A DNA stretch of 64,000 bases from Solirubrobacterales bacterium (GCA_035573435.1 DATMZR010000006.1:1-64000), one strand, 5' to 3'; counted from the stretch's first letter, positions 1-64,000 are shown. Numbers and translations: made by a program. The notes: a model not told the origin generated them from the letters alone.

Positions 1-2
1 GG

Positions 3-992
3 ACCACCGGCTCGCCCAAGGGCGCCCAGCGCAAGCAGCCCGAGTCGCTCGATCCGGCCGCGGCGCTGTTCTCGAAGATCCCCCTGCGCGCCGGCGAGCC
101 GACGATGATCGCCGCGCCGATGTTCCACTCGTGGGGCTTCGTGCACTTCACGCTGGGCATGGGCCTGGGCTCGACGCTCGTCCTGCGGCGCAAGTTCGAT
201 CCCGAGGACACCCTGAGCGCGACCGCCCAGCACGAGTGCACGGCGCTCGTCGTGGTGCCGGTGATGCTGCAGCGGATCATGGAGCTGCCGGCGGAGACGA
301 TCGACCGCTACGACCTGCGCGCCCTGCGCGTCATCGCGGCCAGCGGCAGCGCGCTGCCCGGCGAGCTGGCGACCAAGGTGATGGACCGCTTCGGCGACGT
401 CCTCTACAACCTCTACGGGTCGACCGAGGTCGCGTGGGCGACGATCGCGACGCCCGAGGACCTGCGCGCCGCGCCGGGCACCGCCGGGCGCCCGCCGCGC
501 GGCACGGTGGTCAAGCTCCTCGACGAGGACGGCGCCGAGGTTCCCGAGGGGGAGACCGGGCGCATCTTCGTCGGCAACGAGATGGCCTTCGAGGGCTACA
601 CCGGCGGGGGCGGCAAGGACGTGCTCGACGGCCTGCTCTCGTCGGGGGACGTCGGCCACTTCGACTCCGAGGGCCGCCTGTTCATAGACGGGCGGGACGA
701 CGAGATGATCGTCTCCGGCGGCGAAAACGTGTTCCCCCGCGAGGTCGAGGACCTGCTCTCCGACCACAGCCAGATCAAGGAGGTCGCAGTAATCGGCGTC
801 GAAGACGAGCAGTTCGGCCAGAGGCTGAAGGCGTTCGTGGTTCTCAGCGAGGGCGCTGATCTCACCCCCGACGAGATCAAGGAACACGTGAAATCCAACC
901 TCGCCCGCTACAAGGTCCCGCGGGAGATCGAGTTCCTGGATTCGCTGCCGCGGAACGCGACCGGGAAGATCCTCAAGCGGGAACTGGCCTAG
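3..992 (+). CDS. Class I adenylate-forming acyl-CoA ligase (C-terminal 329 residues, 5' end outside window)
   Basis: Activates a carboxylic acid with ATP and transfers the acyl-adenylate to CoA. The reading frame is open from the left edge, so the gene starts upstream. The first visible residues, TTGSPKGAQ, are the phosphate-binding loop (A3 motif). YGSTE is the A5 motif. SGDVGHFDSEGRLFIDGRDD holds the A7/A8 adenylation core and hinge, and NVFPREVEDLL follows. PRNATGKILKREL at the end carries the A10 catalytic lysine, so the C-terminal lid domain is complete. Substrate cannot be read from this part; a medium- or long-chain fatty acid is a guess from family frequency. It ends at TAG and is followed by about 200 bases with no gene. 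Confidence 0.93.
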   Translation, partial: TTGSPKGAQRKQPESLDPAAALFSKIPLRAGEPTMIAAPMFHSWGFVHFTLGMGLGSTLVLRRKFDPEDTLSATAQHECTALVVVPVMLQRIMELPAETIDRYDLRALRVIAASGSALPGELATKVMDRFGDVLYNLYGSTEVAWATIATPEDLRAAPGTAGRPPRGTVVKLLDEDGAEVPEGETGRIFVGNEMAFEGYTGGGGKDVLDGLLSSGDVGHFDSEGRLFIDGRDDEMIVSGGENVFPREVEDLLSDHSQIKEVAVIGVEDEQFGQRLKAFVVLSEGADLTPDEIKEHVKSNLARYKVPREIEFLDSLPRNATGKILKRELA

Positions 993-1199
993 TACGAAAT
1001 CCGACCAAAGCTCCGTTTCTCCCTCGACGCGCCGCGCCAAGGAGTTGCCGCGAGGACCGTTCAAAAGGAGCGCGCCCGAGCGGGTGAGTCCAGGCAGCGC
1101 TCGCGAACCTGCACCCGGGACATCTCCTCAGGTCGCCGGGGTGGCCTGCGGTCAGGCCGACGCGGTCCGAGGGTCAGACCCGTGAGCAGCTAGGGGCGG

Positions 1200-1694
1200 C
1201 TAGCCGGCAGCAGCGGCTCGCTCGCTTCTGCGCCGCGCCGCTTCGGCCCGCAGCCGCTCGTGCTCGACCTGGCTCTTGAGCTGGCGGAGCGAGCGCCGTA
1301 GGTGGCTCCCCAATTGGGGTGCTGCGACGAGCTCGGCGATCCAGCCGGGGATCCCGGAGCCCGCGACGCCGTACGCGAAGCGAAGCTCCACGCGGGTCCG
1401 GCCGTCGTCGAGCTCGCGCAGGCGCCAGCGACCCCGCTGGTCGACCCCCAGCACGGAGCTCCACGCCATGTCCCGCTGCTCATGCCACTCGACGATCTCG
1501 ATCAGTCCCCCGACCTCGGCTGAGCCGACCCTGATCAGCATGCGGTAGCGGGCGCCGAGCCCGGTTCGCTGCTCGCCCGCGACCTCCCAGCGCGTGATGC
1601 CCGACATGAAGTGCAGGTAGTTCGAGGGCTCCGCCAGGTAGTCCCAGACGAGCTTCGGGGGAGCCGAGATGACGATCGATTCGTTCAGTCTCAT
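1200..1694 (-). CDS. SRPBCC (polyketide cyclase/START-like) family protein
   Basis: A 164-residue protein with the sequence pattern of the SRPBCC fold, a helix-grip cavity that binds hydrophobic ligands. The N-terminus (NESIVISAPPKLVWDYLAEP) is the typical first strand and helix of the family, followed by the strand-rich core (RYRMLIRVGSAEVGG, WRLRELDDGRTRVELRF). The last 30 residues are charged and helical (LRAEAARRRSERAAAAG). It is the third gene of a minus-strand operon, 7 bases after the acyltransferase stop, which suggests a role with lipids. No catalytic residues can be assigned, and the ligand is unknown. Confidence 0.8.
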   Translation of the reverse strand: MRLNESIVISAPPKLVWDYLAEPSNYLHFMSGITRWEVAGEQRTGLGARYRMLIRVGSAEVGGLIEIVEWHEQRDMAWSSVLGVDQRGRWRLRELDDGRTRVELRFAYGVAGSGIPGWIAELVAAPQLGSHLRRSLRQLKSQVEHERLRAEAARRRSERAAAAG

Positions 1695-1701
1695 CCGGGC
1701 T

Positions 1702-2679
1702 CTATCCGATGACCGGGAAACGCCGCTCGGCCGCGAGCGTCTCCAGGGTCTCCTGCATCAGCGTCGTGACGTGGTCGTAGACCTCGTCGACATCGGGCTG
1801 GTCGCCGAACTGCGCTCGCAGGTCGATCGGTGCCAGGACCTCCACCGTGATCTTCGCCGGCAACGGGATATGGCCGAGCAGATCGCCGATGTTGAGCCCC
1901 CAAGGGGGCGCCAGCGAGATCGGGATCACCTTGAGGCGCAGCGTTCGGTCCACGCCCAGCGCTCGTGCCAGCCTGCCGCCGTGGCTCAGGAAGAGCGCCG
2001 TCTCCTGGCCTCCGATCGAAACGACCGGGACGATCGGCACGCCGGCATCCAGGGCCAGCCGGACGAATCCCTTACGGCCCGCGAAGTCCAGCTTGTTTCG
2101 CTCCCAGACCGGGCGGTGCACCTCCCAGTCGCCGCCTGGGTAGACGAGCAGGGCGCCGCCGGTCTCGAGCGCCCGTTGAGCGTTCTCGTGGGAGGCCGTG
2201 ACGGTTCCGTACCGGCGCAGGATCTGGCCGACCGGGGAGGCGAGCACCAGGTTGTGGGCGAGCTGGTAGAAGGGTCGCTCGACGCCGAAGTACGTGTAGA
2301 AGGCGAGCGTGAACAGCAGCGTGTCCGGCGTCATGTTGCCGCCGGAGTGGTTGGCGACCAGGAGGACCGGGCCGTGCTCCGGCACGTTGCCGAGGTTCCG
2401 CACCTCGCCCCGGAACCAGAGGGTGGTCAGGAGCCAGGTGAGGGGCAGGTTCTCACGGATGTAATCGGGGTCGCGATCGTCGAGGTTCGCGGTCAGGCGC
2501 CGCCCGAGGCGCTGCCTGACCCCCTCGGCGATCCCCCCGGCGGCGCCGCGGCCGGCACTCATCACACCGCCGCCGGCCCGGGAGATCCCGTTCAGCGTTA
2601 GAAGCCTGCTACGCAGGGATCCGTTTTCGCTGCCGCCGTTGTGCCTTGCGTGGTCGGCCAGCCGCACCTCGTCAGTCAT
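1702..2679 (-). CDS. Lysophospholipid acyltransferase (PlsC/LPLAT) family protein
   Basis: A 325-residue member of the glycerolipid acyltransferase superfamily, which moves an acyl group from a thioester to a hydroxyl at the cytoplasmic membrane. The acyltransferase core starts near residue 95. NHSGGNMTPD (110-119) replaces the usual NHX4D motif I: the histidine is kept but the aspartate is shifted. VYPGGDWEVHRP (179-190) takes the place of the FPEGTR block. These changes resemble the DGAT2/TMEM68-like branch rather than classical PlsC, so the acceptor need not be lysophosphatidate. It lies 19 bases downstream of the hydrolase gene and 7 bases upstream of the SRPBCC gene on the same strand. 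Confidence 0.82.
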   Translation of the reverse strand: MTDEVRLADHARHNGGSENGSLRSRLLTLNGISRAGGGVMSAGRGAAGGIAEGVRQRLGRRLTANLDDRDPDYIRENLPLTWLLTTLWFRGEVRNLGNVPEHGPVLLVANHSGGNMTPDTLLFTLAFYTYFGVERPFYQLAHNLVLASPVGQILRRYGTVTASHENAQRALETGGALLVYPGGDWEVHRPVWERNKLDFAGRKGFVRLALDAGVPIVPVVSIGGQETALFLSHGGRLARALGVDRTLRLKVIPISLAPPWGLNIGDLLGHIPLPAKITVEVLAPIDLRAQFGDQPDVDEVYDHVTTLMQETLETLAAERRFPVIG

Positions 2680-2698
2680 GGGCAGGCGATCCTAGCGG

Positions 2699-4003
2699 TC
2701 AGGGCGCCACGCGCCGCCGTGCTCTGCCGGCCCGCTCGGCGACGGCGCGACGCAGGGTGCTCCGCGCTCGGGCCGGGGCTCGCGGTGCCTGTGAGTGGCG
2801 GCCGGATCCGACCTGCTCGCGGATCAGCCCGTTCGCCCGCTCGGGCAGCTCCACCTGTGGAACGTGGCCGCACTCGCTCAGCACGACCTGGCGGGCCTGC
2901 GGAAGCGCTGCGGCTACGTGCCTCGAGAACGCAGCGGGAACGAGGCGATCGCGGTCGCCCCAGATGAACAGGGCGGGCGTTCGGAGCGCGGTCAGGCGGG
3001 TCCACAGCCCGTCCTCGCCGTGCGGAACGTCCAGGTAGATGTTGCGGGCGGCGGCGAAGAAGGCGATTCGAGCCGAGCGAGATCGGTAGGTGCGGCAGAA
3101 CTCGTCCGCGGCGATGTCCGCGGCCGCTGGGTCGAGTCGCTCTGGCCGCGCGAAGAGGTTCCAGAATTGCTCGCGAACCCGTGCTGCTCCCAGCGGATGC
3201 GGGATCGCCGCGAGCTCGGGACGGATCAGCTTCACCAGGGGTACCAGCTCGCGGCGCCGGCGGAAGGCCAGCACAGGGGCCAAGAGGCTGAGTGTCTCGG
3301 CACGGTCGGGCTCGGTGAGCGCGAGCTCGATCGCGACCCGGCCGCCCATGGAGTTGCCGACCAGATGGGCTCGTTCGATCCCCGTCGCGTCCATGTAGCC
3401 GAGCACGGAACGGGCGAAGTAGGGGGCGTCGTATGCGCCGCGTGCAGGCTTCGAAGACGATCCGAACCCCGGCAGGTCGATGGCGTGCACCGTGTGGTCC
3501 GGGGACAGCGTCGCGATCGTCTCGAAGAACGAGGTCTTGTTTGACCCCAGCCCGTGCAGGCAGATCACTTGATCGGGACCTTGTCCGGAGATCAGGCTCG
3601 AGATGGCGGCGCCGCCCGTCTGGACCTTGGTCACCCGCAGGAGCGGCGGACGGTCGCCGGGGAGCCGGAAGAGCCCCTCGAAACCAAGCGCCAGGTCCAG
3701 GTTGCCGCGCGCGTAGAGACGGCGCTGGGCGAACGCATCGAGCCCGGACAGGCGTCCCTCTCGCAGGCCAAGCCAGGTGGCCGCGTCCGTGCCCACGACG
3801 ACGTCGGGCTGGCGCACCGGCGACGGGCGCACGGCGCAGTATTCGCCCCGCGCTCGCACCTCCCAGGTCCGCCCGACGTCTCCGAGGCGCACCTGATAGG
3901 TGGCGTCGAAGCCTGGCTCGGCCCCCAGGTAGCGGGCGGGGAGCGAAGCAAAGGCTTCTTCCACGCGACGCACGCGTTGCGCATGCAGCGAGACGGTGCC
4001 CAT
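2699..4003 (-). CDS. Alpha/beta hydrolase with N-terminal SCP2-like domain
   Basis: A 434-residue protein in two parts. Residues about 15-120 look like a sterol-carrier (SCP2-like) lipid-binding domain (VRPSPVRQPDVVVGTDAATW, FRLPGDRPP). Residues about 135-400 are an alpha/beta hydrolase: oxyanion-loop motif HGLGSNK at 150-156, nucleophile elbow GNSMGG with Ser218, acid in WGDRDRLVP (Asp352) and His380 in CGHVPQVE. The full triad is present, so an esterase, lipase or C-C hydrolase activity is expected. The last 35 residues are basic and low-complexity. It heads the minus-strand lipid operon and is divergent from cysS, with an 80-base shared promoter region. The SCP2-like assignment is less certain than the hydrolase. 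Confidence 0.85.
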   Translation of the reverse strand: MGTVSLHAQRVRRVEEAFASLPARYLGAEPGFDATYQVRLGDVGRTWEVRARGEYCAVRPSPVRQPDVVVGTDAATWLGLREGRLSGLDAFAQRRLYARGNLDLALGFEGLFRLPGDRPPLLRVTKVQTGGAAISSLISGQGPDQVICLHGLGSNKTSFFETIATLSPDHTVHAIDLPGFGSSSKPARGAYDAPYFARSVLGYMDATGIERAHLVGNSMGGRVAIELALTEPDRAETLSLLAPVLAFRRRRELVPLVKLIRPELAAIPHPLGAARVREQFWNLFARPERLDPAAADIAADEFCRTYRSRSARIAFFAAARNIYLDVPHGEDGLWTRLTALRTPALFIWGDRDRLVPAAFSRHVAAALPQARQVVLSECGHVPQVELPERANGLIREQVGSGRHSQAPRAPARARSTLRRAVAERAGRARRRVAP

Positions 4004-4083
4004 GGGCGGCGGCGAACGTTAACGGCCACGGCCGCTGCCCAGGCCGGGCACACGCGCCGCATTCCGCAAATAGCATCAAGAAG

Positions 4084-5448
<1,365 letters not shown>

Positions 5449-5502
5449 TCGGCGATCGTCCCCCGCAGGGACAGCGGCACGCCTGAGGCGGGGAAGAGAC
5501 AG

Positions 5503-6147
5503 CTGATCTACGGTCGGCGGCCCGTGGCCGAGGCGAAACGCGGGCGGCGCCGCGTTCGGCGCCTCTGGACGACCAGGGAGATGACCGCGTCGGAGCTGAG
5601 CCGCCTGGCGGGCTCGCCGGACCACCAGGGAGTGGTGGCGGAGGTCGATCCGTATCCGTACGCCGATCCAGACTCGCTGCTCGCCCGTCCGGATGCCCTG
5701 GTCGTGGCCCTCGACCAGGTGCAGGACCCGCGAAACCTGGGTGCGACCTGCCGCTCGGCGGAGGCGGTCGGCGCCGCCGGGCTGGTGATCCCCTCCCGCC
5801 GCTCAGCGGCGGTCACCGCGGCGGCCTGCAAGGCGTCCGCCGGTGCCGTGGAGCACCTGCCGGTGGCTCGTGTGCCGAACCTGGTGGACTGGCTGATCCG
5901 AGCAAAGGACTCCGGGGCCTGGATCTACGGAGCCCAGCAGGGGGCCCCGGCGCCCTACGCCCAGACCGATCTCAGCGGCAAGGTCGTGCTCGTGCTCGGC
6001 GGCGAGGGGAAGGGGCTGCGCCGCCGCGTCGCGGACACCTGCGACCTCCTGATCTCGATTCCAGTCCTCGGGCGGGTCGCGTCGCTGAACGTGTCCGCTG
6101 CCGCCGCTGTGCTCCTGTTCGAGGCGGCCAGACAGCGAGGCGGCTAG
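5503..6147 (+). CDS. rlmB: 23S rRNA (guanosine-2'-O-)-methyltransferase RlmB-type SpoU methylase, probable CTG start
   Basis: SAM-dependent 2'-O-ribose methyltransferase of the SPOUT/TrmH family. The three SpoU motifs are clear: NLGATCRSAEAVGAAGLVIP, LVLGGEGKGLRRRVADTCD and IPVLGRVASLNVSAAAAVLL, which form the trefoil-knot SAM site. The N-terminal substrate domain is short. The family signature IYGRRPVAEAKRG lies partly upstream of the first standard start codon (GTG 5524). The only initiator-like codon that keeps it is CTG at 5503, about 6 bases after a GGGGAAG ribosome binding site (5490-5496), giving 214 residues; from GTG it would be 207 residues and lose LIYGRRP. It follows cysS closely and is probably co-transcribed. 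TrmH-type tRNA methylation is the alternative function. Confidence 0.88.
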   Translation: MIYGRRPVAEAKRGRRRVRRLWTTREMTASELSRLAGSPDHQGVVAEVDPYPYADPDSLLARPDALVVALDQVQDPRNLGATCRSAEAVGAAGLVIPSRRSAAVTAAACKASAGAVEHLPVARVPNLVDWLIRAKDSGAWIYGAQQGAPAPYAQTDLSGKVVLVLGGEGKGLRRRVADTCDLLISIPVLGRVASLNVSAAAAVLLFEAARQRGG

Positions 6148-6234
6148 GCCTCGCCCGAATCGCGAAGCGCTACCAGGACCTGCGGACGGAGGGGCGGCCC
6201 TTGCAACGATTCGTGCACCGGCGGGTCGGCGTGG

Positions 6235-6264
6235 TTGACAGAACGCCGCCGGCCCACGTAATAT
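6235..6264 (+). promoter_or_regulatory. Housekeeping sigma-70-type promoter of the SigH-like gene
   Basis: TTGACA at 6235-6240 and TAATAT at 6259-6264, separated by 18 bases, an almost perfect vegetative promoter in a GC-rich genome. Predicted transcription start is near 6271, leaving a leader of about 105 bases before the GTG at 6378. Confidence 0.85.
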
Positions 6265-6273
6265 GGCGCATAA

Positions 6274-6347
6274 GGGTGAACTAAAGGTCTAGTCTCGACC
6301 GGCCGATCACCCAGAGGTAGAAGGCGCCCAGGGGAGGTACGGGCGCC
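6274..6347 (+). promoter_or_regulatory. Structured 5' leader of the SigH-like gene
   Basis: Two inverted repeats lie in the untranslated leader. GGGTGA (6274-6279) can pair with TCACCC (6307-6312), and GGCGCCC (6323-6329) pairs perfectly with GGGCGCC (6341-6347) around an 11-base loop. No T-run follows, so this is not a simple terminator. Function unknown; no known riboswitch class was recognised. Confidence 0.4.
6282..6309 (+). promoter_or_regulatory. Candidate FliA/WhiG-class (sigma-28 family) promoter
   Basis: TAAAG at 6282-6286 and GCCGATCA at 6302-6309, with 16 bases between TAAA and GCCGAT. The known FliA/WhiG consensus is TAAA, 15-16 bases, GCCGATAA. The match lies just downstream of the vegetative promoter, so the sigma gene may have two promoters. 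The site overlaps a possible RNA stem (GGGTGA 6274-6279 with TCACCC 6307-6312), which is a competing explanation. Confidence 0.4.
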
Positions 6348-6377
6348 ACTGTTTCCAACCCGAACGGAGGGAATCCA

Positions 6378-7082
6378 GTGGCTGCACCGACCCCTACCCA
6401 CGAGTTCGTGGCCGTGCCGTCGCCCGGCGCCGCCGCCGCCGTGCCCGTACCCAGATCCGAAGCTCAACCTGAGCTTGAGGATACCTACCTGGTCGCACTC
6501 GCCAAGCGGGGCAGCGCCGACGCCTATGACCGGATCGTGAAGCGCTACCGCGGCTTCGTGCGGCTCAAGGCGTCGTCCTACTTCCTGCTCGGCGGGGGCT
6601 CGGACGATCTGATCCAGGAGGGTCTGCTGGGCCTCTACAAGGCGATCCGGGACTACCGGTCGGATCGCGAGTCGAGCTTCCGGAACTTCGCCGAGCTCTG
6701 CATCACCCGGCAGATCATCACCGCGGTGAAGACCGCCAGCCGTAACAAGCACGCGCCCCTCAACCAGTACGTCTCCTTCGCTCAGTCGCCCGCGGGGGCA
6801 ATCGACTCGGAGACGACCCTCGAGGAGGTCCTGCCGGGACCGGGAAGCGAGGACCCCTCGGAGCGGGTGATCGCGACCGAGGAGCTCCAAAGCCTGGTCT
6901 CCTGCCTCTCCAGCGTCCTCTCCGAGCTCGAGAGCCAGGTGCTCTCGCTGTACCTGGATGGGCACTCATACGAGGCGATCGGCGAGCGGCTCGATTGCGA
7001 CACGAAGACCGTCGACAACGCGCTCCAGCGCGTCAAGCGCAAGGTCAGCCTCCACCTGGCTTCGCGCGAGGTGATGCTCTAA
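6378..7082 (+). CDS. SigH-family RNA polymerase sigma factor
   Basis: A 234-residue sigma-70 family factor closely resembling sporulation/stationary-phase SigH of Firmicutes. Region 2 includes SDDLIQEGLLGLYKAIRDYR (core binding, 2.2) and FRNFAELCITRQIITAVKTA (-10 recognition). Region 4 has LSELESQVLSLYLDGHSYEA and TKTVDNALQRVKRK (helix-turn-helix for -35). The first 30 residues are Ala/Pro-rich and not conserved. GTG 6378 has GGAGGG (6367-6372) 5 bases upstream. Upstream are a strong vegetative promoter, a candidate FliA/WhiG-type promoter and a folded leader. tRNA-Thr follows 54 bases later. The target genes cannot be inferred; a sporulation role is not implied. Confidence 0.9.
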   Translation: MAAPTPTHEFVAVPSPGAAAAVPVPRSEAQPELEDTYLVALAKRGSADAYDRIVKRYRGFVRLKASSYFLLGGGSDDLIQEGLLGLYKAIRDYRSDRESSFRNFAELCITRQIITAVKTASRNKHAPLNQYVSFAQSPAGAIDSETTLEEVLPGPGSEDPSERVIATEELQSLVSCLSSVLSELESQVLSLYLDGHSYEAIGERLDCDTKTVDNALQRVKRKVSLHLASREVML

Positions 7083-7136
7083 CAGCGAGCAGCGATGAGG
7101 GTCGCCCGCTTGCGTGTACCTTCGTGAGCAGGAGCT

Positions 7137-7209
7137 GCCCGCCTAGCTCAACTGGCAGAGCACCTGATTTGTAATCAGGAGGTTCCCGGTTCGAATCCGG
7201 GGGCGGGCT
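7137..7209 (+). tRNA. tRNA-Thr (anticodon UGU)
   Basis: A 73-base cloverleaf. The acceptor stem GCCCGCC (7137-7143) pairs with GGCGGGC (7202-7208), with discriminator T at 7209. The anticodon arm is CCTGA-TTTGTAA-TCAGG, anticodon TGT, reading ACA/ACG threonine codons. The T arm is CCCGG-TTCGAAT-CCGGG. CCA is not encoded. It follows the sigma gene, and the next coding region begins only 2 bases after its 3' end. Confidence 0.97.
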
Positions 7210-7211
7210 CT

Positions 7212-8225
7212 GTGTCCAACGATCGCGACTTCACCTGGCGCGACGGGGAGCGGACGGTCGTCTTCAGGGACGGTGCTCTCGCCGAAGCGCCGCAGCTCCT
7301 GGCGAACGGGATCTGGGAGCGCTTCGAGCTCGTCACCACCCCCCGAGCGCTCGGGGACGCGCCGCTCGAGCTAGCCGAGCAGGCGACCGCCGTCCACGAG
7401 GTGCCGAGGGGCCCGGTGCCCGACGCCGCGGCCACGATCATCGATTCGGTTCGCAATCCAACGCTGGTGGCGCTCGGCGGGGGCAGGGTGATCGACGTCG
7501 CCAAGGCGATCGCGGCCGTGCGCGGGGGGCGCGTCTGCGCCGTGCCGACCACCCTCTCCGGCGCGGAGATGACGACCATCCACCGGCTTCCCGCCGGCCA
7601 CGAGCACGCGGCGCGGCACCTCGTCCGCCCGGCGCTCGTGATCGCGGACCCGATCGAGATGACGGGCCTCGAGGATGGCCCTCTACGGGCCAGCGCCATG
7701 AACGCGCTCGCCCACGGAGCCGAATCCCTCTACACGCCCCTCGCCAACCCGGTGGCGACACTTCAGGCCCTGCGAGGCGCGGAGCTGCTCGCCGGCGCGT
7801 TGGACCACCCGGCCGAGAAGCGAGACCGGGCGGCGCTCGCCCTCGGGTCGCTGCTCTGCGCATCCGCTCTGGATTCCGCAGGCTATGCACTCCACCACGT
7901 CGTTTGCCAGACGCTCGTCTGGGTGCTTTCGACGCCGCACGCGGAGACGAACGCGACCATGCTCCCCCTGACGGTGGAGGCAATGCGCTCCCGCGCTCCC
8001 GGCGCGATCCAGGCGCTGGCGGCCGCGCTGGGCACGGACGCCGCCGGGGTTCGGGAGCGAATCGAGGTTCTAGGGGGCGGTCCACGACGCCTGGGCGACC
8101 TCGGCGCTGATCGGGGCCGATTGCGGCGCGCGCTGGACGCGATCCTCTCCCGCCCCGAGCTTCGGAACACCCCCGACCCCCCGGGCAGGGAGGAAATCGA
8201 GCGTCTGCTCGAGGCCGCCTGGTAG
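7212..8225 (+). CDS. Iron-containing (group III) alcohol dehydrogenase / maleylacetate reductase family protein
   Basis: A 337-residue NAD(P)-dependent dehydrogenase of the dehydroquinate synthase-like/Fe-ADH superfamily. Visible blocks are the dinucleotide loop VALGGGRVIDVAKAIAA, PTTLSGAEMTTIHR, DPIEMT, NALAHGAESLYTPLAN and the metal-site helices ALHHVVCQTLVW and STPHAETNATMLP. The short length and the PTTLSGAE/ALHH pattern fit the maleylacetate reductase-like branch, but no aromatic-degradation genes are nearby, so the substrate is open. The GTG start lies 2 bases after tRNA-Thr, so any ribosome binding site is inside the tRNA acceptor end (GGGCGGG). A 13-bp palindromic repeat follows the stop. 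Confidence 0.85.
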   Translation: MSNDRDFTWRDGERTVVFRDGALAEAPQLLANGIWERFELVTTPRALGDAPLELAEQATAVHEVPRGPVPDAAATIIDSVRNPTLVALGGGRVIDVAKAIAAVRGGRVCAVPTTLSGAEMTTIHRLPAGHEHAARHLVRPALVIADPIEMTGLEDGPLRASAMNALAHGAESLYTPLANPVATLQALRGAELLAGALDHPAEKRDRAALALGSLLCASALDSAGYALHHVVCQTLVWVLSTPHAETNATMLPLTVEAMRSRAPGAIQALAAALGTDAAGVRERIEVLGGGPRRLGDLGADRGRLRRALDAILSRPELRNTPDPPGREEIERLLEAAW

Positions 8226-8260
8226 CGCGGCACGGTTGCCCCGCTCATTCCGCGAGCTCA

Positions 8261-8301
8261 ATTGGCGAGTTTGTGGCGCATACCGCCCCAAACTCGCCAA
8301 T
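8261..8301 (+). repeat. Intergenic hairpin repeat, family 1, copy 1
   Basis: ATTGGCGAGTTTG (8261-8273) pairs perfectly over 13 bp with CAAACTCGCCAAT (8289-8301). The centre TGGCGCATACCGCCC forms a weaker inner stem. It begins 36 bases after the Fe-ADH stop. Related copies lie at 36831 and 53715, each also shortly downstream of a plus-strand stop codon. There is no T-run. Confidence 0.8.
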
Positions 8302-8386
8302 GCCCGGCCTCGGCGGCGGCTCGCTGCCACGCGCACGCGGCCTTGCCGAGCAGTAACGGCGTCCGTTACCGCGTGTAGGCATCTGT

Positions 8387-10102
8387 GTGGACGAGGGCCA
8401 GGTGAGATCCGCGCCGCCACGCACTGACTCGGTGATCAGCGAGGAGCGCTTCCAGCGCTACCACGCGTATGCGCGTCGGCGCGGCGTCAACCGGGGCCTC
8501 TACGTGCTTGCTCGTCTCATCCTCCAACCGGCGTTCCAGGTCTGGCTTCGTCTCTCGCGGGTCGGGCGCGAGCACCTGAGGGGAATCGAGGGCGGCTTGA
8601 TCATCGCCTCCAATCACCGCAGCTTCCTCGATCCCTTCGTGATCGGCATGACGCTTCCCTGGCGGCGCCCGATGCAATACGTGGCCAAGGTCGAGCTGTT
8701 CGAGAGTCGCTGGCGAGGATGGGTCCTCTCGCGGGTCGGGGCCTTCCCGATCCGGCGCGGGCAGTCGGACGAGACCGCCATGGAGACCGCGCGGCTGGTG
8801 CTCGATCGCGGCGGCACCATCTGCATCTTCCCCGAGGGGACACGGATCCGATCGGGCTCGCTCGGCACGCCCAAGCGCGGCGTCGGCCGCCTGGCCTTGG
8901 AGACCGGAGCGGCGGTCGTCCCGGTGGCCGTCCAGGGCAGCGAAACGGTGCGGCGCGGCTGGCGGATTCGCCCCCGGAAGGTGAGGCTCCGCGTCGGTAG
9001 GCCCATGGGTTTCCCCCGCACGGCGCATCCGTCGCCGGCGCTCGCGGCGACGGTGACCGCCCGAATCTGGCCGAACGTCGAGCTCCAATGGGAGTGGCTG
9101 GGTGGCCTGCCGCCGCTGCGCAAGGCCGCGGTGATCGGGGCCGGCAGCTGGGGCACGGCGATGGCAGTGCTGCTGGCGCGGGGCGGGCTCGACGTCCAGC
9201 TCGGAACGCGCTCCCAGGAAAGGGCCGATGAGATCGCCGCCAAGCGCCTTAATGCTCGATACCTGCCGGGTGTCACCCTGCCCGAGTCCGTCGCCGTGAG
9301 GCGTGCCGGCGAGATCGAGCTCGCCGGGGTGGATCTCGTTTGCCTGGCTGTGCCGTCCGCCGCGCTGCCGGCGGCGGTCGGCTCGCTCGGCGATCGGATT
9401 GGCTCGCGCGCCGCGGTGCTGATGCTCACCAAAGGGCTCGTGCAGCCGTTGGGCCAGCTTCCCAGCGACTACGTCGGCGAGCGAATCCGAGCCCGCGCCA
9501 TCGCCTCGCTGGGGGGCCCCGCCCACGCCCGTGAGGCCGCTGCCGGGATGGCTGCGCTGGTGTTGGGCTCGAACGACCAGGACCTGCGGGCCCAGCTGGG
9601 AGAGGTCTTCGATCGTGCCGGGCTTGTCTGCGAGCGCAGCGACGACGTGGTCGGGGTCGAGATGGCGGGCGTCGCCAAGAACGCCGCCTCCCTTGGCGCC
9701 GCGGCGGCCGAAGCCCACGGCCTCAATGCGGCGGGGATCGCCGCCGCAACGATCTGGCGCGAGTGCGTCGCCTACGCGCTGGCGAGCGGTGCCGAGCTGG
9801 ACACCTTCACCGGACTGGCCGGCATCGGCGACTTGACCGCCACCGTGATCGCACCCGGCAGCCGGAACCGACGCGCGGGAGAGCTGCTGGGCGCGGGTGT
9901 TGCCGCCGAGCAGATCCCGGGCCGGATCGGCCAGGCGTCAGAGGGGCTCGACTCGGTGCCGCTGCTCGCCGAGGCCGTCGCCCGGGCCGGCATCGAGGCG
10001 CCGGGTCTGCACGGGCTTTCGGCCCTGATCGCGGGACGCATCGACCCCGGTGAGTGGGTCGCCGGGCTGCGGCGCGCGGAGCGGACCCGCCGGGCGGCCT
10101 AG
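8387..10102 (+). CDS. Fusion of 1-acyl-glycerol-3-phosphate acyltransferase (PlsC) and glycerol-3-phosphate dehydrogenase (GpsA)
   Basis: A 571-residue single open reading frame that joins two steps of phospholipid synthesis. Residues 20-230 are a PlsC-type acyltransferase: NHRSFLD (76-82) is the HX4D catalytic motif and FPEGTR (148-153) the glycerophosphate-binding block. Residues 245-560 are GpsA, which reduces dihydroxyacetone phosphate to sn-glycerol 3-phosphate: GAGSWGTAMA (251-260) is the dinucleotide fold, MLTKGL and GVAKNAASLG carry conserved lysines, and GLAGIGDLTATVIAPGSRNR is the substrate site. The GpsA half is somewhat divergent (GGPAHAREAA for GPSFAxE). GTG 8387 is the furthest start; GTG 8432 (MISEERFQRY) is also plausible. 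The ECF sigma gene follows 25 bases later. Confidence 0.88.
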   Translation: MDEGQVRSAPPRTDSVISEERFQRYHAYARRRGVNRGLYVLARLILQPAFQVWLRLSRVGREHLRGIEGGLIIASNHRSFLDPFVIGMTLPWRRPMQYVAKVELFESRWRGWVLSRVGAFPIRRGQSDETAMETARLVLDRGGTICIFPEGTRIRSGSLGTPKRGVGRLALETGAAVVPVAVQGSETVRRGWRIRPRKVRLRVGRPMGFPRTAHPSPALAATVTARIWPNVELQWEWLGGLPPLRKAAVIGAGSWGTAMAVLLARGGLDVQLGTRSQERADEIAAKRLNARYLPGVTLPESVAVRRAGEIELAGVDLVCLAVPSAALPAAVGSLGDRIGSRAAVLMLTKGLVQPLGQLPSDYVGERIRARAIASLGGPAHAREAAAGMAALVLGSNDQDLRAQLGEVFDRAGLVCERSDDVVGVEMAGVAKNAASLGAAAAEAHGLNAAGIAAATIWRECVAYALASGAELDTFTGLAGIGDLTATVIAPGSRNRRAGELLGAGVAAEQIPGRIGQASEGLDSVPLLAEAVARAGIEAPGLHGLSALIAGRIDPGEWVAGLRRAERTRRAA

Positions 10103-10127
10103 ATGGGGGGAGGACTACGCTTGAGAC

Positions 10128-10682
10128 GTGAGCGCCGCGAAGGAGGATGGCGAGGCCGCCGACCCGGTCGCCAAGGCCGAGCTCGACGAGGCGTTCGAGG
10201 AGCTCTACCGGAGCCATCTGCGCGACGTCTACTCATACGCCTACTACCGCGTCGGCAACCACCACGACGCCGAGGACCTGACCGAGCAGGCCTTCCTACA
10301 GGCGTACAGGCACTTCGAGCGGGCGCGGCGCGAGTCGAACGGGCGACCGCTGCGGCCGTGGTTGATCCGCATCGCCCACAACCTCGCCTCGAACTATCAC
10401 CGCGACCGAGCGCGGCGGCCGGAAGCGGCACTGGACGCGATCGAGCCGCCCTCGCACCCTCATGGAACCGAGCAGGTCGTCGAGGGGCGCGAGGAGCTGC
10501 GCCTGGTCATGGACCGGATCCAGCGACTGTCGGACGATCGCCGGGAAGCGCTGATCATGCGGTTCGCGCTCGGGATGTCGAATCGCGAGATCGCGCGAGC
10601 GCTGGGGCGTACCGACGGGGCGACGAAGGTCTTGATCCACAGGGCGATCAAGCAACTGGAAGAGGAGATGAGCGGGACATGA
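10128..10682 (+). CDS. ECF-type (sigma-70 family) RNA polymerase sigma factor
   Basis: A 184-residue two-domain sigma factor. The sigma2 region is ELYRSHLRDVYSYAYYRVG, then HDAEDLTEQAFLQAYRHF and RPWLIRIAHNLASNYHRD. The sigma4 region is LSDDRREALIMRFALGMSNR followed by EIARALGRTDGATKVLIHRA, a helix-turn-helix. GTG 10128 is preceded by a GGGGGGAGG ribosome binding site. The gene lies 25 bases after the PlsC-GpsA fusion and is followed 25 bases later by a small membrane protein, the usual place for an anti-sigma factor. The input signal is unknown. Confidence 0.9.
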   Translation: MSAAKEDGEAADPVAKAELDEAFEELYRSHLRDVYSYAYYRVGNHHDAEDLTEQAFLQAYRHFERARRESNGRPLRPWLIRIAHNLASNYHRDRARRPEAALDAIEPPSHPHGTEQVVEGREELRLVMDRIQRLSDDRREALIMRFALGMSNREIARALGRTDGATKVLIHRAIKQLEEEMSGT

Positions 10683-10707
10683 CTCACGGCGATCGGACGC
10701 GCCGCAG

Positions 10708-11034
10708 ATGAGCGACGAGACGCGACAGCCGCACCTGGAGGCGCTGCTCAGGGATGCGTTGCGCCCGATCGAGCCCCCCGAGGACCTTGCCGGCCGCCTC
10801 GAGAGCACCCTGACGGCGATCACCGAGCAGGCGGCAGCCGAGCTCTCGAGCTGGGCCGAGGAACTCTCCGAGGGCGAGCTTCAGGCGCTCCGCGACCCCC
10901 GCAACTGGGTACGACCGGTCGCGGCCGTCGCCGTGGGAACCGTCGCGGGCGGGGCGCTGGTGCTCGTCGGCATGCGCCGCCGTCGCCAGCCGACGGGCCT
11001 TCGCGCGACGGCGGAGAACCTGCTTCGGAGATAA
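10708..11034 (+). CDS. Small single-pass membrane protein beside ECF sigma factor
   Basis: A 108-residue protein that I do not recognise. The N-terminal 70 residues are acidic and predicted helical (LEALLRDALRPIEPPEDLAG, SSWAEELSEGELQALRDP). One membrane segment lies at about 70-88 (VAAVAVGTVAGGALVLVGM), followed by a basic tail (RRRRQPTGLRATAENLLRR), so the N-terminus is probably cytoplasmic or the orientation is reversed. Position suggests a partner of the sigma factor, but the zinc-finger anti-sigma motif (HxxxCxxC) is absent, so a role as anti-sigma factor is inference only. The stop codon lies within the first unit of an 18-base tandem duplication. Confidence 0.7.
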   Translation: MSDETRQPHLEALLRDALRPIEPPEDLAGRLESTLTAITEQAAAELSSWAEELSEGELQALRDPRNWVRPVAAVAVGTVAGGALVLVGMRRRRQPTGLRATAENLLRR

Positions 11035-11086
11035 CTCCGCCGGAATAGATAACTCCGCCGAAAGCCTCGGCTGAATATTCCGGCGG
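11030..11086 (+). repeat. 18-base tandem duplication and 11-bp inverted repeat at a gene end
   Basis: ATAACTCCGCCG occurs at 11031-11042 and again at 11049-11060, exactly 18 bases apart; the first copy contains the stop codon of the small membrane protein. CCGCCGGAATA (11037-11047) pairs perfectly with TATTCCGGCGG (11076-11086). This could act as a factor-dependent terminator, but there is no T-run. Confidence 0.6.
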
Positions 11087-11111
11087 CAGCCTCGCCTACG
11101 GCTACGTTGCT

Positions 11112-11179
11112 GCCGGGCTAGGGCTCCAGCCTGACCCGGCAGGTCGATATCTAGCTACCGCGACTTCGTCGCTAGCCCG
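11112..11179 (+). repeat. 68-base intergenic repeat, family 2, copy A
   Basis: Shares 68 positions with 52008-52075. The two copies are identical over the first 13 bases, differ at one base, match for 18 more, differ over a 12-base core and are identical over the last 24. It can fold: GCCGGG (11112-11117) with CCCGGC (11135-11140), and GCGAC-TTC-GTCGC (11160-11172). Both copies lie between convergent genes. Confidence 0.85.
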
Positions 11180-11190
11180 AGCGCGGCAGC

Positions 11191-11598
11191 TCAGGCGGCC
11201 GTGGAAGCAGACGGGGCCTGGGAAACGGCGGCTCCCGCCGCCAGGCCGGTGAGGCCCAGGATCAGGTGCAGGATGTTGTCCTCGGTGTTCACGGGCACGA
11301 TGCCCAGGATCGAATCGCCACTGCCGATGATGAATCCCCAGATCGCCACCACGACATAGACGAAGCCGAGCCCCAGCGCGTACTCCCGCGCCGCGTACCC
11401 GGCGGCCGCCAGGCCGAGCAACCCGGTGACCAGGTGGACAACGTTGTGCCAACCGTTCACCGCCAGGATGCCGAACGCATCGTCGACGCTCCCGGGCGAC
11501 CCGAAGCTGGCGCTGTAGAAGAAGCCGATGATCCCGGCGATCGTCAGGGCCGCGCCGACGAGCGTCGCGTAGAGCTTGGCTGGGTTCGATGCTTCCAT
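11191..11598 (-). CDS. DUF4383 family four-helix membrane protein
   Basis: A 135-residue integral membrane protein. It begins MEASNPAKLYATLVGAAL and has four hydrophobic segments (IAGIIGFFYSASFG, VVHLVTGLLGLAAAGYA, LGLGFVYVVVAIWGFIIG, ILHLILGLTGLAAGAA). The histidines in NGWHNVVHLVTG and DNILHLILG match the DUF4383 pattern. ATG at 11598 is chosen because AAGGAGG lies 8 bases upstream; the frame is open to 11721, but that part has no conserved content and overlaps the divergent rhomboid gene. Function unknown; homologues are common in Actinobacteria and often stress-associated. Confidence 0.8.
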   Translation of the reverse strand: MEASNPAKLYATLVGAALTIAGIIGFFYSASFGSPGSVDDAFGILAVNGWHNVVHLVTGLLGLAAAGYAAREYALGLGFVYVVVAIWGFIIGSGDSILGIVPVNTEDNILHLILGLTGLAAGAAVSQAPSASTAA

Positions 11599-11719
11599 CC
11601 AGAGAACCTCCTTCCGAGGTTGCTCGACACCCCCACTATGTTGTTGCGGGCGGACGTAGTGGAGGGCCGCACGGGGCACTTCGAGGGACCAGGTCCGGCG
11701 GCCAGTAGATTGCGCCGCC

Positions 11720-12538
11720 ATGCCCGCGTGCTATCGCCACCCGGGACGGGATACGAACGTCTCCTGCTCCAACTGCGGGCGGCCGATCTGCCCGGACTGC
11801 ATGACCGTGACTCCTGTGGGCATGCGCTGCCCGGAGTGCGCGCGCGAGCGCACGCAGGTGCGCCGCATCGCCGGTGGCCTGCGAACGGGGGCCGCGCCCG
11901 CGACGTACGCCCTGATCGCCGTCAACGTGGCGGCCTTCGTCGTCGAGCTGGCGGGTGGAGGCGCCGCCTCGTTCCGGGGTGGCGGCACGGTGATCCGCGA
12001 CGCCGGCCTCTACGGGCCCGACGTCGCCGATGGCGAGTGGTGGCGAATCGTCACCGCCGGGTTCCTGCACGCCGGGTTCCTGCACATCGCCATCAACATG
12101 TTCGCCCTGTTCATCCTCGGCTCCCTCCTCGAGCCGGGTATCGGCACGCCGCGCTTCTTGGGCGTCTACTTCGTTTCCCTGCTCGCGGGCTCCTTCGGGG
12201 CCCTGCTCCTGGACCCGAACGAAACGACCGTGGGCGCTTCCGGGGCGATCTTCGGCCTGATGTCCGCGGCGTTCATCGTCGCCCGGCACCGGGGGCTCGA
12301 GCAGCTGGCTTCACAGATCGGCTTCTACGTGATCCTGAACCTGGCGTTCACATTCGGCGTCCCGGGAATCAGCGTCGGCGGCCACCTCGGCGGCCTGATC
12401 GGGGGCGGGCTGGCCGCGCTCGTGATCACGTACTCGGAGCGCCGCGCCTCTCGCCCGGTCCTGCTCGAGGTGCTCGGGTTGGTCGCGCTCGGCGTTGCGA
12501 GCGTGGCCGGCGCGCTCGCGGCTGCGAGCGCCTCGTAG
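11720..12538 (+). CDS. Rhomboid family intramembrane serine protease with N-terminal zinc-finger
   Basis: A 272-residue membrane protease that cleaves substrates within the bilayer. Residues 1-45 form a B-box-like zinc-binding region with Cys and His pairs (CYRHP, CSNCGRPICPDC, CPEC). Six membrane segments follow. HIAIN (His122, Asn126) stabilises the oxyanion, GASG places catalytic Ser174, and GGHLGG gives catalytic His222, so the dyad is intact. The zinc-finger plus rhomboid arrangement is common in Actinobacteria. ATG 11720 is followed at once by the first cysteine motif. It is divergent from the DUF4383 gene; the substrate is unknown. Confidence 0.92.
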   Translation: MPACYRHPGRDTNVSCSNCGRPICPDCMTVTPVGMRCPECARERTQVRRIAGGLRTGAAPATYALIAVNVAAFVVELAGGGAASFRGGGTVIRDAGLYGPDVADGEWWRIVTAGFLHAGFLHIAINMFALFILGSLLEPGIGTPRFLGVYFVSLLAGSFGALLLDPNETTVGASGAIFGLMSAAFIVARHRGLEQLASQIGFYVILNLAFTFGVPGISVGGHLGGLIGGGLAALVITYSERRASRPVLLEVLGLVALGVASVAGALAAASAS

Positions 12539-12597
12539 GACCGACCACCCAAACAAGTGCGAAGGCGGCGTTTGCGGGGTAGGTAGAGTCGCGCCCC

Positions 12598-13905
12598 ATG
12601 CAGGGGGCTGACACCAGGCACGTTCAGGGCGCCGACACGCCGCACGGAGTGAACCCCGCGTTCGCCCGACGGCTGGTGGGCATCGAAGGGTTGCGCGGGA
12701 TCGCCGCGGCCACCGTGCTGACGGCCCACGTCTGGCTCGTGAGCCAACCGAGCGGTCACTTCGAGCTCGGTTGGGCGGACCGTTACGTGTTCCCGCAGCT
12801 GAAGAACGGGGTGACGCTGTTCTTCGTGCTGTCGGGATTCCTCCTCTTTCTGCCCTTTGTCGCGGCCGCGCTTCGCAACGAGCCCCGCCCGGCTTTCAAC
12901 GCGTATCTGCGCAACCGCGCCCTCAGGATCCTGCCGGCGTACTGGTTCATCCTCCTGTGCACCGCGCTGGTCCTGCAGACGGCGCGGGTGTACGAGGGCG
13001 GCACCCTGGGGGCGTCGGCGATGGACAATTTCTCCCTCCTGGCGCAGAACGCCCTGCTCGTCGAGAACTACCACCCGTCCACCATGGCCACAGGGATCGG
13101 GCCGGCCTGGTCACTCGTGATCGAGGTGGTCTTCTACGTCGCCCTGCCGCTCCTGGTCGTGACCGCCATCCGGTTGGCCCGCAGGGCGACGACCCGCAAC
13201 CAGCGGGTGGCCGCGATGCTGTTCCCGGCGGCGTTTCTCGGGGTCCTCGGCATTGCCAGCCTCGCGATCGGGCCACATAGCGGGTTCCCGTTCGCCAGGA
13301 CCTGGACCGGCGTCTGGCGCGCCTCCTTCTTGCCCCACGCCCAGCTGTTTGCGCCCGGGCTCGCGCTCGCGGTGGCGCGGGTGGAATACCAGGACGGGAG
13401 GCTGCGCCTGCCGGATTGGTGGCGGCCGGCGGCCGCCGTCGCCGCGATCGTCGTGGCGGTGGCGACGATCAAGCTGACGGTGGACGGGACGATCGCCGAG
13501 CGATGGGAAACGACCTTGATGGCGATCGCATGCGGATTGCTGCTTGCCCTGGTCGTGATGCCGGCGCCGGGCACGCGCTCCCGGTTGGTGGGCTCCCTGG
13601 ATACCCCGGCGCTGATCGGGGCCGGGCTGGTCTCCTACAGCGTCTACCTGTGGCATTACCCCGTGATCCTCTGGCTGCGTGATCACGATCTGACGGTCAG
13701 CGGGGGATTCGCCGCCTTCGCCCTCAACCTGGGGATCGTTGCGGGCGCGGTCGGGGTGCTCTCGTGGCTCACCTACAGCTTCGTCGAGCGCCCCGCGCTG
13801 CGGCTCAAGGGCCACAAGCACGTGGTGAGCCCAAAGCCGTCGCCCGCTGCGGGCCCCGGCGCGGAGCCCACATCCCTGACGGCTGTAACTTCGCGCGAGC
13901 GCTAG
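12598..13905 (+). CDS. Membrane acyltransferase, OafA/acyltransferase-3 family
   Basis: A 435-residue polytopic protein with about ten membrane helices, of the family that O-acylates sugars of surface polysaccharide, peptidoglycan or lipids. GIEGLRGIAAATVLTAHVW near the start is the family N-terminal motif with the conserved Arg and catalytic His. FFVLSGFLLFLPFV and GIGPAWSLVIEVVFYVALPL are further signatures, and YSVYLWHYPVILWLRDHD lies near the end. The C-terminal 30 residues are a Lys/Pro-rich tail. The gene converges on the metal-receptor gene with a 4-base overlap of the two stop regions. The acceptor cannot be inferred. Confidence 0.9.
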   Translation: MQGADTRHVQGADTPHGVNPAFARRLVGIEGLRGIAAATVLTAHVWLVSQPSGHFELGWADRYVFPQLKNGVTLFFVLSGFLLFLPFVAAALRNEPRPAFNAYLRNRALRILPAYWFILLCTALVLQTARVYEGGTLGASAMDNFSLLAQNALLVENYHPSTMATGIGPAWSLVIEVVFYVALPLLVVTAIRLARRATTRNQRVAAMLFPAAFLGVLGIASLAIGPHSGFPFARTWTGVWRASFLPHAQLFAPGLALAVARVEYQDGRLRLPDWWRPAAAVAAIVVAVATIKLTVDGTIAERWETTLMAIACGLLLALVVMPAPGTRSRLVGSLDTPALIGAGLVSYSVYLWHYPVILWLRDHDLTVSGGFAAFALNLGIVAGAVGVLSWLTYSFVERPALRLKGHKHVVSPKPSPAAGPGAEPTSLTAVTSRER

Positions 13906-14819
13906 CCCCCTGCCGGGGCGCGCACCTGGAGGGTCAGCTCCTTCCAGTCCAAGCCGTCGGGCGGAGGAACCCGATCCGAGTGGAGCAGGTGCGCGAGCAG
14001 CTCGGTGCCATCGACCAGGCGGGGACCGGGCCGGGAGAACGAGGAGGCGGCGTCGACGGCGTAGATCCGTTCGGGGCCCAGGGCCTCCAGTCGCTCGCGG
14101 CGCGCCAGCGCCTGCTGGGTGGCCTCCTCCGCGTAGAGGCCGCATGGCATCACGACCACCACCTGGGGGTGGGTGGCCGCGAGCTCCGCCCAGCTCGCCT
14201 CACGGGAATCGCGGCCGGGCTCGCCGGCAACGCTGCGCCCGCCGGCGAGAGCGATCATCTCCGGCACCCAGTGACCGCCGGCGTAGGGTGGGTCGAGCCA
14301 CTCGAGTGCGACCACGCTTGGGCGCGGTGCTCCGGCCACTGCGTCCCGGATCCGGTCGAGCCGCGCCTGAAGCTCGGCCACCAGTCCCTTGCCGCTGTCT
14401 CGCACATCGGTTGCCTCCCCGAGCCGGACGAGGTCGTCGAGCACCTCCGCGAGGGTCCGCGGGTCGAGCGAGATGACCTCCGGCGCAGAGTCGAGCTGCG
14501 CGGCGACGGCGCGCACGTCGTCATAGGAGACGGCGCAGACCGCGCACAGCGCCTGGGTGACGATCAGGTCCGGCGCCAGGCGGGCCAGCGCCGCCTCATC
14601 CAGCCGATAGAGAGCCTCGCCCCGCCCGGTCAGCTCGCGAACGCGGGTGTCGATCTCGCCCGGCTCGAGGCCGGCCGGGATCACGCTCCGCGTCAGGCGC
14701 GGCAGCCCCAGGACCTCCGGCGGATGGTCGCACTCGTGCGTGACAGCGACCACCTGGTCGCCGAGGCCAAGCGCGAACAGGGCCTCGGTTGCCGAGGGGA
14801 CGAGGCTCGCGATGCGCAT
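13902..14819 (-). CDS. Helical-backbone metal receptor (BtuF/TroA-like), no signal peptide
   Basis: A 305-residue protein of the periplasmic-binding-protein III superfamily, related to the cobalamin-binding protein BtuF. MRIASLVPSATEALFALGLG and VVAVTHECDHPPEV are the first strand-helix unit and ligand loop, LAPDLIVTQALCAVCAVSY contains a CxxC pair, and VVALEWLDPPYAGGHWVPEM and VVVVMPCGLY are in the second lobe. There is no signal peptide or lipobox, and no permease or ATPase gene is adjacent, so a standard importer role is doubtful. A cytoplasmic cobalamin- or metal-binding function is an inference. It ends within the last codons of the convergent acyltransferase gene. Confidence 0.82.
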   Translation of the reverse strand: MRIASLVPSATEALFALGLGDQVVAVTHECDHPPEVLGLPRLTRSVIPAGLEPGEIDTRVRELTGRGEALYRLDEAALARLAPDLIVTQALCAVCAVSYDDVRAVAAQLDSAPEVISLDPRTLAEVLDDLVRLGEATDVRDSGKGLVAELQARLDRIRDAVAGAPRPSVVALEWLDPPYAGGHWVPEMIALAGGRSVAGEPGRDSREASWAELAATHPQVVVVMPCGLYAEEATQQALARRERLEALGPERIYAVDAASSFSRPGPRLVDGTELLAHLLHSDRVPPPDGLDWKELTLQVRAPAGG

Positions 14820-14899
14820 GCCGCGACTATCGCAGGCTTTCGCGGTCGGGCCAGGCGGGGTCGCGCCCAGGGCGCCAGGCGCTGGGTAAGCTGCTTGGC

Positions 14900-15187
14900 G
14901 TGGAGCTGCTCTCGGACAGCGAGGTCGATTCTCGCCTCGCCGAGCTCGACGGCTGGCAGCGGGAAGGCGAAACGATCGTCAAGACCTTCAAGCTGGCCGA
15001 CTTCGTGGGCTCGGTCGGGTTCGTCCACAAGCTGGTCCAGCCCGCCGAGGACATGGGACACCATCCGGACCTGACGATTTCCTGGGACGAGGTGGGTGTC
15101 TCGATCACCACGCACGCCGCCGGCGGTCTGACCGCGAGCGACTTCGAGCTCGCGAAGCGCATCGACGAGCTGGCCAGCGGCGACTAG
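14900..15187 (+). CDS. phhB: 4a-hydroxytetrahydrobiopterin dehydratase (pterin carbinolamine dehydratase)
   Basis: A 95-residue enzyme that dehydrates 4a-hydroxytetrahydropterin, recycling the cofactor; a role in molybdopterin processing is an alternative seen in the family. The signature EDMGHHPDL (catalytic histidine pair) and THAAGGLTASDFELAKRID are present. GTG 14900 starts the conserved ELLSDSEVDSRLAELDGW; the frame is open upstream to 14789, but that stretch overlaps the divergent gene and is not conserved. No aromatic hydroxylase gene is nearby. It lies 34 bases upstream of wecB. Confidence 0.9.
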   Translation: MELLSDSEVDSRLAELDGWQREGETIVKTFKLADFVGSVGFVHKLVQPAEDMGHHPDLTISWDEVGVSITTHAAGGLTASDFELAKRIDELASGD

Positions 15188-15221
15188 CAGCCAACCCGCA
15201 GCCACTACGCTTCGCGGCCCC

Positions 15222-16319
15222 ATGCGCCTGGTCCACGTAGTCGGCACCCGGCCGAACCTGGTGAAGATGGCGCCGGTGATCGGGACGTTGCGCGAACGCT
15301 TTCCCGACTGGCCCGCGGCCATCGTCCATACCGGCCAGCACTACGACCGGCTGATGTCCGAGATCTTCCTCGAGGAGCTCGGGGTGCCCGAGCCCGACCA
15401 CCTCTTGGGCGTCGGATCGGGGAGCCACGCGGAGCAGGCCGCGCGCGTCTTGGAGCGGCTCGAGCCGGTCCTGAGAACAGCGCGCCCGGACCTCGTGATC
15501 CTGCCGGGGGACGTCAACTCGACGCTCGGCGCGGCGCTCTGTGCCGCGAAGCTGGGAATCCCGGTCGCCCACGTGGAGTCAGGCCTGCGGAGCTTCGACC
15601 GCACGATGCCTGAGGAGACGAACCGGATCGTCGCCGACCTGCTCGCGTCCGTCTGCTTTCTGCACAGCGACGAGGCCGTGGAGAACCTGCGCGCGGAGGG
15701 AGTGGAGGAGGCGCGGATGAAGTTCGTGGGCAACACCATGATCGACACCCTGGTGGCGCTCAGCCACCGGATCCGCGAGCGCCACGCGGCCGCGGCGCTC
15801 GGCCTAGAGCCGGGCAGCTACCTGCTCGTGACCCTGCACCGGCCCGCCCTGGTCGACGGGCCGCTGCTCTCCGAGGCCATGCAGCGTCTCTCCGAGGTGG
15901 GCGACGAGCTGCCGGTCTTGTTCCCCGTTCACCCGCGGACCAGGAAGAGGCTGGACGGCGCCACCTACTCCGGGGTCACCTTGACTAACCCGGTCGGTTA
16001 CCTCGACTTCCTCTCGCTGGAGCACGAGGCCCGTGCGGTCCTCACCGATTCCGGCGGGATCCAGGAGGAGACGACCTACCTCGGGATCCCCTGCTTCACG
16101 CTCCGCGACAACACCGAGCGACCAGTGACGATCCGGGCCGGGACCAACACGCTCCTCGGCCTCGACCCGGCGCGGATCACGGAAATCCCGGAATTGCTGC
16201 GCGCCCGTCCCGCCGCCAACCGTGCCGGTTCCGGAGGCGAAGCCGGGGAACCGGTGCGCCCTGATTTATGGGATGGACATGCGGCGGAACGGATCGCCGA
16301 TGTCCTTTCGGGTTGGTAG
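15222..16319 (+). CDS. wecB: UDP-N-acetylglucosamine 2-epimerase (non-hydrolysing)
   Basis: A 365-residue GT-B-fold enzyme that interconverts UDP-GlcNAc and UDP-ManNAc for surface polysaccharide or teichoic-type polymers. VGTRPNLVKMAPVI is the N-terminal motif, and TGQHYDRLMS follows. Catalytic positions match the family: Asp97 (PGDVNSTLG), Glu119 (HVESGLRS), Glu131/132 (PEETNR) and His206 (TLHRP). TDSGGIQEETTYLGIPCFTL and ERPVTIRAGTNTLLG form the UDP site. The C-terminal 35 residues are Gly/Ala-rich and variable. No UDP-ManNAc dehydrogenase or glycosyltransferase is adjacent, so the destination polymer is unknown. Confidence 0.95.
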   Translation: MRLVHVVGTRPNLVKMAPVIGTLRERFPDWPAAIVHTGQHYDRLMSEIFLEELGVPEPDHLLGVGSGSHAEQAARVLERLEPVLRTARPDLVILPGDVNSTLGAALCAAKLGIPVAHVESGLRSFDRTMPEETNRIVADLLASVCFLHSDEAVENLRAEGVEEARMKFVGNTMIDTLVALSHRIRERHAAAALGLEPGSYLLVTLHRPALVDGPLLSEAMQRLSEVGDELPVLFPVHPRTRKRLDGATYSGVTLTNPVGYLDFLSLEHEARAVLTDSGGIQEETTYLGIPCFTLRDNTERPVTIRAGTNTLLGLDPARITEIPELLRARPAANRAGSGGEAGEPVRPDLWDGHAAERIADVLSGW

Positions 16320-16328
16320 GTTCGGGCG

Positions 16329-16949
16329 ATGCCGTTTCCGAGCCTCGTGCCCCGGGACCGGGTCTTCTTCGACCTCTTCAACGAGGCCGGACAAAACACG
16401 GTGCGGGCCGCTCGGATGCTCCAGGAGATGCTCCACAAGTGGCCCGACGACAGCGGCCTGGCTCGCGAGATCCTGCTCGCCGAGCAGGAGGGCGACCGCA
16501 TCACTCACGACATCGCGCAGCGTGCCAACTCGACCTTCGTCACCCCGATCGACGTCGAGGACATTTACAGCCTGGCGGGGAAGGTCGACGACATCGTCGA
16601 CCACATCGAGGAGACCGCCGACTTCATGGGGCTCTACCGGATCGAGGCGCCGATGGACCAGTCCCTGGCGATGGCCGACGTCCTCGTCAAGGCCTGCGAG
16701 CAGCTCGCCATGCTGCTCGAAAATCTGCGCGGGTTCAAGGACCTCGACAAGTACTGGATCGAGATCCACCGGCTCGAGAACGACGGCGATCGGCTCTTCC
16801 GTGAAGCCCTCGCCTCGCTGTTCGCTGGCGGGACTGACCCGATGGTGGTGATCCGCTGGAGGGACATCTTTCTCAGGCTCGAGCGGGCGATCGATGCGAC
16901 CGAGAACGCCGCAACCGTCATCGAGGGCCTCGCGATGAAGAACGCATGA
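16329..16949 (+). CDS. DUF47 family (PhoU-like) Pit accessory protein
   Basis: A 206-residue all-helical cytoplasmic protein of the DUF47/PhoU-like family. Features are QNTVRAARMLQEMLHKWPDD, LLAEQEGDRITHDIAQRANS with metal-binding Glu/Asp, TPIDVEDIYSLAGKVDDIVD and HRLENDGDRLFREALASLF. Such proteins are encoded beside Pit transporters and are thought to modulate phosphate flux. The pit gene begins 29 bases downstream, so the pair is one operon. ATG 16329 follows the wecB stop by 9 bases. Confidence 0.93.
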   Translation: MPFPSLVPRDRVFFDLFNEAGQNTVRAARMLQEMLHKWPDDSGLAREILLAEQEGDRITHDIAQRANSTFVTPIDVEDIYSLAGKVDDIVDHIEETADFMGLYRIEAPMDQSLAMADVLVKACEQLAMLLENLRGFKDLDKYWIEIHRLENDGDRLFREALASLFAGGTDPMVVIRWRDIFLRLERAIDATENAATVIEGLAMKNA

Positions 16950-16978
16950 CCGGCGATCCGCTCGCCGCCGGCAGGTAA

Positions 16979-18076
16979 ATGGACAACGACTTGATCATGG
17001 TGATCGTGGTCGGCACGGCGCTGGCCTTCGACTTCACCAACGGCTTCCACGACACTGCGAACGTGGTCGCCACCTCGATTTCGACCAAGGCGATGCCGCC
17101 ACGGCTGGCCGTCGCCTACGCTTCCGTGCTGAACTTCGCCGGCGCCTTTCTCTCGATCGCGGTAGCGGCGACGATCGCCCAGGACGTGGTCGCCAGCGAT
17201 GCGATCACCCCGACCGTAGTGTTCGCCGGGCTGATCGGGGCGATCTCCTGGAACCTGATCACCTGGTACTACGGGCTTCCGTCGAGCTCCTCGCACGCGC
17301 TGATCGGCGGGGTGGTGGGGGCCGCGTTCGTGGCGGCTGGCGCCGACGCGGTGCTGGCGGACGGGGTGCTGGGGAAGGTGCTGGTCCCGGCGGTTGTGGC
17401 ACCCGTTCTCGCCTTCGTCGTCGGCGGGATCGCGATCGTGATCTGTTACCGCACAGTGGGGCAGCTGCGCCCCGGTCCGGTGACGCGTGGATACAGGCTG
17501 GGCCAGGTGGTCTCCGGAGGGCTGCTGGCCCTCGCCCATGGCACCAACGACGCCCAAAAGACGATGGGGGTGATCACGCTCGCCCTGATCGCCAACGGCA
17601 ACCTCGGCCCGGACGCCGACCCACCGACCTGGGTGATCATCTCGTCGGCGACCGCAATCGCGTTGGGGACCTACTCGGGCGGATGGCGGATCATCCGCAC
17701 GATGGGGTCGCGGATCATCAAGATGGATCCCGCCCAGGGCTTTTCGGCTCAGGGAGCCGGGGCGGCGGTCATTCTCGCCTCCACCCACTACGGCTTTCCG
17801 CTGTCCACCACCCAGGTGATCTCGGGCGGGGTCATGGGCGCGGGCGCCGGCAAGCGGCTGTCCGCGGTTCGCTGGGGGGTCGCCGGGAACATCGTCACCG
17901 CGTGGCTCCTGACGCTTCCGGCAGCGGCGGGGATCGGTGCGCTCACCTACGGGGTGACGCGGGTGTTCGGCACGGGATCGCTGGGACCGGCGATCGTGAC
18001 CGCGATCGGGCTGGCGATGGTCGCGGCCATCTTCACGCGGCGGGTTCGTCGCGAGGCGCCGGTGCCGGCGCCCTGA
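16979..18076 (+). CDS. pit: Inorganic phosphate transporter, Pit family
   Basis: A 365-residue membrane symporter taking up metal-phosphate with protons. The two inverted family signatures are present: DFTNGFHDTANVVATSISTK near the N-terminus and ALAHGTNDAQKTMGVITLAL in the second half. GLPSSSSHALIGGVVGAAF and GFPLSTTQVISGGVMGAG are the paired serine-rich hairpins. About ten membrane helices are predicted, with a short basic tail. It is coupled to the upstream DUF47 gene. Low-affinity constitutive uptake is the usual role; no PHO box was recognised. Confidence 0.94.
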   Translation: MDNDLIMVIVVGTALAFDFTNGFHDTANVVATSISTKAMPPRLAVAYASVLNFAGAFLSIAVAATIAQDVVASDAITPTVVFAGLIGAISWNLITWYYGLPSSSSHALIGGVVGAAFVAAGADAVLADGVLGKVLVPAVVAPVLAFVVGGIAIVICYRTVGQLRPGPVTRGYRLGQVVSGGLLALAHGTNDAQKTMGVITLALIANGNLGPDADPPTWVIISSATAIALGTYSGGWRIIRTMGSRIIKMDPAQGFSAQGAGAAVILASTHYGFPLSTTQVISGGVMGAGAGKRLSAVRWGVAGNIVTAWLLTLPAAAGIGALTYGVTRVFGTGSLGPAIVTAIGLAMVAAIFTRRVRREAPVPAP

Positions 18077-18085
18077 GGTGAGTGG

Positions 18086-18325
18086 ATGGTGGCGACCGTG
18101 GTCGATACCGGAGCCCTGCTGAAGACCGTGGCCGCCGCCTTCGTAGCCGGGGTGGGGGTGACGCTGATCTTCTCGCTGGCGATCCTCGGAGCGGCGCGCT
18201 TCGCCGAGCTGAGCCGGGACGGGCGCCCGGCCGTGGCGGTCTCGTTCGGGGTGCTGGCGGTCGTGGCGCTGGCCGCCGCCGCGGCGGCGGTGACGATTGG
18301 CATAATCGTCATGAGCAGCAAGTAA
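18086..18325 (+). CDS. Small two-helix membrane protein downstream of pit
   Basis: A 79-residue protein with two strongly hydrophobic segments (TVAAAFVAGVGVTLIFSLAI and VLAVVALAAAAAAVTIGIIV) joined by a short polar loop (FAELSRDGRPAVAVSFG). No family recognised. ATG 18086 follows the pit stop by 9 bases with GGTGAG upstream, so it is probably translated from the same transcript as the phosphate transporter. A helper subunit is possible but unsupported. Confidence 0.65.
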   Translation: MVATVVDTGALLKTVAAAFVAGVGVTLIFSLAILGAARFAELSRDGRPAVAVSFGVLAVVALAAAAAAVTIGIIVMSSK

Positions 18326-18341
18326 GGACCCAGCCGAGCCC

Positions 18342-18695
18342 ATGCGGAACGCCCGAAACATCGCCATCATCGCGCTGATCGCCATCCTGGTCGCCTTCTT
18401 GCCCGGCGGTGGCCAGGCCGCGGAGGCCGTCGTCACCGTGCTCGTGCTTGCCTTCCTTGCGACGCTCGGGCTCGCCGCTCGCCAGATCTACCGTGACAAC
18501 CGGCTCACCTACGACACGCTGCCCGACGACCAGCGGGCCGTCCTGCTTGGCTCGGTCGGAGTGATCGTGCTGATGATCGCGGGCGCCGACGAGATGCTCG
18601 GCGGCGGAGGGCTGGGGGCCGTGCTCTGGGTGACGCTGGTCGCCTGCGCGGTGCTTGCGATCATCGGCGTCTGGACGCGCTCGCGCGCCTATTAG
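18342..18695 (+). CDS. Small four-helix membrane protein
   Basis: A 117-residue protein with four predicted membrane helices: IIALIAILVAFLPG, VVTVLVLAFLATLGLAA, VLLGSVGVIVLMIAGAD and VLWVTLVACAVLAIIGVW. A conserved-looking polar loop lies between helices 2 and 3 (RQIYRDNRLTYDTLPDDQRA). No family assigned. It begins 16 bases after the previous small membrane protein and 90 bases before the pseudopilin genes, so it may belong to the phosphate operon. Confidence 0.65.
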   Translation: MRNARNIAIIALIAILVAFLPGGGQAAEAVVTVLVLAFLATLGLAARQIYRDNRLTYDTLPDDQRAVLLGSVGVIVLMIAGADEMLGGGGLGAVLWVTLVACAVLAIIGVWTRSRAY

Positions 18696-18785
18696 CCTGC
18701 CAGCCGCTCAATCCTTCGCCAACTCGCGCGTGATTCGCCACACTCAGCGCGCCACCCGAGCCATCGGCCTGCCTACGTTCGCCGT

Positions 18786-19133
18786 GTGGAGCGGCGCGAT
18801 GGTGAGAGGGGCCAGGCATCGGTCGAGCTGGTCGCTGCGATCCCGGCACTCGCTCTTGCCGCCCTCCTGGTCGCGCAGCTCACCCTTGCCGGCTACGCGC
18901 TGTGGAGCGCCGGGGTCGCTGCGAGAGCCGGGGCACGGGCGGCGTATGTAGGCGGAGACGGCGAGCGCGCGGCTCGGGCCTCGCTGCCGGGGCCGCTGCG
19001 AAGCCACGCCACGGTGAGTGATCGGGACCGGGTCCGGGTCGAGCTCCGGATGCCGTCGCTGGTCCCCGGGATGCCGCGCGTTCCGATCACGGCCAGGGCC
19101 GGGCTCGGGGTGGGGGATGGCCGCGGGCGGTGA
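18786..19133 (+). CDS. TadE-like pseudopilin (1)
   Basis: A 115-residue protein with the TadE pattern: a short charged N-terminus ending RRDGERGQASVELVAAIPAL, where the RGQASVE segment precedes a single N-terminal membrane helix (LALAALLVAQLTLAGYALWS), then an extracytoplasmic domain. TadE/TadF-type proteins are processed by a prepilin peptidase and help build Tad pili or related secretion systems. Starts at GTG; the following TadE-like gene overlaps its end. No TadA ATPase or TadB/C platform gene is in the window. Confidence 0.8.
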   Translation: MERRDGERGQASVELVAAIPALALAALLVAQLTLAGYALWSAGVAARAGARAAYVGGDGERAARASLPGPLRSHATVSDRDRVRVELRMPSLVPGMPRVPITARAGLGVGDGRGR

Positions 19134-19467
19134 GCGGGGCCAGGCGTCGATCGAGGTGCTGGCGGGCATTCCGGCGCTGCTCCTTGCCGGCTTGATCGCC
19201 TTCCAATTGCTCGCCACGGGCTACTCGTTGACGCTGGCCGACGGCGCTGCCGAGGCCGGTGCGATGGCCATCGCGGCGGGACGGCCGGCCGCTCCCGCGG
19301 TTCGCGAGGCTCTGCCCGGCTGGGCGCGAGAGCGGGTCGGAGTCGAGACCGATGCCGGCCGGCTGACGGTGCGATTGCGGCCGCCTTCGCCGCTGGGGGC
19401 GCTCTCGCACCGCCTCGAGGTGAGCACGTCGGCGTGGGTGCGAAGGCCCGGGGTCGCACGCCGTTGA
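19117..19467 (+). CDS. TadE-like pseudopilin (2)
   Basis: A 116-residue paralogue of the preceding gene: GERGQASIEVLAGIPALLLA leads into one membrane helix (LLLAGLIAFQLLATGYSLTL), followed by ADGAAEAGAMAIAAGRPA and a small extracytoplasmic domain. ATG 19117 lies inside the end of the upstream gene (17-base overlap), so translation is probably coupled. The frame is open upstream, but conserved content begins here. Its stop TGA overlaps the likely TTG start of the downstream fusion gene. Confidence 0.8.
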   Translation: MAAGGERGQASIEVLAGIPALLLAGLIAFQLLATGYSLTLADGAAEAGAMAIAAGRPAAPAVREALPGWARERVGVETDAGRLTVRLRPPSPLGALSHRLEVSTSAWVRRPGVARR

Positions 19468-21434
19468 TCCTCACCACCGAGCTCGGCGAGGCGCGCGGCG
19501 GCCTCCCGGTCGCGGCGGCTGTGGGCGTCGCGGCGAGCGTCGAAGAGAAGCCAGGGCCAGGGTCGGGCGTGCTGCTCGCCGAGCTGGGGGCGGAGCGTGG
19601 GCGCGGCCCCACGATGCTGGCCTCCGTTCAGGCCCGCGAGCTGGAGGAGAGGCTTCGCACGGCCGGCTTCGAGCGGGTGGCCGCTCGCGGCAGGCTCTGC
19701 TGGCTCGGGCTCGCGGCGACCGAGGAGGCACTGGCGGAGCTGCCGCGCCTGCACCCGGCGCTGCAGGAGGGCGGGCTGGCGATCGTCCATCTGCCCGCGC
19801 AGCTGTGGCCGCTGGCCCTCGATCAGCGGTCTCTCTGTCCACAGGCGGGGCTCCTTCGCGCCGACCTTCCGGCCGACCGAGCGCTGGCGGCGCTGGCGGT
19901 CACGGAGCTGCGGGAGCGGCGGTTGCGCGCGCGGATTGCCGCGCGACCGCTCGGCCGGGTCGCCTCGCGCCGCGCGATGGCGGGTCTGGAGGTCGGAGGC
20001 GCCGCCGCCAACCGCGTCAGCCGGCTGGCGCGCGGCCTGGTCGGGCGCGCCCGCGCGCCCGACCAGGATCGGGGCCAGGCCCTGCTGATGGTGCTGGGGG
20101 CGGCTTTCGCGATCCTGTTCGCCGCGGCAGTGCTGGCGGCGCTCGGGGGCGCCCTGACCGCGACGGCCCGAGCGCAGCGGGCGGCGGATCTGGTCGCGCT
20201 GTCGGGAGCCCGCTCGCTGCGAGACGACTTCGACCGGCTGTTCACGCCGCCTCTTCTGCCCGGTGGGGCGCCCAACCCCCTCCATCTGGACCGGCGCGAG
20301 TACCTGGCGCGAGCCGCCGAGGCGGCGCGCGAGGCCGCGACCCGGAACGGCGTCGATCCCGATCGGGTGCGCGTCTCGTTTCCCGATGCCGCCTCCTTCG
20401 CGCCTCTGCGAGTGCGCGCCGAGCTCGCCGCCTCAGTCGACACCGATGCGGGTCGCGGGAAAGGGCGGTGGAGCTCGGCCGCCGACCACGGATCTTCCCG
20501 CGACGCGATCGGAATCGAGGCCAGCGCCGAGGCCATGGCTGCTCCGCCGTCCTCATCAGCCGGGTTACGGACCACGGCCAGCGGTGGCGGCTACTCGGGG
20601 CCTCTGGTCTACCGGCAGGGGGAGCCGATGAGGCCGGACGTCGCGCTGGCCTTCGATCGCATGGCCGCCGCTGCGCGCCGGGCTGGGGCCTGGCTGGTCA
20701 TCAATTCCGCATACCGCTCCGACGCCGAGCAGGCCCGCCTCTACGCCGAGCACCCGGACCCCCGCTGGGTCGCACCTCCCGGCCAGTCGCTGCACCGCTG
20801 CGGCACCGAGCTCGACCTGGGTCCGCCGTCCGCCTATCCGTGGCTTGCCGCCCATGCGCCGCGCTTCGGCTTCGTACGGCGTTACTCGTGGGAGCCGTGG
20901 CACTTTGGGTACGAGAAGGGCCCGGCGCCGTGCTCGCCGGTCGGAGGGAGTTCCGGCGGCGGGCACGGATCGGCGGATGGGGACGCGCCCGGCGTCGGCG
21001 ACCCGAGCTTCGTGCCGGCGCGCTTCAGGTCACCCATCGTGCGCGCCGCGACGCGCTGGGACGTCTCCGCCGGGCTGCTCGCCGCTCAGCTGATGGCGGA
21101 GTCGAACTTCAACCCGTTCGCGTTCTCGGCGGCCGGTGCCCAGGGCATCGCCCAGTTCATGCCAGCCACCGCACGCGCCTACGGGCTCGACGACCCCTTC
21201 GACGCCCGGGCCGCCATCGATGCACAGGCCCGCCTGATGTCAGACCTCGTGCGTCAGTTCGGCACCGTGGCCCTGGCGCTCGCCGCCTACAACGCAGGCC
21301 CGGCTGCGGTGGCGGCCTGCGATTGCGTCCCGGACTATCCCGAGACCCAGGCCTACGTGGCGCGGGTCCTCGGGCTGATGGGCGGTGCCGGGGAGCTAGC
21401 TGCCCCCGCCCTCGAGGTGCGCCTGGTCGATTAA
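19464..21434 (+). CDS. Multidomain fusion: unknown N-domain, TadG-like membrane segment, VanY-type D,D-carboxypeptidase, SLT lytic transglycosylase
   Basis: A 656-residue protein from TTG 19464, whose TTG overlaps the previous stop as TTGA; GTG 19434 would add ten residues (numbering below uses 19434). Residues 10-205 are an unrecognised cytoplasmic domain (LILTTELGEARGGLP, GLAIVHLPAQLWPLA). QDRGQALLMVLGAAFAILFA (211-230) and ARAQRAADLVALSGARSL form a TadG/pseudopilin-like membrane anchor. Residues 385-495 are an M15 (VanY) peptidase: SAYRSD, SLHRCGTELD (His454, Asp461) and EPWHF (Glu487, His490), so the zinc site is complete. Residues 530-650 are a soluble lytic transglycosylase domain with catalytic Glu556 (AQLMAESNFNP), GAQGIAQFMPATA and LAAYNAGP. 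The two enzymes would face the cell wall and cut both peptide and glycan strands. It is the third gene of the pseudopilin operon. Confidence 0.87.
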   Translation: MILTTELGEARGGLPVAAAVGVAASVEEKPGPGSGVLLAELGAERGRGPTMLASVQARELEERLRTAGFERVAARGRLCWLGLAATEEALAELPRLHPALQEGGLAIVHLPAQLWPLALDQRSLCPQAGLLRADLPADRALAALAVTELRERRLRARIAARPLGRVASRRAMAGLEVGGAAANRVSRLARGLVGRARAPDQDRGQALLMVLGAAFAILFAAAVLAALGGALTATARAQRAADLVALSGARSLRDDFDRLFTPPLLPGGAPNPLHLDRREYLARAAEAAREAATRNGVDPDRVRVSFPDAASFAPLRVRAELAASVDTDAGRGKGRWSSAADHGSSRDAIGIEASAEAMAAPPSSSAGLRTTASGGGYSGPLVYRQGEPMRPDVALAFDRMAAAARRAGAWLVINSAYRSDAEQARLYAEHPDPRWVAPPGQSLHRCGTELDLGPPSAYPWLAAHAPRFGFVRRYSWEPWHFGYEKGPAPCSPVGGSSGGGHGSADGDAPGVGDPSFVPARFRSPIVRAATRWDVSAGLLAAQLMAESNFNPFAFSAAGAQGIAQFMPATARAYGLDDPFDARAAIDAQARLMSDLVRQFGTVALALAAYNAGPAAVAACDCVPDYPETQAYVARVLGLMGGAGELAAPALEVRLVD

Positions 21435-21504
21435 CCGTCCGCCGGGGTGGCCCGTTTCGGGCGCGTGCAGTCGCAAAAACGCCTGCATGTAAGCGATCTA
21501 CGCA

Positions 21505-21535
21505 TTGACAGCCTCGCCTGGGGCGTTGCTAGCTT
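21505..21535 (+). promoter_or_regulatory. Candidate promoter
   Basis: TTGACA at 21505-21510 and TAGCTT at 21530-21535, separated by 19 bases; the spacing is slightly long. It precedes the small gene at 21592 with a leader of about 50 bases containing GAAGGAGAGG as ribosome binding site. A GCCCG-TTT-CGGGC hairpin near 21451 separates it from the fusion gene. Confidence 0.45.
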
Positions 21536-21591
21536 GGGGTCCTCGGACTGCCAGCGACAGCCTGCTGAGGCAGGTGAAGGAGAGGTCGAAA

Positions 21592-21894
21592 ATGGCTGAC
21601 GAGCGAGTTCACGGAGCTTCGCTTCTCGGGGAGGAGCCGAAGCGACTCGAGCTGAGCGACGGTTCGCGACTGATCCTGGATGGATCGGCGGATGCGGACC
21701 AGATCGAGTGGCGGCGGCTGGGCCGAGGCTGGACCAATGTGAGCGTTTCGGAGGCGGTGAACCTCGCCGGCGATGAGTTCGCCGATTACGTCACGGTTCG
21801 CACGCGCGCCGAGGCGGAGTGGTTGCGCACCCTCTCGGACTGGTACCGCCATCAGGCGGATCGGCTCGAGAACGAACTCTCCGAGGCGCGCTAG
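21592..21894 (+). CDS. Hypothetical acidic protein
   Basis: A 100-residue soluble protein, not recognised. It has an N-terminal strand-rich part (RLELSDGSRLILDGSADADQ, GRGWTNVSVSEAVNLAGDEF) and a C-terminal helix (EAEWLRTLSDWYRHQADRLE). ATG 21592 is chosen for the strong GGAGAGG site upstream; the frame is open 87 bases further up without conserved content. It has its own candidate promoter and faces the convergent oxidoreductase gene. Confidence 0.65.
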   Translation: MADERVHGASLLGEEPKRLELSDGSRLILDGSADADQIEWRRLGRGWTNVSVSEAVNLAGDEFADYVTVRTRAEAEWLRTLSDWYRHQADRLENELSEAR

Positions 21895-21901
21895 CTGTCG
21901 T

Positions 21902-24900
21902 CTACCACCACTTGAACCGGCTGAGCCCGGAAAGCTCGGCGTGCATTCGACCGACCAGGTCCCGTACCAGGTCGGCGATGCCATCACCCGAGACGAGCCC
22001 GTGCGGCGGCCCCTCGACCACAGTGGTAGGGCTTGCGGAGGCGGCCACCCTGCCGATTTCGACGCCCGTCTCGACCACCATGTCGAGCTCCCCTTCCAGC
22101 GCCAGGAGAGCCCGCTGGCTGGTGAGGCCCATCTCCTGATCAATCGGATGGCTGTCGAGCGGCCGGAGGGTGACATCCCAGTCGCGCTTCGAGCGGTGGA
22201 TCGAGACCCGCTTGAGATCGATCGGCGCCTCGACGACCGACTGATAACAGGCGCGCGTCCCTTGGGCCGCGTCGCGGAACTGCTTCAGGAAGACCTGCCT
22301 GATCCTGCCCTCCAGCATGTCGTCGAGGAGGCTGGTGGCGAGTCGCACTCCGGGCAGGACCACCTCGCCCTCGGCGTTTCGCTCCAAGAGTTGGGGGGCG
22401 AGTTGACCGACCAGCGCCGCGGGGCCTTCGACGCTGTCCGCCGGGCCGGGGCTCTCCTCCTCGACTCCGTTCGCGGAAATCTCTAGGAAGCAGCGCCAGG
22501 CGGCACCGTCATGGCGCCCGAAGTCGCCCCCGAAGGTCTCCATGCGCTGCTGCTCGCCGACACCGCTCGAGGGGTCAAACCGCCCCATCGTCTTCGCGTA
22601 GCCGTAGGTCTCACGGCCGCCCAGGTACGACATTGGATTATCGACGAAGACGTAAGGGGCCACGAGACCGAGCCGCTCCGCGAGGAACACGTCGCCGAGG
22701 TCGCGGCCGGCGATCACCGGGATCCAGAACGACGCCATGATCTCGCTCACCGTCCCCCAGCGGTCGAACGGGGAGGCCATCGAGGAGACGCGCTCGAATC
22801 CGCCGACCATGAGCAACACCTTTGAGCCGATCGCGCGGTAAGCGATCTCAGGTCCCGCGGGCTCGTCCAGGGTCCGCCTGACCAGGTCGGCTATCCGGCG
22901 CTCGTCGCCCTCGAGCAGGAAACTGCGAAGCTCGCCCTTCAGGGACAGAAACGGCCCGGGCGCGGTGGCGCGACCGCCGTACTCCACGTAAGAGGGAAGC
23001 TGGGCTGGGCCGGGCTGCAGCCAGCGCGGGCTCTGGCCGGTGATCGGCCGCTTGACCCCTGTCAGCTTGCGGGCGGCCTGCATTCCGGAGGTCACCGCTG
23101 CCTCCACACAGCCGCCGTCGATGCCGTTCTTCGTCCAGTCGCCGGCCAGCACCAGGTTGTCGAAGCCGGAGTCGTTCGACGGCAGTCGCTGATTGACCGA
23201 TCCTGCCGGCGTCAGCACGTATCGCTCCGAGGGCGCGACGTTGGCCCGCCAGTATTGGGACTCGAAGCGCTCCTCGGCGGCGCTCCCTCGGGATCCGGCG
23301 AGGACCTGCCAGTCAAACGCGCCTCCGGCCATGCCGGCGGAGGGCCAGAGCGCGCCCGCGTCGCGGTTCATGAACTCGATCGCGTTGTCGCGCACGCGGC
23401 GCCGGGCTTCGGCGGCGCTCTCGCCCGCGCGGTCGTCGAGAACGCCACAGAAGTAGGCAATCCCGCGTACGGCATGCTCGTCACCCCAGGACTCGCGGGG
23501 AATCAGGTGACTCATGTCGCAGTAGGTGTCGAGCGGCTCGACGTAGCATCCGGCGACCGAGTTCTCCTCGTGGGCCCAGCCCAGCTCTTCGCTGTGCTTC
23601 TCGAGCCAGAGCTGGAATGCCTGTGTGCGGACCGTTACCGCCGACTCGATCCCGCGGCGGAAGCGCTCGTCGCGATCCATCAGCTCGCGGCAGAGAGGCG
23701 CCAGGGCGCCGACCGGGATCGCGAGCACTACCTGGTCGAAGTCGGTTCCGAGGCGAAGCCGGAACGGCTCCCGGTGGAGGGGGTTCGGATCGGCTTCGAA
23801 GTCGACTCCGGCCTCGCGTAGCTCGTCGCCGCCCTCCAGTCGATCCCAAAGCGGCTCGCTCGGCCAGCAGGGAAGGCCGCCGACGTCGATCAGGGGCTCG
23901 TAGCCGTCGGCCGCTTTCCCGACCTGCGGCACGACCTCGATCAGGTCGATTTGTGGATGCTCAGCGGCCAGGCCCAGTCGCGTAACGGCATGAAAGAACC
24001 GGAACTCGACGCCGCGGGTACGCAGGACCTCGTACAGGGGGGCGAAGACCGCGTCGCCCATGCCCGCCTGCATCTTGTACATCAGCGAGCCGCGGTAGCT
24101 GAACAACAGCCGCAACAGGTCGTTGGTTGCCGTCCCCGCGGCGACGTTTGCCTTCGCGATGTCCCCCTCCGGAAAGCCGAAGGCAACGTCGTACACCGAG
24201 CGCAGAATCGGGGAACGCTCGGCGGGCGTGCGGCCGAGGGTGACCTGCTTGGCGCCGTGTTTTCGCAGCCAATCCGACCACTCCTCGTCATTGATCGCGT
24301 CGAATCCGTGCTCGAGAACGCCGTCGTCCACGATTCCGGCGACGGTGCTCGCCACCGTGTCGAAGATCGTGAAGAACATTCGCAGATCAGGCTCGTCCTG
24401 GTGGCGCTCGGCGACCACGTGCAACCACAGCCAGTCGCGGAACCCGGTCAGGAGCCTGGCCAGGAACCACGGGTGACCGGCCTGCCCGGCATGCTCGAGG
24501 TTGGTCTGCCGCGAGCGGGCGGCCGCCAGGCGGTGGGCAAGCGCGAGCAGGTGCTCCGCTCCTTTGATCTCCCAGCGCAAGAGATCAGAGGCGAGATCCC
24601 GGGCGAGGTCGTCAAACCACGCGGGCGTCAGGTGGTGAGCGGGCTCAGCTTCCTTGAGCTCGGCATCATCCTCGATGAGGTCGCGCCATCGCCCGAGCGC
24701 CCAGCCGCAGACGGTGGCTGCGATCTCCCAGAAGCTCGGTAGCCCGCCGGGGTCTCCCGGGCGCAGGAAGTTTCGCGGCATCTCGAAGGAGAACGGGTGC
24801 CAGCCGTCGCCCTGGCGGTCGTAGAGGACGAGGCGATCACAGCCCTTGAACGCATCCGCAAGGGTCGCCAGTGGAGCATCCGGCGGGCGGTTGAGCTCCT

Positions 24901-25165
24901 CGTAGGCGTCGCGCATGAGCCGGAACGCGTTGTCATAGAAGCCGAACCAGACGTGGAGACCGTGCTCCTCGATCCGGTTGCCGGCGGCCGCGTTGCGGCC
25001 ACTCGCTCCCTTGCCGCCGAGACGCCATCCGAGCTGGTAGACGGTGACCTCGAAGCGCTCACGAAGCTCGGGAGTTGCGGTGAGCTCGAAGGCCGCAGTG
25101 ATTCCGCCGGCTCCACCACCGAGCACCGCGACCTTGGTGCGTTCGTCCGGCACCACAGTCGCCAC
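21902..25165 (-). CDS. FAD-dependent oxidoreductase fused to acetoacetate decarboxylase-like domain
   Basis: A 1087-residue protein, twice the usual size of either family. Residues 1-705 are a flavin amine oxidase/carotenoid-desaturase-type flavoprotein: VAVLGGGAGGITAAFEL (FAD fold, glycines at 16-21), YQLGWRLGGKGASGRN, and the C-terminal FAD motif NLVLAGDWTKNGIDGGCVEA (670-689). Residues about 720-1087 resemble acetoacetate decarboxylase: VDNPMSYLGGRETYGYAKTM with Lys858 at the position of the Schiff-base lysine, followed by strand-rich sequence (FLKQFRDAAQGTRACYQSVV). Substrate unknown; a hydrophobic isoprenoid, steroid or polyketide is suggested by the flavoprotein branch only. It is transcribed away from the NTF2-like gene and stands alone on its strand. 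Confidence 0.82.
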   Translation of the reverse strand: MATVVPDERTKVAVLGGGAGGITAAFELTATPELRERFEVTVYQLGWRLGGKGASGRNAAAGNRIEEHGLHVWFGFYDNAFRLMRDAYEELNRPPDAPLATLADAFKGCDRLVLYDRQGDGWHPFSFEMPRNFLRPGDPGGLPSFWEIAATVCGWALGRWRDLIEDDAELKEAEPAHHLTPAWFDDLARDLASDLLRWEIKGAEHLLALAHRLAAARSRQTNLEHAGQAGHPWFLARLLTGFRDWLWLHVVAERHQDEPDLRMFFTIFDTVASTVAGIVDDGVLEHGFDAINDEEWSDWLRKHGAKQVTLGRTPAERSPILRSVYDVAFGFPEGDIAKANVAAGTATNDLLRLLFSYRGSLMYKMQAGMGDAVFAPLYEVLRTRGVEFRFFHAVTRLGLAAEHPQIDLIEVVPQVGKAADGYEPLIDVGGLPCWPSEPLWDRLEGGDELREAGVDFEADPNPLHREPFRLRLGTDFDQVVLAIPVGALAPLCRELMDRDERFRRGIESAVTVRTQAFQLWLEKHSEELGWAHEENSVAGCYVEPLDTYCDMSHLIPRESWGDEHAVRGIAYFCGVLDDRAGESAAEARRRVRDNAIEFMNRDAGALWPSAGMAGGAFDWQVLAGSRGSAAEERFESQYWRANVAPSERYVLTPAGSVNQRLPSNDSGFDNLVLAGDWTKNGIDGGCVEAAVTSGMQAARKLTGVKRPITGQSPRWLQPGPAQLPSYVEYGGRATAPGPFLSLKGELRSFLLEGDERRIADLVRRTLDEPAGPEIAYRAIGSKVLLMVGGFERVSSMASPFDRWGTVSEIMASFWIPVIAGRDLGDVFLAERLGLVAPYVFVDNPMSYLGGRETYGYAKTMGRFDPSSGVGEQQRMETFGGDFGRHDGAAWRCFLEISANGVEEESPGPADSVEGPAALVGQLAPQLLERNAEGEVVLPGVRLATSLLDDMLEGRIRQVFLKQFRDAAQGTRACYQSVVEAPIDLKRVSIHRSKRDWDVTLRPLDSHPIDQEMGLTSQRALLALEGELDMVVETGVEIGRVAASASPTTVVEGPPHGLVSGDGIADLVRDLVGRMHAELSGLSRFKWW

Positions 25166-25271
25166 AACGCGATCCTAGCCGTGCCCGCAGTACCGTGCTG
25201 GGCCACGGAGGAGTAGCCCGCCTGGCTTGGAGAACGGCGCTAAGCTCGGGGCGCCGATCGAAGCTGATCCG

Positions 25272-25694
25272 ATGAGCTCGCAGAGGATCGAAACGCACGA
25301 CGTGGACACGGTCCGCGCCGGCTACGCGCGGTGGAACTCAGGTGACATGGCGGCGCTGGCGGAGCTGTTCACCGAGGACATCGAGTACCACAACTCTCCC
25401 GAGTGGCCCGGTCAACGCACTTACCACGGGGCCGATGCCGTAATTCAATTCCTGCGGGACGAGATCGCCGAGATCATCGCCTTGCGACCGGTGGAGGTGG
25501 TGCGAACCGACGTCATCGAGGACGAGATCGTGATCGAGCTGCGGGCGCGAACCCACGGCAGGTTGAGCGGCCTCGACCTCGACGATGAGTCGCTGTTCCA
25601 TGTCGCCCAGATGCGAAACGGACGAGTCTCGCGGGTTCGCGTGTATCTGGGTCGGGAAGAGGCGACTCGCGCGGCCACGACCGGCACCGGCTGA
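25272..25694 (+). CDS. Nuclear transport factor 2-like (SnoaL-type) family protein
   Basis: A 140-residue alpha+beta cone protein (NTF2 fold). VDTVRAGYARWNSGDMAALA and ELFTEDIEYHNSPEWPGQRT are the family's first helices and strand, then YHGADAVIQFLRDEI. The fold serves as small enzymes (isomerase, cyclase) or ligand binders; no catalytic pair can be assigned with confidence. ATG 25272 is preferred; TTG 25227 would add 15 unconserved residues. It is 17 bases upstream of the MaoC gene, probably the same operon. Confidence 0.8.
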   Translation: MSSQRIETHDVDTVRAGYARWNSGDMAALAELFTEDIEYHNSPEWPGQRTYHGADAVIQFLRDEIAEIIALRPVEVVRTDVIEDEIVIELRARTHGRLSGLDLDDESLFHVAQMRNGRVSRVRVYLGREEATRAATTGTG

Positions 25695-25711
25695 CTAAGC
25701 TCCCGTTCCCC

Positions 25712-26179
25712 ATGGAGCCCGTGCAGGTGGATGGAATCGACCAGCTCAAGGAGTTGATCGGCCAGGAGCTGGGGCCGAGCGACTGGCTGGAGATCACGCA
25801 GCAGGACATCGACCGGTTCGCGGACGTCTCCCGAGACCACCAGTGGATCCACGTCGACCCGGAGCGGGCGGCGAAAGAGAGCCCCTATGGAGCGACCGTC
25901 GCCCACGGAAACCTCACCCTGTCCCTGGTCGACTCCTTTCGTCCCCAGCTGATCCAGAACCGGGGCGTCAAGATGGGGATCAACTACGGGTTCAACAAGG
26001 TCCGGTTCCCGGCCGCGGTGCCGGCCGGGACCCGGGTTCGAGCCCGCGCCGAGGTCCTCACCGTCGACGACCTCGGCGACGGCTGGTGGCAGGTCGTCAC
26101 CAAGTACACGATCGACGGCGAGCAATCAGAGAAGCCCGTCTGCGTGGCCGAGAGCGTCGGCCGGGCTCTGGTCGGCTAG
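25712..26179 (+). CDS. MaoC family (R)-specific enoyl-CoA hydratase/dehydratase
   Basis: A 155-residue single hot-dog protein. The hydratase-2 motif is present: DIDRFADVSRDHQWIHVDPE, with catalytic Asp42 and His47, followed by YGATVAHGNLTLSLVDSF. INYGFNKVRFPAAVPAGTRV is the typical second half. It adds water to trans-2-enoyl-CoA, or works in reverse, in fatty acid or polyhydroxyalkanoate metabolism. It starts 17 bases after the NTF2-like gene. The stop converges on the cupredoxin gene. Confidence 0.92.
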   Translation: MEPVQVDGIDQLKELIGQELGPSDWLEITQQDIDRFADVSRDHQWIHVDPERAAKESPYGATVAHGNLTLSLVDSFRPQLIQNRGVKMGINYGFNKVRFPAAVPAGTRVRARAEVLTVDDLGDGWWQVVTKYTIDGEQSEKPVCVAESVGRALVG

Positions 26180-26185
26180 CCGACG

Positions 26186-26620
26186 CTACTGGACCGTCAG
26201 CGTGCCCTCCATGCCTCCGGCGCGGTGTTCGTCCACGCTGCAGTAGTACGTGTAGGTGCCCGACTTCAGGTTCAGGGTCAGCGAGGAGGTGTCGTCGGTG
26301 ACCACGTCGCTGCAACCGAGCTGCTTGCCGCTGGAATCCTCCACGCACACGTCGTGACCCAGCGGAGCGGGGTTGTCGAAGTCGATGGTGGAGTTCCCCG
26401 CCTGGGCCGTGAGCGACTTCTCCTGGTAAGCCAGGGCGCCGCTTGGGTCGGCCGAGAGGCTGACGGTCGCACTACCGCCACCCCCGCCACCTCCAGCCTG
26501 GGTGGTCGTCTGGGTGTTGGTGGTCTGCGCAGTGGTTTCGTTGTCGTCTCCTCCGCCGCAGGTCGCGAGGGCCAGCGAGGCCAGGAGGCCGAACGCCACC
26601 AGGAGCACGAGCTTTCTCAT
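26186..26620 (-). CDS. Plastocyanin-like cupredoxin lipoprotein
   Basis: A 144-residue secreted blue-copper protein. MRKLVLLVAFGLLASLALATC is a signal peptide with an atypical lipobox (LATC, Thr before Cys21), then a Thr/Gln/Gly-rich linker. The cupredoxin domain has a type 1 copper site: His in PLGHDVCVED, then Cys, His and Met in YYCSVDEHRAGGMEGTLTV. A second pair of cysteines (CVED, LGCSDVV) could form a disulfide. ATG 26620 is used because it starts the signal peptide; the frame extends to 26671 without conserved content. Electron-transfer role is expected; the partner is unknown. Confidence 0.88.
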   Translation of the reverse strand: MRKLVLLVAFGLLASLALATCGGGDDNETTAQTTNTQTTTQAGGGGGGGSATVSLSADPSGALAYQEKSLTAQAGNSTIDFDNPAPLGHDVCVEDSSGKQLGCSDVVTDDTSSLTLNLKSGTYTYYCSVDEHRAGGMEGTLTVQ

Positions 26621-26667
26621 TCGGAAGCCTCCATTCGTGGGTCGGGGCGAGTCTATCCGTCGTGGCC

Positions 26668-27495
26668 TCAACGTCCCGTAAACGTCGCCTGGCGTCCGTC
26701 GAGGAACGCCGTGACCCCCTCGCGCAGGTCCTCGGTCGCCATGCTGTCGGCGATTCCGTGGCGCTCGACCTGGAGATGGTCGGCGAGCGTGTTGTCGAGG
26801 CTCTGTCCGATCAGCACCTTCGACATTCGCACGTAGTGGGGTGCCTTAGCGGCCAGCTCCTCCGCCCGCTCCCTCGCAACGTCCATCAACCGGTCCGCCG
26901 GCACGACCTCCGAGACGATGCCCTCGTCGCGCGCTTGTTCGGCGTTCAGCAGCGGATCGTGGAGCAGGAGCTCCAACGCCCTGGCCTGTCCGACCACGCG
27001 CGGCAGGAAGTAGGTCATGCCACCGTCGGGCGAGGCCCCTATCCGCCCGTAGGCGCAAACGAAAGCCGCGGAATCCGAGGCGATCCTGGTGTCGCACATC
27101 AAGGCCAGCGAGAAGCCCGCGCCCGCGGCTACGCCGTTGACCGCGGCGACCACGGGATAGGGGATGCGGCGGAAGTCGACAATCGCCTGATGCAGCACGT
27201 CGGCGCCCCGGCGCACGTCGGCCGACAAATAGGCACCGGACTCCTCGAGCCCGCGCTTGAACCAGTTCACGTCGCCCCCGGCCGAGAACGCTCGTCCCTC
27301 GCCCGTGACGATGAGGGCCCGGAGCTGGGCGCGGTCGGCGAGCCAGCCGGCCGCCGTGACTAGTTCCGCGATCAGCTCGGGGCTCATGGCGTTCAAGACC
27401 TTGGGGCGGTCGAGCGTCAGGGTGCCGATCACTCCGTCGATCTCCAGGCGGAGATTCTTCAGCTCGGGTGGGCTCGGGGCGGTGGTGGTGCTCAT
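26668..27495 (-). CDS. Enoyl-CoA hydratase/isomerase (crotonase) family protein
   Basis: A 275-residue crotonase. The oxyanion-hole strands are visible: RAFSAGGDVNWFKRG and AAVNGVAAGAGFSLALMCDT. The second acidic position is Asp in GASPDGGMTYFLPR, and the usual hydratase Glu is not obvious, so an isomerase or a different CoA reaction is possible. The C-terminal trimerisation helices (TEDLREGVTAFLDGRQATFT) are standard. It is divergent from uvrC, with 55 bases between, and lies upstream of the cupredoxin gene on the same strand. Confidence 0.92.
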   Translation of the reverse strand: MSTTTAPSPPELKNLRLEIDGVIGTLTLDRPKVLNAMSPELIAELVTAAGWLADRAQLRALIVTGEGRAFSAGGDVNWFKRGLEESGAYLSADVRRGADVLHQAIVDFRRIPYPVVAAVNGVAAGAGFSLALMCDTRIASDSAAFVCAYGRIGASPDGGMTYFLPRVVGQARALELLLHDPLLNAEQARDEGIVSEVVPADRLMDVARERAEELAAKAPHYVRMSKVLIGQSLDNTLADHLQVERHGIADSMATEDLREGVTAFLDGRQATFTGR

Positions 27496-27550
27496 CGTCT
27501 ACTCCCTGGTTCGCATTTGGCCAGCGGGGCGGGAGCCTAACCTTGTTGTG

Positions 27551-29542
27551 ATGGCGAAGCGAAGTGCCTCAGACCCCGCCGCGCCCGGACGAATCCGAGC
27601 AAGCTCGGATCACCGGTCGCCTTCGGCTCCCTGGGAGGACGCGGCGGGCCTTGATGCCCAACGAAAGCGGCTACCCGACCAACCGGGCGTGTACGTCTTC
27701 AAGGATGCCGACGGCGGGGTCCTGTACGTGGGCAAGGCGCTGTCGATCCGCAAGCGCGTCGCCTCGCACTTCTCCGGGCCCCACCGCGGCGGTCTGGGGT
27801 TCATCGACCAGGTCGCGTCGATCGACTTCCTGGTCACCGAGACGGAGGCCGACGCATTGCTCGCCGAACAGCAGTTCATCAAGCGCCATCGACCCCGCTT
27901 CAACATCCGCCTCCGGGACGACAAGTCCTATCCGTACATAGGGGTGAGCCTGGACGAGGAGTATCCGCGCGTGTACTTCACGCGCGAGCGCCACCGTTCG
28001 GGGCGGGTGTACTTCGGCCCATTCTCGAGCGCGCGCCGAGTTCGCGAAACGCTCGACCTGCTCGGCAAGCTGTTCCAGTACCGGACCTGCGAGGGGCCGG
28101 AGCCGGGACGGCGCTCGGGCGTTCCGTGCCTCGACTACTACATCAAGCGCTGCCAGGCGCCGTGCGTGGGCTACATCGACCGCGAGGAGTACCGGCGCAA
28201 TATCGAAGCGATCATCGACTTTCTCTCGGGCCGCTACCGCGACGTCGAGCGGGACCTGGAGCGCAAGATGGCGGAGGCCGCGGCCCACGAGGAGTTCGAG
28301 CGGGCGGCGATCTACCGCGACCGCCTGGATGCAGTTCGCTCGCTGATGCAACGGCGGAGTGTTGCCGGGGAGTCGCTGGAGACGGCCGACCTGATCGCGG
28401 TGGCAACCGACGGGCCCGCCGCCAACGCCCAGGTGTTCCAGGTCCGGGACGGCGTGCTTGCCGAGCGCCATGGCTTCTATCTCGCCAACGAGGGCGAGCG
28501 GGGCGAGGGCGAGGTGACCGAGGAGTTCGCCGCCCAGTACTACTCCGCGGTGCCCGCGGTGCCCCGGCTCGTGGTGGTTGGACCCGCGCTGCGGGATCGC
28601 GCCGAGTTGCTGGCCCAGGCGCTGTCGAGCCGTCGCGGCGGCCCGGTCGAGGTGCGCGTCGCCGAACGCGGCGAGAAGCGGCGGCTGCGGGAGCTGGCCG
28701 AGCGAAACGCCCGCCTCGCTCTCGCCCAGGACAAGCTGAGGGCCGAGCGGCGGCGCCAGCAGCGGGTGGACGCGCTCGCAGCCCTGCGCGAGGCCTTGGA
28801 CCTGGAGTCGCTGCCCGTCAGGATCGAGGGGTACGACGTCTCGAATCTGGGCCCCGAGCATACGGTGGCCTCGATGGTCGTGTTCGAGGGTGGAGCGCCG
28901 AAGAAGTCCGACTACCGCCGCTTCAAAGTTCGAGGCGATCGTGCTGCCAGAGACCCCGCCGCGCCCGGACGCGAAGCCGAGGACGCGGCGGGCCCTGACG
29001 ATTTCAGCTCCGTCGAGGAGATCCTGGCGCGGCGAACCGCCCGCCTGCTCGAGCAAGGGGATCGCTCGCCCCACGATCCCGAACGCGATGAGGCCTTCGC
29101 CGCGCTCCCGGACCTGATCCTGATCGACGGCGGCAAGGGACAGCTATCGGCGGGCATGCGGGCTCTCGGCCCACTGGTCGAGCGCGGTACGGCGGTGGTC
29201 GGGCTTGCGAAGCGAATCGAGGAGGTATTCGTGCCCGGGCGCTCCGACCCGGTGCCTGTGCCGCCCGATTCCGAGGCCCTTCGCCTGCTCCAGCGGGTGC
29301 GCGACGAGGCGCACCGTTTCGCGCTCGACTTTCACCGGCAGCGCAGGGACAAGCAGGTGACCCGGTCCCTGCTCGACGACCTGCCCGGCGTCGGCCCCGT
29401 GCGGAAGCGTGCTCTGCTCGCGCACTTCGGCTCGCCCGATCGCCTGGTGACGGCAAGCCGGGAGGAGCTGGAGGCGGTGCCGGGCATCCCGGGCAAGCTG
29501 GCCCGCGAAATCCACCGGCAGTTGCACAAGGCGGGTAGATGA
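27551..29542 (+). CDS. uvrC: UvrABC excinuclease subunit C
   Basis: A 663-residue nuclease subunit that makes both incisions in nucleotide excision repair. The GIY-YIG domain is QPGVYVFKDADGGVLYVGKA to about residue 115. The UVR motif region is HEEFERAAIYRDRLDAVRSL, the RNase H-like domain includes GYDVSNLGPEHTVASMVVFE and PDLILIDGGKGQLSAGMRAL, and two helix-hairpin-helix motifs (LDDLPGVGPVRKRALLAHFG, EELEAVPGIPGKLAREIHRQ) end the protein. Two copies of a palindromic element are inserted in frame: one in the N-terminal extension (residues 8-33) and one near 463-483, where most UvrC proteins have only a few residues. ATG 27551 is used. rapZ overlaps the stop. Confidence 0.96.
   Translation: MAKRSASDPAAPGRIRASSDHRSPSAPWEDAAGLDAQRKRLPDQPGVYVFKDADGGVLYVGKALSIRKRVASHFSGPHRGGLGFIDQVASIDFLVTETEADALLAEQQFIKRHRPRFNIRLRDDKSYPYIGVSLDEEYPRVYFTRERHRSGRVYFGPFSSARRVRETLDLLGKLFQYRTCEGPEPGRRSGVPCLDYYIKRCQAPCVGYIDREEYRRNIEAIIDFLSGRYRDVERDLERKMAEAAAHEEFERAAIYRDRLDAVRSLMQRRSVAGESLETADLIAVATDGPAANAQVFQVRDGVLAERHGFYLANEGERGEGEVTEEFAAQYYSAVPAVPRLVVVGPALRDRAELLAQALSSRRGGPVEVRVAERGEKRRLRELAERNARLALAQDKLRAERRRQQRVDALAALREALDLESLPVRIEGYDVSNLGPEHTVASMVVFEGGAPKKSDYRRFKVRGDRAARDPAAPGREAEDAAGPDDFSSVEEILARRTARLLEQGDRSPHDPERDEAFAALPDLILIDGGKGQLSAGMRALGPLVERGTAVVGLAKRIEEVFVPGRSDPVPVPPDSEALRLLQRVRDEAHRFALDFHRQRRDKQVTRSLLDDLPGVGPVRKRALLAHFGSPDRLVTASREELEAVPGIPGKLAREIHRQLHKAGR
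27571..27654 (+). repeat. Palindromic element inside uvrC, copy 1
   Basis: The 5' arm GACCCCGCCGCGCCCGGACG (27572-27591) and 3' arm GGACGCGGCGGGCC (27637-27650) are shared with copy 2. CCCGCCGCG pairs with CGCGGCGGG. The interior holds another perfect palindrome, ATCCGAGC-AA-GCTCGGAT. The element is translated as part of the UvrC N-terminal extension. Confidence 0.7.
28951..28998 (+). repeat. Palindromic element inside uvrC, copy 2
   Basis: Starts with the same 21 bases as copy 1 (28951-28971) and ends with the same GGACGCGGCGGGCC (28981-28994), with a shorter interior. It encodes RDPAAPGREAEDAAGPDD within the RNase H-like half of UvrC, in the same reading phase as copy 1 (DPAAPGR...EDAAG). 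Confidence 0.7.
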
Positions 29543-30429
29543 TGAGCACCGACGACGCGCCGGCCGTTGACCTGGTCGTGATCACGGGGTACTCCGGGGC
29601 CGGGAAGTCCGAGGCGATCGCCGCCTTTGAGGACGGGGGCTATTTCTGTGTCGACAATCTGCCGCCGCGGATGATGAGCGCCCTCGGCGAGCTGTTCCAC
29701 CACGAGGGCAGCCGCGTGCGCCGGGCCGCGATCGTCTCCGACGTGCGGGGCGGCGACTACTTCGAGGAGCTCGTCGAGGTGCTGGGTGAGCTCGAGCAGA
29801 CGGGGCTCGATCCGACCGTCCTCTTCCTGGAGGCCGACGAGGAGACCCTGCTCGACCGCTTCAAGGAGACGCGCCGGCGCCATCCGCTGGCTCCCAACGG
29901 CCGGGTGCTGGAGGGCATCCGCGCCGAGCGCGAGGTGCTGGGCCCGCTGCGCGAGCGAGCCGACGTGGTCATGGACACCACTGGCCTCACGGGGGCGATG
30001 CTGCGCCGCCGTGTCGTCACCGAGCTTCTAGGGCCGAAGGGGGCCCGCGGCAAGCTCGCCCTGACGATCATCACCTTCGGCTTCAAGAACGGCCCCCCGC
30101 GCGAGGCCGACCTGCTGCTTGACGTTCGCTTCCTGCCGAACCCGCACTACCGCGAGGACCTGCGCCCTCTCACCGGCCTCGATTCGAAGGTGATCGAGCA
30201 CGTGGAGGCCGGCGAGCTGGCGCACGAGTTCTACGATCGGCTCTTCCCCCTCTTGGACTTCGTCCTGCCCGCCTACGTGACCGAAGGCAAGACCCACCTG
30301 ACGATCGCGATCGGCTGCACGGGCGGGCGGCATCGCTCGGTCACGGTCGCCGACCGCATCGCCAGACACCTGGCGGAGCACGAGGACGTCTCGCTCCGCA
30401 TCGTCCACAGGGACGTTGAGCTCCACTGA
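29539..30429 (+). CDS. rapZ: RNase adapter protein RapZ (YvcJ family)
   Basis: A 296-residue nucleotide-binding protein. TGYSGAGKSEAIAAFEDGGY holds the Walker A loop, FCVDNLPPRMM follows, and the C-terminal domain has FKNGPPREADLLLDVRFLPN and IGCTGGRHRSVTVADRIARH, conserved in all RapZ proteins. In Gammaproteobacteria it targets GlmZ RNA and controls GlmS; in Gram-positives the RNA role is unproven and it may sense UDP-GlcNAc. ATG 29539 overlaps the uvrC stop (ATGA), so translation is coupled. The genes expected next in Actinobacteria (yvcK, whiA) are not here. Confidence 0.95.
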   Translation: MMSTDDAPAVDLVVITGYSGAGKSEAIAAFEDGGYFCVDNLPPRMMSALGELFHHEGSRVRRAAIVSDVRGGDYFEELVEVLGELEQTGLDPTVLFLEADEETLLDRFKETRRRHPLAPNGRVLEGIRAEREVLGPLRERADVVMDTTGLTGAMLRRRVVTELLGPKGARGKLALTIITFGFKNGPPREADLLLDVRFLPNPHYREDLRPLTGLDSKVIEHVEAGELAHEFYDRLFPLLDFVLPAYVTEGKTHLTIAIGCTGGRHRSVTVADRIARHLAEHEDVSLRIVHRDVELH

Positions 30430-30479
30430 ACACAGAAGGTCCGTGGCCGCGGGCCCGGCCCGGCTTCATAATCCGCCGG

Positions 30480-31400
30480 ATGCCCCAGCCGGTGATCTCA
30501 GTCGCGAGCCTGCGCAAGTCCTACGGCGATGTGGAGGCCGTGCGCGGCATAGACCTGGAGGTCGCCGAGGGCGAGATCTTCGCCTTCCTGGGGCCGAATG
30601 GAGCGGGGAAGACGACCACGGTCGAGATCCTCGAGGGCTACCGCGGCCGCAACGGTGGCGAGGTCACGGTGCTCGGCGCAGATCCGGCTCGCGTCGATCG
30701 CGTGTGGCGCGAGCGCATCGGGATCGTGCTCCAGGAAGGCAAGATGCACCCGGAGCTCACCGTGCGGGAGTCGCTCGAGCTGTTCGCCGGCTATTACCGC
30801 CACCCGCGCGGGGTCACGGACACGATCGACCTCACCGGCCTGACGGAGAAGGCCGACGATCGTGTAGGGCGTCTCTCCGGTGGTCAGCAGCGGCGGCTCG
30901 ACGTGGCGCTGGCCCTGATCGGCGACCCCGAGCTGCTGTTCCTGGACGAGCCGACGACGGGCTTCGACCCCTCGGCGCGCCGCCGGGCGTGGGAGATGGT
31001 GGCGAGCCTGCGCGACCTCGGCAAGACCGTGTTCCTGACCACCCATTACATGGAGGAGGCGCAGAAACTGGCAGACCGCGTGGCGATCATCGCCCACGGC
31101 CGGATCGTGGCGCAGGGCTCGCCCGGTGAGCTGGGCGGTCGGGCGAGCGCCGGGGTGCGGATCAGCTTCCAGCTGCCGGCCGGGGTCGCCGGCACCGAGC
31201 TTCCGGAGCGGCTTGCGGCGGCGGTCGGCAACGGTGAGGTCAGCCTGCAGGCGGAAGATCCCGTCCCCGTCCTCCACGAGCTCACCGCCTGGGCGCTGGA
31301 CCGACGCATCCCGCTCGCCGGGCTCGAGGTCAGGCGCCCCAGCCTGGAGGACGTGTACCTGGAGCTGACCGCCGACGAACGCGAGGGGGTGCCGGAGTGA
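30480..31400 (+). CDS. ABC transporter ATP-binding protein (ABC-2 exporter type)
   Basis: A 306-residue ATPase. Walker A is FLGPNGAGKTTTVEILEGYR, the Q-loop is VLQEGKMHPELT, the signature is LSGGQQRRLDVALALIGDPE, Walker B is LLFLDEPTTGFDPSARR, and the switch histidine is in FLTTHYMEEAQ. The C-terminal 90 residues (RISFQLPAGVAGTELPERLA) form the regulatory domain typical of drug and lipid exporters (DrrA/CcmA-like). It overlaps its permease gene by 4 bases. The substrate cannot be told from sequence. Confidence 0.95.
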   Translation: MPQPVISVASLRKSYGDVEAVRGIDLEVAEGEIFAFLGPNGAGKTTTVEILEGYRGRNGGEVTVLGADPARVDRVWRERIGIVLQEGKMHPELTVRESLELFAGYYRHPRGVTDTIDLTGLTEKADDRVGRLSGGQQRRLDVALALIGDPELLFLDEPTTGFDPSARRRAWEMVASLRDLGKTVFLTTHYMEEAQKLADRVAIIAHGRIVAQGSPGELGGRASAGVRISFQLPAGVAGTELPERLAAAVGNGEVSLQAEDPVPVLHELTAWALDRRIPLAGLEVRRPSLEDVYLELTADEREGVPE

Positions 31401-32173
31401 GCGGGTTCGCGCTCGTGCTGCACGAGTTCCGGTTCGACCAGAAGACCTTCTGGCGCAACCCGGCGTCCGTGTTCTTCACGGTGATGCTGCCGGTGATCTT
31501 CCTGCTGATCTTCGCGACGATCTTCGGCAACGACCACATCGATGAGCTCGGCGGCGTCAAGACCACCACGTACTACGTGCCGGCGATCATCACGCTTGCA
31601 GTGGTCTCCGCCACGATGCAGAGCCTGGCGATCTCGCTCACCGTCGACCGCGAGAACGGTCTCTTGAAGCGGGCCCGGGGCACGCCCCTGCCGAGCCGGG
31701 TCTTCATCGCCGGCCGGATCGGCAACTCGATCATCGTCTCGGTCTTGATGCTGATCGTCCTGTCGGCGCTGGGGTGGGCCCTCTACGGAGTCGAGATTCC
31801 CTGGGACCGGCTTCCCGCTGTGCTGGTGACGCTCGCCGTCGGCGCGGCCGCTTTCTCCTGTCTCGGGATTGCGCTCACAGCCGCGATTCCGTCGGAGGAT
31901 GCTGCCGCGCCGGTCACGAACGTGGCGGTCCTGCCCCTGTACTTCCTCTCAGGCGTCTTCATCCCCGAAAGCGAGATTCCGAGCGGCGTTCTCCATGTGG
32001 CCGACGTGTTCCCGATTCGCCACTTCTTCGAAGCGTTCTTCGCCGCCTGGGACCCAAGCACCGTCGGGGCCGGATTCGAGTGGGGTCATCTGGCGGTGGT
32101 CGGCATCTGGGGCCTCGCCGGCCTCGCGATCGCTGTTCGGACCTTCCGCTGGACGCCACGGGCGGGGCACTAG
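31397..32173 (+). CDS. ABC-2 type transporter permease
   Basis: A 258-residue membrane protein with six predicted helices. KTFWRNPASVFFTVMLPVIF is the amphipathic elbow and first helix. VSATMQSLAISLTVDRENGL and KRARGTPLPSRVFIAGRI are the ABC-2 signature region, and LPLYFLSGVFIPESEIPSGV lies before the last helices. GTG 31397 overlaps the ATPase stop (GTGA). With the upstream ATPase it makes a complete homodimeric exporter. Confidence 0.93.
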   Translation: MSGFALVLHEFRFDQKTFWRNPASVFFTVMLPVIFLLIFATIFGNDHIDELGGVKTTTYYVPAIITLAVVSATMQSLAISLTVDRENGLLKRARGTPLPSRVFIAGRIGNSIIVSVLMLIVLSALGWALYGVEIPWDRLPAVLVTLAVGAAAFSCLGIALTAAIPSEDAAAPVTNVAVLPLYFLSGVFIPESEIPSGVLHVADVFPIRHFFEAFFAAWDPSTVGAGFEWGHLAVVGIWGLAGLAIAVRTFRWTPRAGH

Positions 32174-32187
32174 GCTTCAGGGCGTGA

Positions 32188-33252
<1,065 letters not shown>

Positions 33253-33284
33253 CAGCTCGCCACCCGCCGGTATCGGCCGAGCCA

Positions 33285-34499
33285 GTGAGCGCGAAGACGT
33301 TCGCCAAGGCGAGCGTGCGCGATGCCCCCGTGGGGGGCAGGCGCGTCTTGGTTCGCGTCGACTTCAACGTTCCGCTGGCCGACGGCAAGGTCGAGGACGA
33401 TGCGCGGATCCGCGCCGCGCTTCCGACCATCCGGCTGCTCCGCGAGCGCGGTGCGGCGCTGGTGCTCGTTTCGCACCTCGGACGGCCGAAGGCGGTCGAT
33501 CCCTCTTTCTCGATGGCTCCGGTCGCCGGACGCCTGGGCGCGCTGCTCGGCGAAGTGGTCAGCCTTGCGCCCGCGGTGACGGGCCCCGACGTGGAGGGTC
33601 TGGCGCGACGGCTCCAGGCCGGGGAGGTGCTGATGCTCGAGAACAGCCGCTTCGAGCCCGGCGAGACGAGCAACGATCCGGAGCTGGCGCGCCGGCTGGC
33701 GGCGCTGGCCGAGCTGTACGTGGACGACGCCTTCGGTGCCGCCCATCGCGCCCACGCGACCACCGAGGGCGTGGCACATCTGCTCCCCGCCTATGCGGGT
33801 CTCCTCCTCGAGCGCGAGGTCCGCGAGCTGACCGCCGTACGAGACGATCCCGCCCGGCCCCTCTGCGTGGTGCTCGGCGGTGCCAAGGTAAGCGACAAGA
33901 TCGGCGTCATCGAGCGGTTCCTGGAGACCGCGGACCGGATCCTGATTGGGGGCGCGATGTGCTTCACCTTCTTCTCGGCTCAGGGAATCGCCACCGGCGA
34001 CTCCATGGTGGAGGAGGGCGGAATCGAGCTCGCCGGCAGGATCCTGGAGCGCGTCCGGGCGTCATCGTGCGAGCTCGCCCTTCCGGTCGACCTCGTGCTC
34101 GGCCGTGAGCTCTCCGGCGATACCGAGCGCCGTGAGCTCGACGGTGTGGCGGTGCCCGACGGCTGGATGGGCCTGGACATCGGTCCGCGCACCGGGCGTG
34201 AGTACGCTGCCGCGACCGCCCCTGCCGGAACCGTCTTCTGGAACGGGCCCATGGGCGTCTTCGAGCTGGAGCCGTTCGCAGCCGGAACCCGCGCAGTGGC
34301 CGAGGCCGTGGCGGCCGCCGGCGGGATGACCGTGGTCGGGGGCGGCGACTCGGCTGCCGCGCTCGCGTCCTTCGGGCTTGCGGACCGGGTCGATTGGGTC
34401 TCGACCGGAGGCGGGGCCTCGCTGGAGCTCATGGAGGGGCGGAAGCTGCCGGGGGTGGAGGCGCTGATGGACGCGTCCGAGGTGGCCGCCGATGGCTGA
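33285..34499 (+). CDS. pgk: Phosphoglycerate kinase
   Basis: A 404-residue ATP-generating glycolytic enzyme. RRVLVRVDFNVPLADGKVED is the substrate motif, then LVSHLGRPKAVDPSFSM, VDDAFGAAHRAHATTEGVA, and in the C-terminal nucleotide domain VVLGGAKVSDKIGVIERFLE, FWNGPMGVFELEPFAAGTRA and VVGGGDSAAALASFG. GTG 33285 gives the normal N-terminus; the frame is open much further upstream within gap and that part is not real. It follows gap by 32 bases and overlaps tpiA by 8 bases. Confidence 0.97.
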   Translation: MSAKTFAKASVRDAPVGGRRVLVRVDFNVPLADGKVEDDARIRAALPTIRLLRERGAALVLVSHLGRPKAVDPSFSMAPVAGRLGALLGEVVSLAPAVTGPDVEGLARRLQAGEVLMLENSRFEPGETSNDPELARRLAALAELYVDDAFGAAHRAHATTEGVAHLLPAYAGLLLEREVRELTAVRDDPARPLCVVLGGAKVSDKIGVIERFLETADRILIGGAMCFTFFSAQGIATGDSMVEEGGIELAGRILERVRASSCELALPVDLVLGRELSGDTERRELDGVAVPDGWMGLDIGPRTGREYAAATAPAGTVFWNGPMGVFELEPFAAGTRAVAEAVAAAGGMTVVGGGDSAAALASFGLADRVDWVSTGGGASLELMEGRKLPGVEALMDASEVAADG

Positions 34500-35250
34500 G
34501 CGAACGCGACTGGTTGCGGCCAACTGGAAGATGCACAAGACGATTGCCGAGACCCAGGAGTTCCTCGACACCTTCCTGCCCAGGGCGGCCGAGCTCGACC
34601 GCACCGAGCTCGTCCTCTGTCCGCCGTATCCGTCGCTGGCCACGGCGGTGTCGCGCTGCGCCGGCAGCAAGGTATGGGTTGCGGCACAGAACATGCACGA
34701 GGAGTCGCGGGGCGCGTTCACCGGCGAGGTCGCGGCCCCGATGCTGACGGAGCTCGGCGTCGAGGGGGTGATCCTCGGCCATTCCGAGCGTCGCGGCCTG
34801 TTCGGCGAGACCGACGAGGCTCTGGCGCGCAAGGTGCCCGCGGCGCTGGAGGCGGGGCTGACACCGATCCTCTGCGTCGGAGAGACCGAGGCCCAGCGGG
34901 AACGGAGTCAGACCGAGGTCGTGCTTCGACGCCAGCTCGAGGCCGACCTGGCCCAGACGCCCGACCCTCGCCTCGCCGAGATGGTGATCGCCTATGAGCC
35001 GGTGTGGGCGATCGGCACCGGGCGCTACGCGACCCCTGAGCAAGCCGAGGAGGCGATCGCCTTCATCCGCTCACTGGTCTCGGACCGGGACGAGGTGGCC
35101 GGCGACACGGTTCGGGTTCTCTACGGCGGCTCCGTGACGCCGGACAACGCTGCCGAGCTGCTTGGGCGGGAGGGCATCGACGGTGCGCTGGTCGGCGGCG
35201 CAAGCTTGGATCCGGACAATTTCGCGGCCATAGCCGCCGCGCAGCCATGA
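34492..35250 (+). CDS. tpiA: Triose-phosphate isomerase
   Basis: A 252-residue TIM barrel. All active-site residues are present: Lys13 (AANWKMHK), His97 (ILGHSERR), Glu169 (AYEPVWAIGTG), with loop 6 following, and the phosphate site YGGSVTPDN and GALVGGASLDPDNF. The ATG at 34492 lies inside the end of pgk, and its stop overlaps gpmI (ATGA), so three glycolytic genes are translationally coupled. Confidence 0.97.
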   Translation: MAERTRLVAANWKMHKTIAETQEFLDTFLPRAAELDRTELVLCPPYPSLATAVSRCAGSKVWVAAQNMHEESRGAFTGEVAAPMLTELGVEGVILGHSERRGLFGETDEALARKVPAALEAGLTPILCVGETEAQRERSQTEVVLRRQLEADLAQTPDPRLAEMVIAYEPVWAIGTGRYATPEQAEEAIAFIRSLVSDRDEVAGDTVRVLYGGSVTPDNAAELLGREGIDGALVGGASLDPDNFAAIAAAQP

Positions 35251-36791
35251 ACGTCTCGGAGGGCCCGGATGGGTTTCCCGTGCCGTCCGTTGCGCTGATC
35301 GTGCTCGACGGCTGGGGCTTGGCGCCGCCCGGACCCGGGAACGCGATCAGCCTGGCCTCGACACCCGTCTTCGACGATCTCTGGAACGGTTGCGCGCACA
35401 CGACCCTGTCGGCCAGCGGGCGCGACGTCGGTCTTCCCGAGGGACAGATGGGCAATTCCGAGGTCGGGCACCTGAATCTCGGTGCTGGATCGGTGGTCAA
35501 GCAGGACCTGACCCGGATCGACGACGCCGTCGCCGATGGCGGCTTCTTCGAGAACCCGGTGCTGAAGGCGGCTTGCGAGGCGGCCCGCTCAGGGCCTCGC
35601 GGGCGCCTGCACCTGATGGGCCTGGTCTCCGACGGCGGCGTCCACTCCGGGTGGGAGCACATTGAGGCCTGTATAGAGCTCGCCGCGCGCGAGGGTGTCC
35701 CCGACTTGGTCGTGCACGCGTTCACGGACGGCCGCGACACACTGCCGACGGCCGGCGCCGGGTACATCCGGGAGCTCGAACGCTGGCTGCACCACGCGGG
35801 ACGGATCGGAACGGTGAGCGGCCGCTACTACGCGATGGACCGAGACCGCCGCTGGGAGCGCACCAAGCTCGCCTACGACGCGATCGTGAACGCCCGGGGC
35901 CCGCGCGCACCGACTGCGGCCGACGCCGTCGGCGACGCCTACGGGCGCGACGAGACCGACGAGTTCGTGCGCCCCACGGTGATCGGTGACTACGACGGGA
36001 TGGCGGACGACGATGCCGTTGTCCACTTCAACTTCCGCCCCGACCGGGCGCGGCAGCTCGTGCGCGCGCTGGGCGAGGCGGAGTTCAGCGAGTTCGCCCG
36101 TGGGCACGCCCCCCGGGTGCACCTGACCACCCTGACCGAGTACCGCAAGGGATGGCAATACCCGGTCGCCTTCCTCCCCCAGACGCCTGCGACGACCCTC
36201 GCCGAGGTGATTGCACGCCGGGGGGAGCGCCAGCTGCACGTCGCCGAAACCGAGAAGTACGCGCACGTCACCTACTTCTTCAATGGTGGTCGCGAGGAGG
36301 AATGGGAAGGGGAGGAGCGGTGCCTCATCCCCTCGGTTCGCGACGTGCCCACCTATGACCACAGTCCCGAGATGAGGGCCCCCGAGGTGGCCGACGCTTT
36401 CCGTCAGCGCTGGGCCGAGGACGGCTACCGGTTCGGAATCGTGAACTTCGCCAACCCGGACATGGTCGGCCACACTGGCGTGATTCCGGCCGCGGTCGCG
36501 GCGGTCGAGACCGTGGACCGCTGCCTGGGCCAGGTGGTCTCGGAGGTTCACGGCTCCGGAGGCGCCTGCATCGTGACTGCCGACCATGGGAACTGCGACG
36601 TCATGCTGGAGCCCGACGGGTCCCCCAACACGGCCCACTCGACCAACCCCGTGCCCCTGGTCGTCACGGCCGGGGGCGCGGCGCTGGCCGGCGGCGGGAT
36701 TCTCGCGGACATTGCCCCCACGGCGCTCGCCCTGCTCGGCATCGGCCAGCCCGCCGAGATGAAGGGGCGCTCCCTGCTCGGCGGCTCCTGA
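35247..36791 (+). CDS. gpmI: 2,3-bisphosphoglycerate-independent phosphoglycerate mutase
   Basis: A 514-residue two-metal enzyme of the alkaline phosphatase superfamily. LIVLDGWGLAPPGPGNAI is the first metal motif, MGNSEVGHLNLG carries phosphoryl-acceptor Ser71, HAFTDGRDTLPTAGAGYI and GRYYAMDRDRRWERTKLAYD are in the transferase domain, and VNFANPDMVGHTG and CIVTADHGNCDVML give the second metal set. Usual length. It ends the glycolytic run; enolase and pyruvate kinase are not in the window. A family 1 hairpin repeat begins 40 bases after its stop. Confidence 0.97.
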   Translation: MNVSEGPDGFPVPSVALIVLDGWGLAPPGPGNAISLASTPVFDDLWNGCAHTTLSASGRDVGLPEGQMGNSEVGHLNLGAGSVVKQDLTRIDDAVADGGFFENPVLKAACEAARSGPRGRLHLMGLVSDGGVHSGWEHIEACIELAAREGVPDLVVHAFTDGRDTLPTAGAGYIRELERWLHHAGRIGTVSGRYYAMDRDRRWERTKLAYDAIVNARGPRAPTAADAVGDAYGRDETDEFVRPTVIGDYDGMADDDAVVHFNFRPDRARQLVRALGEAEFSEFARGHAPRVHLTTLTEYRKGWQYPVAFLPQTPATTLAEVIARRGERQLHVAETEKYAHVTYFFNGGREEEWEGEERCLIPSVRDVPTYDHSPEMRAPEVADAFRQRWAEDGYRFGIVNFANPDMVGHTGVIPAAVAAVETVDRCLGQVVSEVHGSGGACIVTADHGNCDVMLEPDGSPNTAHSTNPVPLVVTAGGAALAGGGILADIAPTALALLGIGQPAEMKGRSLLGGS

Positions 36792-36830
36792 ACGGCGCCG
36801 AGCAGGCTCACAGGCACCGAAGGATGTGTT

Positions 36831-36867
36831 GGCGAGTTTGTGGCGCATAGCGCCATAAAGTCGCCAG
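36831..36867 (+). repeat. Intergenic hairpin repeat, family 1, copy 2
   Basis: TGGCGA (36831-36836) pairs with TCGCCA (36862-36867), TTT with AAA, and the inner TGGCGC (36842-36847) with GCGCCA (36851-36856). It shares TTGGCGAGTTTGTGGCGCAT with copy 1. It lies between gpmI and hsp20. Confidence 0.8.
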
Positions 36868-36924
36868 CGACCGGGGTGGTGCCTGCCCCCTTATTGACTC
36901 GGTGCTGAATCATAGATCACACCT

Positions 36925-36933
36925 GCTATAAGA
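36925..36933 (+). promoter_or_regulatory. Extended -10 promoter of hsp20
   Basis: TGCTATAAG: TG one base before the hexamer TATAAG (36928-36933). A TTGACT at 36895 is too far away (27 bases) to be its -35. The leader ends with TAGGAGGTTTGCA, a strong ribosome binding site before ATG 36975. A partial TAAG/CTTA symmetry lies just downstream, but no HspR-type repeat was found. Confidence 0.5.
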
Positions 36934-36974
36934 AGACTTAGGTTTTCTCTGAGCTTAACCGTAGGAGGTTTGCA

Positions 36975-37439
36975 ATGGCACTAGTACGATGGGATCCGGC
37001 ACGGGAGGTGGACACGATTCAGACCGATCTGAACCGGGTCTTCGACGCCTTCTTCGGCGGCCGGGCGCCGAACGGCAACGCGAGGCGCTGGGTTCCCGCG
37101 ATGGATCTGATCGAGAGCGACGATCACCTCGTGCTCAAGGGCGATCTTCCGGGGCTCGACAAGGACGACGTCGAGGTCGAGGTCAAGGACGGCGTCCTGA
37201 CCATCTCCGGCGAGCGGAAGACCGAGCACGAGGACAGCTCTCAGGGGTACCACCGAGTGGAGCGAGCCTACGGGCGGTTCTCGCGGTCGCTCTCGCTGCC
37301 GCGGGGCGTCGACGCGGACCAGGTTCAGGCCGAGTTCGACAAGGGCGTGCTCGAGGTGCGCATCCCGAAGCCCTCGGAGAGCAAGGCGCACCGCGTCGAG
37401 ATTGGGTCGAGCGTCAATGGAGAGGCGCGGGAGAAGTAA
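36975..37439 (+). CDS. Hsp20/alpha-crystallin family small heat-shock protein
   Basis: A 154-residue ATP-independent chaperone. The alpha-crystallin domain spans residues about 45-140: WVPAMDLIESDDHLVLKGDL, PGLDKDDVEVEVKDGVLTIS, GERKTE, then GRFSRSLSLPRGVDADQVQA and FDKGVLEVRIPKP. The C-terminal tail is short and lacks a clear IxI/V motif. It has an AT-rich upstream region with an extended -10 and a strong AGGAGG site, unlike its neighbours, which fits inducible expression. tgt follows 27 bases later. Confidence 0.95.
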   Translation: MALVRWDPAREVDTIQTDLNRVFDAFFGGRAPNGNARRWVPAMDLIESDDHLVLKGDLPGLDKDDVEVEVKDGVLTISGERKTEHEDSSQGYHRVERAYGRFSRSLSLPRGVDADQVQAEFDKGVLEVRIPKPSESKAHRVEIGSSVNGEAREK

Positions 37440-37466
37440 GTCGCCGGCTCCCTAGGCTTCCGGATC

Positions 37467-38696
37467 GTGCGCAACGATCCGGAACGCCTCCGCTTCGAGA
37501 TAACCGCACGAGACGGAGCCGCCCGGACCGGGCGGCTCCACGTCGTTCACGGCGCCGTCGAGACGCCGGCCTTCATCCCGCTTGCGACCCGCGGAAGCGT
37601 TCGCGCCCTGGCCGCCTCGGAGGTGGCCGAGCTCGGCTACACCCTGGTGCTGGGAAACACCTTTCACCTGATGCTGTCTCCCGGGCGGGAGCTGATCGCG
37701 GCGCTCGGCGGCCTGCACCGGTTCATGGGCTGGGAGCGGCCGATCGTCACCGACTCGGGTGGCTTCCAGGTCTTCTCGCTCGCACACGGCCGGGTCGCCG
37801 ACGAGATCAAGGGACGGCGCGGGCGCCAACCCGGCCAGGGAAAGGTGCTGGAGATCGGTGAGGAGGGGGTTCGCTTCCGGTCGTACGTGGACGGGTCCGA
37901 GCAGTTCCTGGGGCCCGAGGAGTCGATGCAGGTGCAGGCGGCGCTTGGCTCCGATATCGCCCTGGCCTTCGACGAGTGCACGCCGTATCACGCCGACCGC
38001 GATTACACGGGCCACTCGATGGAGCGAACCCACCGCTGGCTGGATCGCTGCCTGGCCTGGCACGAGCGTCACGGGCCTCGCCGCCAGGCGGTATTCGGGA
38101 TCGTCCAGGGGGGCGTGCACGAGGACCTGCGTCACGCGGCAGCCGAGCAGGTCTCGGCCGCGGCGGTGGACGGCCTCGCCATCGGCGGGACCCTTGGCCG
38201 CGACAAGGAGGAGATGCGCGGCGTGATCGCAATGACCATGCCCCACCTGGACGGCGACGCGCCACGTCACCTGCTGGGAATCGGTGAGCCGGACGATCTG
38301 GTGGAGGGGATCGCGGCCGGCGTCGACCTGTTCGACTGCGCGGTGCCCACCCGCCTCGCTCGGCACGGGATGGCGCTGGCACCGCTTCCGGGGAAGCGGT
38401 TTCGGTTCGACGTCCGGCGGGCTGAGTTCGCCACCGACGAGGGGCCGCTCGTTGAGGGCTGTCCGTGTGCGGCCTGTGCCGCCCACAGTCGCGCCTATAT
38501 CCACTATCTCTCCCGGGCCGAGGAGCTAACCGGCGCTCGGCTGCTCGTTCTCCACAACCTCAGCTATGTGGAGCGCCTCGTCCACGGGGCCCGGGGGGCA
38601 ATCCAGGCCGGGCGCTTCGACGCATACAGGCATGCCATTCTCGGCGGCGAGACGCCATGGAGCGCCGCCGCACCGCCGGGGCCGACCCGGTCCTGA
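37467..38696 (+). CDS. tgt: Queuine/preQ1 tRNA-guanine(34) transglycosylase
   Basis: A 409-residue TIM-barrel enzyme exchanging guanine-34 of GUN-anticodon tRNAs for a deazaguanine. DSGGFQVFSLA and the nucleophile region LAFDECTPYHA are present, and GIVQGGVHEDLRHAAAEQVS and GLAIGGTLG complete the base site. The zinc site is CPCAAC (Cys332, Cys334, Cys337) plus His363 (LVLHNLSY), the family spacing. GTG 37467 is used. Neither queA/queG nor preQ1 synthesis genes are nearby, so it may use salvaged base or genes elsewhere. Confidence 0.95.
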   Translation: MRNDPERLRFEITARDGAARTGRLHVVHGAVETPAFIPLATRGSVRALAASEVAELGYTLVLGNTFHLMLSPGRELIAALGGLHRFMGWERPIVTDSGGFQVFSLAHGRVADEIKGRRGRQPGQGKVLEIGEEGVRFRSYVDGSEQFLGPEESMQVQAALGSDIALAFDECTPYHADRDYTGHSMERTHRWLDRCLAWHERHGPRRQAVFGIVQGGVHEDLRHAAAEQVSAAAVDGLAIGGTLGRDKEEMRGVIAMTMPHLDGDAPRHLLGIGEPDDLVEGIAAGVDLFDCAVPTRLARHGMALAPLPGKRFRFDVRRAEFATDEGPLVEGCPCAACAAHSRAYIHYLSRAEELTGARLLVLHNLSYVERLVHGARGAIQAGRFDAYRHAILGGETPWSAAAPPGPTRS

Positions 38697-38702
38697 CCCG
38701 GG

Positions 38703-39926
38703 TCACTGCACGTGTGAGTTGAGGAAGTCCTGAATCGACCGGATCTGGTCGGGCACGTTGTCCTTGACCAGGTCCGTGTTCTGCCCCGCGTTCGTGGTCA
38801 GCAGGACCACCGCGGCGATCACAGCGGCCAGCAGCGCGATCACCAGGGCGATGCCGATCGCGCTGCCCATGCGGCTGGCGAACGAGCGGCCGGCCCTTGG
38901 CTCCACGGGTGCCGGGCGGGGACGCGGCGCGCGCCTGGGAGGCGCCGGCGCCGGGGCGGCGCGGGCTCTCCTTGTGCCCATCCGACGGGTGGCCTCGGTC
39001 GTGCCGCCGGACAGGGCCCGGGTCGGCGCCTCGGCGGCAGCCTGCGGCGGCTGCTGTCCGCTGAGCCCGGTCCGCAGGGCCACGGCGAGCTGGCGGGCGG
39101 TCGAGTAGCGCAGCCCGGGGTCGCCCTCCAGCGATCGCAGGACCGCCGTAGAGAGGGTTTCGGGGATCTCGGGGTCGTAGGAGCTGGGAGGCAGCGGCCG
39201 CTCGCTCTCCCGGCGGCTCGCAAGCTCGGCGAGGCTCGAGCCCTCCCACGGAAGGCGCCCCGTGAGGAGTTGGTAGATGACCACCCCGAGCGCGTAGACG
39301 TCGGAGGCGGGTGCGGCCTCCTCGCCGCGCGCCTGCTCGGGAGCCAGGTAGGCCGCCGTGCCCACCACGGACCCCACCTGCGTCAGACGCGTCTGCTCGG
39401 CCGCTCGCGCGATCCCGAAGTCGGTGAGCTTCACTGTCATCTCGCCCGTCGGCGGATCGTGTGCGCTGGCGGGGGAGTTGCTGCGCCCCGCGGGACCACC
39501 GATGACCATCAGGTTCCCGGGCTTGACGTCGCGGTGCACGATCCCCTGCCGGTGCGCGTACTCGAGCCCCGCGCAGGCCTGGGCGCCGATCTCGACCGCG
39601 ACCTCGGGTTGGAGCCGCCCCTGCCTCTGGAGCAGCTGGGCGCCCGACCTGCCCTCCACGTACTCCATGACTATGTAGTGGCGGTCGTGGTCCACCCCCG
39701 TGTCGTAGACCTGGACGATGTTGGGGTGGATCAGCTTCGCCACCGCAAGGGCCTCGCGTCGAAAGCGCGCGACGAACTTCTCGTCGTCCGAGAGGTGGTC
39801 GGCGAGCACCTTCACCGCCACCGTGCGCTCCAGGACCCTGTCGGTCGCCTGGTAGACACTCGACATGCCGCCCGATCCCAGCCGGTCCCCGAGCTGATAG
39901 CGATCTGAGATCAGGGTCGTGCTCAT
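38703..39926 (-). CDS. Membrane-anchored Ser/Thr protein kinase (PknB-like, no PASTA domains)
   Basis: A 407-residue Hanks-type kinase. LGSGGMSSVYQA is the glycine loop, Lys39 (VAVKVLADH) binds ATP, HRDVKPGNLM (131-140) is the catalytic loop and LTDFGIARA (Asp169) the metal loop. Between these lies an unusual insertion of about 20 residues rich in Gly, Ser and Pro (143-164). SVVGTAAYLAPEQARGEEA is the activation segment end. A Pro/Ala/Arg-rich linker leads to one membrane helix (355-378) and a short 29-residue outside tail. The gene starts directly after the stop of the lipoprotein gene, so the two form an operon. Confidence 0.94.
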   Translation of the reverse strand: MSTTLISDRYQLGDRLGSGGMSSVYQATDRVLERTVAVKVLADHLSDDEKFVARFRREALAVAKLIHPNIVQVYDTGVDHDRHYIVMEYVEGRSGAQLLQRQGRLQPEVAVEIGAQACAGLEYAHRQGIVHRDVKPGNLMVIGGPAGRSNSPASAHDPPTGEMTVKLTDFGIARAAEQTRLTQVGSVVGTAAYLAPEQARGEEAAPASDVYALGVVIYQLLTGRLPWEGSSLAELASRRESERPLPPSSYDPEIPETLSTAVLRSLEGDPGLRYSTARQLAVALRTGLSGQQPPQAAAEAPTRALSGGTTEATRRMGTRRARAAPAPAPPRRAPRPRPAPVEPRAGRSFASRMGSAIGIALVIALLAAVIAAVVLLTTNAGQNTDLVKDNVPDQIRSIQDFLNSHVQ

Positions 39927-40472
39927 CTAGTCACCGCTCCCGCTGCCGGTGCCGCCGGTGTCACCGGTCCCACCGTCCGTGCCCTGCCCGGGAGGGCCGC
40001 CGCTCCCAGGACCCTGGCCCTGGCCGTTGCCCGGAGGCTCGGTTTCGTCGGTGGATGTGGTGGTGCTGGTCGTCGTCGTGTCCGTCTCCTCGGTGGACGA
40101 GGTCGTCGTGGAGGTGGTCGAGGAGGTGGTCGGCTGCTGTGTGTGGGTCGGCTGGGTCGGCTCGGTCGTGGCGCACTCGTCGCTCACCAGCGTGCGCAGG
40201 TTGTCGCCCGCAGCTTGAAGCTCGGGCTTCAGGTCCGCCGAGGGGTTCGCGGGGAGCGCGTTCACCGCGTTGACGAATTCATCCGCTCGCGACGCTGCCG
40301 TCTCGCAGTCCTGATCCGCTATGGCCGTGCTCACACCGTCGAGCGCATCGTTGAGGACGGTGGCGTTGGCGGGTGGGATCTCGCCGCTGATCTCATCCGA
40401 GCCGCAACCCGGCAAGACCGCGAGGATGGCAAGGAGGGCAAGCAGGGAGGGGAGCTTGGTGATCCCTGGCAT
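39927..40472 (-). CDS. Thr/Ser/Gly-rich secreted lipoprotein
   Basis: A 181-residue protein. MPGITKLPSLLALLAILAVL followed by PGC is a good signal peptide with lipobox (LPGC). The domain behind it (residues 30-105) is helical, with two cysteines in EDCETA-like spacing (QDCETAASRADEFVNAVNAL, LVSDECATTEP). The last 75 residues are low-complexity Thr/Ser then Gly/Pro, probably a flexible wall-spanning tail. No function assigned. The frame stays open upstream, but the signal peptide fixes the start. It is directly upstream of the kinase, so it could be a substrate or sensor; this is inference. Confidence 0.78.
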   Translation of the reverse strand: MPGITKLPSLLALLAILAVLPGCGSDEISGEIPPANATVLNDALDGVSTAIADQDCETAASRADEFVNAVNALPANPSADLKPELQAAGDNLRTLVSDECATTEPTQPTHTQQPTTSSTTSTTTSSTEETDTTTTSTTTSTDETEPPGNGQGQGPGSGGPPGQGTDGGTGDTGGTGSGSGD

Positions 40473-40501
40473 CGCGGCGAGTCTAGTAATCCCCGCCCGT
40501 G

Positions 40502-41272
40502 TCACTGGCCGACGTACAGTCGCTTGGCCAGGTGCTCGGGCAGCTTGTTGGCGGCGATCGCGTCGGCGGCCCGCTCGATCTCGTACTCGGTCCGGTGGTA
40601 GGTGACCTCCCAGGCGTCGGTGTCGAGTTCCAGCCAGGCGGCGCGCGGGTCGCCGTCGCGGGGTTGGCCGACGCTGCCCGGATTGATCAGCCAGCGGCCC
40701 TGGGAGACATCGAGCCGGGTGCCGGCGCCGGCCTGGGCACCCTTGGCGGGGTCCCGGCGCTCGATCCCCTGTCCAGGCCCCGCCGCGCCCCCGTCCTCGG
40801 CCGTGACGAAGAACAGGGCCACGTGGGAGTGACCGACCAGGCTGATCCGTGCCGCCTGCGCGGCGATGCAATCCGCCGCCTGGTCGGGCCACAGCACGTA
40901 CTCCCACACCGGGTCGCGCGGGGATGCGTGATAGAGGGCGACCTCGCGGCCCTCGTCAGCCGGCTGCAGGCCACGCAGGAACTCCATCGTCTGCGGCTTG
41001 GCCGTCTCCCGCGTCCAGCGAACGGCGGCGGCCGCCGCGGGCGAGAACGCCGATTCGTCGAGCTCGCCGAGCACTGCCAGGTCGTGGTTTCCGACCAGGC
41101 AGAGGTCGCACCGCTCGGCGACCAGGCTGGCGCACTCATCCGGCTGAGCCCCATATCCGACCACGTCTCCCAGGCACCAGAGCTGATCGGGACGCGCGCT
41201 GTGGGCGTCGTCGAGGACTGCCTCCAGGGCAGGCAGGTTGGCGTGGATGTCGCTGATGATCGCCAGTCGCAC
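40502..41272 (-). CDS. Calcineurin-like metallophosphoesterase
   Basis: A 256-residue two-metal phosphoesterase of the YfcE/MJ0936-like group. Metal motifs in order: IISDIHANLPALEAVL, CLGDVVGYGAQPDE, LVGNHDLAV, VALYHASPRD, LVGHSHVALF and INPGSVGQPRDGDPRAAW. Substrate is not predictable (phosphodiester or phosphoprotein). Residues EDGGAAGPGQG are encoded by a GC-rich stretch resembling part of the uvrC palindromic element. The ribosome binding site region is shared with the divergent M48 gene. Confidence 0.92.
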   Translation of the reverse strand: MRLAIISDIHANLPALEAVLDDAHSARPDQLWCLGDVVGYGAQPDECASLVAERCDLCLVGNHDLAVLGELDESAFSPAAAAAVRWTRETAKPQTMEFLRGLQPADEGREVALYHASPRDPVWEYVLWPDQAADCIAAQAARISLVGHSHVALFFVTAEDGGAAGPGQGIERRDPAKGAQAGAGTRLDVSQGRWLINPGSVGQPRDGDPRAAWLELDTDAWEVTYHRTEYEIERAADAIAANKLPEHLAKRLYVGQ

Positions 41273-41297
41273 GGGCGAAGCGGACTATCGTAGGGGC

Positions 41298-42554
41298 ATG
41301 GCCAACCCCAGCGGCAGGCGCCGGGCTGTACGGGTTGGTATCGCAGCTGTGGCGATGGTTCTGGTGGCCGAGGCGGCCGTGTGGCTCTTGCGGCCCCGCG
41401 AGCGGCCGATCGATCCTGCGCCGGTCTCTGAGCGCGACTACTTCACACCCGCCGAGATCGACCGAGGCCGTGCCTACAGCGAAGGCCAGCTCTGGCTTTT
41501 TCTGGTCGCGGTGGGGGCCCAGGGCGCAGTACTGGTCACCCTGGCGCTCGGCCGGCCGGGGATCGTCCGCCGCGGCCTAGGGAGGATGGAGGCCCAGCCC
41601 GTGATCGGCGCGGCCGCGGTGGGCGCCGGGCTATCGGTGGCCCTCGGTGCGGCGGCCCTGCCGGCCGGCATCGCCGCGCACGAGCGCGCCGTCGATTACG
41701 GGATCTCGACCCAGTCGCTGGGCTTCTGGCTCGCCGACGCGGGCAAGTCGGCCGCGATCGGCGCGGCGCTGGCCGCGGCCGGCGCGGCGCTCCTGATCGC
41801 GCTGGTGCGCCGCTTCGGGGGCCGTTGGTGGCTGCCCGGGAGCCTCGCGGTGGTCGCGATCGCCGCCCTCTTCGTGTGGCTCGCGCCGGTTGTCCTGGCC
41901 CCGCTGTTCAACCGGTTCTCGCCGCTTCCGGACGGCAGCAAGGCTCGATCCGAGGTGCTGGCGCTCGGAGATCGGGCGGGGGTCGATATCGGCCAGGTGT
42001 ACCGGGTGGATGCAAGCCGGCGGGTGCGGTCCCTGAACGCCTACGTCGATGGGATCGGGTCCACCAAGCGAGTCGTGCTCTACGACACGCTGCTCAAGCG
42101 GGCAAACCAGGATGAGCTGCGCTCGATCGTCGCCCACGAGCTCGGTCACGTCAAGCACGACGACATCCTTCGCGGCCTCGCCTTCGTGGCCCTGGTTGCG
42201 CCGCTCGGACTGCTGTTCGTGCGCGAGCTGGCCGGGGGCCTGGCCCCGCGCACCCGCAGCGACGGTCGCGGCCCCGCGGCGCTGCCGGCGTACGCCCTCG
42301 GCCTCGCCCTGGCCTCGCTTGTGCTCGGCTTGGTGGGGAACCAGCTCTCGCGCCGGATCGAGGCGAGCGCGGACACCTTCGCCCTGGACCTCACCCATGA
42401 CCCAGGGGCACTGATCAACGTGCAGAGGCGGCTGGCGATCAGGAACGTCGCCGACCCGGACCCGCCAGCGGTCGTCACCGCGCTCCTGGGAACGCATCCC
42501 TCCACGATCGATCGGATCGGGGCGGCGGTCGCCTACCAGCGCGGAGCGCGGTAA
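41298..42554 (+). CDS. M48 family (Ste24/CAAX-type) membrane metallopeptidase
   Basis: A 418-residue zinc protease with five to six membrane helices. The zinc motif HELGH is at 280-284 (SIVAHELGHVKHDD) and the third ligand is in the EASADTFALDLTHDPGAL region. The YRVDASRRVRSLNAYVDGIG segment is the Ste24/HtpX-like signature before it. ATG 41298 begins a basic N-terminus and first helix (VRVGIAAVAMVLVAEAAVWL). Such proteases act in membrane protein quality control. argS starts 18 bases downstream. Confidence 0.9.
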   Translation: MANPSGRRRAVRVGIAAVAMVLVAEAAVWLLRPRERPIDPAPVSERDYFTPAEIDRGRAYSEGQLWLFLVAVGAQGAVLVTLALGRPGIVRRGLGRMEAQPVIGAAAVGAGLSVALGAAALPAGIAAHERAVDYGISTQSLGFWLADAGKSAAIGAALAAAGAALLIALVRRFGGRWWLPGSLAVVAIAALFVWLAPVVLAPLFNRFSPLPDGSKARSEVLALGDRAGVDIGQVYRVDASRRVRSLNAYVDGIGSTKRVVLYDTLLKRANQDELRSIVAHELGHVKHDDILRGLAFVALVAPLGLLFVRELAGGLAPRTRSDGRGPAALPAYALGLALASLVLGLVGNQLSRRIEASADTFALDLTHDPGALINVQRRLAIRNVADPDPPAVVTALLGTHPSTIDRIGAAVAYQRGAR

Positions 42555-42572
42555 CCCGCCTACTATCGCCAC

Positions 42573-44240
42573 ATGCCCGATCCGCTCGAGCAGCTACGGG
42601 TCACGATCCGCTCCGCCGCCGACTCCCTGCGGGACGGTGCGGCCGGATCGATTGCGCCAACCCTCGAGCGACCACCGGATCCCGAGCTCGGCGACTACTC
42701 CACCAACGCCGCGATGCTGCTCGCTCCGGCGCGGGGGCTGAAGCCGCGGGAGATCGCCGAGCGCCTGCGCGAGGAGCTCTCGGGTCTGCTGGGGGGAAGC
42801 GTCGACCGGATCGAAGTCGCCGGCCCCGGGTTCGTGAACGTGTTCCTGACCGATCGCTGGCACCGCGAAAGCCTCGCGTCGCTGCTCGACGCTGGCGATG
42901 CCTTCGGCCAGGGAACCGCGGAGCGGCCCGAGCGCGTCCTCGTCGAGTTCGTTTCCGCCAACCCGACCGGGCCGCTGACCGCTGCCCAAGGCCGTCACGC
43001 CGTATACGGCGACTCGCTGGCGCGGCTCCTCACCCTCGCCGGCCACCAGGTCGAGCGGGAGTACTACCTGAACGACGCCGGCGGCCAGGTGCGCCGCTTC
43101 GCGGAGTCGATCGCCGCCCGGATGCAGGGGCAGGAGCCTCCCGACGAGGGCTACCAGGGGGACTACGTCGAAGATCTCGCACGGGAGCTGTCTGCCGCGG
43201 GCGCCGACCCGGGCGACCTCGACGACCTCGCCCGCCGCGGAGTCGAGGTGATGCGGGTTCGCATCGAGGCGTCGCTCGATCGTTTCGGCGTCCACTTCGA
43301 CAGCTGGTTCTCGGAGCGTTCGCTCCACGAGGGCGGCGGGCTCGAGCGGGCGATCGAGGAGCTCCGCGCGCGCGGCCACGTGTACGAGAGCGAGGGGGCG
43401 ATCTGGCTGCGCACGACGGCCTTCGGTGACGACAAGGACAGGGTGTTGATCCGCTCGGATGGCGAGCCCACCTACTTCGGGGCCGATATCGCCTATCACC
43501 GCGACAAGCTCGAGCGCGGCGCGGACCGTCTGGTGGATCCCCTGGGCGCCGACCACCACGGCTACGTGGCTCGGATGCGGGGCGCGATCGAGGCGCTGGG
43601 CGCCGACCCGGACCGCTTCGAGGCGCCGCTGATCCAGTTCGTCCACCTCGTCGAGGGCACTGCGCGGGCCCAGATGTCCAAGCGCAGCGGCGAGTTCGTC
43701 ACTCTCGACGAGCTCGTCGACGACATCGGCGCCGACGCGGCCCGGTTCCTGATGTTGCAGAGAAGCCACGAGACGACGGTCGACCTGGACCTCGAGCTGG
43801 CGCGCCGTCAGTCGCAGGACAACCCCGTCTACTACGTCCAGTACGCGCACGCCCGGATCTCGAGCATCCTGCGCAAGGCGGTAGCGGACGGTCGCGCTCC
43901 CGCAGCCGGCGGTGGGGTCGACGAGGCGATGCTGAGCGAGGCGGCGGCCGCGGAAACGGTGCTGGGGGCGCAGGCGGAGCCGGCCGAGCGAGCGCTGGTC
44001 CGCCGCTTGCTCGAGTTTCCGGCGGAGGCGGCCGGCGCCGCCGAGCGCCGCGCCCCGCACCGGTTGGTGGCCTATGCGACCGCGACAGCCGCCGACTTCC
44101 ACGCCTTCTACCGGGACTGCCAGGTGGTGGGCGCGCCCGGCGAGCTCGAGCGGGCCCGCCTGGCGATCTGCGTGGCGGCGAAGAGGGTGATCGCGCGGAC
44201 GCTCGACCTGCTCGGGGTCAGTGCCCCCGAGCAGATGTAG
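42573..44240 (+). CDS. argS: Arginine--tRNA ligase
   Basis: A 555-residue class I synthetase. The N-terminal domain (GDYSTNAAMLLAPARGLKPR, GPGFVNVFLTD), the catalytic start VEFVSANPTGPLTAAQGRHA, WLRTTAFGDDKDRVLIRSDG and the KMSKS-like AQMSKRSGEFVTLDELVDDI are all present, plus the C-terminal anticodon domain ending DLLGVSAPEQM. The HIGH motif is replaced by TAAQ (136-139) within a PTGPL...GR context, so both histidines are missing. The rest of the enzyme looks intact. It sits between the M48 gene and the HU gene. Confidence 0.94.
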   Translation: MPDPLEQLRVTIRSAADSLRDGAAGSIAPTLERPPDPELGDYSTNAAMLLAPARGLKPREIAERLREELSGLLGGSVDRIEVAGPGFVNVFLTDRWHRESLASLLDAGDAFGQGTAERPERVLVEFVSANPTGPLTAAQGRHAVYGDSLARLLTLAGHQVEREYYLNDAGGQVRRFAESIAARMQGQEPPDEGYQGDYVEDLARELSAAGADPGDLDDLARRGVEVMRVRIEASLDRFGVHFDSWFSERSLHEGGGLERAIEELRARGHVYESEGAIWLRTTAFGDDKDRVLIRSDGEPTYFGADIAYHRDKLERGADRLVDPLGADHHGYVARMRGAIEALGADPDRFEAPLIQFVHLVEGTARAQMSKRSGEFVTLDELVDDIGADAARFLMLQRSHETTVDLDLELARRQSQDNPVYYVQYAHARISSILRKAVADGRAPAAGGGVDEAMLSEAAAAETVLGAQAEPAERALVRRLLEFPAEAAGAAERRAPHRLVAYATATAADFHAFYRDCQVVGAPGELERARLAICVAAKRVIARTLDLLGVSAPEQM

Positions 44241-44314
44241 CGACCGGGCGCGCGCCACGCGGAAGGCCGCTGTTAGATTCCGCCCTCCCCTGCACCCGAC
44301 GAGGAGGAAGACCG

Positions 44315-44593
44315 TTGACCAAGGCTGAGTTCGTCGATCGGCTGGCCCGCGACACACGGGTCGGCAGCAAGAAGCAGGCCGCCGATGCCGTGGAGGCGGT
44401 GCTGGACGGCATCACCGACTCGCTGCGCAGCGGCGATGACGTCAACTTCACGGGCTTCGGCAAGTTCAGCGTCGCCGAGCGGAGCCCGCGCCAGGGTGTC
44501 AATCCGCGGACGGGCGAGCGGATCACGATTGCCGGCGGGCGCGTTCCCAGGTTTTCGGCCGGCGCTGGGCTGAAGGCCAAGGTAAAGGGCTGA
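44315..44593 (+). CDS. HU family DNA-binding protein
   Basis: A 92-residue nucleoid protein. TKAEFVDRLARDTRVGSKKQ forms the helical base, GDDVNFTGFGKFSVAERSPR and GVNPRTGERITIAGGRVPRF are the beta arms with the intercalating proline region, and AGAGLKAKVKG ends it. It starts at TTG 44315 after a GAGGAGGAAG ribosome binding site. Length is standard for HU. pyrF begins immediately downstream. Confidence 0.95.
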   Translation: MTKAEFVDRLARDTRVGSKKQAADAVEAVLDGITDSLRSGDDVNFTGFGKFSVAERSPRQGVNPRTGERITIAGGRVPRFSAGAGLKAKVKG

Positions 44594-44595
44594 GC

Positions 44596-45471
44596 CTGGC
44601 CTTCGCCGACCGTCTCGCCGCCCTGGTCGAGGAGCGGCGTAGCCAGGTCTGCCTGGGATTGGATCCGGACCCGTCTCGGCTGCGCCCAGGTTTCGCGGCG
44701 GCGGGTGACGGTGTCGCGGAGCAGGCCGGGGAAGCGGTCGCTGCCCACTGCGAATCGCTGATCGCGAGTGCTGGTCCGGCCTGCGTCGCGGTCAAGCTTC
44801 AGCTGGCCTGCTTCGAGCGGCTCGGCGCACCCGGCTGGGAGGCGCTCGAGCGCACCGCGGCCGCCGCTCGCGCGGCGGGCCTGCTGGCGATTGCCGACGG
44901 CAAGCGAAGCGATGTCCCGGTGAGCGCCGCCGCTTACGCGCAGGCACTGTTTGGATCGACGCCGACCCCTTGGGGCGAGGTCGGAGGCTTGGGGGCGGAC
45001 GCGGCGACCGTCGGCCCGCTGTTGGGCGGCGACTCCCTGGAGCCCCTGGTGGAGGGTGCGGCGGAAGCGGATGCCGGCCTCTTCGTTCTCGTGCGGACCT
45101 CAAACCCGGGCGCCGCCGACCTGTTCGACGTCCCGGCTCCCGAGGCGCCGCTGTTCGAGCGCCTGGCCGCTCTGGTCGCCGAGCGTGCCGACCGCCTGTT
45201 GGGCGACTGCGGGCTATCCGGAATGGGAGCAGTCGTCGGCGCCACCGAGCCTCGCCACCTCGCACGCCTGCGCGAGCTGATGCCACGCTCCGTCTTCCTG
45301 GTGCCGGGAGTTGGCGCCCAGGGCGGCCAAGCCGCCGACCTGGGGCCCGCCTTCGGCGAGCATCCGGCCTCGGTGCTGGTGACCGCGTCGCGATCGATCG
45401 CAGACTCCGCGGATCCCCTGGCGGCCGCTGGTGAGCTGCAGGCCGAGCTCTGGGCCCTGGGCGGCGACTGA
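44596..45471 (+). CDS. pyrF: Orotidine 5'-phosphate decarboxylase (type 2), probable CTG start
   Basis: Decarboxylates OMP to UMP, the last step of pyrimidine synthesis. Conserved blocks are FADRLAALVEERRSQVCLGL, DPDPSRL, KLQLACFERLG, GLLAIADGKRSDVP (catalytic Lys-Asp array), LFVLVRTSNPGAADLFD and FLVPGVGAQGGQ. The first standard start codon in frame is TTG 44659, inside the conserved GLDP, which would remove the first strand. There is no ATG, GTG or TTG between the in-frame stop at 44437 and that TTG. CTG 44596 gives MAFADRLAAL, the expected N-terminus, 6 bases after AAAGGG; CTG 44590 overlaps the HU stop and is the alternative. Length from 44596 is 291 residues. Confidence 0.9.
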   Translation: MAFADRLAALVEERRSQVCLGLDPDPSRLRPGFAAAGDGVAEQAGEAVAAHCESLIASAGPACVAVKLQLACFERLGAPGWEALERTAAAARAAGLLAIADGKRSDVPVSAAAYAQALFGSTPTPWGEVGGLGADAATVGPLLGGDSLEPLVEGAAEADAGLFVLVRTSNPGAADLFDVPAPEAPLFERLAALVAERADRLLGDCGLSGMGAVVGATEPRHLARLRELMPRSVFLVPGVGAQGGQAADLGPAFGEHPASVLVTASRSIADSADPLAAAGELQAELWALGGD

Positions 45472-45507
45472 CGGCCTGGCTACCATCGCCCTGCTAACCG
45501 CGATCGC

Positions 45508-45879
45508 ATGGAGCCGCAAGCCACCGAGACGAGGCCGAGCCGCGATCCGATCGCGAGGGGTGTCGCGGTGCTCGCGCTGCTGGTCGGCGCGATCGTGGTC
45601 GTCGTCGTGATCGCGGGCTCGACCGGCTCCTCGGAGGAGGGGTCCGGGCAGGGCCACGGCACTGGCGGGGGCCCGGCGCAGCGCGAGAGCTATTGCGTGG
45701 TCCGTGCCGGCGATACGTTCGCGGCGATCGCGGCAGAGGCTGGCGTCCCGGAGATGAGGCTGGCGGAGTTAAACCCGAACCTGGACCAGTTCAGCATCCA
45801 GCCCGAGAACTGCATCAACCTGATACCCGAGGGATGCAGGAAGCTCGCCGGCGGGGGGCCGCCGAATCCCTGCACCTAG
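45508..45879 (+). CDS. Membrane-anchored LysM domain protein
   Basis: A 123-residue protein. A short basic cytoplasmic start is followed by one membrane helix (GVAVLALLVGAIVVVVVIAG), a Gly/Ser-rich linker, and a LysM-like peptidoglycan-binding domain (CVVRAGDTFAAIAAEAGVPE, MRLAELNPNLDQFSIQPENC, INLIPEGCRKLA). Four cysteines may form disulfides in the extracytoplasmic part. It is 16 bases upstream of the D,D-carboxypeptidase gene, so both are likely in one envelope operon. Confidence 0.85.
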   Translation: MEPQATETRPSRDPIARGVAVLALLVGAIVVVVVIAGSTGSSEEGSGQGHGTGGGPAQRESYCVVRAGDTFAAIAAEAGVPEMRLAELNPNLDQFSIQPENCINLIPEGCRKLAGGGPPNPCT

Positions 45880-45895
45880 GCGGAGACCGGCGTAG

Positions 45896-47155
45896 TTGCC
45901 CCGCCCCGCACGAAGAGTCCTCGCCGCCGCGCTCGCCGTCGCAGTGATCGGGCATGCAGCCGTCGCGACCCGCGCCTTCGGCGCCGGGGAGCGACCGCCG
46001 CCGCCGATATCGGCGAAGGCGTGGTACCTGATTGACGTGCGGGACGGCGCCAGGCTTGCGGGCAGGAACGTCGGCGTCCAGGAGGCGATCGCCAGCACGA
46101 CCAAGTTGATGACCGCTTACATCGCTCTCCATCAGCTGCCGCTGGGGAAGCGGCTCGTCGCGCCGCCCTACCACCCGCTTCCCGGCGAGTCGCTGCTCGG
46201 GTTGGAGGCAGGGGAGCGAATCTCGGTTCACGACCTTCTGTATGGCCTGCTGTTGCCGAGCGGCAACGACGCCGCGGTGACCCTGGCAACAGGCGCGGCG
46301 GGCTCGGTGCCGGCGTTCGTCAGGGAGATGAACGGCGCCGCCGGCCGACTTGGGTTACGGGACACGAGCTATGCCAATCCGATCGGCCTCGACGAGACGG
46401 GCAACTACTCGACCGCACGTGACCTGGCCACGCTGGCCATGCGCCTGCGCCGGCAATCCCTCTTTCGTCGGATCGTAGACACCCCGAGGAAGACGCTCCA
46501 CACCGGCGCCCACCCGCGCACGATCGTCAACCACAACGACCTGCTGCTCAGGGTCCCGTGGATCAACGGCGTGAAGACCGGCTACACGCTTGACGCCGGC
46601 TACGTCCTGGTCGCATCCGGCACGCGAAAGGGTGTCACCCTGCTCTCTGTCGTGATGGGGGCTCCCAGCGAAGCGGCACGCGATCAGGACACCATGTCGC
46701 TCATGCGCTACGGCTTTTCGCGCTACCTGCGCCGGACCCCCGTCCAGAGCGGGGAAACGCTGGCGTCGCCGCCGGTACGCGGACGCGACGAGAGGCTGCC
46801 GCTGGTCGCCGCCCACTCGGTCCGCGTGAGCGCCCGGCGCGGGCAGTCCATTCGGGTGACCGTCGACGCTCCGGATGAGGTCGAGGGCCCGATCCCGCGT
46901 GGCCGCCGGCTCGGGACAGGTGTGGTCACGCTTGACGATCAGGAGGTGGCACGCGTGCCGTTGGTCAGCGAGCGCCGAGCGCTCGCGCCCGCCGACTCGA
47001 CGCTCATCTCGCGGATCGACGATGAAGTTCCCGGGTCGCGGGCCCTGGCCTGGGCGGTTACCGGAGCCGTCACGGCTACGATCGTGATAGGCATTGCTGT
47101 TGGGCTGCCCCGCCGTCGCGGGCGCGGCCAGCCGGGACAAGGAAGGCCTCAGTGA
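45896..47155 (+). CDS. D-alanyl-D-alanine carboxypeptidase (S11, low-molecular-weight PBP)
   Basis: A 419-residue exported enzyme that trims the terminal D-Ala of peptidoglycan stems. N-terminal signal sequence PRPARRVLAAALAVAVIGHA. The penicillin-binding motifs are in order: ASTTKLM (SxxK, nucleophile Ser), LPSGNDAA (SxN) and NGVKTGYT (KTG). A C-terminal beta domain (ETLASPPVRGRDERLPLVAA) is followed by a membrane helix (AVTGAVTATIVIGIAVGL) as anchor. It starts at TTG 45896. The PfkB kinase gene overlaps its stop. Confidence 0.93.
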   Translation: MPRPARRVLAAALAVAVIGHAAVATRAFGAGERPPPPISAKAWYLIDVRDGARLAGRNVGVQEAIASTTKLMTAYIALHQLPLGKRLVAPPYHPLPGESLLGLEAGERISVHDLLYGLLLPSGNDAAVTLATGAAGSVPAFVREMNGAAGRLGLRDTSYANPIGLDETGNYSTARDLATLAMRLRRQSLFRRIVDTPRKTLHTGAHPRTIVNHNDLLLRVPWINGVKTGYTLDAGYVLVASGTRKGVTLLSVVMGAPSEAARDQDTMSLMRYGFSRYLRRTPVQSGETLASPPVRGRDERLPLVAAHSVRVSARRGQSIRVTVDAPDEVEGPIPRGRRLGTGVVTLDDQEVARVPLVSERRALAPADSTLISRIDDEVPGSRALAWAVTGAVTATIVIGIAVGLPRRRGRGQPGQGRPQ

Positions 47156-48111
47156 TCCTCACCGTCACGCTGAATGCCGCACTCGACCGCACGGTCGCCG
47201 TGCCGAACTTCCGCCTCGGGCACCGCCACAGGGCCGTGGAGTCGACGACCTTCGCGGGTGGCAAGGGCGTCAACGTCGCACGAGCGTTGAAGCTGCTCGG
47301 CCGCCCCGCAATCGCCACCGGGCTGGCCGGAGCCGCGACCGGGTCCCGCATCCTCCGGCAGCTCACCGACGAGGCGATCCTTCACGACTTCACCCGCATC
47401 GAGGGGGAATCGCGGACGAACCTGGCGGTCATCGATCCGACCTCCGGTGAGCAATCGGAGATCAACGAGCGCGGGCCCGAGGTGCGGCCAGACGAGATCG
47501 ATTTGTTCATCGAGAAGCTCCTCTACCTGGCTCAGGGGTCGAGCCTGTGCGTGCTGGCGGGCAGCATCCCGCCCAGCGTCGACGCGGCCGTGTACGCGCG
47601 CCTGATCGGCGAGCTACGCAGCCTGGGCGTGCCGGCGCTCCTCGACACGGACGGCGTGCCCATGCGCCTTGGCCTGCGCGCCGAGCCCGCGGTCGTGGCT
47701 CCGAACGTGTCCGAGGCCGAGGAGGCCGTCGGCCAGGAGTTCAACGACGCCGACGACTTCGCCTTGGGGCTCGCCGGGCTGCTGGAGATGGGCGCCGGCG
47801 AGGCGGTGATCACTAGGGAGGCCGGCTGCGTTGCGATTGTCGGGAAGGGCAACGAGCGGCGTCGCTACGAGGTCGAGATAGAGCCGCTCGAGCCGGTCTC
47901 CGGCGTCGGCTCCGGGGACTGCTTCCTGGCGGGCTACGTGGCCGCCCGGTACGAGGGGCGCTCGGCCAGTGAGTGCCTGGTGTACGGGGTTGCCTGCGGC
48001 GCCGAGTCGACGCAGCACTTTGGCGCCGGCACCGTCGACCGGAACGAGGTCGAGCGGCTCTTGCCGCGCGTCGAGGTCCGCGAGCTCGATGTCCCCGCGG
48101 GGGTCGGCTGA
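47152..48111 (+). CDS. PfkB family hexose kinase (1-phosphofructokinase/LacC-like)
   Basis: A 319-residue ribokinase-fold kinase. TVTLNAALDRTVAVPNF is the 1-phosphofructokinase-type N-terminus. TFAGGKGVNVARALKLLG binds sugar, CVLAGSIPPSVDAAVYARLI follows, and the anion-hole/catalytic motif is SGVGSGDCFLAGYVAARYEG. The expected substrate is a sugar monophosphate (fructose 1-P, tagatose 6-P or fructose 6-P). No PTS genes are adjacent, which argues against a dedicated fructose operon. GTG 47152 overlaps the upstream stop. Confidence 0.92.
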   Translation: MILTVTLNAALDRTVAVPNFRLGHRHRAVESTTFAGGKGVNVARALKLLGRPAIATGLAGAATGSRILRQLTDEAILHDFTRIEGESRTNLAVIDPTSGEQSEINERGPEVRPDEIDLFIEKLLYLAQGSSLCVLAGSIPPSVDAAVYARLIGELRSLGVPALLDTDGVPMRLGLRAEPAVVAPNVSEAEEAVGQEFNDADDFALGLAGLLEMGAGEAVITREAGCVAIVGKGNERRRYEVEIEPLEPVSGVGSGDCFLAGYVAARYEGRSASECLVYGVACGAESTQHFGAGTVDRNEVERLLPRVEVRELDVPAGVG

Positions 48112-48154
48112 GGCCCTGACCCGCCGGCGACCGGCGACCCTCAGCGATGGATCG

Positions 48155-49015
48155 CTAGCCGACGTAGTTGATGTGCCACCACTCGTCGGGGGCTTCGGTC
48201 TTCGCCCAGCCGAAGTTGGCGCCGATTTGGTCGACCACCGTTCGCATGTAGGGCTCGGCGAGATCGAGCGCGTAGCCGTATTCGTGGGAAGAAGTCCCGG
48301 GGGGCGCGGCGAGGCTGCCTTGGCCCGAGAGGTAGAGGTTGTAGAGGTAGAGCTGCTGGGCGTAGGACCGGTAGCCGGAGAGGGTGCCGTCCGGGTAGAG
48401 ATCGGTTCCGTAGAGCCGCAGGGACTCCTGGCGCATCGCCTCCCAGGCGGCGGCTGCGTTCGAGGCCAGATAGACGCTCCCACAGGGGCAGTAGATGGGT
48501 GAGGTCCAATAGGGAGGAGACGGCGGGGGTGGGCCAGTGCCGGCGGCAGTGGACGCCGAGCTGCCGGACGCCGGCACCTGGATCGTCTGCCCGATCAGGA
48601 GCAGCGAGTCCGAGGCGAGGCCGTTGCTGGCGGCCAGCGACTCGACCGGGAGGCCATTCGCGGCGGCTATGGACCAGAGGCTTTCGCCGGGCATCACGAT
48701 GTGGGAGGCGGTCGCGGCAGAGGAGCTCGACGAAGAGGTGGGGGAGGCCCCAGCCGAAGCCAGCGCCGCGGCGCCCTCGGCTTCAGTCGGGATCTGGATC
48801 GTCTCGCCAGCGTAGACGGACGCGTCGTCCGAGAGCCCGTTGTAGGCGGCGATCGTGCGGGTGGTGAAGTTGTAGGAGGCCGCGATCGACCACAGGGTCT
48901 CGCCCGGCAGGACCGTGTGCGGCGCGGATGCCCGCGCCGGTTTGGCCATGGCCATCTGGACCGCTCCCGCGACGGCCGCGATTGCCAGTGTTGTCCGGAT
49001 TTTCGAGACCGGCAC
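48155..49015 (-). CDS. Secreted peptidoglycan hydrolase: two LysM domains and VanY-type D,D-peptidase
   Basis: A 286-residue exported protein. Signal peptide RTTLAIAAVAGAVQMAMA. LysM 1 (HTVLPGETLWSIAASYNFTT) and LysM 2 (HIVMPGESLWSIAAANGLPV) bind the wall, separated by a Ser-rich linker. The C-terminal third is an M15 peptidase: SGYRSYAQQLYLYN, SSHEYGYALDL (zinc His and Asp) and DEWWHINY (catalytic Glu and zinc His). A CPCG motif (IYCPCGSVYLASN) at its start is unusual. The upstream region is shared with the divergent guaB3 leader; no c-di-AMP riboswitch was found there. Confidence 0.93.
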   Translation of the reverse strand: MPVSKIRTTLAIAAVAGAVQMAMAKPARASAPHTVLPGETLWSIAASYNFTTRTIAAYNGLSDDASVYAGETIQIPTEAEGAAALASAGASPTSSSSSSAATASHIVMPGESLWSIAAANGLPVESLAASNGLASDSLLLIGQTIQVPASGSSASTAAGTGPPPPSPPYWTSPIYCPCGSVYLASNAAAAWEAMRQESLRLYGTDLYPDGTLSGYRSYAQQLYLYNLYLSGQGSLAAPPGTSSHEYGYALDLAEPYMRTVVDQIGANFGWAKTEAPDEWWHINYVG

Positions 49016-49071
49016 GCGCCTTCTCCTTTGTGGCCGGTCCCGGCCCTCCTCCCCGTGAAGGACGTCATGCA

Positions 49072-49159
49072 GGCGGTGCTAACATCGCCGGGGCCTTGGA
49101 GAAGCCCGCTCTCCAGTTGCCGCAAACGTGTCTTTCGCCTCGCTCGACGGGGCGTTTTT
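49072..49159 (+). promoter_or_regulatory. Attenuator-like leader of guaB3-guaA
   Basis: Three stems in a row: GGCGGTG-CTAA-CATCGCC (49072-49089), GGAGA...TCTCC (49098-49114), and a terminator stem (49136-49154). They lie on the plus strand between divergent genes, with no plus-strand gene ending nearby, so they belong to the guaB3 transcript. No known purine riboswitch pattern was recognised. Confidence 0.55.
49136..49159 (+). terminator. Intrinsic terminator upstream of guaB3 (probable attenuator)
   Basis: CGCCTC (49136-49141) pairs with GGGGCG (49149-49154) around a 7-base loop and is followed by TTTTT (49155-49159). It is the clearest intrinsic terminator in the window and sits 58 bases before the guaB3 start. 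Confidence 0.65.
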
Positions 49160-49216
49160 CGTCCGCGCCCACCCTTAGCCTGGACGCTCAGCGCCAGACG
49201 GGAGATTCATAAGGCC

Positions 49217-50422
49217 ATGGAAGTCGAGATCGGTCGCGGCAAGAAGGGAAGAAGGGCCTACGGGTTCGACGACATCGCGATCGTGCCCTCGCGACGGACG
49301 CGCGATCCCGACGATGTCGACATCAGCTGGACGCTGGGCCCCTACCGCTTCGAGCTCCCGCTGCTGGCGGCGGCCATGGACGGCGTCGTCAGTCCCGCGA
49401 CCGCTGCAGAAATCGGTCGGCTGGGCGGCCTGGCTGTTCTCAACCTCGAGGGGATCTGGTCGCGATACGAGGACGCCGAGGAACAGCTCGAGCGGATCGC
49501 CGGGGCCTCACCCCAGGCGGCCACCGCCACGATGCAGGAGATCTACCGCGAGCCTGTGAAGCCCGAGCTGATCGCGCAGCGGGTCGAGGAGATCAAGGCG
49601 CAGGGAGTCGTGGCGGCCGGCTCGCTGACTCCGCAGCGCGTCGCGGCGCACTACGAGGTCGCCCTCGAGGCAGGGCTGGACCTCCTGGTGATCCAGGGGA
49701 CCGTGATCTCGGCCGAGCACGTGTCATCGAAGGCCGAGCCGCTGAATCTGAAGAAGTTCATCGCCGAGGTGCCGGTCCCGTGTGTCGTCGGCGGCTGCGC
49801 CTCCTTTTCTACCGGGCTGCACCTGATGCGCACCGGGGCGGTCGGCGTCCTCGCCGGGGTGGGGCCCGGTGCAGCCTGCACCACCCGGGGCGTGCTCGGG
49901 ATTGGGGTGCCCCAGGCGACCGCGATCGCCGACGTCGCCGCGGCCCGGTCGCAGCACATGCTTGAGACCGGGGAGTACTGCAACGTGATCGCCGACGGCG
50001 GCATGCGCACCGGCGGCGACGTCTCGAAGGCGATCGCCTGCGGCGCCGATGCGGTGATGATCGGCTCGCCCCTGGCCCGCGCGGAGCAGGCGCCGGGCCG
50101 CGGCTTCCACTGGGGCATGGCGACCTTCCATCCCTCGCTGCCGCGAGGCGCACGCGTGGCCACCGTTCAGGACGGCACGCTGGAGGAGATCCTGCTTGGC
50201 CCCGCTCAGGAGAACGACGGCACCTTCAACCTGATCGGCGCGCTTCGCACCTCCATGGCTACCTGCGGCTACGAGGACATCCGCGACTTCCAGCGCGCCG
50301 AGGTGATGGTCGCCCCGGCCCTGCAGACTGAGGGCAAGCAGCTGCAGCGCGAGCAGTCAGTGGGCATGGGCTCCAACGGGCGGGCGGCAGTGGCCACGGG
50401 AGTCGCCGTTTCGGATGACTGA
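49217..50422 (+). CDS. guaB3: GuaB3 family IMP dehydrogenase-related protein
   Basis: A 401-residue IMP dehydrogenase/GMP reductase family barrel without CBS domains. [20 protein letters not shown] is the N-terminal motif. The catalytic loop [18 protein letters not shown] carries Cys221. [20 protein letters not shown] and [19 protein letters not shown] form the IMP phosphate site. The 40-residue C-terminal extension ([20 protein letters not shown]) is typical of the GuaB3 branch in Actinobacteria. Its exact reaction is less certain than that of GuaB, but coupling to guaA (8-base overlap) supports a role in GMP supply. ATG 49217 is used; the upstream open frame lies in the leader. Confidence 0.9.
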
Positions 50423-51956
50423 GGAAGTACTGGTCCTCGATTTCGGGGGGCAGTACTCCCAGCTGATCGCCCGGAGGATCCGCGAGTGCGGGGTGTTCGC
50501 CGAGCTGCTCCCACACAACACCGACTTGGAGCGAATCCGCGAGCGCCGTCCCGCTGCCCTGGTGCTCTCCGGCGGGCCGGCGTCGGTCTATTCGGAAGGC
50601 GCACCTGAGCTCCGGCGTGAGCTGCTCGAGCTCGACGTGCCGGTGCTCGGCATCTGTTACGGCATGCAGGCGATGGTTCACGTGCTGGGCGGCCGGGTCG
50701 AGGGCGCCGATGCGGGGGAGTTCGGGCGCACCTCCCTCGTCCTCGCCAACGGCGGCGGCCGGCTGCTGTCGGGATTACCGCGCGAGCAGCAATGCTGGAT
50801 GAGCCACCGCGACAGCGTCTTCGAACCGCCCACCGGCTTCGTCGCACTGGCGTCCAGTCCCGGGTCCCCGGTCGCGGCCTGCGAGAGCCCCGAGCGTGGC
50901 CTGTACGGGATCCAGTTCCACCCAGAGGTCGTCCACACGCCCTACGGCACCCAGATACTCGACCGCTTCCTGCGCCAGGTCGCGGGCCTGGAGCAGCGTT
51001 GGTCGCCCGCTTCGGTCGTCGACGAGCAGGTCGCGGCGGTGCGCGCCCAGGTCGGCCACGAAGGCGTGATCTGCGGCCTCTCGGGAGGCGTCGACTCGGC
51101 CACCGCGGCGGCCCTCGTCCACCGCGCGGTCGGCGATCAGCTCACGTGCGTGCTCGTCGACCACGGCCTGCTGCGCAAGAACGAGGCCGAGCAGGTGATC
51201 GAGACCTTTCGCGACCGGGGGGCCAGGCTGGTCCACGTCGCGGCCGAGGACCGCTTCCTGAAGCGTCTCGCCGGCGTCGTGGACCCCGAGACCAAGCGGA
51301 AGATCATCGGCGAGGAATTCATTCGGGTCTTCGAGGAGCAGGCGGAGCAGATTCAAGGCGTGCGTTTCCTCGTCCAGGGGACCCTCTACTCCGACGTGAT
51401 CGAGTCGGGCGGAGACGGGCGAGTAGGGGCGGACACGATCAAGTCGCACCACAACGTGGGCGGTCTTCCGGAGGACCTCGGGCTCGATCTCGTGGAGCCG
51501 CTTCGGATGCTGTTCAAGGACGAGGTTCGGGCCGTCGCCGCCGAGCTCGGGCTGCCGGAGCGGATCATCTGGCGTCAGCCCTTCCCGGGGCCGGGCCTCG
51601 GAATTCGAGTGGTGGGGGGCGAGGTGACTGCGGAGCGACTCGAGATCCTTCGCGATGCTGACGCGATCCTCCAGGAAGAGATCCGCGCCGCGGGCCTCTA
51701 CCGCGAGCTCTGGCAGTCGTTCTGTGTCCTGCCCGCAGTGCGCTCCGTCGGCGTCCAGGGCGACGGTCGAACGTACGCCTATCCGATCGTGATCCGCGCG
51801 GTGACCTCGGAGGACGCCATGACCGCCGACTGGGCGCGGCTGCCCTACGACCTGCTGGCGCGGGTGTCGAACCGGATCATCAACGAGGTGGCCGGCGTCA
51901 ACCGTGTCGCCCTCGACATCAGCTCGAAGCCCCCGGCAACGATCGAGTGGGAATAG
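50415..51956 (+). CDS. guaA: GMP synthase (glutamine-hydrolysing)
   Basis: A 513-residue enzyme that aminates XMP to GMP. The glutaminase half has [29 protein letters not shown], Cys81 (GICYGMQ) and the His/Glu pair in QFHPEVVHT. The synthetase half has the ATP loop [17 protein letters not shown] type sequence ([14 protein letters not shown]), [20 protein letters not shown] and the C-terminal dimer domain ([31 protein letters not shown]). It overlaps the guaB3 stop and ends the purine operon; a family 2 repeat follows. Confidence 0.97.
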
Positions 51957-52007
51957 GCATCTACCGGCGACTCCTCGCTCGACGCCATCCCTGGCTCGCT
52001 CGGAGTC

Positions 52008-52075
52008 GCCGGGCTAGGGCACCAGCCTGACCCGGCAGGCACCTCCGCATCTACCGCGACTTCGTCGCTAGCCCG
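52008..52075 (+). repeat. 68-base intergenic repeat, family 2, copy B
   Basis: Same length and orientation as 11112-11179, with a variable 12-base centre. An 11-bp inverted repeat, CCGGCGACTCC (51964-51974) with GGAGTCGCCGG (52002-52012), overlaps its left end. It lies between the convergent guaA and hemoglobin genes. Confidence 0.85.
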
Positions 52076-52119
52076 GGGCCAGGGTTTGCGCTGGCCGGAC
52101 CTGGCGCGCAACGGGTTTC

Positions 52120-52584
52120 CTACGGCTGGAAGGGGGGCGCCTCGCCCCAGCCCCAGCGAGGGACCGGTGCGTGCTCGAAGACCTGGGCGTCCGGCTGGGA
52201 GTTGTACATCGCAAGGCGGGATCCCCACTCGGCGTAGGCGACGATCGCGGCGCGGAACTCGGGATCGTCCGGAAGGCCGGCGTCGTCGGCGGCGAGGCTG
52301 AGAAGCGCGACAAACCGATGCCGCTCCTCGGGCGCAATCGCGAGGCCACGGTGGTGAGCGAGCATGCTCTCGTAGCCACCCAAGTCCTCCGTGTAGCCGG
52401 CGGGGCCGCCCAGCACCTCCGACCACCAGGTGCTGACGTGCGCTCGGTGTTCCTCGCTCACCCCGCCGGGAAAGTAGGGCGAAAGGAGTTCGTCACGCTC
52501 GACGCGGTCGTAGAAGCAATCCATCAAGCGGCGGATCGCCGCCTCTCCTCCGGCCCACCCGTAGAGCGTCGGGGTCGCGTTCAT
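52120..52584 (-). CDS. Group II truncated hemoglobin
   Basis: A 154-residue 2-on-2 globin of the GlbO type, binding oxygen or other diatomic ligands through heme. TLYGWAGGEAAIRRLMDCFY and DELLSPYFPGG are the A-B helix region. Proximal heme His78 is in SMLAHHRGLAI, and Trp120 in AYAEWGSRLA is the conserved group II G8 tryptophan. The C-terminal tail is Pro/Trp-rich. A role in oxygen chemistry or nitrosative-stress protection is the family expectation. It lies 37 bases downstream of the DUF1801 gene on the same strand. Confidence 0.93.
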   Translation of the reverse strand: MNATPTLYGWAGGEAAIRRLMDCFYDRVERDELLSPYFPGGVSEEHRAHVSTWWSEVLGGPAGYTEDLGGYESMLAHHRGLAIAPEERHRFVALLSLAADDAGLPDDPEFRAAIVAYAEWGSRLAMYNSQPDAQVFEHAPVPRWGWGEAPPFQP

Positions 52585-52621
52585 CGCGCGTCGTAGCCGG
52601 CGTTGCGGGACTCAGTGGTCC

Positions 52622-53107
<486 letters not shown>

Positions 53108-53140
53108 TGCGCTCCTTTGCTCGTTTAGTTTCAGGCAAAT

Positions 53141-53161
53141 ATCATTTGTAGCACAAATGAT
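53141..53161. promoter_or_regulatory. MarR-type operator
   Basis: ATCATTTGT (53141-53149), AGC, ACAAATGAT (53153-53161): a perfect 9-bp inverted repeat with 3-base spacer, AT-rich in a GC-rich genome, midway between the divergent DUF1801 and marR genes. Size and symmetry fit a winged-helix MarR dimer. Confidence 0.75.
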
Positions 53162-53197
53162 TGGAGCAGCGGAGTAAATGTGCGAAGATCACACGCC

Positions 53198-53698
53198 ATG
53201 CCCCCGGATCCGTCCACAGAGACCGAGATCGCCGAGTTCGCCGGACAGCTGTTCTTCCGGCTCTGGCGAGCCTCACACACCCTGACCGCCGCGGCGCTGC
53301 GATCGATTGGCCTGACGCCGGCGCTCTTCGCCGTGCTCAACTACCTGCGGGCGGGCGATGGCGGGATCCAGCAGCAGATCGGCTCGGCGATGGGGATCGA
53401 CCCGAGCACGATGGTCTCACTGGTCGACCAGCTCGAACGCGCCGGGCTGGCCAGGCGGCGCCTCCACCCGCAGGATCGCCGTGCCCGCGAGGTCCTGATC
53501 ACGCCAAAGGGCCGGCGGACCCTGAAACGGGCGCGCGAGCTGGCGGAGGAGGTGGAAGACAGCGTCCTTCAGGGCCTCTCGCCGGCCGAACGCCGACAGC
53601 TGGTCACGCTCCTCCGAAAGGCGTTCGCGGCGGCGCCTCCACAGCCGCTGTGGAGCTCCGAGGAGGCGACTAGAGCCCCCGGTCAAATGATCAAGTAG
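53198..53698 (+). CDS. MarR family transcriptional regulator
   Basis: A 166-residue winged-helix repressor. SHTLTAAALRSIGLTPALFA leads into the DNA-binding domain: QQQIGSAMGIDPSTMVSLVD is the recognition helix region, LERAGLARRRLHPQDRRARE is the wing, and VLITPKGRRTLKRARELAEE begins the dimer helices. No redox cysteines are present, so a ligand-sensing mode is more likely than oxidation sensing. ATG 53198 is preferred; GTG 53180 is possible. It probably represses itself and the divergent DUF1801-hemoglobin genes through the operator at 53141. Confidence 0.92.
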   Translation: MPPDPSTETEIAEFAGQLFFRLWRASHTLTAAALRSIGLTPALFAVLNYLRAGDGGIQQQIGSAMGIDPSTMVSLVDQLERAGLARRRLHPQDRRAREVLITPKGRRTLKRARELAEEVEDSVLQGLSPAERRQLVTLLRKAFAAAPPQPLWSSEEATRAPGQMIK

Positions 53699-53714
53699 GG
53701 CAATGCTGCGGGGA

Positions 53715-53753
53715 TTGGCGACTTTGTGGCGCTAGGCGCCATAAAAGCGCCAA
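53715..53753 (+). repeat. Intergenic hairpin repeat, family 1, copy 3
   Basis: Outer TTGGCG (53715-53720) with CGCCAA (53748-53753), inner TGGCGC (53727-53732) with GCGCCA (53736-53741). It matches copy 2 closely (TTTGTGGCGC...GCGCCATAAA). It begins 17 bases after the marR stop, before the convergent M23 gene. Confidence 0.8.
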
Positions 53754-53821
53754 AGGCTCTGGCCTCGCCTCCCGACCCAGCCCCTTTTTCGCCTCCGTGC
53801 CCGCTCAAGCGGGGCGAAGGG

Positions 53822-54964
53822 TTACGACCAGCGGTCCCACTTCTTGAGGTGGCGGGTGATCGACCTCAGGAAATGGCCTCCCTCGTACCAGCCCGGTGCC
53901 GACCATTCCTCCATGTGCAGATGGCAGCCGGTGGCGTTGCCGGTCTGGCCAACCTTCCCGATCCGCTCTCCGGTGTGCACGACCTGGCCTTCGCGAAGAG
54001 GCGACGGCCTCTTCATGTGCATGTACGCGTAGTCGTGGCCGGTCTTCCTGCCGTCGATCACCAGGTAGTAGCCGGCGCTCGAGTGGTACGCCTTCCACTG
54101 CACCCGACCGCCACGGGCCGCCACCAGCGGCGCCCCGCAACGGGCAAAGACGTCCTGACCCTGGTGCGTGTGGCCCGACCGGGGCGCGCCGACCCCGTCG
54201 CCGTAGGTATGACGAGCGCGAATCGGGAACTTGAAGCGGTGGTATGTGAACCGGGACTCGCTGGTCGACGCCATGGTCCCGCTCTGGGGGCCGATGCGGA
54301 ACTTGTATTTGCCGTCGCGAACGGGCTTTCCGTGCCTGGTTCCCCTCCACTTGGCCGAGTGGGCCATGTTTGGCTCCTGGGCGGGCTCCACCCAGCTGTC
54401 CACCACGGTGCCGTTGGCGCGGTTGACGACGTCGATCCGCACGTCGGTCGGCTCGCTGTTCGTGAACATGTAGGTCACGCGCGGCTTCTTGACGCCGAAG
54501 TAGTAGGACCTTCGCGGCTTCGCGGCGGCGTCCCTGAGCTTGAAGTCACCTGACTGGATCTGGGCGGGCGCGACGATCCTCAGGGTCTTGGGGGACTTGG
54601 CGCTGTTCTCGTAGGTGTCGACGACCTTCGGCCTGCCGCTCGCAGCTCCTGCGGGGACCTTGGCCGTCACCCGACGGCTCTCGGAGGCGACCGACCCGGC
54701 AGCGACCTTGCCGGTCTCCCTCGCGTTGAACAGGACCTGTGAGACGTGGCGCAGATGGCGGCCGCTCACCTGCACCTTGGAGCCAGTGGTCGCCTTGTGT
54801 ACGCCGGCGCACTTGGCGATGCAGACGACGTCCGTGACCTTGGGCGGCTCGGGAGGGGTGGTTCCGCCGCCCGCGGCGAAGGCCCAGCCCGCGCAGACGG
54901 ACAACGACGCGCCCACGACTGCCGCGGGTATCGCTGTTCGCCATCCGCGCCGAGCCGGCGCCAT
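53822..54964 (-). CDS. M23 family metalloendopeptidase with TIG-like domain
   Basis: A 380-residue exported peptidoglycan endopeptidase. Signal peptide WRTAIPAAVVGASLSVCAGW. Residues about 40-115 look like an IPT/TIG Ig-like domain (ATTGSKVQVSGRHLRHVSQV), followed by a strand-rich domain (YKFRIGPQSGTMASTSESRF). The catalytic lysostaphin-type domain has HTHQGQDVFARCGAPLVAAR (zinc His and Asp), YAYMHMKRPSPLREGQVVHT and CHLHMEEW (zinc His pair). Start is ATG 54964; TTG 54979 would add five residues. A c-di-AMP riboswitch lies in its leader, linking wall cleavage to that second messenger. Confidence 0.93.
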   Translation of the reverse strand: MAPARRGWRTAIPAAVVGASLSVCAGWAFAAGGGTTPPEPPKVTDVVCIAKCAGVHKATTGSKVQVSGRHLRHVSQVLFNARETGKVAAGSVASESRRVTAKVPAGAASGRPKVVDTYENSAKSPKTLRIVAPAQIQSGDFKLRDAAAKPRRSYYFGVKKPRVTYMFTNSEPTDVRIDVVNRANGTVVDSWVEPAQEPNMAHSAKWRGTRHGKPVRDGKYKFRIGPQSGTMASTSESRFTYHRFKFPIRARHTYGDGVGAPRSGHTHQGQDVFARCGAPLVAARGGRVQWKAYHSSAGYYLVIDGRKTGHDYAYMHMKRPSPLREGQVVHTGERIGKVGQTGNATGCHLHMEEWSAPGWYEGGHFLRSITRHLKKWDRWS

Positions 54965-54997
54965 TCCCTGGGGCCTCAAACGGACTCTCTTTCTCCG

Positions 54998-55139
54998 GCC
55001 TGCGGGGTTAGCTGTCGGGCTCGCGCCGAAAGAGCGGCGCTACGGACGAGCGTGTCCGATTCGCCCCAGGACGGCTTCGACGCCGTCCCTTTGGTTCCCC
55101 CGCCCCGCTGCGGCTGGGCCGCCTCGGATTCGGCAGGTC
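54998..55139 (-). ncRNA. c-di-AMP riboswitch (ydaO-yuaA type)
   Basis: Read on the minus strand, the conserved blocks appear in order: CCTGCCGAATCCG (55137-55125), GGGGGAACC (55101-55093), GGGGCGAATC (55067-55058) and CGACAGCTAACCCCGCAGG (55017-54999). The closing stem pairs CCTGC (55137-55133) with GCAGG (55003-54999). These match the known class, which in Actinobacteria precedes cell-wall hydrolase genes. It sits 20-35 bases upstream of the M23 gene. Ligand binding usually turns expression off. Confidence 0.9.
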
Positions 55140-55153
55140 ATCTGGGCGGCGGC

Positions 55154-55159
55154 AGTATA
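55154..55159 (-). promoter_or_regulatory. -10 element of the riboswitch transcript
   Basis: TATACT on the minus strand (55159-55154), placing the transcription start near 55147, just before the first riboswitch stem. No convincing -35 box was seen 17 bases upstream. Confidence 0.55.
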
Positions 55160-55199
55160 GCCAGGCGGACGGCGGAATGCGATCATGCCATGAGAGATT

Positions 55200-55217
55200 T
55201 GTTAGCGTCGGCTAACA
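55200..55217. repeat. Short perfect inverted repeat upstream of rplM
   Basis: TGTTAGC-GTCG-GCTAACA, 7-bp arms with a 4-base loop, lying between the riboswitch promoter and the rplM leader. It could be an operator or a hairpin. The following 200 bases up to rplM hold a TATCAT (55309-55314) that may be its -10, and nothing else was recognised. Confidence 0.5.
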
Positions 55218-55422
55218 CTTCGGGTGAGATCGGAGCAAGATCGCGACCAGGCCGGCGCCCCAGGGAGCCGCCTCGTGCGGCGCGACGAGCAGGCCGGTTG
55301 CGCTCGACTATCATGCGCCGGCCGCGCCCGTGAGCGTGACGCCCGGTTTGGGCCGCGCGCAGGTCGATGGGGGCGGCTTTTCGCGGTCCGGCTGGGCCCG
55401 GTTCCGTCAGCAGCGAGATGAA

Positions 55423-55857
55423 ATGAAGACGTACGTAGCCACACCCGAGAACCGGCAGCGCGACTGGTACGTGATCGACGCCGAGGGCCTGACCCTCGGG
55501 CGTCTAGCGACTCAGATCGCCGACGCGCTCCGCGGCAAGCGCAAGCCGGAATACACGCCGCACTGCGACACCGGGGACTTCGTGGTCGTGGTCAATGCGG
55601 CCAAGATCAAGGTCACCGGGAACAAACTCAACGACAAGGTCTATTACCGCCACAGCGGCTATCCAGGCGGACTGCGCTCGCGGACGCTCGGCGAGATGCT
55701 CGAGCGCCGACCGGAGGAGGTCATCCGCATGGCGGTCAAGGGGATGCTCCCCCGAAACCGCCTCGCGCGCCGGCAGCTGCAGAAGCTGAAGGTCTACGCC
55801 GGAGCCGAGCACCCACACGAGGCGCAGAAGCCGGCGCCGATGGAGGTCGATGCCTGA
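55423..55857 (+). CDS. rplM: 50S ribosomal protein L13
   Basis: A 144-residue ribosomal protein binding 23S rRNA early in 50S assembly. [20 protein letters not shown] and [18 protein letters not shown] open it, then [40 protein letters not shown] and the signature [36 protein letters not shown] 55423 is the family start; the frame is open upstream to 55330 without conserved content. rpsI overlaps its stop by one base, the usual L13-S9 pair. Confidence 0.97.
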
Positions 55858-56690
55858 TGGTGGACGAGGAGCGCACGGAAGAGGAGCAGCAGCCCGAGGG
55901 CACCGGGGACGAGGCCGCGCCGGAGGACCAGGGTTCCGAGGAGCAGCCCGCGGCGCCCGCGCAGGGGGACGTCGGCGAGGAGCAGCCGCCGGAGGTGGCG
56001 GCGGAGGACCAGTCCAGTGACGAGGTCGCCGACGAGTCTGAGCCCGACGTTTCCGAGGAATCCGAGGCGCCCGAGCCACCGGAAGGGACGGCCCCCAAGA
56101 CCGAGGATTCCGAGGATCAAAAGAAGCCCCCGGGCGCCGAGCTCGAGCCGATCGCGATCGAGCCCCAGCGCGAGCTGGGCGCCGAGGAGCGAGCGCGGCT
56201 CGAGGCCGAGGCCGAGGAGCGAGCGCGGCTCGAGGCCGAGGCCACGGCCGAGGGCGCCGAGGAGCCCGTGCCGGCGCGCGAGCCCGCCGTTGAAGTGCCC
56301 ACCGACGCGCGGATTCAGGCCACGGGCAAGCGAAAGACCTCGATCGCTCGCGTGATCGTGCTTGCGGGGAGTGGCACCTTCGAGATCAACCGGCGCACCC
56401 TCGAGGACTACTTCCCGCGCCACCAGCATCAGACGCTCGTTCGCCAGCCTCTCTTGGCCTCCGGCTATGAGGGCAAGGTGGACGTCCGCGTGCGGGTCCA
56501 CGGAGGTGGCATCGCCGGACAGGCCGGTGCCGTCCGGCACGGGATCGCACGGGCGCTCACGGAGATCGACGCGGACCTGCGCGGGGAGCTGAAGCGCAGG
56601 GGGCTGCTGACCAGGGATGCGCGGGCGAAGGAGCGTCGCAAGGCCGGGCTCAAGAAGGCCCGCAAGCGCCCGCAGTTCTCGAAGCGGTAG
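55857..56690 (+). CDS. rpsI: 30S ribosomal protein S9 with long acidic N-terminal extension
   Basis: A 277-residue protein. The last 125 residues are ordinary S9: [53 protein letters not shown] and the C-terminal [11 protein letters not shown] tail that reaches the tRNA site. The first 150 residues are highly acidic and disordered-looking (Glu, Asp, Pro, Ala), including a tandem [10 protein letters not shown] repeat near residues 109-130. The extension has no break, and the ATG at 55857 overlaps the rplM stop; a later start that keeps only S9 is not obvious, because no ATG/GTG with a ribosome site is seen near residue 145. Confidence 0.93.
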
Positions 56691-58003
56691 TGGCCACCAA
56701 GCTATTTGGGACCGACGGCGTCCGCGGGGTGGCCGGCACGGAGCTGACCGCCGAGGTTGCCCTGGCGCTCGGCCGGGCGGCGGCGCTGGAGAGCGCCAAC
56801 GCCCGCCCCCAGGTCCTGATTGTCCGCGACACGCGCGAATCCGGCCCGATGCTGGAGGCGGCGCTCGCGGCGGGCGTGGCCGAGGGAGGTGGCGATGCCT
56901 GGCTGGGGGGCGTGCTGCCGACGCCGGCCGCCTCGATCCTGGTTCGCCGGCACGGACTGGACCTGGCCGGGGTGGTCTCCGCCTCGCACAACCCCTGGCG
57001 ACACAACGGAGTCAAGTTCTTCGGCCCGGATGGACGCAAGCTCGACGACGACGCGGAGGCCGGGATCGAGGCCCGAATCGCCGCTGGCGGCTCGGAGCCC
57101 GGGGCTTCGCTGGGAAGGGTCCGCGAGCTCGACGGAGCACTCGACGACTACCGGCGGGCCCTACTGTCGGCATTCAGGCTGGACCTTTCCGGGCGCCGGG
57201 TGCTGCTGGACTGCGCCAACGGGGCGACCTATCGGGCTGCCCCCTCGGTCTTCGAGCGGCTGGGGGCCGCCGTGGAGACGATCGCCGCGGAGCCGGACGG
57301 GCGCAACATCAACGAGGGCTGCGGCTCTACCCACCCGGAGCTCCTGGCCGAGGCGGTCCGCCGCGGCGACGGAGAGATCGGCTTCGCCTTCGACGGCGAC
57401 GGCGACCGGGTGATCGCGGTCGACACGCAGGGAGAGATTCGCGACGGGGACGAGCTGCTGGCGCTCTGCGCGCGTCACCTGGCCGACGCCGACGCGCTTC
57501 ACGGTGGGGTTGCCGTGACGGTGATGAGCAACTACGGCTTTCACCAGGCGATGGCGGAGGCCGGAATCGAGGTGGAGACGACGTCGGTCGGCGATCGCAG
57601 TGTGATTGCCGCGCTCGACAGGCGGGGCTGGCCGCTTGGCGGGGAGCAATCAGGCCACATCATCTGGAACGAGTACGGGCCCACCGGCGACGGGACCGCC
57701 GCAGCCCTGCTCGTGATGCAGGCCCTCGGCGACGGCCAGCTCGCGGCTTCGATCCCGATGGAGAAGCTTCCGCAGGTGCTCGAGAGCGTCGAGATCTCGG
57801 ATCGCGCGGCGCTCGAGCAGGCGAGCTCTGTCTGGGAGGCGGTGGAGCGCGAGAACGAAGCCCTCGAGGGCCGAGGCCGCGTCCTGGTGCGTGCCTCCGG
57901 CACGGAACCGCTCATCCGCGTGATGGTCGAAGCGCCGACGGCAGCGGAGTGCGACGAGGTCTGCAGCCGCCTGGTCGATCTGATCCGCCGAGAGCTCGCG
58001 TAG
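56690..58003 (+). CDS. glmM: Phosphoglucosamine mutase
   Basis: A 437-residue enzyme converting glucosamine-6-phosphate to glucosamine-1-phosphate for UDP-GlcNAc. KLFGTDGVRGVAGTELTAEV is the N-terminal motif, VVSASHNPWRHNGVKFF carries phosphoserine Ser99, FAFDGDGDRVIAVDTQGEIR binds magnesium, and LGGEQSGHIIWNEYGPTGDG and VRASGTEPLIRVMVEA are the sugar and phosphate loops. GTG 56690 overlaps the rpsI stop, so glmM is translated with the ribosomal genes. glmS follows 51 bases later. Confidence 0.97.
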   Translation: MATKLFGTDGVRGVAGTELTAEVALALGRAAALESANARPQVLIVRDTRESGPMLEAALAAGVAEGGGDAWLGGVLPTPAASILVRRHGLDLAGVVSASHNPWRHNGVKFFGPDGRKLDDDAEAGIEARIAAGGSEPGASLGRVRELDGALDDYRRALLSAFRLDLSGRRVLLDCANGATYRAAPSVFERLGAAVETIAAEPDGRNINEGCGSTHPELLAEAVRRGDGEIGFAFDGDGDRVIAVDTQGEIRDGDELLALCARHLADADALHGGVAVTVMSNYGFHQAMAEAGIEVETTSVGDRSVIAALDRRGWPLGGEQSGHIIWNEYGPTGDGTAAALLVMQALGDGQLAASIPMEKLPQVLESVEISDRAALEQASSVWEAVERENEALEGRGRVLVRASGTEPLIRVMVEAPTAAECDEVCSRLVDLIRRELA

Positions 58004-58054
58004 GGCGTAGAGCAGGCACTCCCACCAACACGGTCTACCCTTAATCGCCTCTCC

Positions 58055-59911
58055 ATGTGCGGAATCGTGGGATACGTAGGCCAGCGTCCTTGCCGCGACC
58101 TGTTGATGGCGGGGCTCGAGAAGCTCGAGTACCGGGGCTATGACTCCGCCGGCATCTCGCTGCTGGACAACGGGCGGATCGACTCGGTGCGGGCAGTCGG
58201 CAACCTCGCAAACTTGCGCGCCGCAATCGGCTTGAACGGGGCCGACGAGGGCGTGACCGTGGCGCCGCCGCCGGCGACCATCGGCCTCGCCCATACTCGC
58301 TGGGCCACCCACGGCCGCGTGAGCGAGGAGAACGCCCACCCGCACGGGGACTGCAACGACCGGATCCAGATCGTTCTCAACGGGATCGTCGAGAACCACA
58401 CGGAGCTGCGCCGTGACCTCGAGGCCCAGGGGCATCGATTCAGCTCCGAGACCGACGCCGAGATCGTCGCCCATCTGATCGAGCGCTACGACGAAGGCGA
58501 CCTGACCGAGGCGGTGCGAGCGGCGTTCGCGGAGCTGCGCGGCCACTACGCGTTCGCTGCCATGCACGCCGATCACCCCGACACGCTGGTCGCCGCGCGA
58601 CAGGAATGCCCGCTGGTTGTCGGGCTGGGCGAGGACGAGACGTTCGTCGCCTCCGCGATTCCCGCCTTCCTCACCCAGACCCGCCGCGTGCTCCTGATCG
58701 AGAACGGTGAGGTCGTGACGATCGACTCCGCCGGGGCGACGGTCACCGGGATCGAAGGAAGCCTGGTCGAGCGGGAGGCCGAGGAGGTCCTGTGGGACCA
58801 GGACGCCGCTGAAAAGGGCGGCTATGAGACGTTCATGCTGAAGGAGATCCACGAGCAGGCCGACTCGGTGGCGGAGACGATCACCGATCGGCTCTTCCAG
58901 CACGACCGCGTCGATCTCTCCGAGCTCGACCTGCCGGATGACTTCGTCGCCGGAATGCGGCGGATCGTGATCGTGGCCTGCGGCACCAGCTATCACGCCG
59001 GGCTGGTGGGCCGGTACGCGATCGAGCAGTGGGCGCGGATCCCGGTCGAGATGGACATCGCCTCCGAGTACCGCTATCGCGATCCCGTGGTCGGCGCCGA
59101 CGACCTGGTGATCGGGATCACCCAGTCGGGCGAGACCGCCGACACGCTTGCGGCGATGCGGCTGGCCCGGGAGCGCGGGGCGAAGGTGCTGGCCTTGACC
59201 AACATCATGGGCAGCCAGGCGACCCGCGACGCCGACGCGGTCCTCTTTACGCGCGCCGGCCTGGAGATCGGCGTCGCGGCCACCAAGACCTTCACCGCGC
59301 AAGTGGCGGCGATGTATCTGCTCGGCCTGTGGCTTGCCGGGAGCCGGGACGCGATGCCGAGAGAGCGGATCGCGACCCTCATTGAGGAGCTCAAGAGCAT
59401 GCCCACCATGATCGACCGCACCATCGAGTCGGTGGAGGAGAAGGTCCGGCAGATCGCGGCAGACGAGTACGGGGGGCGCTTCTTCCTCTACCTGGGCCGG
59501 AACATCGGCCTTCCCGTGTGCCTCGAGGGGGCGCTGAAGATGAAGGAGATCTCCTATATCCCCAGCGACGCCTACGCGGCGGGCGAGATGAAGCACGGGC
59601 CGATTGCCCTGCTGGACGACTCGACCCCCGTGGTCTGCGTGGCGACGGAGAGCCCGGTCCTGGACAAGATGTTGTCCAACATGGCCGAGGTGAGCGTTCG
59701 CGGCGCTGACGTGATCGCGGTCGCGACCGAGGGGTCGGAGCGGGTCGCAGAAGGCGCCGACGAGATCCTCTACGTGCCCGCAACCGACTGGATCCTGCAG
59801 CCGATCCTGGCGATCTTGCCCCTCCAGCTGCTCGCCTACCACGTGGCGCGGCTCAAGGGTCTGAACGTGGACCAGCCACGCAATCTCGCGAAGACCGTCA
59901 CGGTGGAATAG
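58055..59911 (+). CDS. glmS: Glutamine--fructose-6-phosphate aminotransferase (isomerising)
   Basis: A 618-residue enzyme making glucosamine-6-phosphate, the first committed step to peptidoglycan hexosamines. CGIVGYVGQRPCRDLLMAGL opens with the catalytic N-terminal cysteine of the glutaminase; HTRWATHGRVSEENAHPHGD is the glutamine site. Two SIS domains follow: IVIVACGTSYHAGLVGRYAI and GITQSGETADTLAAMRLARE, then FFLYLGRNIGLPVCLEGALK and the C-terminal DQPRNLAKTVTVE. Length is normal. No glmS ribozyme was recognised in the 51-base gap upstream, as expected outside Firmicutes. Confidence 0.97.
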   Translation: MCGIVGYVGQRPCRDLLMAGLEKLEYRGYDSAGISLLDNGRIDSVRAVGNLANLRAAIGLNGADEGVTVAPPPATIGLAHTRWATHGRVSEENAHPHGDCNDRIQIVLNGIVENHTELRRDLEAQGHRFSSETDAEIVAHLIERYDEGDLTEAVRAAFAELRGHYAFAAMHADHPDTLVAARQECPLVVGLGEDETFVASAIPAFLTQTRRVLLIENGEVVTIDSAGATVTGIEGSLVEREAEEVLWDQDAAEKGGYETFMLKEIHEQADSVAETITDRLFQHDRVDLSELDLPDDFVAGMRRIVIVACGTSYHAGLVGRYAIEQWARIPVEMDIASEYRYRDPVVGADDLVIGITQSGETADTLAAMRLARERGAKVLALTNIMGSQATRDADAVLFTRAGLEIGVAATKTFTAQVAAMYLLGLWLAGSRDAMPRERIATLIEELKSMPTMIDRTIESVEEKVRQIAADEYGGRFFLYLGRNIGLPVCLEGALKMKEISYIPSDAYAAGEMKHGPIALLDDSTPVVCVATESPVLDKMLSNMAEVSVRGADVIAVATEGSERVAEGADEILYVPATDWILQPILAILPLQLLAYHVARLKGLNVDQPRNLAKTVTVE

Positions 59912-59925
59912 GCATCCCCGGCCTC

Positions 59926-61521
59926 GTGAAGGGACGTCGCGCTCGTCCGACCTTCCTGCTGCCGGCGCTCGTCGCGCTGCTCGCCGGCTGCGGCGGGGAC
60001 GGAGGAGGCCCGTCCCCGTCCACCGGCCCGGATCCGGCCACGGTGAGCCCGGCTGACGCGGCCCTGTTCGCCGAGGGCGTCGTCCGCCCTGACGGCGACC
60101 GCAAGCAGGCGCTCGACTCCGCGCTCTCCAAGCTCCTGGCCACCGACGACCCGGGTGCCCTCGTGGTGGATCGGCTCGACGAGGCGCTGGCGAGCGGCGA
60201 CACGGGACTCACCTACCGAGACGACATCGAGCCGTGGCTCGGCGAGCGCGCAGGCTTCTTCCTCCGGGGCTCGCAGGGGGAGACCCCGGGCGCAGCTGTT
60301 ATCGCGACCACCGATCCGGCGGTTGCTCAGCGAGCCATCGACAAGGCGGCAGCGGCCGATGAGCAGCCGGAGCGTCGCCGCTCGTATCAGGGTGTCGATT
60401 ACCTGGTGGATCGGGACGGCACGGCCGCGGGCCTGGTCGGCGACTTCGTGGTTGCCGGGACCCAGCGCGCCTTCCGGGACGCTGTCGACGCCTCCAAGCA
60501 GCGGTCGCTGGCGGAATCCGGCGAATTCGAGGCGCAGCTCGACCAGGCCCCCCAGGACTGGGTGGGCTTCCTCTACCTGGAGCCCAGGAAGATCCTGGAC
60601 GATCTCCAAAAGTCGGGAATCGCGGCCGCGGCGGAGGCGTCGTCCGCGACCCCGCGGCTCGAGCAGCTCCTCGGGCAGCCGGTCTCCGCAGCCATCTCGG
60701 CCAGCTCCGACCAGCTCGCCCTTCAGGCGTCGGCCGCCGCCGGAGCCGCCCCGGCCTCGCAGGAGTCCGAGCTCTTGAAGGGCTTCCCAGAGGAGTCGTG
60801 GCTGGCGTTCGCGATCGCCGACGTTGGTGAGACCTACGGGAGCCTGCTCCGCCAGGTCCGCCCTGGCGCGGGAGCCGCCGACGCGAGGCTGGGCGGCGGA
60901 CTCGGATCCGAGCTCGCTGACCAGATCAGCCGCTGGGCCGGGGATCTCGGCGGGTTCATCACCGGGACGTCGCTGTTCAGCGTTGGTGGTGCGCTGGTGG
61001 TCCAGACCGACGATGAGCAGGCTTCGGCGACCACGCTCGATCGGCTCCGGAGGGCGCTCGGCAACGATCCGCGACTGAGTGTCGAGCCGCTGACGGATAC
61101 ATCCGACCAGGGCTTTTCCTTCAGCCCGGCTGGCGTCCCGATCTCGTTTACGGTCGTCCAGCACGACGACAAGGTGGTTGCCGGACTCGCCGCCTCGGTC
61201 GAAGACGTCCTCTCGCCGAGCTCAACGCTCGACGACTCGGATGCCTTCAACTCCGGTGCGGATGCGCTCGGAGACGATTTCGCCCCGCAGACCTTCATCG
61301 ACTTCGTGCCCTTGCTCGAGCTCATCGAGAGCTTCCCGCAGGCTCGCGACGACCCCGACTACCGCAGCGCCAAGCCGTACCTCGACCACCTCGACTACTT
61401 CGTGCTCGGCACCCGCTCCGATGGAGACCGAGCCGAACTCAGGATGGTGCTCGGTCTTCGCGATGCGCCGGCGGAAACCGGCGGTGACTCCGGAACGGCC
61501 GCGGCGGTGGTGGGGGAATGA
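59926..61521 (+). CDS. DUF3352 family lipoprotein
   Basis: A 531-residue exported protein. KGRRARPTFLLPALVALLAG then CGGDGG is a signal peptide with lipobox (LAGC). The mature part shows the repeated alpha-beta pattern of DUF3352 proteins: SPADAALFAEGVVRPDGDRK, QALDSALSKLLATDDPG, YRDDIEPWLGERAGFFLRGS and GVDYLVDRDGTAAGLVGDFV, with a second half repeating similar units (SLFSVGGALVVQTDDEQASA). Function unknown; the family is abundant in Thermoleophilia. GTG 59926 is 14 bases after glmS, and acpS overlaps its stop. Confidence 0.82.
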   Translation: MKGRRARPTFLLPALVALLAGCGGDGGGPSPSTGPDPATVSPADAALFAEGVVRPDGDRKQALDSALSKLLATDDPGALVVDRLDEALASGDTGLTYRDDIEPWLGERAGFFLRGSQGETPGAAVIATTDPAVAQRAIDKAAAADEQPERRRSYQGVDYLVDRDGTAAGLVGDFVVAGTQRAFRDAVDASKQRSLAESGEFEAQLDQAPQDWVGFLYLEPRKILDDLQKSGIAAAAEASSATPRLEQLLGQPVSAAISASSDQLALQASAAAGAAPASQESELLKGFPEESWLAFAIADVGETYGSLLRQVRPGAGAADARLGGGLGSELADQISRWAGDLGGFITGTSLFSVGGALVVQTDDEQASATTLDRLRRALGNDPRLSVEPLTDTSDQGFSFSPAGVPISFTVVQHDDKVVAGLAASVEDVLSPSSTLDDSDAFNSGADALGDDFAPQTFIDFVPLLELIESFPQARDDPDYRSAKPYLDHLDYFVLGTRSDGDRAELRMVLGLRDAPAETGGDSGTAAAVVGE

Positions 61522-61931
61522 ACTCGCCGGAGCCGGACCTGTTCACTCCGGGACATCCGGCCGGGGTCGGCATCGACCTGCTCGAGATCCGCCGGCTCGA
61601 GGAGGCCCTGGAGCGCCGGCCGCCGCTCGCGCAGCGTCTGTTCACCGAAGGCGAGCTTGCCTACGCCGGGGCGCGGCGCCGTCCCGCGCGTCACCTCGCC
61701 GCGCGCTTTGCCGCCAAGGAGGCTGCCGTGAAGGCGCTCGGCGCCGGGCCTCTGCCGCCGCGGGAGGTCGAGATCACGGGGAGCGGGCGCGAGACTCCGC
61801 GCCTGCAGCTGCACGGTCGCGCCGCCGCAGCCGCCGCCGAAAAGGGCGTCGCGCTCCATGTTTCGCTCACGCACTCGCGCGAGCTCGCCGCGGCGATCGT
61901 GGTTGCGGAGTCGTTGGCGAGCCGGCCGTAG
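61518..61931 (+). CDS. acpS: Holo-[acyl-carrier-protein] synthase
   Basis: A 137-residue phosphopantetheinyl transferase that activates acyl carrier protein with CoA. VGIDLLEIRRLEEALERRPP holds the first metal aspartate, RLFTEGELAYAG follows, and HLAARFAAKEAAVKALGAGP carries the catalytic Glu and Lys. LHVSLTHSRELAAAIVVAES closes the trimer fold. The ATG overlaps the DUF3352 stop (ATGA), so it is coupled. acpS-nnr-alr is a conserved bacterial order. Confidence 0.95.
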   Translation: MNSPEPDLFTPGHPAGVGIDLLEIRRLEEALERRPPLAQRLFTEGELAYAGARRRPARHLAARFAAKEAAVKALGAGPLPPREVEITGSGRETPRLQLHGRAAAAAAEKGVALHVSLTHSRELAAAIVVAESLASRP

Positions 61932-61957
61932 GCAGCTCGGATTACGCTGCGGGCCGG

Positions 61958-63478
61958 ATGGAAGACTGGCTCGAGCCCATTTACGACGCCGCTGGGATGC
62001 GGGCGGCGGACGCCTGGGCGATCGAGGAGCAGCGAGTTCCCTCCCTGGAGCTGATGGAAAGGGCCGGCGCCGCGCTGGCCGAGGCGGCTCGATCCGCGGC
62101 GCGGCCCGGGCCGGCCCGGGTCGTCTGCGGCAAGGGCAACAACGGCGGCGACGGGCTGGTTTGTGCTCGTGAGCTCGCCGACACCGGGTATGAGGTCGAG
62201 GCGCTGCTGCTGTGGTCTGCGGCGGAGCTCTCGCCCGACGCGAGCGCCAACCTGGAGAGATTCGGGGGCACCGTTGTTGAGCCGGGTCCCGAGGGAGTTG
62301 CGCCGGCGCTCCGGGGAGCCGGGGTGGTTGTGGACGCGGTCTTTGGCACCGGGTTCTCCGGGGCAGCACGAGCTCCCGCGGACGCCGCGATCGAGGCCAT
62401 CAACGGCTGCGAAGCACCGGTCGTGGCCGCCGACATCGCCTCCGGCGTTGACGCCTCGACCGGCGAGGTCGAGGGCACGGCGGTCGAGGCCGACATCACG
62501 GTGACCTTTCACCGGGCCAAGCTGGGGCACTGGATCGCACCGGGGAAGACCCACACGGGGGAGCTTCGCGTCGCCGAAATCGGGATTCCGGCCGGGGCGC
62601 CCGGCGACCCCGCGGCCGGCGTGATCACCGACGCCGTGCTCGGTCTCGCTCCCCGGCGGAGCCCCGGCTCGACCAAGTTCGATTCGGGCCAGGTGCTGGT
62701 GGTAGGCGGCTCCAAGGGCCTGACGGGCGCCGTATGCATGGCCGCGGAGGCGGCGATCAGAGTGGGCGCCGGCTACGCCACGGTGGCGGTGCCCGCCGAC
62801 CTGGAGCCGATCTTCGAGGTGAAGCTGACCGAGGTGATGTCTCGCGGTTTCGCGGGGGCGGAGGGCCGCCTGCCGGCGAGCGCGCTCGAGGACATCCTCG
62901 AGGCGGCAGAACGGGCTGCCGCCGTGGTCCTGGGCCCGGGCCTGGGACGCGACGAGGACTCGCTCGAGCTCGCCCGCGCCGTCGCCCAGAGGATCGAGGC
63001 GCCGCTCTTGATCGATGCGGACGGGTTGAACGCCCACGCCGAGCGCCTCGACTCGATCGCCAGGCGGACCGCCCCCACCGTGCTCACGCCTCATGCCGGT
63101 GAGCTCGGGCGCCTGCTGGGACGGGGATCCCGCGAGGTTGACGCGCACCGGCTCGCCTGCGCTCGCGAGGCCGCGGAGCAAAGCGGGGCGATCGTCGTGC
63201 TTAAGGGCGACGATTCCCTGGTCGCGGACGGCGCCCGCCTTGGGGTCAGCGCCGGCGGCAGCCCCGGGCTGGCCACGGCCGGCACCGGGGACGTCCTCTC
63301 GGGCACGATTGGCGCCCTGCTTGCTCGCGCCACGGACCCCTTCGCCGCCACTTGTGCCGGGGTCCACGCGCACCAGCTCGCCGGGAGGCACGCGGCGCGG
63401 CGGCTGGGCGCGGCCGAGTCGGTGATCGCAACGGACGTGATCGCCGCGCTGCCGGCGGCTCTGCAAGGGAATGGCTGA
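61958..63478 (+). CDS. nnr: Bifunctional NAD(P)H-hydrate epimerase / ADP-dependent hydrate dehydratase
   Basis: A 506-residue repair enzyme that rescues hydrated NAD(P)H. Residues 1-215 are the YjeF_N epimerase: LMERAGAALAEAARS, VVCGKGNNGGDGLVCARELA and VVAADIASGVDASTGEVEGT. Residues 225-500 are the ribokinase-like dehydratase: VLVVGGSKGLTGAVCMAAEA, VVLGPGLGRDEDS, LIDADGLNAHA, VLTPHAGELGRLLG and TAGTGDVLSGTIGALLARAT. ATG 61958 fits the family start; the open frame upstream overlaps acpS and is not conserved. The last 8 bases overlap alr. Confidence 0.96.
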   Translation: MEDWLEPIYDAAGMRAADAWAIEEQRVPSLELMERAGAALAEAARSAARPGPARVVCGKGNNGGDGLVCARELADTGYEVEALLLWSAAELSPDASANLERFGGTVVEPGPEGVAPALRGAGVVVDAVFGTGFSGAARAPADAAIEAINGCEAPVVAADIASGVDASTGEVEGTAVEADITVTFHRAKLGHWIAPGKTHTGELRVAEIGIPAGAPGDPAAGVITDAVLGLAPRRSPGSTKFDSGQVLVVGGSKGLTGAVCMAAEAAIRVGAGYATVAVPADLEPIFEVKLTEVMSRGFAGAEGRLPASALEDILEAAERAAAVVLGPGLGRDEDSLELARAVAQRIEAPLLIDADGLNAHAERLDSIARRTAPTVLTPHAGELGRLLGRGSREVDAHRLACAREAAEQSGAIVVLKGDDSLVADGARLGVSAGGSPGLATAGTGDVLSGTIGALLARATDPFAATCAGVHAHQLAGRHAARRLGAAESVIATDVIAALPAALQGNG

Positions 63479-64000
63479 GCCCGTCCAGCGCGCCGTCGCC
63501 GTCGTGGACCAGGGCGCCGTTGAGCGCAACTGTGCCCGGCTGGTCGAAGAGCTGCGCGGATCGCAGCTGTGCGCCGTGGTGAAGGCAGACGGCTACGGGC
63601 ACGGGGCAGTCGACTGCGCGCGCTCGGCGCTTGCCGGTGGGGCGACCTGGCTGGCGGTTGCGGCGGCGGCCGAGGCCGCCGAGCTGCGGAGCCAGCTTCC
63701 GGATGCCCAAATCCTGACCATGGGGGCGCTGACAGAAGCAGAGCTCGACATGGCGCTTCGAGCGAAGTCCGACGTGGCGGTGTGGCGCCCGGGCTTAGCC
63801 CGTCTGGCCGGCGAGCGCGGGGCCGAGCTCGGCGTGCGCCCGCGGTTGCACGTCAAGTACGACACCGGGATGGGCCGCTTGGGCGAGCGGGACCCAGATG
63901 CGGTGCTGGCCCTGGTGGACGCGGTGGCGAGCGACGAGCGCGTCGAGCTCGCCGGGCTGTGGACTCACTTCGCCACCGCCGACGAGCCCGACTCCGACTT
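63471..64000 (+). CDS. alr: Alanine racemase (N-terminal part, cut by window end)
   Basis: PLP-dependent enzyme that makes D-alanine for peptidoglycan. The visible 176 residues are the start of the barrel: AVVDQGAVERNCARLVEELR, CAVVKADGYGHGAVDCARSA with the PLP lysine, TWLAVAAAAEAAELRSQLPD, LHVKYDTGMGRLG and GLWTHFATADEPDSD, all in family order. ATG 63471 lies within the end of nnr, so translation is coupled. The frame is open to the right edge; no stop is seen. Confidence 0.95.
   Translation, partial: MAEPVQRAVAVVDQGAVERNCARLVEELRGSQLCAVVKADGYGHGAVDCARSALAGGATWLAVAAAAEAAELRSQLPDAQILTMGALTEAELDMALRAKSDVAVWRPGLARLAGERGAELGVRPRLHVKYDTGMGRLGERDPDAVLALVDAVASDERVELAGLWTHFATADEPDSD

Follow-up and report, generated by a model that had tools for sequence, protein, structure and literature searches.

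A TadG-like, minor-pilin-like protein fused to two peptidoglycan hydrolase domains in Thermoleophilia: a candidate part of a split Tad-type DNA-uptake machine

Results

A locus for two TadE-like prepilins and a large pilin-like protein

The window, that is, the whole stretch of 64,000 nucleotides that was analysed, lies on contig C6 of a draft genome (2.58 Mb, 97% complete) whose relatives are Solirubrobacterales of the class Thermoleophilia. It carries two genes for TadE-like prepilins followed by a gene for a large protein, hereafter the hydrolase gene (Table 1). All three genes are on the plus strand; the two TadE-like genes overlap by 17 nt, and the second of them overlaps the hydrolase gene by 34 nt. 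This arrangement agreed with the original prediction, made from the sequence of the window, that two TadE-like genes are coupled to a large protein. The length given there, about 656 residues, was too short, as the protein has 666 residues counted from the first GTG.

Table 1. Features of the locus in window coordinates (arrows mark predicted prepilin processing sites)
Feature	Position	Strand	Basis
117-residue membrane protein, function unassigned, candidate extra part	18342..18695	+	constant neighbour of the TadE pair
TadE-like prepilin 1, 115 aa, GTG start	18786..19133	+	processing site G↓QASVE
TadE-like prepilin 2, 116 aa	19117..19467	+	processing site G↓QASIE
666-residue minor-pilin-like protein (TadZ-like domain, pilin helix, VanY, SLT)	19434..21434	+	
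N-domain, residues 10-205, predicted degenerate ParA/MinD/TadZ-like fold	19461..20048	+	AlphaFold2, Foldseek
Continuous 53-residue helix, residues 213-265, type IV pilin alpha-1/TadG anchor	20070..20228	+	predicted structure
Alpha/beta region, residues 287-370, possible pilin head	20292..20543	+	predicted structure
VanY M15 peptidase, residues 399-493	20628..20912	+	Pfam, alignment
SLT lytic transglycosylase, residues 535-627	21036..21314	+	Pfam, alignment

Family searches with the two small proteins gave low scores. TadE-like 1 matched Pfam PF07811 weakly (0.1), no PF07811 match was obtained for TadE-like 2, and the NCBIfam model TadE_Rv3655c matched both at values below its cut-off (6.5e-5 and 2.1e-4, respectively). 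At least one G-x-x-x-x-E prepilin site before a hydrophobic stretch was present in 63 of 76 related loci, with at least two such sites in 55 of the 76. The TadE assignments, weak by family score alone, are considered firm on the conservation of this motif. Neighbours were counted in the 60 loci with enough upstream sequence: TadE-like genes were nearby in 57, and in 51 the gene for the 117-residue membrane protein, for which a Pfam search found no family above the cut-off, was no more than 4.5 kb away from the hydrolase gene.

Two hydrolase domains with conserved catalytic residues behind a pilin-like helix

In the large protein, Pfam matches to SLT (PF01464; 2.8e-18, 66 bits against a cut-off of 21.3) and VanY (PF02557; 3.4e-15, 56.4 bits against a cut-off of 25) were well defined, and a weak match to the TadG-type family Tad (PF13400; 0.0022, 18.7 bits against a cut-off of 22.3) covered residues 214-260. 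The NCBIfam model TIGR03816 (Rv3654c-like) matched at 2.8e-6, which is below its cut-off; this model has only 109 positions, and the match spans its first half only. The full-length structural model placed the N-domain first, followed by the helix, the alpha/beta region, VanY, a disordered linker (residues 497-521) and SLT. Type IV pilins have this layout of a long helix leading into a small alpha/beta head. The alpha/beta region of the model was mostly above 80 pLDDT, with lower values at around residues 331-360.

The TadG-like membrane segment of the original prediction was recovered as a continuous helix that starts at G214 and Q215, which were invariant in 29 aligned sequences. A prepilin peptidase would cut between these two residues and might thereby remove the N-domain. 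The Glu at position +5 of this site, which both small genes have, is missing from the large protein. The N-domain would be located inside the cell and the enzymes outside.

Sixty-nine alignment columns were invariant in 29 sequences, among them every catalytic residue expected of the two enzymes. In VanY, they comprised S452, H454 and D461 of SxHxxxxxxD and E487, W489 and H490 of ExWH; in SLT, E556-S557, GIAQFMP and Y619-N620 were invariant, and the GxxQxxP and AYNAG-type motifs were conserved. Judged from these catalytic residues, the active sites of both wall enzymes are predicted to be intact. A VanY carboxypeptidase alone would not open cross-links.

The N-domain is predicted to be a degenerate TadZ-like domain

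Pfam and NCBIfam profiles gave no match with the N-domain or its standalone relatives. The sole PDB match of an N-domain profile in a sequence search, 2csj (the Tjp2 protein; 0.0012), was rejected as implausible. The domain was resolved only by structure comparison. The AlphaFold2 model was confident (pLDDT 89.8), and its best PDB match in Foldseek was the ParA-family ATPase 3ea0 (E 7.6e-5, probability 1.00), followed by the nitrogenase Fe protein, BcsQ, Soj, MinD, ParF, FleN and others. The Walker A lysine was absent, the loop reading TELGEARGGLP in the window; in a standalone relative (L041), the loop reads APRCGGTTVARALA, likewise without the lysine. Since the structural matches are of the ParA/MinD type and the Walker A lysine is missing, the N-domain appears to be a degenerate ParA/MinD (TadZ-like) fold. 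Of the "unknown cytoplasmic domain" proposed originally, the domain therefore stands, while its fold need no longer be called unknown.

The TadG-VanY-SLT order is conserved across the class

In a taxonomic survey of the domain order, full TadG-VanY-SLT proteins were found across the whole of Solirubrobacterales (families f1-f4) and also in f5, another family of the class, which is probably Miltoncostaeales. The domains and their class-wide conservation were established by computation. Across Solirubrobacterales, the order forms a single open frame, and the hydrolase domains share one gene with TadG throughout instead of forming a separate gene in close relatives. Given this single frame and the 69 invariant columns, the fusion is neither an assembly artefact nor the product of a sequencing error that joined separate genes. 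Outside Thermoleophilia, matches in a sample of the phylum span essentially the SLT domain only. A Cellulomonas locus combines SLT and VanY in the opposite order, next to a ParA-like gene and further genes for membrane proteins.

The position of the N-domain differed among relatives. Members of the family of the window (e.g. loci L039, L119, L135 and L136) have it fused to TadG, L126-L129 have a separate gene for it, and in aquatic Solirubrobacterales (L060, L062, L063, L064 and L066) it is fused ahead of TadE2. These sequences indicate that only the fusion of the N-domain varies, and that the TadG-VanY-SLT fusion is a class-wide family rather than a local one.

A candidate motor lies elsewhere in the genome

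Gene calls showed no TadA, TadB or TadC gene in the window, as the original prediction had stated. A genome-wide search found two TadA-type clusters on other contigs of the source genome, C32 and C14, and a prepilin peptidase. C14 holds a complete canonical Tad locus with genes for a prepilin peptidase, an Flp-like protein, TadE, TadG, a CpaB-like protein, TadZ and TadA. The C32 cluster consists of a response regulator, a kinase, CpaB, TadA, TadB and TadC and ends at mraZ-mraW-ftsI-murE-murF; no pilin genes were present in it. Its proteins matched T2SSE (5e-63), T2SSF (two proteins, 1.1e-10 and 6.4e-12) and CpaB (TIGR03177, 6.7e-17). The gene order regulator-kinase-CpaB-TadA-TadB-TadC-mraZ was found again in several families of Solirubrobacterales and partly in family f5, and tadABC is directly 5' of mraZ in most of the genomes inspected, which belong to several families.

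An attempt to pair the module with one of the two TadA proteins by family score failed, with TIGR03819 scoring them alike (351 against 357 bits). Since this model does not separate the two, the pairing rests on gene order and co-occurrence. The canonical Tad locus on C14 was rejected as the partner, as genomes having only that TadA lack the hydrolase; in seven genomes with only the TadZ-linked TadA, neither the hydrolase nor ComEC was found. Since the likely assembly ATPase and platform are encoded on C32, beside a cell-wall and division cluster, the module is not an orphan, and the suggestion that it is a detached module is not upheld. The pilin half and the motor half were looked for together in one locus and were never found so, lying apart wherever both could be placed.

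The prepilin peptidase was present in all 31 hydrolase-positive genomes tested. The Flp major pilin (PF04964) gave a match in the source genome on C14 only (1e-4, below the cut-off) and none in the other hydrolase-positive genomes tested, a search in which a divergent short Flp could be missed. Since Pfam found no Flp-type major pilin in genomes having only the mraZ-linked system, a long pilus is not assured. Inspection by eye of the gene calls for the window and the sampled loci revealed no VirB4-, VirB6- or VirB8-type genes.

The hydrolase co-occurs with the mraZ-linked TadA and ComEC

Co-occurrence was evaluated in 76 genomes with a completeness of 90% or more and a contamination of 5% or less. 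The mraZ-linked TadA was recognised by its identity to the C32 protein, with gene order checked in a sample of genomes. The hydrolase and the mraZ-linked TadA were both present in 56 genomes and both absent from 13, with five genomes having the hydrolase only and two the TadA only. For the hydrolase and ComEC, the corresponding numbers were 59 and 12, with two genomes having the hydrolase only and three ComEC only; all the counts in this section contain noise from false absences in incomplete draft assemblies. The type IVa ATPase PilB and ComEC were both present in 39 genomes and both absent from five, with PilB only in nine and ComEC only in 23. Fisher p values were 5e-9, 1.2e-9 and 1.0, respectively, and are descriptive only, since the genomes are related and the losses phylogenetically clustered, so that the values overstate independence. 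The hydrolase thus co-occurs with the mraZ-linked TadA and with ComEC, independently of type IVa pili. A type IVa pilus as the general competence pilus of these bacteria was rejected, PilB being independent of ComEC.

In 18 of the 76 genomes, the mraZ-linked TadA was the sole ATPase of the T2SSE (type IV filament) family, and ComEC was present in all 18. Exceptions to the co-occurrence of the hydrolase, the TadA and ComEC included one genome with ComEC and without the hydrolase or the TadA, and two with the TadA and ComEC and without the hydrolase. Losses were clustered in four genera of one family (g22, g34, g36 and g38) and one genus of another (g32) and therefore occurred in at least two families; genus g22 was mixed, one genome having the hydrolase and another lacking it. 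In the source genome, ComEC (4e-49) is encoded at C6:172532-173359, and a ComEA-like gene was read by eye just upstream of it. Taken over whole genomes, this co-occurrence suggests a machine for competence (DNA uptake).

Mobile elements interrupt genes of the module

The mraZ-linked tadA or the hydrolase gene was interrupted in four genomes by mobile elements with serine recombinases. In G315, both genes were interrupted, by elements of ca. 51 and ca. 11 kb, with a serine recombinase beside each break. The hydrolase gene of G119 was broken at the same VanY codons (EPWHY) as that of G315. In G075, and also in G126, which belongs to another family, the break in tadA lies close to codon 290, and the inserted elements have serine-recombinase-like genes. 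Mobile elements in conflict with transformation are known to insert into competence genes, and the serine-recombinase elements in tadA and the hydrolase gene resemble the disruption of competence genes described elsewhere (PMC4774983).

Discussion

The results of this study lean towards the view that the genes described here make up the pilin half of a Tad-type DNA-uptake machine whose genes are split between loci and in which a minor pilin carries its own wall hydrolases. The other half would be the regulator-kinase-CpaB-TadA-TadB-TadC cluster beside mraZ on C32. It is hypothesised that the machine would work as described below. The TadA ATPase and the TadB/TadC platform would raise both TadE pseudopilins, together with the TadG-like protein, from the membrane, and the raised assembly would form a short filament or its priming or tip complex. 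On the outer face of the TadG-like protein, the lytic transglycosylase would cut glycan strands and VanY would cut stem peptides. Since the TadG-like protein bears both enzymes on this face, a hole would open at the very point at which the filament passes through the thick wall, and DNA would then reach ComEA/ComEC. The TadZ-like N-domain may place or tether the complex, whether it sits on the inner side of the pilin helix or is encoded separately. In this way, the wall-opening, Tad-like part proposed originally is likely retained, while a competence role was not among the functions suggested then. We further propose, with slightly less than even confidence, that this is the first peptidoglycan hydrolase in a Tad filament subunit, namely a two-enzyme wall drill for DNA uptake with a pseudo-ATPase positioning domain that is sometimes fused to it.

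Since all the genes concerned are Tad homologues and the losses are clustered by genus, the same parts could build a pseudopilus for protein secretion or adhesion with its own wall-opening enzyme, in which case the co-occurrence with ComEC would reflect a shared lineage-specific loss. Tad systems are described as mostly adhesion devices in one report (PMC4322843). However, no such co-loss is seen for PilB or the canonical Tad, the 18 genomes in which the mraZ-linked TadA is the only T2SSE-family ATPase keep ComEC, and no Flp gene was found by Pfam; we regard this explanation as unlikely. The position of tadABC directly before mraZ in most inspected genomes of several families would also fit a Tad-like machine that remodels the wall when cells divide or separate; the placement beside mraZ-mraW-ftsI would serve to let its pilin-tethered hydrolases cut the septal wall. 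VanY and SLT form an autolysin-like pair, and a ParA/MinD-like domain could recognise division sites. This role seems distinctly unlikely, as whole genera lack the module and its loss follows that of ComEC. Since mobile elements repeatedly interrupt its genes, the module appears dispensable. The adjacency to mraZ may be no more than an accident of inheritance, and the half with the hydrolase is located elsewhere.

The weak Pfam match to TadG and the lack of tadABC at the same locus would be expected of a membrane-anchored autolysin that uses a borrowed TadG helix as its signal anchor and is functionally unconnected with any Tad motor. Prepilin genes with processing sites nevertheless constantly adjoin the hydrolase gene, which also co-occurs with TadA and encodes an invariant G-Q at the start of the helix, making such an autolysin very improbable. 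Least probable of all is a device for contact-dependent killing or predation, with the wall enzymes acting on another cell. The hydrolases are predicted to face outwards, prey DNA could feed ComEC, and a Tad-like apparatus, of which this would be a variant, is required for prey killing in Myxococcus according to the available sections of the report (PMC8460266). No immunity-like gene stands out at the locus, however; the hydrolases are membrane-tethered, and the strong conservation of the enzymes looks like that of a housekeeping part and not of a weapon.

If the DNA-uptake machine is the correct reading, it bears on how Tad pili cross peptidoglycan, which is an open question and for which the TadG-VanY-SLT family, its active sites intact by sequence, is a direct candidate. 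It also predicts natural transformation in Thermoleophilia, a class of soil actinobacteria; a literature search found no discussion of transformation there. The idea is testable, since culturable hosts such as Solirubrobacter soli and Conexibacter arvalis exist.

Comparison with known systems

Among NCBIfam families, the mycobacterial tad genes Rv3655c/Rv3654c are the best relatives of the TadE pair and the TadG helix, although the scores are below the curated cut-offs. FlgJ is the flagellar rod cap and has a muramidase. It is similar in that a structural part of a trans-envelope machine is fused to a wall hydrolase, but its scaffold is unrelated and it has a single hydrolase domain. Bifunctional VirB1-like hydrolases open the wall for conjugation in Gram-positive bacteria, and CwlT and TcpG resemble the large protein in being membrane proteins with wall-cutting domains that serve a DNA-transfer machine (PMC11753425). 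CwlT and TcpG, however, belong to type IV secretion systems, and no VirB4-type gene was seen at the window locus.

The Tad/Flp (type IVc) system of Pseudomonas with RcpC/RcpA shares homologues of TadA, TadB, TadC, CpaB/RcpC, TadE and TadG with the system proposed here, and its TadG is predicted to be a minor pilin (PMC12307814). The same structural paper of 2025 states that neither a peptidoglycan hydrolase nor a lytic transglycosylase has been reported for the Tad pilus (PMC12307814), whereas both wall enzymes here are part of the pilin. In Micrococcus luteus, the available sections of two reports (PMC4322843, PMC8467076) describe transformation as requiring two distant tad loci with TadE/F and a PF13400-like distal gene, together with a CpaB gene, which lies in a third locus beside TadZ and a sensor kinase. 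The likeness to the present system extends to the split actinobacterial Tad genes, TadE/F, the distal TadG-like gene, CpaB, TadZ, the kinase and comEA-comEC. According to the same sections, M. luteus has an Flp major pilin in tad-2, whereas no Flp was found in the Thermoleophilia system. They report no wall-hydrolase domain in the TadG-like proteins of M. luteus, in contrast to the protein described here, in which VanY and SLT are fused to TadG.

Gene neighbourhood of the module

Phosphate genes precede the module upstream in the window and in nine related loci (L050, L052, L058, L062-L064, L121, L132 and L217). The upstream genes are phoU-like and pit in family f1, pstB-phoU-regulator in f2, and pyrophosphatase or uppP in f3, and uvrC is the usual downstream neighbour. 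A link between the phosphate genes and the module through DNA as a phosphorus source is possible. Beside the TadE pair lies a gene for a membrane protein of 117 residues that has no assigned Pfam family; pair and gene occur together in 51 of 60 loci, sometimes in divergent orientation.

Coordinates of features in the window and related loci
Sequence	Positions	Feature
Window	16329-18076	phosphate genes
Window	18342-18695	117-residue membrane protein
L126 (G023)	8293-9759	VapC-like toxin gene and epimerase-like gene, separating N-domain gene from hydrolase gene
L094 (Cellulomonas)	257-1291	protein with SLT then VanY

Domain arrangements and interruptions

Five loci (L060, L062, L063, L064 and L066) encode a TadE2 prepilin that carries a TadZ-like domain at its N-terminal end. 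Since the prepilin retains its processing site, this domain may be cleaved away as the protein matures. Solirubrobacterales-like sequences also appear in public records titled Bifidobacterium breve (L058, L063, L064, L075 and L112), which are probably mislabelled metagenome bins.

Two genes are split by elements that carry serine recombinases. In two genera the hydrolase gene is broken at the codons for EPWHY in VanY, and three genomes have the break in the mraZ-linked tadA, close to codon 145 or 290; the interrupted loci are L176/L187 and L185/L186 (G315), L194/L193 (G119), L213 (G075) and L180/L181 (G126). The insertion points in both genes look like recurrent attachment sites.

The Cellulomonas SLT-VanY gene, with its domains in reverse order, lies in the same gene row as a ParA-like ATPase and membrane proteins, and this row resembles a conjugative element.
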